This document shows, piece after piece, positions 1 to 20,459 of a stretch of 20,459 nucleotides of DNA. A program made the position numbers and the translations under genes. Under the pieces are notes generated by a model. The model made no database searches. It worked only from the letters and a program-made list of their open reading frames with translations, and had not been told where the DNA came from. The DNA is from a virus: the IMG/VR virus record IMGVR_UViG_3300031975_000022, positions 1 through 20,459 of that record; one strand, written 5' to 3'. Numbering within the stretch: position 1 is the first letter of the stretch; every line of letters begins with the position of its first letter.

Positions 1-677
1 GTATCTACAGGTGTAGTAGTTGTAGTATCTACAGGTGTAACTTGTTCTTGTTGTGCTTTAGCTTTTGCACCTGCTAGTGTATCAACACGAGTTTGTGCAG
101 GTGTTACTGTTGTTGTGTCTGCTGTAGTGTCTCTAGGATCAGCCATACCTTTAACAGGTTGTTGACTAACTCCTGTGCCATCTGAAGTAACTGATGGACC
201 ATAACCTGTAATGTTACCTTGACGATCATATATAGGAACCATATCAGCACTCTGATAGATTTTTGGGGCATCTCGGTCTTTTGCAATTGTTTCTGTAGGT
301 GTACCTGCTGGCCCTAAACTAGCTTGATAGGTAGCACTTCGAGGATCGCCTGTTCCCATTTGCGGTGTTGTACTTGCAGGTGTAGTAGCTGCAGATTGTG
401 TTTGATTAGAGGCAGAAACTAAACTACCATCGTTATTTCTTAACCTACCTTCTTGATCAAAGTATTGTGAATAGTCAACATCACCACCATTAGCAAAGTT
501 TTGTACCATACCACCATTAACCATCTGAAGGGCTTTCTGTTGATACATACCCATCTGTTGCATCTTGTCAGGATTTTGATTTAAATATTCATTAAACCCC
601 TGCATATCTCCTTGATACCCTAGAGTACCAGCAATACGTTGCATAGCTTCAGGTTTAAATCCTTTGAATTGTTTCAT
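1..677 (-). CDS. Hypothetical low-complexity phage protein, partial (C-terminus beyond window edge)
   Basis: The frame opens at an ATG at 677 (MKQFKGFKPEAMQRIAGTLG) and stays open to the window edge, so about 225 residues of the N-terminal part are visible. The start overlaps the upstream stop as TAATG, which suggests translational coupling. Residues about 35-65 are rich in Met, Gln and Gly (QMVNGGMVQNFANGG). After that the chain becomes rich in Thr, Pro, Ala and Gln, ending in repeats like TPVDTTTTPVD. No catalytic motif or membrane segment is visible. The NGG/ANGG motif resembles the GGLAFASGG stretch of the large protein at 13837-15948, so the two may be the same kind of extended virion or scaffold-associated protein; that is inference. 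Function unknown. Confidence 0.75.
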   Translation of the reverse strand, partial: MKQFKGFKPEAMQRIAGTLGYQGDMQGFNEYLNQNPDKMQQMGMYQQKALQMVNGGMVQNFANGGDVDYSQYFDQEGRLRNNDGSLVSASNQTQSAATTPASTTPQMGTGDPRSATYQASLGPAGTPTETIAKDRDAPKIYQSADMVPIYDRQGNITGYGPSVTSDGTGVSQQPVKGMADPRDTTADTTTVTPAQTRVDTLAGAKAKAQQEQVTPVDTTTTTPVD

Positions 678-1138
678 TATCTAGTTCCTATCCATACTAA
701 GCCAAACAAACCACCAGTACAAACTATAAATAAAATTATACCTGCACTCCATTCTATTATAGATTGTTTAATTTCCATTTGTTTGTGCTCATGTTCTTTT
801 TTTTGTTTTCTTATTTCTGCTTCTATTTTTAATAATTCATCCCAATGTGAAGGACCGTACATAACACAGATGTAATCTTTTAGTTCCTTACGCATAGCCT
901 CAGCTTTTTTCTTAGCTGCAAATATTTCCATTGCTTCTGCTTGAACGCCACCACCAAGAGTTTTATACCAAGGTGGTTTTTGAATTTGTCTATCGGCAAA
1001 GTCTAAATCAGATATACATCCAGCCCATTTAGTGAGTTGTGTTCCCATATCTTGTAAGTCTTTGCCTACTTGTATCCCTTTTTTAAGAGCATTGAAAGCG
1101 GCAGTAGCACCTGCAATAGCGGTAATTGGATCTATCAT
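677..1138 (-). CDS. Hypothetical C-terminally membrane-anchored phage protein
   Basis: This 153-residue protein begins MIDPITAIAGATAAFNALKK, a small-residue amphipathic N-terminus. A charged helical stretch rich in Lys and Glu covers residues about 65-125 and is probably coiled coil. A single hydrophobic segment (residues 130-150) ends the chain, with only Gly-Thr-Arg after it, so a tail-anchored topology is likely. The start ATG at 1138 has an AGAGG element about 8 nt upstream. The gene lies 20 nt after the small membrane protein at 1159-1422 and is coupled to the next gene by TAATG. Two adjacent small membrane proteins late in a structural operon could be lysis-related (holin or spanin type) or internal virion proteins. 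No lipobox or endolysin is visible, so neither role is shown. Confidence 0.8.
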   Translation of the reverse strand: MIDPITAIAGATAAFNALKKGIQVGKDLQDMGTQLTKWAGCISDLDFADRQIQKPPWYKTLGGGVQAEAMEIFAAKKKAEAMRKELKDYICVMYGPSHWDELLKIEAEIRKQKKEHEHKQMEIKQSIIEWSAGIILFIVCTGGLFGLVWIGTR

Positions 1139-1158
1139 ACATAGTGCCTCTTATAGTA

Positions 1159-1422
1159 TTAATCTTTAGCTGCCATTTTTTCTACAGAAGTACGAATAGC
1201 TTTTATGTTTTCATCTATTCTAGCCATAGATACAGCCTGTCCATGTACAGCATCTTCCATACGACCTAATCTTTGTTGTACCTCTACAATCTTAGAAGCA
1301 TTAACTTCTATATCAGAGGACATTGTACTTACAGTCCAAACAATAGCGGCACCTTGCAAAAATAATCCAAAGATTAATGTCAATGGTACAGACTTACTCA
1401 AGTGCCAGTTATCGTTAGCCAC
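1159..1422 (-). CDS. Small membrane protein with N-terminal TM and coiled coil (possible holin-like)
   Basis: This 87-residue protein has a short polar head (MANDNWHLSKS), one hydrophobic segment at about residues 12-32 (PLTLIFGLFLQGAAIVWTVS), and a C-terminal helical domain with heptad-like spacing (residues about 38-84). It looks like a single-pass membrane protein with a coiled-coil tail. Small phage proteins with this layout are often found near lysis genes, but with one TM and no family-specific motif it cannot be separated from a spanin-like or structural protein. It starts 2 nt after the stop of the gene at 1425-1769, so it is in the same transcription unit. Confidence 0.78.
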   Translation of the reverse strand: MANDNWHLSKSVPLTLIFGLFLQGAAIVWTVSTMSSDIEVNASKIVEVQQRLGRMEDAVHGQAVSMARIDENIKAIRTSVEKMAAKD

Positions 1423-1424
1423 AG

Positions 1425-1769
1425 TTAGCCCCCATTAAGTGTGTCTAAATCGTTCCATACTTTAGTGGCATGGGCCGATGCATCAAAGGTAACATCATTA
1501 CCATCGCTGTCTTGATCTTTCCAATCATTAGCATTAGCAGAGTTTGTTAGGTATGTCTGTAAGTCAGACTTGCTACTAATCTCAGCAATAGCACCTGATA
1601 TGTCTGCACCGTCATCAGCTATACCTATCATAATCCAATCTTGAGGACTAGCCGTACCAGCATCAGCTACAGGGTACATACCACCTGTGCCTTGAGGTAC
1701 ACCAAACTTTAACCATGTAGGTATTGTACCATCTGCTTCTAGTCTATACTTTACTACTTTATACGCCAT
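1425..1769 (-). CDS. Hypothetical virion-type protein
   Basis: This 114-residue acidic protein begins MAYKVVKYRLEADGTIPTWL. The first 60 residues look beta-rich (Gly, Val, Ile, Tyr alternation). The second half is more helical and ends in KVWNDLDTLNGG. There is no signal peptide or TM. A GAGGA ribosome-binding site sits about 7 nt before the ATG, inside the 3' end of the upstream gene, which it overlaps by 11 nt. Its position just after the adhesin array and the coiled-coil gene suggests a minor structural role or a chaperone for fiber proteins, but nothing in the sequence shows this. Confidence 0.75.
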   Translation of the reverse strand: MAYKVVKYRLEADGTIPTWLKFGVPQGTGGMYPVADAGTASPQDWIMIGIADDGADISGAIAEISSKSDLQTYLTNSANANDWKDQDSDGNDVTFDASAHATKVWNDLDTLNGG

Positions 1770-2595
1770 TACTTTTATCCTCTATCTGTGGTGTGTTTGT
1801 TAAAGATGTTTCGTCGTATATAATAAAGCCACGACTTTCTGCAAAATCACTTGGGCAGTGCGCCCATTTATCTGCACAACCTTCAAGCCACTGTACTGTG
1901 TGATGATGCTCTGGAGCTTTGCCTTGTTTAACTAATTCATTTTCCCAGTTAAGATAAGAGAATACTTCTGCTTGAGCTTGGGCTGCATTAATACCTAAGT
2001 CAAACAAATAAATCATGTTACCTTCATCAATCACACCTTGTCGTGGCCTTGCACTATTTAATGCTTGTTTCATACAAGTCATTATGTGGTATTTAATTTC
2101 TTCTAGCTCATAGTCTTCTTCTGTGAGTTCTTCTTTACCTATTTTTTTCATTAAGTTATCATACTGATTAGTAAAAAAGTTTAACTTACGTACTGCACCT
2201 TCAACGTAGCCACGAGATGATGCAGCGTTAGCCTCTTTCTCGTTAATCTTTATTTCAAGCATCTCACGCTCAAGATCATCAGACTCATTCTCTAGCTTAC
2301 GCTCTAGCTTCTTTAGCTTAACTTCTTCCTTCTTCATACGGAAATAGCCTTCTTGCAAAGCAGACTTGGTTTTTTCAATTTCAGCAAGCGTATGCTTTAC
2401 AGAGCGAATAGGCGTAATTGCTGTAACGTCTAGTGTTACGCTCATCATTTGTGAGTGAGACTTATAAAAGTTGCTAGATGCCTGTGCAATTGCAGGGGCT
2501 TTATCCGAAATGTTAGCCAGCATAGACTTATACTCAGGCTTTGCAGATGGAAGCTGAATGTTAAGATCTACCGTAGTTAATTCTGTGTTAGACAA
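1759..2595 (-). CDS. Hypothetical coiled-coil protein, TTG start
   Basis: This 278-residue protein is read from a TTG codon at 2595. The start is chosen because a strong Shine-Dalgarno, AAGGAG, lies 7 nt upstream, whereas the next in-frame Met (residue 25) has no such site. Residues about 68-125 are a long, highly charged helix rich in Lys and Glu, very probably coiled coil. The C-terminal third carries Trp, His and Cys in KAPEHHHTVQWLEGCADKW, a possible metal-binding cluster, though the spacing matches no site I can name. The gene has its own promoter (see 2625-2653) and is first of a short distal operon running left. I do not recognise the family; a role in fiber assembly or virion structure is only inferred from position. 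Confidence 0.8.
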   Translation of the reverse strand: MSNTELTTVDLNIQLPSAKPEYKSMLANISDKAPAIAQASSNFYKSHSQMMSVTLDVTAITPIRSVKHTLAEIEKTKSALQEGYFRMKKEEVKLKKLERKLENESDDLEREMLEIKINEKEANAASSRGYVEGAVRKLNFFTNQYDNLMKKIGKEELTEEDYELEEIKYHIMTCMKQALNSARPRQGVIDEGNMIYLFDLGINAAQAQAEVFSYLNWENELVKQGKAPEHHHTVQWLEGCADKWAHCPSDFAESRGFIIYDETSLTNTPQIEDKSNGV

Positions 2596-2624
2596 TGAGT
2601 AACTCCTTCTTATTGTTCTTGTGA

Positions 2625-2653
2625 GTTATATCATATTTTGTTAAATGTTGCAA
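2625..2653 (-). promoter_or_regulatory. Sigma70-type promoter for the distal operon (extended -10)
   Basis: On the minus strand TTGCAA (2653-2648) is followed by a 17-nt spacer and TATAAC (2630-2625), with a TG one base before the -10 (extended -10). The -35 begins 4 nt after the stop of the last propeller gene. The predicted transcript would start near 2618 and reach the AAGGAG ribosome-binding site of the TTG-started gene within about 20 nt. This is called from base matches only. Confidence 0.6.
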
Positions 2654-2657
2654 GTAC

Positions 2658-3671
2658 TTATGCAGCTATACCACCGTGGGAGTTGGAAACTGCTCCATTT
2701 GCACCGCTACCACTACTTAAATCACCAAAGTCTGTAGCATCCCCAGTTGATGCTATTGTAAAAAAATCAAGAGTATTATTATTATTGCCAACACTTGAAA
2801 CTGCTCTAGTAGAACTGGCAACAGACATACAATGTAAAGAATTTGAGTTACTTAAATTACCAAAGTCCGTAGCATTTCCAGTTGATGCTATGGTAATATA
2901 ATCAACAATATTATTATCTCCCGCACTTTCACCGCCAAAAAACATTCCTCTAGTGGTATTACTAGCACCGCCTCGAGATGGTCTACCTACAGTTAAGTTA
3001 CCAAAGTCTGTTGCATTTCCAGTTGATGCTGTAGTTATGTAGTCTATAACATCACTTGTACTATTACCTCCCCCAAACACTCCCCTAGTGCTTGATTGAC
3101 ATCCCCCTAATTGATACCTAGTAACTGATTGATCACCAAAGTCAGTAGCATTTCCTGCTGAAGCTATGGTAAAATATTCCATTCTATTATCAGAAGTTCC
3201 ACCTATTCTACCTGTAAAAACCGCCCTTGTTGAGTTTGATACACCTGCACTTGTATAAGATGTAGCACCTAAATCACCAAAGTCTGTAGCATTTCCTACA
3301 GTAGCAAAAACAATAAAATCAACAGTATTTACAAAAGAACTACCAGAATTTTCGCCACCTGCAAACAAACCTCTAATACTGTTAGAAGCACCTGCATCAT
3401 CATAACGTGATAAAGTTAAGTCTCCCCAATCAGTAGTGTTACCTGCAGAAGCAATTAATAATTGATCTAATACATTAGTTGCTGCTGCATACCCTGCATG
3501 AAAAATACCTGTAGCAGCTAAATTAGCCGCATTAGGCCAATTACCACCTCTAACATAATCATACTGATCTTGTAAGTTCCACACACCAGAAGCTGCACTA
3601 CTTACAAGTTTACCATCAGGTTCTACTTTTGTTGCGGAGATTATGTTGCCTGTCATTTGTTTGTACGACAT
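2658..3671 (-). CDS. Kelch-like six-repeat propeller protein, third paralogue (putative tail adhesin)
   Basis: The ATG at 3671 (MSYKQMTGN) is chosen because it overlaps the upstream stop as TAATG and has GGAGGA 8 nt before it. An ATG at 3692 would add seven residues without such a site. The 337-residue chain begins with an attachment-like segment (GVWNLQDQYDYVRGGNWP) that is paralleled by GVWSISTHYQ in the gene before it. Six repeats of about 47 residues follow, each with STRGVFxGG, then NxxDYITIASTGNATDFGDL. The chain ends GAVSNSHGGIAA, which looks like the first strand of a further repeat and could close a propeller ring with the N-terminal GIFHAGY strand. Unlike its paralogues, its HGG is coded CAC GGT GGT, so no Shine-Dalgarno is embedded, and no coupled gene follows. 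Host-surface binding is an inference. Confidence 0.85.
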   Translation of the reverse strand: MSYKQMTGNIISATKVEPDGKLVSSAASGVWNLQDQYDYVRGGNWPNAANLAATGIFHAGYAAATNVLDQLLIASAGNTTDWGDLTLSRYDDAGASNSIRGLFAGGENSGSSFVNTVDFIVFATVGNATDFGDLGATSYTSAGVSNSTRAVFTGRIGGTSDNRMEYFTIASAGNATDFGDQSVTRYQLGGCQSSTRGVFGGGNSTSDVIDYITTASTGNATDFGNLTVGRPSRGGASNTTRGMFFGGESAGDNNIVDYITIASTGNATDFGNLSNSNSLHCMSVASSTRAVSSVGNNNNTLDFFTIASTGDATDFGDLSSGSGANGAVSNSHGGIAA

Positions 3672-4615
3672 TATGCTAGTCCTCCGTGGCAATCTGAAAG
3701 AGCAGCACCCTTCTCCGAATTTCCAATTAAGTCTCCAAAATCTTGAGCATTTCCTGTTGATGCTATTGTAATATAATCTATAATAGCAATATCACCAGAA
3801 GCTCCATCACCACCTGCAAAGATACCTCTAGTACTATTGGCACAATTCCCAAGGAATATACCTCTGCGACCAACCGACAAATCACCAAAGTCTTGAGCGT
3901 TTCCTGCTGATGCTATTGTTACATAGTCCATTACATTGGTATCTCCATTACCCCCACCCCTAACGGCACGAATAGAATTAGAGACAGATTGAACCTGTTG
4001 TTTAGCCGCAGTTAAATCACCAAAATCAGATGCATTTCCTGCTGAAGCTATAGTTATATATTGAATAACATTTGTGTCGTTTGGAGAAGTTTCACCTCCA
4101 AGTATAAGACCTCTTGTTGTGCTACCACAGCCACTAGAGCTTCCCACTATAACTACTGTAGCATCACCAAAATCAGTAGCATTTCCTGTTGAAGCAATAG
4201 TTACATAATCTATAACATTAGTTTCCTGAGTATCACCGCAAAACACAGCACGGGTAGCACTTGATAAAGAAGCAGGACTATTTGCAGAAACCGTTCTATC
4301 CCCAAAATCAACAAGATCACCTTTTGAGTTTGGTGTAATAAATGAAATAGAATTAGCATCTGGGGTTGTTTTGGCTATAATACCTCTAGTTGACGAACCT
4401 GAACCCGAAGAGTTATTAATTGTTGCAGAAAGAGTTCCGAAATTAGTCTCGTCTCCCAAGGACGAAATATTAATAAATCCTCTTGCTACACTGTGGCCTC
4501 CAGTTCCACCCATAAATATACCAAGGTCTCCACCAGGAATAAACCCAGCCCAGCTTTGATTACCTATTGCTTGATAGTGTGTTGAGATGCTCCATACGCC
4601 ATTATGGTTGGGCAT
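3671..4615 (-). CDS. Kelch-like six-repeat propeller protein, second paralogue (putative tail adhesin)
   Basis: This 314-residue protein starts with MPNHNGVWSISTHYQAIGNQ, a short N-terminal element of the GVW..xxQY type shared with the next paralogue and probably used for attachment to the tail or to a partner. Six repeats follow. The first two are divergent (SSLGDETNFGTL, NSKGDLVDFGDR) and the last four are close to consensus (IASTGNATDFGDA and similar). The end, ALSDCHGGLA, is the conserved terminal strand. Its HGG codons (CAC GGA GGA) form the ribosome-binding site of the next gene, which starts in the TAATG overlap at 3671. The start itself uses the same arrangement from the gene upstream. 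A structural adhesin role is inferred from repeat type and position after the tail fiber. Confidence 0.85.
   Translation of the reverse strand: MPNHNGVWSISTHYQAIGNQSWAGFIPGGDLGIFMGGTGGHSVARGFINISSLGDETNFGTLSATINNSSGSGSSTRGIIAKTTPDANSISFITPNSKGDLVDFGDRTVSANSPASLSSATRAVFCGDTQETNVIDYVTIASTGNATDFGDATVVIVGSSSGCGSTTRGLILGGETSPNDTNVIQYITIASAGNASDFGDLTAAKQQVQSVSNSIRAVRGGGNGDTNVMDYVTIASAGNAQDFGDLSVGRRGIFLGNCANSTRGIFAGGDGASGDIAIIDYITIASTGNAQDFGDLIGNSEKGAALSDCHGGLA
3680..3685 (-). promoter_or_regulatory. Shine-Dalgarno embedded in HGG codons, drives 2658-3671
   Basis: GGAGGA on the minus strand is both the Gly-Gly codon pair of the conserved C-terminal HGGL and an excellent ribosome-binding site for the ATG at 3671. 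It decides that start over the ATG at 3692. Confidence 0.8.
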
Positions 4616-5175
4616 TATGAAAGTCCTCCGTGGGCATTAGATACACCAGTAGTGGCATTAGCAGGAGTAACTAAGTCACCAAAGTCCGTGGAATTACCTG
4701 CACTTGCTATGGTAATATAATCTATTACATTACTATGTGTGCCAGCGCCTTCATCATTACCTCCTGCATGTACACCTCTTGTTGAACTAGAAACGCCAGT
4801 AACATATCTTCTGTCTACAGTAAGATCACCAAAGTCAGTAGCATTTCCTGTACTTGCTATGGTAATGTATTCAACAGTTTGTCCTGAAGTTGGGCCGCCA
4901 GTAAAAACACCTCTAGTAGCACTTGATAAACCACAGCCTTGATTAGTAATTCTGCTTAAATCGCCAAAGTCAGAAGCATTACCTGTACTTGCTATTGTAA
5001 TATAGTCCATTGTATTAACTGAGTCGCTTGCACTTTGTGAATAACCACCTGCAAATACTGCTCTAGTAGATGAAGCTACCGCACTAGGATCACGAGCGAC
5101 AGTTAAATTACCAAAGTCAGTAGAGTCACCTGTACTTGCTATAGTAATATATTCTATTACATCTACTCTAGCCAT
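4615..5175 (-). CDS. Kelch-like propeller, second part of first paralogue (four repeats; probably continues the frame of 5175-5819)
   Basis: This 186-residue frame starts at the ATG in TAATG at 5175 (MARVDVIEYITIASTGDSTD), so it begins in the middle of a repeat. It carries four repeats and the conserved terminal strand GVSNAHGGLS. It lacks the N-terminal attachment element seen in the other paralogues (GVW..xxQY or a fibronectin domain), so on its own it looks like a fragment. A -1 shift at TTTGGGG (5184-5190) joins it to the preceding frame through LGDYIMARVDVIE, and the fused protein then has six repeats. Independent translation by reinitiation is also possible: GGGGA lies 7 nt before this ATG. 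The gene end contains the GGAGGA ribosome-binding site for the next paralogue. Confidence 0.8.
   Translation of the reverse strand: MARVDVIEYITIASTGDSTDFGNLTVARDPSAVASSTRAVFAGGYSQSASDSVNTMDYITIASTGNASDFGDLSRITNQGCGLSSATRGVFTGGPTSGQTVEYITIASTGNATDFGDLTVDRRYVTGVSSSTRGVHAGGNDEGAGTHSNVIDYITIASAGNSTDFGDLVTPANATTGVSNAHGGLS
4624..4629 (-). promoter_or_regulatory. Shine-Dalgarno embedded in HGG codons, drives 3671-4615
   Basis: GGAGGA within the codons for the terminal His-Gly-Gly-Leu lies 8 nt before the ATG at 4615. It has the same arrangement and nearly the same spacing as the site at 3680-3685. Confidence 0.8.
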
Positions 5176-5819
5176 TATGTAATCCCCAAACTAAATACAC
5201 CTCGTGTGCTACTACTTGCACCTCCATTAGAATTAGGATTGTGGGCAGTAGATGCATCACCAAAATCTGTAGCATTACCAGTTGAAGCAATAGTAATATA
5301 ATCTATTACATTAGATTTTCCACCTGAAGTATTCCCACCTGAATAAACACCACGAGTGCTACTAGCCATACCTCCCCTAGATGTACTAGTAATAGTCATA
5401 TCACCAAAGTCTGTAGAGTTACCTGTTGAACCAATAGTTATATATTGCAATACATTTGTACGCACGTCTGATGCACTAAATCCTCCACCTATAACACCTC
5501 TAGCAGCAGCAGGTGTAATACTATCAGTTGCATCACTAGCAGCAGATGTGCCATAAACATTAACTGCATAAGCTCTAAATGTAACAGCAGTACCTAAAGT
5601 AAGACTACTTACACTAATGGGAGAAGAACTACCTGTAGCACCTACACCATTACTAGCTGTAGCAACAAAACCTGTAATAGCAGATGTGCCTGTATTTGTA
5701 GGAGCAGTAAAACTAATACTAGCTACACCATCTGAACCACCACTAACAGTAACACCTGTAGGTGGATCAGGTGCATCTAATCCATCAGTACCAATAAAGC
5801 CACCGTTACGTCTTGCCAT
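5175..5819 (-). CDS. Fibronectin type III domain plus two kelch-like repeats: first part of first propeller paralogue
   Basis: This 214-residue frame starts MARRNGGFIGTDGLDAPDPP. Residues about 17-103 form a fibronectin type III-like domain (PPTGVTVSGGSDG near the start, FRAYAVNVYGTS near the end), common in phage tail adhesins. It then enters the propeller (ARGVIGGG, then YITIGSTGNSTDFGDM) and completes two repeats. It stops after STRGVFSLGIT, part-way through a repeat, without the terminal HGGL strand of the other family members. The stop overlaps the next ATG (TAATG). A TTTGGGG heptamer in the right phase (5184-5190) would let a -1 shift continue into 4615-5175, giving about 400 residues with the same six-repeat plan as the paralogues. 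A base undercall in the G run would look the same. Confidence 0.8.
   Translation of the reverse strand: MARRNGGFIGTDGLDAPDPPTGVTVSGGSDGVASISFTAPTNTGTSAITGFVATASNGVGATGSSSPISVSSLTLGTAVTFRAYAVNVYGTSAASDATDSITPAAARGVIGGGFSASDVRTNVLQYITIGSTGNSTDFGDMTITSTSRGGMASSTRGVYSGGNTSGGKSNVIDYITIASTGNATDFGDASTAHNPNSNGGASSSTRGVFSLGIT
5184..5190 (-). other. Candidate -1 ribosomal frameshift site (T_TTG_GGG) or broken-frame position
   Basis: Minus-strand TTTGGGG is read in the zero frame as AGT TTG GGG ATT ACA TAA, matching the X_XXY_YYZ slippery pattern. After a one-base backward slip the codons are TTT GGG GAT TAC ATA ATG, entering the frame of 4615-5175. A GAGGTG element 7 nt upstream resembles the Shine-Dalgarno stimulators of bacterial -1 sites, but it also encodes the conserved RGV. 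I see no strong downstream stem, only a weak GTAAT/ATTAC pair. A fifth G in the run would restore one frame with the identical product. Confidence 0.5.
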
Positions 5820-5821
5820 TG

Positions 5822-6187
5822 TTATGCATCATCCATAAGTTCAAAGCTACACAAGTATGTTAAGTCACTAGCTGCAGAAGCGGTAACTGCAAGTAAGTCT
5901 GTTTCATCTAAGTAAAATCCATTGTCTTTACCTACAACAACTAGTGTTGCATCAGCAGGTACAGATACTGTTTTAGCTATAGCTACATAGTTAGAACCAT
6001 TGTCTACACTTACTTCTACTGTAACATCAGCAGCATTAGCACCATCAATGTTTGCAATAATTAGTGTGTTTACTTTAGCAACTTTGTCAGCAGCTACATC
6101 AATAATATTTGCCCTACTTGTTGTTATTGCACCAGCTACTGTTGTAGGTGTAATGCTCGATACGTTAATTAGATTAATTACGGCCAT
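5822..6187 (-). CDS. Small virion-type protein (hypothetical)
   Basis: This 121-residue protein has alternating hydrophobic residues throughout, consistent with a beta-sandwich: NTLIIANIDGANAADVTVEV, then VDNGSNYVAIAKTVSVPADA and a C-terminal TYLCSFELMDDA. Short proteins of this type accompany tail and neck genes in many marine phages as virion components, but I cannot assign a specific role. The ATG at 6187 has AAAGGA about 8 nt upstream. It lies 12 nt after the tail fiber stop and 2 nt before the fibronectin/propeller gene, so it is in the same operon and may be an adaptor between fiber and adhesins (inference). Confidence 0.75.
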   Translation of the reverse strand: MAVINLINVSSITPTTVAGAITTSRANIIDVAADKVAKVNTLIIANIDGANAADVTVEVSVDNGSNYVAIAKTVSVPADATLVVVGKDNGFYLDETDLLAVTASAASDLTYLCSFELMDDA

Positions 6188-6199
6188 TTATTTTTTCCT

Positions 6200-8296
6200 T
6201 TATCCGAATACGATTGCCATAGCAATAGCAAAACCTTTAGTAGCTGAACTACCACTAGCATAAGTTTTTATGTCTGATGCTGGAATAGTCTTCATTGTTC
6301 CACCATCATTAACTACAAAACCATCTGCATCTGCTACTGTTATTGAACCGCCAACAGAGGTGTTACCATCTAATAAGTTCAATTCTGATGCTGTTGCTGT
6401 AACACCGTCAAGAATATTAAGTTCAGCAGCAGTAGATGTTACACCGTCAAGAATGTTTAGTTCTGCAGCAGTAGATGTTACACCATCAAGAATGTTTAAT
6501 TCGGCAGCGGTAGATGTTACACCGTCAAGAATGTTTAGTTCTGCACCAGTAGCAGTAACTGCAGTACCACCATAGTTTAAATTACCTGCACCTATTACAA
6601 TCTCGCCTGTACCTTTAGGCGTAAGTGCAATGCCTATATTAGTATCACCACCTGTAGCTGCAAGTATAGGATTACTACCACTAGCATTATTAGTTATCTC
6701 TAATTGATTTACGGCAGAGCTTGTTGTTTGAAATACTACAAGTTCATTACCATTAGCATCAGCTAGAAATCCACCATCAGCTATTTTAGGTGCAGTAAGT
6801 GTTTTATTAGTTAGTGTATCTGTAGAAGCTGTTGAAACTAAATTAACATTACCGCCTGTGCTTGGGAGTGTTAAAGTGTTTGAAGCCGCTTCAGAGTGTG
6901 GTGCTCCTTGAAGTATTTGTGCATGGGCATTACTAGACTCACAATAAAATTTAATTTGTGATTGTGCACCTGCATTCTTTAAATCAATTAATCCTGACTC
7001 TATTCCTACATTACCATCAATAACTACTTGACCAGAGCCTTTAGGTAATAATTTTAAATCAATATTAGTATCACCACCAGTAGAAGCAATCTGTACACCA
7101 CTACCACTAGCGGCATTTGTAACTTCTATTTGATTGACTGCAGAGCTAGTAGTTTGAAAAACTATCTGTTCATTACCATTTTCATCACCAATAAAATGTG
7201 CATCGTCAATAAGTATGTTATTAGAATTTGTATCTAAGTTACCACCTAGTTGTGGAGATGTATCTTCTACTACATTAGATAAAGCAGAAGATGTAGCAAG
7301 TCCTGAAACTATATTTGACCTTGTTATTTTTTTAAGGCCACCACCAGAAGTATCAACAGCAAGAAATACATCATCGTTGGCTACCGTACTAATTTCTGAT
7401 AAATCTCCTATAGTAGTATTACTTACATCAAGAATATTTAACTCTGCTGCAGTAGCTGTTACACCATCTAAAATGTTTAATTCAGCAGCAGTACTAGTTA
7501 CGCCATCCATAATATTAAGTTCAGCAGCAGTTGCTGAAATAGCTGTACCATTAAAATTAATAGCATCTAAGTATGCTGTACCATCTATGTATATATCTTT
7601 AAATTCTAATGAACTAGAACCTAAATCTACGTCATTATCTGTTGTAGGAAGTATAGAGCCATTGTTAAATGTAATCTGTGTTTCACCGCCAGTAGTAATT
7701 GTAATTACATCTGAACCACTAAATGCTATACTTGTGTTTGTATCACTATCACCAGATATGCTATCTAATTGTATGTCACCAGCATTAGTAAAGTTTGAGT
7801 CACTAAGGTCAAACGTTCCTGTAACATCTAAGTTACCACCTATAGATAGATTACCAGATATATCTACTGCACCATTTATATCAACAGTAGTAGCAGCAAT
7901 TTGTATTTCTGTATCAGCTACAAGATCAAGTTGACCATCGGCACTAGAATTAATATATATAGCGGTATCACGAAACTGTATTTTTTCTGAAGTTGCAATA
8001 AGAATGTCATCAGAAAATTCAAAGTAATCTTCATCTTCCATCCATTTTAAAACACCGTCATTTGTTTCACCATCAAAGGTTATAACAATATCTGTACCTG
8101 AAGTACCTGCACCAAACGTTAAAGCATGACCAGCCATTGTACTAATGGGGCCACCTTCACCTGTAGTACCGTCATGTGTGTGTCCTGTACTTGCTGCAAA
8201 TGCAGCTAATAGCTGATCAAATTCATCATTAGTGTGTGCTGCAGTAATGGTATCTCCATCTGCGTAAGTTGATTGTCTTGTGTATGTAGCACCCAT
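6200..8296 (-). CDS. Tail fiber protein with TAAELNILDGVT repeats
   Basis: This 698-residue protein begins with a conserved attachment-type segment (YTRQSTYADGDTITAAHTND, then THDGTTGEGGPIS) typical of marine phage fibers. The shaft is beta-rich (SGNLSIGGNLDVTGTFDLSD) and holds two clusters of the 13-residue TAAELNILDGVT repeat, near residues 252-293 and 579-642. A module of about 64 residues occurs twice (about 361-424 and 504-568), each copy running from GNE..VFQTTSSAVNQ to TGGDTNI and PKG. There is no obvious C-terminal peptidase or intramolecular chaperone motif; the chain ends GSSATKGFAIAMAIVFG. It starts directly after the stop of the tail tubular B gene (TAA ATG). It presumably forms a trimeric fiber, with the propeller proteins downstream as candidate tip or accessory adhesins (inference). 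Confidence 0.88.
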   Translation of the reverse strand: MGATYTRQSTYADGDTITAAHTNDEFDQLLAAFAASTGHTHDGTTGEGGPISTMAGHALTFGAGTSGTDIVITFDGETNDGVLKWMEDEDYFEFSDDILIATSEKIQFRDTAIYINSSADGQLDLVADTEIQIAATTVDINGAVDISGNLSIGGNLDVTGTFDLSDSNFTNAGDIQLDSISGDSDTNTSIAFSGSDVITITTGGETQITFNNGSILPTTDNDVDLGSSSLEFKDIYIDGTAYLDAINFNGTAISATAAELNIMDGVTSTAAELNILDGVTATAAELNILDVSNTTIGDLSEISTVANDDVFLAVDTSGGGLKKITRSNIVSGLATSSALSNVVEDTSPQLGGNLDTNSNNILIDDAHFIGDENGNEQIVFQTTSSAVNQIEVTNAASGSGVQIASTGGDTNIDLKLLPKGSGQVVIDGNVGIESGLIDLKNAGAQSQIKFYCESSNAHAQILQGAPHSEAASNTLTLPSTGGNVNLVSTASTDTLTNKTLTAPKIADGGFLADANGNELVVFQTTSSAVNQLEITNNASGSNPILAATGGDTNIGIALTPKGTGEIVIGAGNLNYGGTAVTATGAELNILDGVTSTAAELNILDGVTSTAAELNILDGVTSTAAELNILDGVTATASELNLLDGNTSVGGSITVADADGFVVNDGGTMKTIPASDIKTYASGSSATKGFAIAMAIVFG
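6371..6560 (-). repeat. Tandem 39-bp repeats in tail fiber gene (C-terminal cluster)
   Basis: About five tandem units encode TAAELNILDGVTS. The middle units are nearly identical at DNA level (tcagcagcagtagatgttac followed by accgtcaagaatgttta), while the first and last units are more divergent (GAELN, ASELNLLDGN). Copy number may vary by slippage. Confidence 0.9.
7421..7540 (-). repeat. Tandem 39-bp repeats in tail fiber gene (N-terminal cluster)
   Basis: Three units encode TAAELNI(M/L)DGVT-type sequence, and the last diverges into LDVSNTT. They show more synonymous divergence than the other cluster, which suggests they are older. Confidence 0.85.
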
Positions 8297-10036
8297 TTAA
8301 CGTCTAGCTCCTAATTGATATTCTAGTTGAAACCCTTTTAAGGAGTATGGGTTACTTTCTCCATCATCTTCAACTTTAAGTATTACAGAAAAACCTGATC
8401 CTTCAACAGCTTTTCTATCTAAAGGATCTTGACCGCCACCATATATAAATTGTGTTGTACTAGAGGTTGTACTATAAACTGCTGTTCCATATGCTGCAGA
8501 TAAATTTACTGTAGAAAAAGGATAGACTGCTGGCCTAGCTGAGTTTTTATCTTCATTATCATAACGTACAATTAAATCAGCGTCAACACTTCCTTCAGGT
8601 CTATAGTTAATAATAACCTTTTGCATATGTTTACGTATGCCAGAATCGCCAAACACCATGTCTGGCCCTCTGTATTTACCTTTTATAGTTGTTCCATCAA
8701 AGGTACTTCCTATTTCTTGTCGTTGTACAAATCCATTAATGTCTCCATGTAAAACAATAACATCACCTGTTTCTACAAAAGTATCTGTACATGTAGTTTT
8801 AAAACCTTTAAGTTCTGAAAACTCAAAACCTTCTTTTTTTAAAACACAAGTAGCTCCTTTAGAAAGTTCAGCAGATTGACCTGTTCTATTAAAAAATATT
8901 CTATATTGAGTTTTGTCTGGAATAACTACACTATCAAAATCTACTGAGTTACTAATATTTTCATCAAAAATAGATTGTATATTTTTACTAATTGTTCCTA
9001 GCTCTGTATCGCCAATACGTTCTGTAGCAGCAATAGTACGTAATCCATCAGGACCAAGAAATATTAAATCACCTGCAAATTCTTGTACAGTAAAACTATT
9101 AATACACCCAATACTTCTAGTAACAGGTTCTACAACAAAATCAGAACTAGAAGAACCTGTCAATTTAAATATTCTATTTTCACAAAAAATAAATAAACTA
9201 TTACGAAAAACTTTTAATGCAACAACAGTATCATCTACCTTAACGCTACCTGCACCATTACCTGTATTAAATCCATCTTCATTAAGAGGTTCACTAAATA
9301 TTACTTCTTGTGGTGTAGTAGATTTACCCGCATAAAACATATGGTTTCTATACGCAGCTACTACAGTTGAACCTGCTACACTACTATCTGTAACATCTGT
9401 AGCAGACAAAGAAGTGTTAAAAACTACAGGTGCATTAACTTGATCTACTAAAATAATTTTTTCATTGCCATCAAAATTAAATCTTTCAAACTGATATTTA
9501 TTAGCATTAGTTCTATCTGTATCTATTTGTGTCCATTCTTGTGATACTGACGAATCAGTAGTGTGTGCTGCAGCAGTAGTGCTTGAAACTGCCCTAGTTA
9601 CACCTGTAAAAGAATTTGCTGTAACTCCTGTGTAGGTAAACTTTTCATCACCTATTTGAATAGTACCACTGGCAGAAAAACCTGTAGTAGAATCTACAGT
9701 TAAAGCACCTGCACCAGACATACTAGTACTTGATTCAACACGAATAGATAATTGTGTAGAGGCAGAATAGTATATTCTTTCACCTCTAGCTGCTAATACT
9801 TTATTATCAAAAGAAGCAACCATTAAAGGTTCTTCAGAAGTAGTATTGGTAATAGGTATTACTTGATTAACATATTTAGTATAGCCATTTATTCGTCTAT
9901 AACCACCTTGAATATCAGGCTCAAAGTTCTCTAATTGTAATGCCTGTCCTGGGTCCATTAAGAAACTAGAACGGTTAAGAACTAATCCACCTTGACAGTT
10001 AAATGCAACAGGTTGTAATTGAGCATTATCAGGCAT
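8297..10036 (-). CDS. Tail tubular protein B-like / stabilisation protein
   Basis: This 579-residue protein has the N-terminal signature of podoviral tail-tube B or stabilisation proteins: NRSSFLMDPGQALQLENFEP followed by GGYRRINGY (residues about 21-52). A beta-propeller-like middle contains LMVASFDNKVLAARGERIYY, VAAYRNHMFYAG and DLIFLGPDGLRTIA, and the C-terminus is FQLEYQLGARR. Residues about 103-168 hold an extra domain (STTGFSASGTIQIGDEKFTY, FTGVTRAVSSTTAAAH) that also occurs in the neighbouring tail tubular A-like protein. It starts in a TAATG overlap with that gene, and its stop abuts the fiber start. It probably builds the tail tube distal to the A protein and anchors the fibers. Confidence 0.85.
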   Translation of the reverse strand: MPDNAQLQPVAFNCQGGLVLNRSSFLMDPGQALQLENFEPDIQGGYRRINGYTKYVNQVIPITNTTSEEPLMVASFDNKVLAARGERIYYSASTQLSIRVESSTSMSGAGALTVDSTTGFSASGTIQIGDEKFTYTGVTANSFTGVTRAVSSTTAAAHTTDSSVSQEWTQIDTDRTNANKYQFERFNFDGNEKIILVDQVNAPVVFNTSLSATDVTDSSVAGSTVVAAYRNHMFYAGKSTTPQEVIFSEPLNEDGFNTGNGAGSVKVDDTVVALKVFRNSLFIFCENRIFKLTGSSSSDFVVEPVTRSIGCINSFTVQEFAGDLIFLGPDGLRTIAATERIGDTELGTISKNIQSIFDENISNSVDFDSVVIPDKTQYRIFFNRTGQSAELSKGATCVLKKEGFEFSELKGFKTTCTDTFVETGDVIVLHGDINGFVQRQEIGSTFDGTTIKGKYRGPDMVFGDSGIRKHMQKVIINYRPEGSVDADLIVRYDNEDKNSARPAVYPFSTVNLSAAYGTAVYSTTSSTTQFIYGGGQDPLDRKAVEGSGFSVILKVEDDGESNPYSLKGFQLEYQLGARR

Positions 10037-10974
10037 TAAGAAATAGTTCCCATCAAAGTATTACCATAGCCTGTTGATCTTTCAATATAAGTAGATCTAA
10101 CATATTCATATTTATTAATAAGAAGACTTTGCATATTTTTAATTCCTTGTTGGAATCTATCAAACGTTATTTGATATTGCTGTCCTTCTCCACGATATTG
10201 ATATACAAAAGCAGAAGCACCATCTACAATTACAGGAGCAAATCTTTCAGGTATAGTAGTAGTATCTCCATGTGCATCTAAGTCACTAGGAAATGTAAAA
10301 TAATCAAATGTTAATGTGTATTGTTTATCAGGCAAAGGATATAATAAATAATTATTGTCAGGTGAACGTACTATAAACTGTGGTATCCCACCATTTTCAA
10401 ACTGTGTTACAGTTACTCCACTACTATGTGTAGCTGCAGTAGTACTATTAGCACCACGAGTGCACCCTGTAATATCATTACCTAATATACCTGTATAGGT
10501 AACTTGTTCACCGCCAATGTGTACAGTACCAGATGTATCAAGTCCTGTAGTAGACGTTAATGTTAAGGTTGCTACAGAACTAGAATGAGAACCATTAAGT
10601 GTTGTAGATACAACTTCATCTTCTTGTGTCGCATATTCTTTTTGAATGTACTCATTATAATTTAATGTTTTTAAATTGTTACCAGATGCGTTTACATCTG
10701 TATCTTTTTTAATTCTAGCTGTACTATAATCTACAGACTTTGTACTTGTAGGTAAAGAGTATCGTGCTACACCAGCAGTAAGCGTAGAACTATTAGTAGC
10801 ATGATTAAAAGAATAACCAAACTCTCTTTGATTAATATATCGAATAGCTTCGTTAACAGCATTTTTACATTGCACTTGTACTCCCCTAGCATTTGCAAAA
10901 TCGCTAGAGGTAAGAGATACTTCATTCATTCTTGTTATAACATCATTAGTTAATGATAAAAATGTAAGTGCCAT
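10036..10974 (-). CDS. Tail tubular protein A-like (head-to-tail adaptor ring)
   Basis: This 312-residue protein follows the capsid module and precedes the B-like protein, the usual place for tail tubular A or gatekeeper proteins. The N-terminus (LSLTNDVITRMNEVSLT followed by CKNAVNEAIRYINQREFGY) and the C-terminal helical region (FAPVIVDGASAFVYQYRGEG, then FDRFQQGIKNMQSLLINKYE) match that type. Residues about 124-191 form an inserted domain (STTGLDTSGTVHIGGEQVTY, ITGCTRGANSTTAATH) homologous to one in the next protein; family members I know do not need it. The ATG at 10974 has AAGGA 6 nt upstream, and this site lies inside a 7-bp hairpin (10982-11000), so translation may be modulated. Confidence 0.8.
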   Translation of the reverse strand: MALTFLSLTNDVITRMNEVSLTSSDFANARGVQVQCKNAVNEAIRYINQREFGYSFNHATNSSTLTAGVARYSLPTSTKSVDYSTARIKKDTDVNASGNNLKTLNYNEYIQKEYATQEDEVVSTTLNGSHSSSVATLTLTSTTGLDTSGTVHIGGEQVTYTGILGNDITGCTRGANSTTAATHSSGVTVTQFENGGIPQFIVRSPDNNYLLYPLPDKQYTLTFDYFTFPSDLDAHGDTTTIPERFAPVIVDGASAFVYQYRGEGQQYQITFDRFQQGIKNMQSLLINKYEYVRSTYIERSTGYGNTLMGTIS

Positions 10975-10980
10975 TAGGTT

Positions 10981-11026
10981 TCCTTTAGATAAGCTAAAGG
11001 GGCCAGTGCAATACCAGCCCCTAAAG
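10981..11026 (-). promoter_or_regulatory. Overlapping hairpins upstream of tail tubular A gene: terminator-like stem and SD-sequestering stem
   Basis: On the minus strand AGGGGC (11022-11017) pairs with GCCCCT (11003-10998), forming a GC-rich stem after the gene at 11032-11565. CCTTTAG (11000-10994) pairs with CTAAAGG (10988-10982) around a 5-nt loop, and this second stem contains most of the AAGGA ribosome-binding site of the gene at 10974. The stems share bases at 10998-11000, so they cannot both form fully. Either partial termination or attenuated translation is possible. After the first stem there are only three U residues, so it is a weak terminator at best. Confidence 0.5.
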
Positions 11027-11031
11027 TTATT

Positions 11032-11565
11032 TTAAATTAAGTCACGTTGAGCAACTGCAGCTTCTGTCATTGCGGCAGAAACGTCAACCACTACACAATA
11101 GACACGTAAGCGTCCAGTTGCAGGATCAGCACCAGCAATTGTTACATCAATGGTATCTGCAGCACCAACAAGAGCTAGAGCTTCTGCAGCATATGTAGAA
11201 GCCGCACCTGTATTAACAAGGTTAGCTTCACCATTAGAACCTTTTGCAAGGTATGTACCTGCAGCAGCATCAAGTGCCGCACCATCAATGATGTCATCAC
11301 CACCACCAAAGTCAATATTACAAGTACAACTTGCAGTAAAAGACTTCATAATTTCAGCACCAGCAGCAATCACAAAGGATTCAGCAGGTACTTCTAGTAG
11401 TTGAAAGATGTCACCATTAGCAAGCGTAGCTCCTGCAGTAATCATAGCATCAATATCTAAGATTGCTTCAAGAGTGCGTACTGTGTTACCTACATTAGTG
11501 TGAACAGGAAGAACGTCTGCGCCAACACCAGCAGTAGATGCGAGAGTCATATCAAAAGTAGCCAT
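11032..11565 (-). CDS. Putative accessory head protein (decoration/cement-like)
   Basis: This 177-residue acidic, Ala- and Gly-rich protein lies directly after the major capsid gene. It starts MATFDMTLASTAGVGADVLP and contains ANGDIFQLLEVPAESFVIAA and a beta-rich end (GRLRVYCVVVDVSAA). There is no membrane segment or enzyme motif. Its compact beta-rich look, its strong GGGAGG ribosome-binding site (suggesting high expression) and its position 15 nt after the capsid stop all suit a capsid decoration or cement protein. I do not recognise the family, and a neck or virion-surface role would fit equally well. Confidence 0.75.
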   Translation of the reverse strand: MATFDMTLASTAGVGADVLPVHTNVGNTVRTLEAILDIDAMITAGATLANGDIFQLLEVPAESFVIAAGAEIMKSFTASCTCNIDFGGGDDIIDGAALDAAAGTYLAKGSNGEANLVNTGAASTYAAEALALVGAADTIDVTIAGADPATGRLRVYCVVVDVSAAMTEAAVAQRDLI

Positions 11566-11580
11566 AAGTTATATCCTCCC

Positions 11581-12654
11581 TTATGCTGCGTTATAACGAG
11601 CAGTAACGATAGCTTCTGGACGAAGTATCTTTCTGCCGTATAGATGCATACCACGAACAATGTCAGCAAAGCTGTCTTGATCACGATATGTTTCTGTCTT
11701 ATTGATTTGCTCCGCAGTTGCAACAGCAGAATCATGTCCAGCAACAATAACACCAAGGTTTGTTAATTGATTAGCTGTGCCTGATGTTCCAGGTCCAGTG
11801 CCAAGGGCAGGTAGATTGGAAGATGTATAGACACGGAAACCGTGGAAGTTATTAATAGTTAGACCATTACGTAGTCCACCTGACTCACCAAAATCAGCGT
11901 TCATAAAACGTGAATCTTCATCGGCAAGAATTTCCATAAACACTGGATCAACTACAAGCCAACGATTTTGTGAATCAACTTGCTGTTGGTCAAGCAAACG
12001 TTTCATGCGTGAAACAATCATCGCAGGGGAAACAGTTGCTGTAGGTAGTGATGTAGCTCCAGGCATACGAGCAGTTACTGGAATCGAATGAGTACCAGCA
12101 GATGTTGTCGTAATGTTACCGAAGTCACCTTTATGAAGCTGCATTGAAGAAAGCAGTTCGTTTGAACCTGCAGTAGATACAGCTTTAGTACCATTAACAG
12201 TTGTGTTAAGGGCACTTGCTTTACTATGCAGAGAACTTTGTGCATAACCAGACATATATCCAAGAACTTCTTGGTCATACTGGTCAGACAAACGATACGC
12301 CGCACGATTGCTTGCAAGATCCATAAAATTAACATGGCTATGCGCCTCTTCAATATCGTCCATTTTAAAGGCATAGTAATTGGCCTTGTCAATAACTAAT
12401 GAAAAGTCTTCATCTTGCAAATCTTGTGCTGTAACATTTGTGCCACGCGCATATTCTGAGACTGAAATCTCAGGTTCTTTAATGATCTTAACGGTATCGC
12501 CTTGACCAGTGATCTCTCCGAAATAATCAGAGTTCGTAATATCTCCTACTACAGTAGACTTGCGAAAGGCAAGTTGTACCTGCTTGGAGTAGATTACAGG
12601 ACTAAAATTACCATTGGGTAAATTCCCATAACCTGTTGCGGTTGTAAAAGCCAT
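11581..12654 (-). CDS. Major capsid protein (HK97-type fold expected)
   Basis: This 357-residue protein has the length and composition of a major capsid protein that relies on a separate scaffold gene. The N-terminal region (YSKQVQLAFRKSTVVGDITN, residues 22-41; GDTVKIIKEPEISVSEYARG, 52-71) and DEDFSLVIDKANYYAFKMDD (81-100) match the pattern of phage coat proteins of the T7/P22-like group. The C-terminus contains NNFHGFRVYTSSNLP and LYGRKILRPEAIVTARYNAA, also typical. There is no protease domain and no long N-terminal delta segment. GGAGG lies about 6 nt before the ATG and is preceded by a structured leader with its own promoter, consistent with high expression. Confidence 0.92.
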   Translation of the reverse strand: MAFTTATGYGNLPNGNFSPVIYSKQVQLAFRKSTVVGDITNSDYFGEITGQGDTVKIIKEPEISVSEYARGTNVTAQDLQDEDFSLVIDKANYYAFKMDDIEEAHSHVNFMDLASNRAAYRLSDQYDQEVLGYMSGYAQSSLHSKASALNTTVNGTKAVSTAGSNELLSSMQLHKGDFGNITTTSAGTHSIPVTARMPGATSLPTATVSPAMIVSRMKRLLDQQQVDSQNRWLVVDPVFMEILADEDSRFMNADFGESGGLRNGLTINNFHGFRVYTSSNLPALGTGPGTSGTANQLTNLGVIVAGHDSAVATAEQINKTETYRDQDSFADIVRGMHLYGRKILRPEAIVTARYNAA

Positions 12655-12659
12655 TATAT

Positions 12660-12664
12660 CCTCC
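12660..12664 (-). promoter_or_regulatory. Strong ribosome-binding site of capsid gene
   Basis: GGAGG on the minus strand lies about 5 nt before the capsid ATG. It stands clear of the hairpin at 12671-12695 and so should be unpaired. Confidence 0.8.
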
Positions 12665-12822
12665 TATAAAGTTTAGGCTTGCTTATAAGCTAAACATTAT
12701 CACATAGAGGCTGTACGTTTTCTAGGGTGCATATTGTTATTAGTTGGCCTACCAATAACGTTATGGGCCTATACTTGAACAGGTAAGTCTTACGTATTGT
12801 TTAGTTTTGTATTTGGTAGTTT

Positions 12823-12855
12823 ATTATTAGGTAGACCCAATGGGTGGCTAATAAT
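12823..12855 (-). promoter_or_regulatory. Stem-loop near predicted 5' end of capsid transcript
   Basis: An 8-bp outer stem (12848-12855 with 12823-12830) and a 4-bp inner stem (12842-12845 with 12835-12838) closing a 3-nt loop are separated by a small asymmetric internal loop. It starts about 7 nt after the predicted transcription start, a position where 5' stem-loops protect mRNA from RNase E-type decay. No U-run follows, so a terminator is unlikely. Confidence 0.55.
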
Positions 12856-12868
12856 GATTATACCTATA

Positions 12869-12896
12869 GTTATACTGTATTAATTTTATTTGTCAA
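12869..12896 (-). promoter_or_regulatory. Sigma70-type promoter upstream of capsid gene
   Basis: Minus-strand TTGACA (12896-12891, perfect -35) is followed by a 16-nt AT-rich spacer and TATAAC (12874-12869). Transcription would start near 12862, giving a 5' leader of about 200 nt. A perfect 7-bp inverted repeat, ATACTGT/ACAGTAT (12872-12878 and 12896-12902), touches both promoter boxes and could be an operator. It could equally form a loose hairpin at the scaffold 3' end. Confidence 0.6.
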
Positions 12897-12903
12897 CAGT
12901 ATT

Positions 12904-13764
12904 TTATCGTGCAGAACCAGACATATCATAAATAAATTTTCCAGTTCTTATTGCTTCCATAATCGCATCGGAAGCTTTTTCGTATTGTTTAGTTGACATA
13001 CTTGCAACTTGCGATTCACTAAATGTACCATCTTTGCTACCTGTATCAGGTGCATTACGACCAGTACGATTAACAGAACGTGCAGCATCTTTATTGCTTG
13101 CAGGTTTCTTTGTGCTAATATTCATGTCTGCTTTGTACAAATCAATTGCACGACTTGCAGAACGAGCATCTGTATCATTTTCGTATAGAGCATCTTGAAC
13201 CCACTTAGGTTGTTCTTCTGCCCAATTATGAAAGTCATCACTATTTCGTATTTCGCCAAAGTCAGGATGAACTTTTAATAGTTCTACTTCTGCTTTCTCA
13301 CGAGATGCTGTAGCTCGCATTTCATCAATTTCTTTTACACGGCTCTCTAAACCTTCTGACTGCTCACGAGCTTTTTTAATTGCAATTGTTTCTACAATAG
13401 CTGCTACGTCAGGGTATTGTGCTGCCCATGCATCAATGTCTTCATCAGACTTAGGTAGCTTAATCTCTTTACGTGTAACGTCTTTTAACTGTGCTTCTAG
13501 TTGACTAAACTTATCTTCCCAAGACTTTTCTTTATCTTGCATGTGTCGCCTGAGATCACCGTAACGTTTCTTAAAACTTTTCTCTTCTGCATTAGTAGGT
13601 TCAGCTTCTTGTGCTTGAGCCTCTGGTGCATCTTCTTTATCTGCAAGTAGTTGCTTTAGCTCTTCCTCATCTTTATCAATGCGATTTGAGTTAGCACTCT
13701 TCCTATCTACAAATGCAACCTTTTTGGGAGTGGTTACTTCTCCTGCCATAGTAGTAGTATTCAT
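12904..13764 (-). CDS. Capsid scaffolding protein
   Basis: This 286-residue, highly charged, Glu/Lys/Ala-rich protein lies immediately before the capsid gene, the standard position for a scaffold. A charged helical region likely to form coiled coil covers residues about 60-175 (KKRYGDLRRHMQDKEKSWED, EQSEGLESRVKEIDEM). The segment HPDFGEIRNSDDFHNWAEEQ followed by PKWVQDALYENDTDA resembles scaffolds of T7-like marine phages. The C-terminal part (KQYEKASDAIMEAIRTGKFI) may be the coat-binding helix. The ATG at 13764 is used because an AAGAA-type ribosome-binding site precedes it and not the Met at residue 6. It would act inside the prohead and be lost on maturation. Confidence 0.85.
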   Translation of the reverse strand: MNTTTMAGEVTTPKKVAFVDRKSANSNRIDKDEEELKQLLADKEDAPEAQAQEAEPTNAEEKSFKKRYGDLRRHMQDKEKSWEDKFSQLEAQLKDVTRKEIKLPKSDEDIDAWAAQYPDVAAIVETIAIKKAREQSEGLESRVKEIDEMRATASREKAEVELLKVHPDFGEIRNSDDFHNWAEEQPKWVQDALYENDTDARSASRAIDLYKADMNISTKKPASNKDAARSVNRTGRNAPDTGSKDGTFSESQVASMSTKQYEKASDAIMEAIRTGKFIYDMSGSAR

Positions 13765-13836
13765 TATAGTTCTTTCTTTCTGGGGCCACCGTAGCCTAGT
13801 GTTGGTAGGGGGATGAGTAGCCAGCGTATGAGGTGT

Positions 13837-15948
13837 TTATTTTTTCTTTCTTCGTCCAGCCAAGCCACCTCGACTTAAACCAGATATTCCCATTGCAGTA
13901 TCTAATGCAGCACCACCTGTTTTTTCAGTTGGTGATAAATTATCTGTTTTTAATGCTACAGCTTTTGTTTTTTCTTCTGTAGATTGACCTTGAAGATTAC
14001 CTACATTTGATAAATTAGGACGATCCCTGTCACTAAAGGCAGTTTTATTGTTATCACCTGCACTACTTGATGTAGGCACAGTAGGTGGTAGTGGATCGTC
14101 AGAATCGGGTTTATCAACTTTAGGTGTAAATGGCTCAGTACTTCCATCATCACGTATTTTTTCATTTACTTCTAGTGGGCCTTCAAATCCTAATCCTTGT
14201 TTTAATGTATCGAAATAACTTTCCGCTTGTTCATTTAATTCATTTTTTAATACTGTTTTGCCTTTCATAGATGTCGCTTTACTAGAAGAATACCTAATAT
14301 CCTCTACCAATTTATCATACGTATTATTAAATTGTCCAATAGTATCTTCAAGTACTGTTTTATAATTTTGATTATTATACGATGCAGTTGTTTTATCTTT
14401 TCCTATCCTAGTTTCTTTAGCGGGATTTAGATCATCACCTACTCTAGCCCCAACCATATCTCCAAAGACTTCTTTAGTTATACCGTAATCTGGAGATACT
14501 CCTGATGAAGATGGTGAAGTAAAGCCTTTAGCTTCTGGACCTACATCGGATGTAATATCTGGTGTATCTGCACCAGAGTATTCAGAAGGTTGATCTAAAC
14601 CTAACTCTCTATTAGAAGCAGCAATTACATTTTCTATATTTTCTATTTCATCGAATTGTGGGCCTTCTGTATCGCCTCTTTGATCTATAACAGCTTGCAT
14701 TGCTTCGTATTCAGAAGGTTGATCTAAACCTAACTCTCTATTAGCAGCAGCAATTGCATTTTCTATATTTTCTATTTCATCTGATTGTGGGCCATCTGTA
14801 TCGCCTCTTTGATCTATAACAGCTTGCATTGCTTCTAGGTCTTTTTCATCTATGTATTTAGAAGGCTGGTCTAAACCTGACTCTCTATTAGCAGCAGCAA
14901 TTTTATTTTTATTTTTTTCTAGGCTTGAGCTTGCATTACCTGAAACTTTTGTAGCTGTAGCTTTTTGTTTTTGATTAAATCCAAGAGCTTTAGAAATAGC
15001 ATCTAAACCTTTTTCAAGTATATTTTTATCGGCACCTTCATTAATAGTTTTACTTATAGCATTAAGTTTATCAACCTGTCCTGGGGTAGCTGTTTTCTTT
15101 GCTGCAGCTAATGCTTTTGCAAATCCAGCATCTCTACCTTTAGCATTCATTTTATTACCAAGATACACAAAAGCAGCTAAGGGTCCACCAAACGCAGCAG
15201 CTACACCTGTAGCAATTGTAGGCCCATACCCAACAGTTTTTTCTGCTTCTTTAATCCATAAGTCAACTTTAGAAGCATCTGGTGGATTACCAAAATCCAT
15301 ATCCCAACCACCAGCTTCTTGAAATTCTGATTGTTTTACTGGGGGTCGATCATCGTCATCCCCACCTGTAGGTATAGCTTTTTCTGTTTCTGTTTCTTCT
15401 TTTACAGGTGTAGAACCTTTTAGTACATAACCTGCTGGAATAGGTATAACTGGCTCACCATTAAAGAAAGGTATACGTCTATCTGGTGAACCTTCTTTTA
15501 CATATATACGAACATCTTGATTGCTAAAATCAAAGTCAGGCATACTTATACCACCACTTGCAAATGCTAAACCACCTTCTGCTTTCTTCTGCGGTTTATC
15601 ATCTTCATCTGGCCCACTAATAACAACTAAATCAGCCATACCAAATGGCATATCATCAGGTATTGTAGCTTCATCACTATTACCCATTTGCCCCATAGCT
15701 TCCATTTGCTTGAGGCCCATCTTAGCAGCTTGACGCATTTCCATAAGTTTTTCAAGGCCAAGGAACCTAACTACATCAGCAGGAAATACAAACTCACCTT
15801 CACTTATCTGTGCAGGAATATCATCTCTAACTTCTTTACGAGTACTACCAATAGGAACTTCATTACCTGATTCTTCATCTACCATACCGCCTTCATCACG
15901 TAAGCCGCCTTCTTCAAACATATCCATTTGACGTTGCATGTTATCCAT
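13837..15948 (-). CDS. Large hypothetical head-region protein with SEGEFVFPADVV motif and tandem repeats
   Basis: This 703-residue protein lies between portal and scaffold. Residues 38-75 contain the conserved segment RDDIPAQISEGEFVFPADVV followed by RFLGLEKLMEMRQ, seen in many marine phage proteins of unknown role. A GGLAFASGGI stretch follows. Residues about 241-263 form a short hydrophobic segment (TIATGVAAAFGGPLAAFVYL), too Gly/Ala-rich to call a membrane helix with confidence. Residues about 348-457 hold 2.5 direct repeats of AANRELGLDQPSEY plus EAMQAVIDQRGDT plus DEIENIEN. The last 250 residues are polar and low in complexity, ending GGLAGRRKKK. The start overlaps the upstream stop by 8 nt. 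Internal core or ejected virion protein is a reasonable guess from position and size, not shown by motifs. Confidence 0.82.
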   Translation of the reverse strand: MDNMQRQMDMFEEGGLRDEGGMVDEESGNEVPIGSTRKEVRDDIPAQISEGEFVFPADVVRFLGLEKLMEMRQAAKMGLKQMEAMGQMGNSDEATIPDDMPFGMADLVVISGPDEDDKPQKKAEGGLAFASGGISMPDFDFSNQDVRIYVKEGSPDRRIPFFNGEPVIPIPAGYVLKGSTPVKEETETEKAIPTGGDDDDRPPVKQSEFQEAGGWDMDFGNPPDASKVDLWIKEAEKTVGYGPTIATGVAAAFGGPLAAFVYLGNKMNAKGRDAGFAKALAAAKKTATPGQVDKLNAISKTINEGADKNILEKGLDAISKALGFNQKQKATATKVSGNASSSLEKNKNKIAAANRESGLDQPSKYIDEKDLEAMQAVIDQRGDTDGPQSDEIENIENAIAAANRELGLDQPSEYEAMQAVIDQRGDTEGPQFDEIENIENVIAASNRELGLDQPSEYSGADTPDITSDVGPEAKGFTSPSSSGVSPDYGITKEVFGDMVGARVGDDLNPAKETRIGKDKTTASYNNQNYKTVLEDTIGQFNNTYDKLVEDIRYSSSKATSMKGKTVLKNELNEQAESYFDTLKQGLGFEGPLEVNEKIRDDGSTEPFTPKVDKPDSDDPLPPTVPTSSSAGDNNKTAFSDRDRPNLSNVGNLQGQSTEEKTKAVALKTDNLSPTEKTGGAALDTAMGISGLSRGGLAGRRKKK
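14577..14905 (-). repeat. In-frame tandem repeats (about 130-147 bp, 2.5 copies) in the 703-residue gene
   Basis: Two nearly full units and a third partial unit encode NRE(S/L)GLDQPS(K/E)Y, EAMQAVIDQRGDT, GPQ and DEIENIEN. The first unit has a six-residue insertion (IDEKDL) that the second lacks. The last two units are almost identical in DNA, which indicates recent duplication. Confidence 0.9.
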
Positions 15949-16156
15949 TTTTTAGTACCTCATCTCGTAGTAACTGTAACCTACGTAACTGATATATTGC
16001 ACCTTGTGCTCTATGTATTGTCATAGTATTGTCTGCTTGTTCCATAGAACGATGCTGCTGTTCTATAATAGTATTTAAATAACTACTGAACTGGTCCCAC
16101 TGCTGGTGGTTGCTGACCAGCCCCTTGAGCTTGTTGAGGTGCTCCTTGTCCTTCAT
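15941..16156 (-). CDS. Small helical protein overlapping portal 3' end
   Basis: This protein of about 71 residues reads MKDKEHLNKLKGLVSNHQQW, continues YLNTIIEQQHRSMEQADN and ends LLRDEVLKNG. It is entirely helical and charged. The ATG at 16156 has AAGGA about 10 nt upstream; a GTG two codons earlier (16162) has better spacing and may be the true start. The first 74-80 nt lie inside the portal gene in another frame, and the last 8 nt overlap the next gene, so all three are probably coupled. Small genes of this pattern after the portal occur in related marine phages, which argues that it is real. Its role is unknown; a head-assembly or neck factor is a guess. Confidence 0.7.
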   Translation of the reverse strand: MKDKEHLNKLKGLVSNHQQWDQFSSYLNTIIEQQHRSMEQADNTMTIHRAQGAIYQLRRLQLLRDEVLKNG

Positions 16157-18221
16157 TACCACTAAATCCTTGTTCTTGTGGTACTGGAACTTGTCCTGTA
16201 CCTATAGTGCCGCCACCTGCGCCTGTAGGGTCTGCTGGGTTTGCACCTGCTGGTGGTTGTCCTTCAGGTGCGGGTTGTTGGAAACCTTTCATAAGTTCTG
16301 CCTGTAAAGCAGCCTCATCCATATTGTTAGTTACTTTATCTGGGTCAAGATCAAGAGACTTTGCAATCTCACGAATAACATATTGAAACTTAGCAAATGG
16401 TGCAAGTGCAGGGCTAGATGCAATTTGCATAAACTGCATTAATCTTTGACTACGTACTTCATTAGCCATTAGACTTTCTGTACCACGAGCCTTAACTTCT
16501 AAGTCACCTTTAATGTTTGGATCAAAGTCAAACTGCATATTAAATCTAAACAAACCTTCACCTAGTGGTCTAAGTAAATAATCATCTACATTTTTAATAA
16601 CGCTTTTTATACTACCTTGTGCGGCACCCATAAGCATACTAATACCAGAAGCAGTACGGCCCACCCCAGATACGCCCGTTTGACCATGTGCGAAAGATGG
16701 AAATCCAGTTGACTCATCTGCTAATACCCTTGCCTTATCAAATAACTGTAAGTTTTCTTGTGACACATTAGGAAACTTAGTACCAAAGATAGCTTGTCCA
16801 GGTGCTCCACCTTGCCTACGGAATACCTTGCCTGGGTATACTGATAAGTCTTGGCCTGGAACTAAGTTAGTTTCATCTACCTCAATAAGAAGATTACCAG
16901 ATAATACAGCATTGTCAACAGCCATTCTCATAAAACCATTCATAAGAGTTTGTGTGTCATCCATATTCTCTGCAATACCTACTCCAAAGAATGAGTAAGG
17001 GTTTAATTCGTATGGTGCAGCCATGTAAGGTATAGTAGCAGGTTTAAACGGATTAAGAACCATACGTAATAATTTACCATTACATATCCATATGTTTGCT
17101 TGTAGTTCGTCTACATTAGATAATTCTTTAGGAATGTCTACACCTTGTTCTATTAACATTTCTGTATCGCACATGCCCCAATACTCTAGGACTTCATAAC
17201 GATTTACACCATAGTCAGGCACATAGTCAGCTAGGTCATCTTCCCAATATTCTTTATTATAGTTTTCACCTAACTGTACAGCTTCTTCAATTACAGTAGG
17301 ACGAAAGTATGGTCTACGTTTTAATCCACGTAACTGTGTACGTGACATCTTGTGTCTTTCAATAACAAACTGAGCTTCATCCATATTAGTTGCATCTGGA
17401 TCAGGATAAAAATTCCACACAGATACATGGGATACTTGTGGTATAGTTTTTATAACAGGATTATACTCACCATCTTCTCCCCAATTAGGATACTCTTTAT
17501 CTACAGCAAACGGACCTTTCATTACACCAGTACCAAATAACGCCATCTCAAAAGCTGTACTGCGTAAATGCTTACTTGCACTAGATTCTTCTAGTTGATC
17601 GTGTATTTTCTTTTGCATTGTTTTAGCAGCTACCATAGCAGGGCTAAATGTAATTGCAGTAGGTGTCTTACCTACACCTTGACGTAGGCTATCTACATCA
17701 CTTAATTTTTCTGATAGTGGGCCAAGGCTATCTGCTAATGTTGCTGCTGTAGCACCTTTAGGTAATTCTTTACCATCACCCTTAAAACCATACGGATTTA
17801 CTTCTTTATCCATATCAGAGTTCTTTAGTTGCTCTGGTTCTTTAGGATCAAAGTGTACATCTGCAACTACACCATCAGGTAACTCTGTTGGGTCTACTGT
17901 TAACGGAAATTTTTGACTAGCAAATAATACATCAACAATCTGCCCATATGCAGCAAGTGTTTTTGTTTTAGTTACTTTAATAAATACTCTTGACTTTTCA
18001 GCCTCTGTAAACTGCACATCAGGTCCATACAAACCACGATAGTTTCTATAAGAACGTAACCACCTTTGTTCATCTTGTTGTCTATGATCTTCTGCACGAC
18101 TATATCTGTCCATAATAAATGGAATAATCTTTGATGTATTTACGTCTTCTACTTCAGAGTTATCACTATCTTCTAAGACAATAGAATCATCTTCAATAAA
18201 ACCTTCGTTATCTTCTGCCAT
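16083..18221 (-). CDS. Portal protein
   Basis: This 712-residue protein lies 10 nt after the large terminase, the usual portal position, and is of podovirus portal size. After an acidic N-terminus (residues 1-30) it has RAEDHRQQDEQRWLRSYRNY and VTKTKTLAAYGQIVDVLFAS (83-102). Further on come HVSVWNFYPDPDATNMDEAQ, NPYSFFGVGIAENMDDTQTL and GRTASGISMLMGAA, segments characteristic of these portals. The last 65 residues or so are rich in Pro, Gln, Gly and Ala and probably disordered; this tail is where the next gene overlaps in another frame. AAGGA precedes the ATG by 8 nt. It would form the dodecameric vertex ring that docks terminase and the tail adaptor. Confidence 0.92.
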   Translation of the reverse strand: MAEDNEGFIEDDSIVLEDSDNSEVEDVNTSKIIPFIMDRYSRAEDHRQQDEQRWLRSYRNYRGLYGPDVQFTEAEKSRVFIKVTKTKTLAAYGQIVDVLFASQKFPLTVDPTELPDGVVADVHFDPKEPEQLKNSDMDKEVNPYGFKGDGKELPKGATAATLADSLGPLSEKLSDVDSLRQGVGKTPTAITFSPAMVAAKTMQKKIHDQLEESSASKHLRSTAFEMALFGTGVMKGPFAVDKEYPNWGEDGEYNPVIKTIPQVSHVSVWNFYPDPDATNMDEAQFVIERHKMSRTQLRGLKRRPYFRPTVIEEAVQLGENYNKEYWEDDLADYVPDYGVNRYEVLEYWGMCDTEMLIEQGVDIPKELSNVDELQANIWICNGKLLRMVLNPFKPATIPYMAAPYELNPYSFFGVGIAENMDDTQTLMNGFMRMAVDNAVLSGNLLIEVDETNLVPGQDLSVYPGKVFRRQGGAPGQAIFGTKFPNVSQENLQLFDKARVLADESTGFPSFAHGQTGVSGVGRTASGISMLMGAAQGSIKSVIKNVDDYLLRPLGEGLFRFNMQFDFDPNIKGDLEVKARGTESLMANEVRSQRLMQFMQIASSPALAPFAKFQYVIREIAKSLDLDPDKVTNNMDEAALQAELMKGFQQPAPEGQPPAGANPADPTGAGGGTIGTGQVPVPQEQGFSGNEGQGAPQQAQGAGQQPPAVGPVQ

Positions 18222-18231
18222 TTATTTTTCC

Positions 18232-19812
18232 TTAATAGCCAAACGTTGAGTCTGCAACTTTCATACTTCTTTTAGGTGGACCCATAGGATCGTAGTCAAA
18301 TATACTAAACCTTGGCCTTGACATGATACCATACCGTAAAGCATCGTACAAGTGATCTTCTGATGTAGTATCTATATCTTCTGGATTTCTTTTATCAATA
18401 GGTAGTGCAGGTAGCTGTGCAATTAAATTTGTACAGTTTTCAAAAAATACTAGTCTGGGTTCTTCTGTAAATTCATCTATTTGTAAACGTCTGTGAACTT
18501 CATTCTTTCCAGATACCCGCGATCCTTTTGATCTATCTGATGGTCGCCACCTACAACCTCTCATAATCATTTGCTCTGCTAGACTAGGACCAGTATCCCC
18601 TCGTTTATGCCACAAACTAGAATCTAGTACACCGTACTTAATGTTACCGTCACCCATCTCTAGCTCTAGTATCATGTCAGCTAAGTCTGTTGCAAGAACT
18701 TTACCTACATATAATTCTCTGTACACAATTAATTTTTCATCAGGTGATACAGCAAACCAAATTACACCAGACTTACTTCCATACCCGTAATCGCAAGCTC
18801 TAAACTTTACCCAATTATTAGGTATATCAAAAGGTTCAATTACATGTACCTTTCTATCAAACTCAGTGAAAGCTGCACCTTCTTTAATATCCCAATCACC
18901 ATCTAGTAACTGCCTTCTTTGTTGTTCAGGTAGTGACAAAAGCATTGCTTCATAGTCACCCTGTTCAGCTAAGTAAGGATTATCGGAAAGACGGGCAGGT
19001 ATAAACCTACGTTTGAATAAAGATTTACCAGCTTTTGCGTGTCCAGCAGGATAGCGTAATACTTCACTTGTTTCAATATCTGTTGCTTCAAAAGCTACTC
19101 CATACGCAGCAGGGTCAATAAACATTTTTTTAACCCAATGATGACCCCTACCTCCTGGGTTAGTAGTAGCTCTCATATACACAGGCAAGTCGGGTGCAGT
19201 GGACCGTAGACGTGACCTCATATAGTTCCACGCAAAAGGTGTGGGCCATTGAGTTAACTCGTCAAAGCCTATCCAACTAAACGCTAGACCTTGGTAGCGC
19301 AGGACATCATCTTCCCTGTCTAGGTAGGACATCCACAACCTCGCACCAGAGGGCGCAGTCCACTGCATCTTACGTTCTGACCATTTAATTCCAGGCCATA
19401 TCTTAGGGTACATTTCTTGTGACTTAAAGATAAGTTCCCTTAGTTCTTCTGTAGTATGCCGTAGGAGCAATCCTGAGAAGGCTGGATGCCCCATAAAACG
19501 TAATGGGTCAGCGAGCATTGCGTAACTCTTACCACCACCTGCACTGCCCCCAAATAGTACCTCACGTTCACCTGCAGCTAGAAAGTCTGTCTGTGGGCCA
19601 GCATTAGGTTTAAAGATAACATTATGTTGTTCTTCAACTGATTCAGTGTACGCAATAGTAGGCTCTATACTAGGCTGCGTTTTCTTGCGTGTTTTTGTTT
19701 TCTGTTGCGCCAAGCCTTGTGCGTTCGATTTCTTCCGCTTTGGCGATTGCCTTTTTCGCATAGTCTGCCCATTTGCGTAGGCTTCCAGCTTTGTTTTTGC
19801 GTCTTCGCTCAT
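18232..19812 (-). CDS. terL: Terminase large subunit (TerL)
   Basis: This 526-residue packaging motor protein is intact. The ATPase domain has Walker A GGSAGGGKS (residues 88-96), Walker B FSWIGFDEL (178-186) and a coupling motif TTNPGGRGHHW (216-226). The RNase H-like nuclease domain shows ACDYGYGSKSG with D341, GVLDSS with D397 and the terminal DHLYDALRY with D490, giving the expected acidic triad. The first 50 residues are basic and low in complexity and overlap the upstream gene by 143 nt. The ATG at 19812 has only a weak TTGGA element; an alternative ATG at 19764 (residue 17) would shorten the overlap. TerL docks on the portal and uses ATP to translocate DNA, then cuts it. Confidence 0.95.
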   Translation of the reverse strand: MSEDAKTKLEAYANGQTMRKRQSPKRKKSNAQGLAQQKTKTRKKTQPSIEPTIAYTESVEEQHNVIFKPNAGPQTDFLAAGEREVLFGGSAGGGKSYAMLADPLRFMGHPAFSGLLLRHTTEELRELIFKSQEMYPKIWPGIKWSERKMQWTAPSGARLWMSYLDREDDVLRYQGLAFSWIGFDELTQWPTPFAWNYMRSRLRSTAPDLPVYMRATTNPGGRGHHWVKKMFIDPAAYGVAFEATDIETSEVLRYPAGHAKAGKSLFKRRFIPARLSDNPYLAEQGDYEAMLLSLPEQQRRQLLDGDWDIKEGAAFTEFDRKVHVIEPFDIPNNWVKFRACDYGYGSKSGVIWFAVSPDEKLIVYRELYVGKVLATDLADMILELEMGDGNIKYGVLDSSLWHKRGDTGPSLAEQMIMRGCRWRPSDRSKGSRVSGKNEVHRRLQIDEFTEEPRLVFFENCTNLIAQLPALPIDKRNPEDIDTTSEDHLYDALRYGIMSRPRFSIFDYDPMGPPKRSMKVADSTFGY

Positions 19813-20098
19813 TATCCAACCGTTTCTTTAATCCTACGTGAGATATTTCTCTGCCTGTATTTGTAGTCAGCCAGTTAGCTACTTCACGATATGAGTATTG
19901 TTTTAAATACTTCTTTGCTTTTTCAAGCATATCAAGTTCTATAGCTATTGGCAAGAGAATAAAACTATCATTAGGATCTAACTCATAGCCATAGGGTACT
20001 GTTCTTGATATACGTGGTATAGGAACCCATTCGTTGTTTTCTTTAATGTCGGTTGGTTGAGGGAGTTTCCATTGACCTACGGATTTAGTCATCTTCAT
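19670..20098 (-). CDS. Helix-turn-helix DNA-binding protein between terminase subunits
   Basis: This 142-residue protein contains FILLPIAIELDMLEKAKKYL followed by YSYREVANWLTTNTGREISH and VGLKKRLDNERRRK (residues about 68-100), a recognisable helix-turn-helix of the recombinase/resolvase or homeodomain-like kind without any catalytic domain. The C-terminus is strongly basic (KAGSLRKWADYAKKAIAKAE). It overlaps the small terminase by 14 nt (ATG within its last codons; a second ATG at 20092 is possible) and the large terminase by 143 nt. Its place between the terminase subunits suggests a packaging-site or terminase accessory function, or a late regulator. This is inference. Confidence 0.8.
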   Translation of the reverse strand: MKMTKSVGQWKLPQPTDIKENNEWVPIPRISRTVPYGYELDPNDSFILLPIAIELDMLEKAKKYLKQYSYREVANWLTTNTGREISHVGLKKRLDNERRRKNKAGSLRKWADYAKKAIAKAEEIERTRLGATENKNTQENAA

Positions 20099-20459
20099 CC
20101 TGTGCTTGTTTGGCTGGCATTAACATAACACCACCCTTTGCTTCTACCTGCATCTTCTCTGTTTTTACAAGACCTGTACGATCTAGTAGTTCTTTAGCTG
20201 CTGCCATCTTGTCACGTATACCTAGCTCTGTAGGATCGTTCAAAGCACTGACCATAGCCATAGCTGCCTTTGGCACATTACGTGCTAAGTAGTTATGTGT
20301 TACATCAATTATTTCTTCTTTTAAACTAGTAGTAATTTCACGGTTAGGTGTATTAGGTGAATACCCTGCAAGTTTTTTAGCTTCAGTAATATTACCACCA
20401 GCTTCATCCATAAGGACATTAAGAAATTTTTGTTGACGTTCTGTTAATTCTCTAGCCAT
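20085..20459 (-). CDS. terS: Terminase small subunit (TerS)
   Basis: This 124-residue protein reads MARELTERQQKFLNVLMDEA and has a helix-turn-helix near residues 20-36 (GGNITEAKKLAGYSPNT), the usual arrangement of small terminases. A central helical oligomerisation region follows (RNVPKAAMAMVSALNDPTEL, then IRDKMAAAKELLDRTGL), with a short acidic C-terminus (QAQDEDD). The ATG falls exactly on the last base of the window, so its ribosome-binding site is not visible. The N-terminus looks natural for the family, but an upstream extension cannot be excluded. It recognises phage DNA and presents it to TerL, encoded two genes downstream. Confidence 0.88.
   Translation of the reverse strand: MARELTERQQKFLNVLMDEAGGNITEAKKLAGYSPNTPNREITTSLKEEIIDVTHNYLARNVPKAAMAMVSALNDPTELGIRDKMAAAKELLDRTGLVKTEKMQVEAKGGVMLMPAKQAQDEDD

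Follow-up and report, generated by a model that had tools for sequence, protein, structure and literature searches.

A tandem array of predicted kelch-type propellers in an uncultured marine podovirus, one of them split between two overlapping genes at a recurring loop

The stretch of DNA analysed here, which we call the window, is the 20,459-base record of an uncultured virus (IMGVR_UViG_3300031975_000022). Its tail protein of 579 aa shares ∼50% identity with the counterpart in Puniceispirillum phage HMO-2011, and this likeness, together with the order of the structural genes, places the window among the HMO-2011-like marine podoviruses. Four ORFs on the minus strand, named A1, A2, B and C, sit after the tail and fibre genes, the place taken in HMO-2011 by a run of annotated tail fibre genes, and are flanked by a conserved 121-aa gene (5822–6187) and by a gene at 1759–2595 that also lies near many related propeller loci. 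The fibre gene upstream (6200–8296) carries tandem TAAELNILDGVTS repeats.

Gene A1 (5175–5819, minus strand) is the first chain of propeller A and holds an FN3-like anchor, blades 1 and 2 and the first strands of blade 3; gene A2 (4615–5175, minus strand) is the second chain and holds the rest of blade 3, blades 4–6 and the closing strand, both assigned from the ORFs and their repeats. The two meet at a split junction visible in the sequence (5173–5190, minus strand; TTTGGGGATTACATAATG), where a run of glycine codons resembles a Shine-Dalgarno sequence, the stop codon TAA (5175–5177) overlaps the start codon ATG (5173–5175), and a T_TTG_GGG heptamer lies at 5184–5190. Gene B (3671–4615, minus strand; AlphaFold2 model with Foldseek kelch matches) and gene C (2658–3671, minus strand; ORF and repeats) each join a GVW-type anchor, about residues 1–57 in C, to an intact six-bladed propeller. 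Gene C starts at the ATG at 3671, and the TTG start listed for it at 3692 falls inside gene B. At the A2/B junction (4613–4629, minus strand; GGAGGACTTTCATAATG), found by pattern match, the codons for the closing His-Gly-Gly strand also serve as a Shine-Dalgarno sequence, and stop and start overlap by 1 nt; the B/C junction (3669–3685, minus strand; GGAGGACTAGCATAATG), found in the same way, has the same design. An earlier note on this DNA had described three propellers on different N-terminal adaptors, and we recover these as FN3-like in A and GVW-type in B and C, with the GVW..xQY element present in both of the latter. For its fibronectin III domain (A1 residues 18–98; 5526–5768, minus strand) the Pfam fn3 match is sub-threshold (E 3.3e-4, 21.2 bits against a curated cut-off of 25), but the model of a gene A orthologue does contain a separate N-terminal beta domain.

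The count of 18 repeats, falling as 6/6/6 once A1 and A2 are joined, was borne out by six D-F/W-G-D anchors per chain, spaced 45–50 residues apart, in all three propellers. Across ∼460 loci, complete ORFs held 6 repeats in 277 cases, 12 in 47, 11 in 30, 5 in 24 and 18 in 1, with other counts fewer, and since complete ORFs mostly hold 6 or 12 repeats, six is the unit. The pattern is far beyond chance, as the counts are quantised and a profile search of uncultured viral contigs with the repeat finds the units in hundreds of viral ORFs. On some of these other contigs 12 or 18 repeats are fused in one chain, with 18 in L034. Kelch domains are closed into a ring by their C-terminal strand. The window chains likewise end with a lone strand (GVSNAHGGLS, ALSDCHGGLA and AVSNSHGGIA) and start with the strand that would come next, as had been noted before, an order consistent with ‘velcro’ closure. 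The strand order in the gene B model, taken with the sequences, fits N- and C-terminal strands that share one blade, a match that concerns order only.

Closed propellers, also proposed earlier, were predicted for both proteins that we modelled. The gene B model (AlphaFold2 with 35 relatives; pLDDT 85, pTM 0.85) has 24 strands, arranged as six four-stranded blades in one closed ring, and matches the KEAP1/KLHL kelch domains over the full ring with a target TM of about 0.83–0.87 in Foldseek. An intact orthologue of gene A in L090 is predicted (pLDDT 87) to form the propeller seen in gene B together with an extra N-terminal domain, and its target TM reaches 0.91. The kelch domains of Keap1 and KLHL12 share with the phage proteins the six four-stranded blades, the Gly-Gly doublet, the conserved Tyr and a strand order that places the closing strand at the C-terminus (target TM 0.85–0.91). 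They differ in that the phage proteins are only ∼10–16% identical to them in sequence, carry phage anchors and include one ring split in two chains. In the kelch family a Tyr and a Trp are conserved after the doublet. Among 3169 phage repeats, Gly occupies the two doublet positions in 82% and 90% and Tyr occupies position 33 in 79%, but position 45 is Phe in 97% and Trp in 1%, so the Tyr is kept and Phe replaces the Trp. Pfam kelch models matched 0 of 35 members at E 0.1; for this reason, and because of the Phe in place of Trp, we call these proteins kelch by fold and not by sequence family. A search of solved structures by sequence returned nothing convincing.

All sequences compared are metagenome assemblies. 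The family is frequent in uncultured viral contigs, with hundreds of matches, but among ∼50,000 isolate phage records we found no close family member, with at most weak matches to S-SKS1 and a Klebsiella phage. Nine matches (L464–L472) lie in bacterial genome assemblies, mostly metagenome bins, and include an Epulopiscium single-cell assembly and two Patescibacteria-type bins. Repeats of the window type are assigned to PHROGs of unknown function, phrog_26444 in 34 of 35 members and phrog_19111 in 28 of 35, which could be annotated as kelch-like propellers. A fold and a likely role are thereby given to a large protein family of uncultured marine phages that has no assigned function in PHROGs and is almost missing from collections of isolates.

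Evidence bearing on that role comes from close relatives of the window. L085 is 98–99% identical to it in the tail protein (99%), fibre and upstream gene, whereas its gene B propeller is only 42% identical and its gene C, inside which the contig ends, combines an anchor of 84% identity with a propeller of 48% by best match. A conserved anchor with a variable, exchanged tip, the pattern looked for in receptor-binding proteins, is therefore seen between the window and L085, and in other comparisons as well. Variability over the 3169 repeats is highest in the B-C loop (columns 23–28, with indels) and in the D-A loop (columns 3–8), and these are the loops by which Keap1 binds its ligand. Propeller A of the window and that of its twin L084 differ at 52% of positions in the B-C loops, at 14% in the D-A loops and at 5% elsewhere; the zones were assigned by hand on the basis of the blade pattern, once the alignment had been seen. 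In the comparison of loops for diversifying selection that had been proposed earlier, the B-C loops are the most variable, at a dN/dS of 0.97, but their dS is raised too (0.51 against 0.13), and since silent changes have also increased, variation brought in by recombination is just as probable an explanation as positive selection. Conserved anchors, exchanged propellers and loop-focused variability fit tail adhesins, and on this sequence evidence the three ring-shaped proteins probably recognise host cells; we infer both host binding and a virion location for A, B and C.

The most unusual feature of the array is the split of gene A. The earlier note had recorded it but understated it, as it is a conserved stop/start junction of a recurring architecture and not a broken gene. 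The junction reads GTA TTT AGT TTG GGG ATT ACA TAA, with the ATG overlapping the last A, and falls in the B-C loop of blade 3. It is identical in L083 and in the diverged L084/L085, whose propeller A is 85% identical to that of the window and carries in-frame indels with the split kept exactly; because these diverged relatives retain it, sequencing error is ruled out as its cause. The loop that bears the split is the sole B-C loop of propeller A unchanged between the window and L084. Between the same two sequences the dN/dS of A2 is 0.75, which indicates weak constraint on the second chain.

The same cut is present in about 13 lineages, where it directly follows the Gly-Gly doublet of the B-C loop and is succeeded by a stop and an ATG. 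It lies in blade 2 in L180/L289/L299/L364, L332 and L356; in blade 3 in L315, L417/L482 (probably with the second L502 pair), L529, the first L502 pair and the window lineage; in blade 4 in L017/L341/L362, L109/L110, L340 and L395, a double propeller; and in blade 5 in L198/L294. In split pairs the first chain stops 2–3 residues past the doublet and the second begins just before the N-V-I-D-Y strand. In every pair with two complete chains the blades total six, so that two adjacent ORFs jointly encode the blades of one domain; L315 and the second L502 pair run off their contigs. Most junctions have the form TAATG, while TAA is directly followed by ATG in L417, L529, L356 and the second L502 pair, and gaps of 1, 3 and 14 bases separate stop and start in L395, the first L502 pair and L332; across 14 nt coupling would be poor, and L332 may use its own ribosome-binding site. 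Three unbiased scans yielded about seven split propellers among 340 distinct C-termini, all cut in the B-C loop, and further loci came from stop/start pattern searches, which are biased toward such junctions. The unbiased scans also turned up one break in the B-C loop without a good restart (L544), and the pattern-found loci include breaks outside that loop without a restart (L386, L364); these three are probably ordinary frameshifts or assembly errors. We found no report of split phage propellers in the open-access papers searched.

Two pairs of contigs, L017/L341 and L198/L294, each share a split propeller (84–88% identical) on different anchors, which indicates that both halves move as one module, and in both pairs the two halves are under purifying selection. 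As to how often the cut arose, the tree needs 11 changes, but a single clade of all splits is kept by the AU test (p-AU 0.86) with deep branches unresolved, so that a single origin is not rejected and the tree cannot count origins; recombination among repeats could also move a junction. Each split lineage has an intact propeller as its best outside match, in a comparison that held far more intact ones, and this, together with the four blade positions, favours several events without proving them.

We propose that A, B and C are three anchored kelch-type adhesins of an HMO-2011-like podovirus, with A made as two coupled chains that form one ring, a reading to which we give a probability of roughly 0.6. 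Each propeller would be held by its own N-terminal anchor, and its host-binding face would consist of the variable B-C and D-A loops. The Shine-Dalgarno-like Gly-Gly codons of the blade would help ribosomes that finish A1 at the TAA to reinitiate at the overlapping ATG. A1 and A2 would then co-fold into a ring with two non-covalent closures where an intact chain has one. We infer this reinitiation and also, from the blade sum, the purifying selection on both halves, which is weak on A2 of the window, and their joint transfer onto different anchors, the assembly of the two chains into one ring. Short gene overlaps are known to couple translation, and subunits of heteromers are over-represented among genes that overlap in this way (PMC10666635). 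The Gly-Gly codons at splits pair somewhat more strongly with the anti-Shine-Dalgarno sequence than other doublets do (−9.1 against −7.65 kcal/mol, p 0.027), and the true A2/B and B/C junctions use closing-strand Gly-Gly codons likewise (GGAGGACTNNCATAATG). On the other hand, 90% of ordinary doublets already reach −5 kcal/mol or below.

A full-length A chain could also be made beside a short A1 by programmed −1 frameshifting at the T_TTG_GGG heptamer, giving GVFSLG-DYIMARVDVIEY. The heptamer has the canonical X_XXY_YYZ form, stands in the right frame nine bases before the stop and is kept in L084/L085, but among relatives with the same split it is confined to the window lineage; L109 and L198 have no slippery heptamer, the second frame of L017 contains a stop directly before the restart, and the second chain lies in the same frame as the first in L417, L529, L356 and the second L502 pair. 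The related L417 and L482 even differ in frame relation although their split propeller is 64% identical, so the one thing that all share is that two chains are made. Downstream of the heptamer we found no stable structure (z −0.5 against shuffles), a feature that is not essential in all known cases. These frames and stops, with the lack of downstream structure, exclude frameshifting as the general mechanism; it could operate in the window lineage alone, an option that we hold to be improbable. Still less probable is a decaying gene, in which A1 would be a truncated adhesin and A2 dispensable. Breaks without a good restart do exist in the family (L386, L364 and L544), and the divergence of A2 would suit decay, but every cut with a restart lies in a single loop where the stop overlaps or adjoins the start, blade totals remain six, both halves stay open through 12–18% nucleotide divergence, and they transfer together between anchors.

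The adhesin role itself has a rival, namely that the propellers are structural or protein-binding parts of the virion, such as tail decoration, with no part in binding to the host surface. One of the kelch proteins of the giant phage CBB was found in the virion, where its role is unknown (PMC5259590), which speaks for this reading. The position of the array after the tail and fibre genes, like the tail fibre gene run of HMO-2011, the modular exchange of propellers over conserved anchors and the focus of variability on one loop set all speak against it, and we consider it unlikely.

The repeats and the predicted ring hold up, and a propeller-adhesin array is of a known kind; the recurring split within a blade is the unusual part. 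Predicted kelch propellers occur in other phages, as in vB_PcaM_CBB and in Burkholderia phage BcepSaruman, whose protein was the second-best viral fold match, but these are single chains from other phage groups, whereas the HMO-2011-like window has an array with a split member. Proteins in two pieces are likewise known from Aeh1 nrdA and the T4-like gene 43A/43B, whose products reassemble and work (PMC2988022). Those splits stem from homing endonuclease genes or from an insert that is not translated, while the window split is a stop/start overlap without any insert, and the phage propeller cut recurs in one loop of different blades. Fragments of Tachylectin-2 assemble non-covalently, as several chains, into five-bladed propellers and tolerate both velcro and intact-blade frames (PMC4735018), but they are identical and laboratory-made, in contrast to A1 and A2, two unequal natural chains cut within a blade.

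Recurrence at the same loop suggests that these viruses can assemble a single adhesin out of two interlocking parts. It offers natural cases, at four positions, of a closed repeat protein tolerating a cut. It also yields a model, open to testing, in which a structural motif's codons serve at the same time as translation signals. More tentatively, and with some doubt on our part, two-chain propellers may be a selected design of marine-phage adhesins: the cut always falls in the presumed binding-face loop, the Gly-Gly codons, which every blade has, would supply a ready ribosome-binding site, and the cut could be retained in whichever blade it arose in or moved to. If so, the design would place new chain ends at the binding site and open the halves to reshuffling. 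On one phage contig, two split propellers that differ from each other are direct neighbours (L502:5191–6767), and long runs of consecutive six-repeat propeller genes occur in L022, L023, L010, L039 and L041, with up to nine in L022.

Follow-up and report, generated by a model that had tools for sequence, protein, structure and literature searches.

The adaptor and the nozzle encoded side by side in this marine phage DNA each carry a copy of the same small module, predicted to be a β-barrel and inserted at a position that is empty in many relatives. With a probability of about 0.75, we consider this module to be a dispensable plug-in decoration domain located in exposed loops of the two proteins. 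According to this reading, tailed phages would insert copies of one small β-barrel family into exposed loops of their virion proteins; here, one copy would occupy the β region of the adaptor, which is the fibre-dock region of the T7 and SU10 adaptors, and the other the edge of a propeller blade of the nozzle. The modules would be accessory, gained and lost independently in both proteins; they would not be integral to the core fold of either protein, nor form a pair by which the two proteins dock onto each other.

The whole stretch of DNA analysed (hereafter the window) is 20459 bases long. Its minus strand encodes, among others and in this order, the terminase large subunit (Terminase_6N), a SU10-type portal, the major head protein, protein A, protein B and a presumed fibre gene. 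Protein A (10036..10974, minus strand, 312 aa) is a tail tubular protein A or head-tail adaptor of the SU10_adaptor family. It matched PF24175 (SU10_adaptor) with 59.9 bits for a cut-off of 27, and phrog_10775 (tail protein) with an E value of 6.7e-45. When PDB sequences were searched with A alone or with B alone, no match was obtained; used as a profile, A recovered the solved 'Tail tubular protein A' of cyanophage A4 (9k09_d, E 3.9e-6).

Protein B (8297..10036, minus strand, 579 aa) was assigned as a β-propeller tail nozzle, or gp10-like stabilisation protein. Over its full length it was matched by phrog_5107, a family named 'amidase', and in addition by phrog_578 (head closure). Its AF2 model had a mean pLDDT of 75, with low confidence in the C-terminal part, and resembled the solved nozzle chains 9nwi_Y of Pa223 (Z 27.9), 7z4b_DW of SU10 (Z 25.4) and 8eap_D of P22 gp10 (Z 24.4); the Foldseek E value with the Pa223 tail chain was 2.3e-21. 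The nozzles of SU10, VP1, P22, GP4 and T7 were also found among the structural matches of the model. Protein B is thus predicted to be a podophage nozzle with a β-propeller plus platform fold.

By sequence, the window phage appears to sit near Puniceispirillum phage HMO-2011, its closest named phage (58.6% identity for A and 49.8% for B over joined pieces). Phages of the HMO-2011 type are reported to be a dominant marine group with a broad distribution (PMC9038755). In the HMO-2011 record (NC_021864, locus L150), the gene N386_gp44 at 5726-7234 is labelled 'amidase', as is phrog_5107. This label is probably a misannotation, because the related protein B is modelled as a tail nozzle.

The gene following B (6200..8296, minus strand, 698 aa) is presumed to encode a tail fibre and gave a weak match to phrog_1171 (tail spike, E 8.7e-5). 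Adjoining it, four consecutive ORFs of 344, 314, 186 and 214 aa (2658-5819, minus strand) have in common a repeat of 43-50 residues with a motif like ITIASTGNATDFGDL, for which a simple pattern search gave 5, 5, 4 and 2 matches, respectively. These four ORFs may be propeller-type paralogues.

When A and B were compared by BLASTP, residues 132-191 of A and 107-166 of B were aligned without gaps, 30 of the 60 positions being identical (50%) and 39 similar (60.1 bits, E 2e-14), and the next-best match outside this segment had an E value of 1.2. The gapped alignment covered A 123-191 and B 103-166, and an HMM of the module recognised A 124-194 at 95.4 bits and B 104-169 at 93.1 bits. The Smith-Waterman score of A against B was 158, whereas shuffling A 1000 times gave no score above 89 and shuffling the segment 5000 times none above 75; once both segments were masked, the best score was 38. 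The shared segment reported in a first-pass annotation of this DNA was thus confirmed, and the span of 9532-10605 given there fits the stretch from one module copy to the other. Its view that the two proteins are otherwise unrelated was also borne out at the level of sequence.

Both segments are rich in Ser, Thr and Gly, and their resemblance might be ascribed to convergent low-complexity sequence. The chance of this is practically nil: shuffles preserving the composition never rose above 75 against the observed 158, the E, Y, TG, R and T positions are conserved over 63 modules, and the module is confidently predicted as a compact fold. At the DNA level, the 60 aligned codons were 61% identical, and the same codon was used at 15 of the 30 identical residues. 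With half of the identical residues encoded by different codons, the relationship would be an old one and not the result of a recent copying of DNA. The overall GC content of the module is about 8 points higher than that of the carrier genes; its GC3 is near theirs and gives no clear sign of a recent import.

The module copy of A (about 10393..10608, minus strand; residues about 123-194, as placed by BLASTP, module HMM and insertion alignment) is a clean insertion of about 71 residues between the motifs QEDE and GGIP, which is absent from HMO-2011-type relatives. It lies in a β region between two presumed helical parts of A, the helices being read from the sequence. The copy of B, at what we call site 1 (about 9530..9730, minus strand; residues about 103-169, as placed by BLASTP and module HMM), is located between the propeller strands 87-96 and 169-172 assigned by DSSP in the B model. 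The B protein of HMO-2011 has no module at this site, the insertion point lying between its residues 94 and 98. A further position in B, site 2 (9374..9394, minus strand; about residues 215-221, an approximate position read from the alignment), is empty in the window; a second copy of the module occupies it in relatives such as L006, L012, L020, L049 and L379. The L379 nozzle (1656-3878) contains three module copies, each at a different site, the third being near the C-terminus.

Loops that are presumably exposed take varied small domains in relatives, which fits decoration. At the site-1 loop, the B protein of Roseobacter phage CRP-345 gave a weak match to the pb9 B-domain (E 6e-5, below the cut-off), aligned to window B 116-162, and that of HTVC104P has a different, β-rich-looking insert. 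An insert in the A protein of HTVC033P was weakly matched by CBM_4_9_1 (E 0.021, below the cut-off). In this last phage (L151), the adaptor at 4001-5101 carries the insert, of about 110 aa and unrelated to the module, some 20 residues upstream of the module place. The CRP-345 nozzle (L320, 3001-5421) is 807 aa long and has a large extra N-terminal region.

The distribution of the module was followed in relatives collected as the best 80 loci per query. Both genes were complete in 286 loci, and removal of identical A/B pairs left 217 distinct ones; these reflect the queries rather than a random sampling. The joint tables exclude ORFs truncated by a contig end and those not longer than 200 aa; apart from those of HMO-2011 and HTVC033P, the apparently module-less proteins of an early table were fragments of this kind. 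Counted as module copies in A and in B, the 217 pairs were distributed as (0,0) 105, (0,1) 7, (1,0) 26, (1,1) 75, (1,2) 3 and (1,3) 1. The module was therefore found in neither protein in 105 pairs, in A only in 26, in B only in 7 and in both in 79, and its presence in the two proteins is decoupled. None of the 15 named phages examined has it in A or in B; they range from HMO-2011, HTVC033P and the CRP phages of Roseobacter to phages of Rhizobium, Sinorhizobium and Pseudoalteromonas.

Relatives with a single copy, the search for which had been proposed in the first-pass annotation, were thus found. The 26 pairs with A only and the 7 with B only give no support to its suggestion that both proteins acquired the domain to contact each other, at least as a requirement. 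Furthermore, the two copies did not prove to be widely conserved components of the core folds, 105 of the 217 pairs having neither.

On a midpoint-rooted tree of the A and B cores of 115 thinned pairs, Fitch parsimony counted one change of module state for A and five for B. The five changes at B fit gains as well as losses, and as modules from the B sites tended to cluster together in the module tree, some of the B absences may be losses.

In the tree of the modules themselves (57 sequences, 71 columns), the A modules of the window clade formed their own group of 8 with 100% support, and 19 modules from B sites 1 and 2 grouped at 99%. The A modules of the sister clade were joined by those of other proteins in a group of 11 sequences (94% bootstrap). 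These groupings place the A and B copies in different module lineages. The site-1 module of the L223 type, considered as an independent capture for its A-like look, was set by the tree near the other B-site modules, without strong support.

Given that A and B are neighbouring genes and that 79 of the 217 distinct pairs have the module in both, one copy could have been duplicated from A to B, or the reverse, within the phage lineage. The A and B modules of one genome were not more alike than those of different genomes (identities of 0.402, n=129 with contig duplicates kept, and 0.405, respectively), and 1993 of 2000 random A-B pairings were at least as similar as the within-genome ones. Likewise, the comparison of within- and cross-genome identities in the 129 genomes gave no signal of gene conversion between A and B modules. 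Together with the 100% clade of window-type A modules, which lies apart from the group of B, other-protein and sister-clade A modules, and with the limited DNA and codon identity reported above, this makes such a duplication very improbable and would leave room at most for a single, very old copying event. The proposal of the first-pass annotation that the module was copied between adjacent tail genes was not upheld by these separate lineages.

Predicted alone from the alignment of 63 sequences, the module gave a compact, all-β structure (pLDDT 93.6, pTM 0.81). Its nearest solved domains all belong to phage structural proteins: 9in6_M, a VP1 capsid entry (Z 10.6), residues 480-559 of the JBD30 baseplate chain 8rk3_b (Z 10.3, rmsd 1.8 over 73 residues), the 116-residue GP4 portal-tail chain 8jov_1 (Z 10.1) and the Mystique tail tube (Z 9.1). 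All Foldseek E values against the PDB were above 0.01, and the N-terminal barrels of F1-ATPase were also matched, with Z of about 7.3. Since the ATPase barrels also match, the arrangement is a common one and the fold alone says little on function. Among predicted viral structures, 61 matches had E values of 0.001 or less. Matches of the module profiles to influenza haemagglutinin HA1 chains and to one monooxygenase in the PDB had E values of at least 0.17 and were judged to be chance matches of short strand motifs.

In searches of Pfam-A and NCBIfam, the module rose above the cut-off of no family; NCBIfam gave nothing, and the best Pfam E value over the 63 modules was 0.0041. The latter came from PF23666 (Rcc01698_C), weakly matched by 5 of the 63 modules, with 15.0 bits against a gathering cut-off of 27 in the single score available. 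PF23666 is the C-terminal domain of the Rcc01698 family, the hub of a gene transfer agent. PHROG profiles were more widely matched by the 63 modules: phrog_4406 (virion structural) by 60, phrog_708 (baseplate wedge) by 49, phrog_11439 (tail fibre) by 47 and phrog_2885 (baseplate wedge) by 46.

Outside A and B, the module was present in 69 ORFs belonging to 16 clusters, with up to 10 copies per ORF. The carriers include phrog_3287 virion proteins, the tail tube B of the Skadi pelagiphage, a phrog_12985 protein and, in L384, a gpJ-like hub (central tail fibre J-like) with Phage-tail_3. The module represents a widespread, unnamed family of small autonomous domains, predicted to be β-barrels. Its occurrence in many unrelated virion proteins, added to its polymorphic presence at the same position in relatives, supported its earlier description as a mobile surface module. 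Two ORFs of more than 2390 aa, in a Kuenenia MAG (L411) and a Planctomycetaceae MAG (L409), contain ten and two module copies, respectively; these planctomycete MAG ORFs may be cellular surface proteins, or viral.

The fibres of T7, SU10 and P-SCSP1u are held by docks on the adaptor and the nozzle (PMC6702177, PMC9509320, PMC10575957), and the insertion of A lies in the corresponding β region. The two modules could then act as a pair onto which the tail fibre docks, the fibre sitting between the adaptor and nozzle docks in T7-like tails; we regard this as distinctly unlikely. Single-linkage clustering by similarity of the N-terminal 90 residues of the gene following B put 208 of 209 pairs, in all module states from A0B0 to A1B3, into a single cluster, and one copy is present without the other in 26 pairs (A) and in 7 (B). 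As the N-terminus of the fibre is alike whatever the module state, the module would not be needed for that fibre; at the level of sequence, this goes against an obligatory fibre dock.

As dispensable decorations, the modules would be exposed at the surface of the assembled tail, a location suggested for A by the architecture of its family. If the stoichiometry of T7 holds, about 12 modules of the adaptor ring and 6 of the nozzle would be displayed. Their job might be, as a first choice, a low-affinity adhesion to glycans or other envelope parts of the host surface and, as a second choice, the bracing of neighbouring tail parts.

A bracing of the tail through contacts between neighbouring adaptor subunits, between neighbouring nozzle subunits or with the fibre base, and without host binding, is conceivable, but we lean against it. 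The module has a structural neighbour in the JBD30 baseplate, and the six-stranded barrel of the JBD30 hub (domain VI), which presumably corresponds to residues 480-559 of chain b, has been assigned a role in stabilising the baseplate (PMC11445458). This stabilising role favours bracing. Against bracing, relatives whose core proteins are the same and whose fibre N-terminus is similar can dispense with the module.

Concerning adhesion, which we propose by analogy, the tail tubular proteins of Vibrio phage OWB are described as binding a host receptor (PMC7241545). It is an unlikely idea that the β-barrels are interchangeable adhesive knobs on the tails of marine phages, copies of which are added or lost at a few fixed loops to tune host attachment while the fibre is left untouched. 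If true, attachment to different host surfaces would be adjusted through the loops of the adaptor and nozzle, without any change of the fibre.

The dispensable decoration proposed here is a case of domains being inserted into phage tails as modules, and nature supplies a clear on/off series: all four combinations occur on a shared adaptor/nozzle core and provide a natural experiment on tail decorations. In a limited literature search, no earlier account of domain insertions in the tail tubular proteins of pelagiphages was found, and absence from print is not claimed. As the module is common across virion proteins and no Pfam or NCBIfam model fits it, naming it would improve the annotation of many hypothetical proteins.

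Several known systems share either the module or the core of its carriers. The families phrog_4406, phrog_2885, phrog_708 and phrog_11439 contain the same module, with nothing else in common, and are not named for it. The small β-barrels of the JBD30 baseplate (480-559) and of lambda gpJ (491-565) may share the predicted module fold (Z 10.3 and 7.2, respectively, gpJ being tied with the ATPases). These siphophage hub barrels differ in that the module has no significant sequence match to solved chains and in that the carrier proteins are others. The adaptors T7 gp11, SU10 gp11, PF24175 and 9k09_d have the same core as protein A; however, 9k09_d, when aligned to the A profile, is without the module of about 71 aa that A carries. 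Similarly, the nozzles T7 gp12, P22 gp10, SU10 gp17 and Pa223 9nwi_Y have the same β-propeller core as that predicted for protein B, which differs from them by the module on the edge of a blade, up to three copies being present in its relatives.
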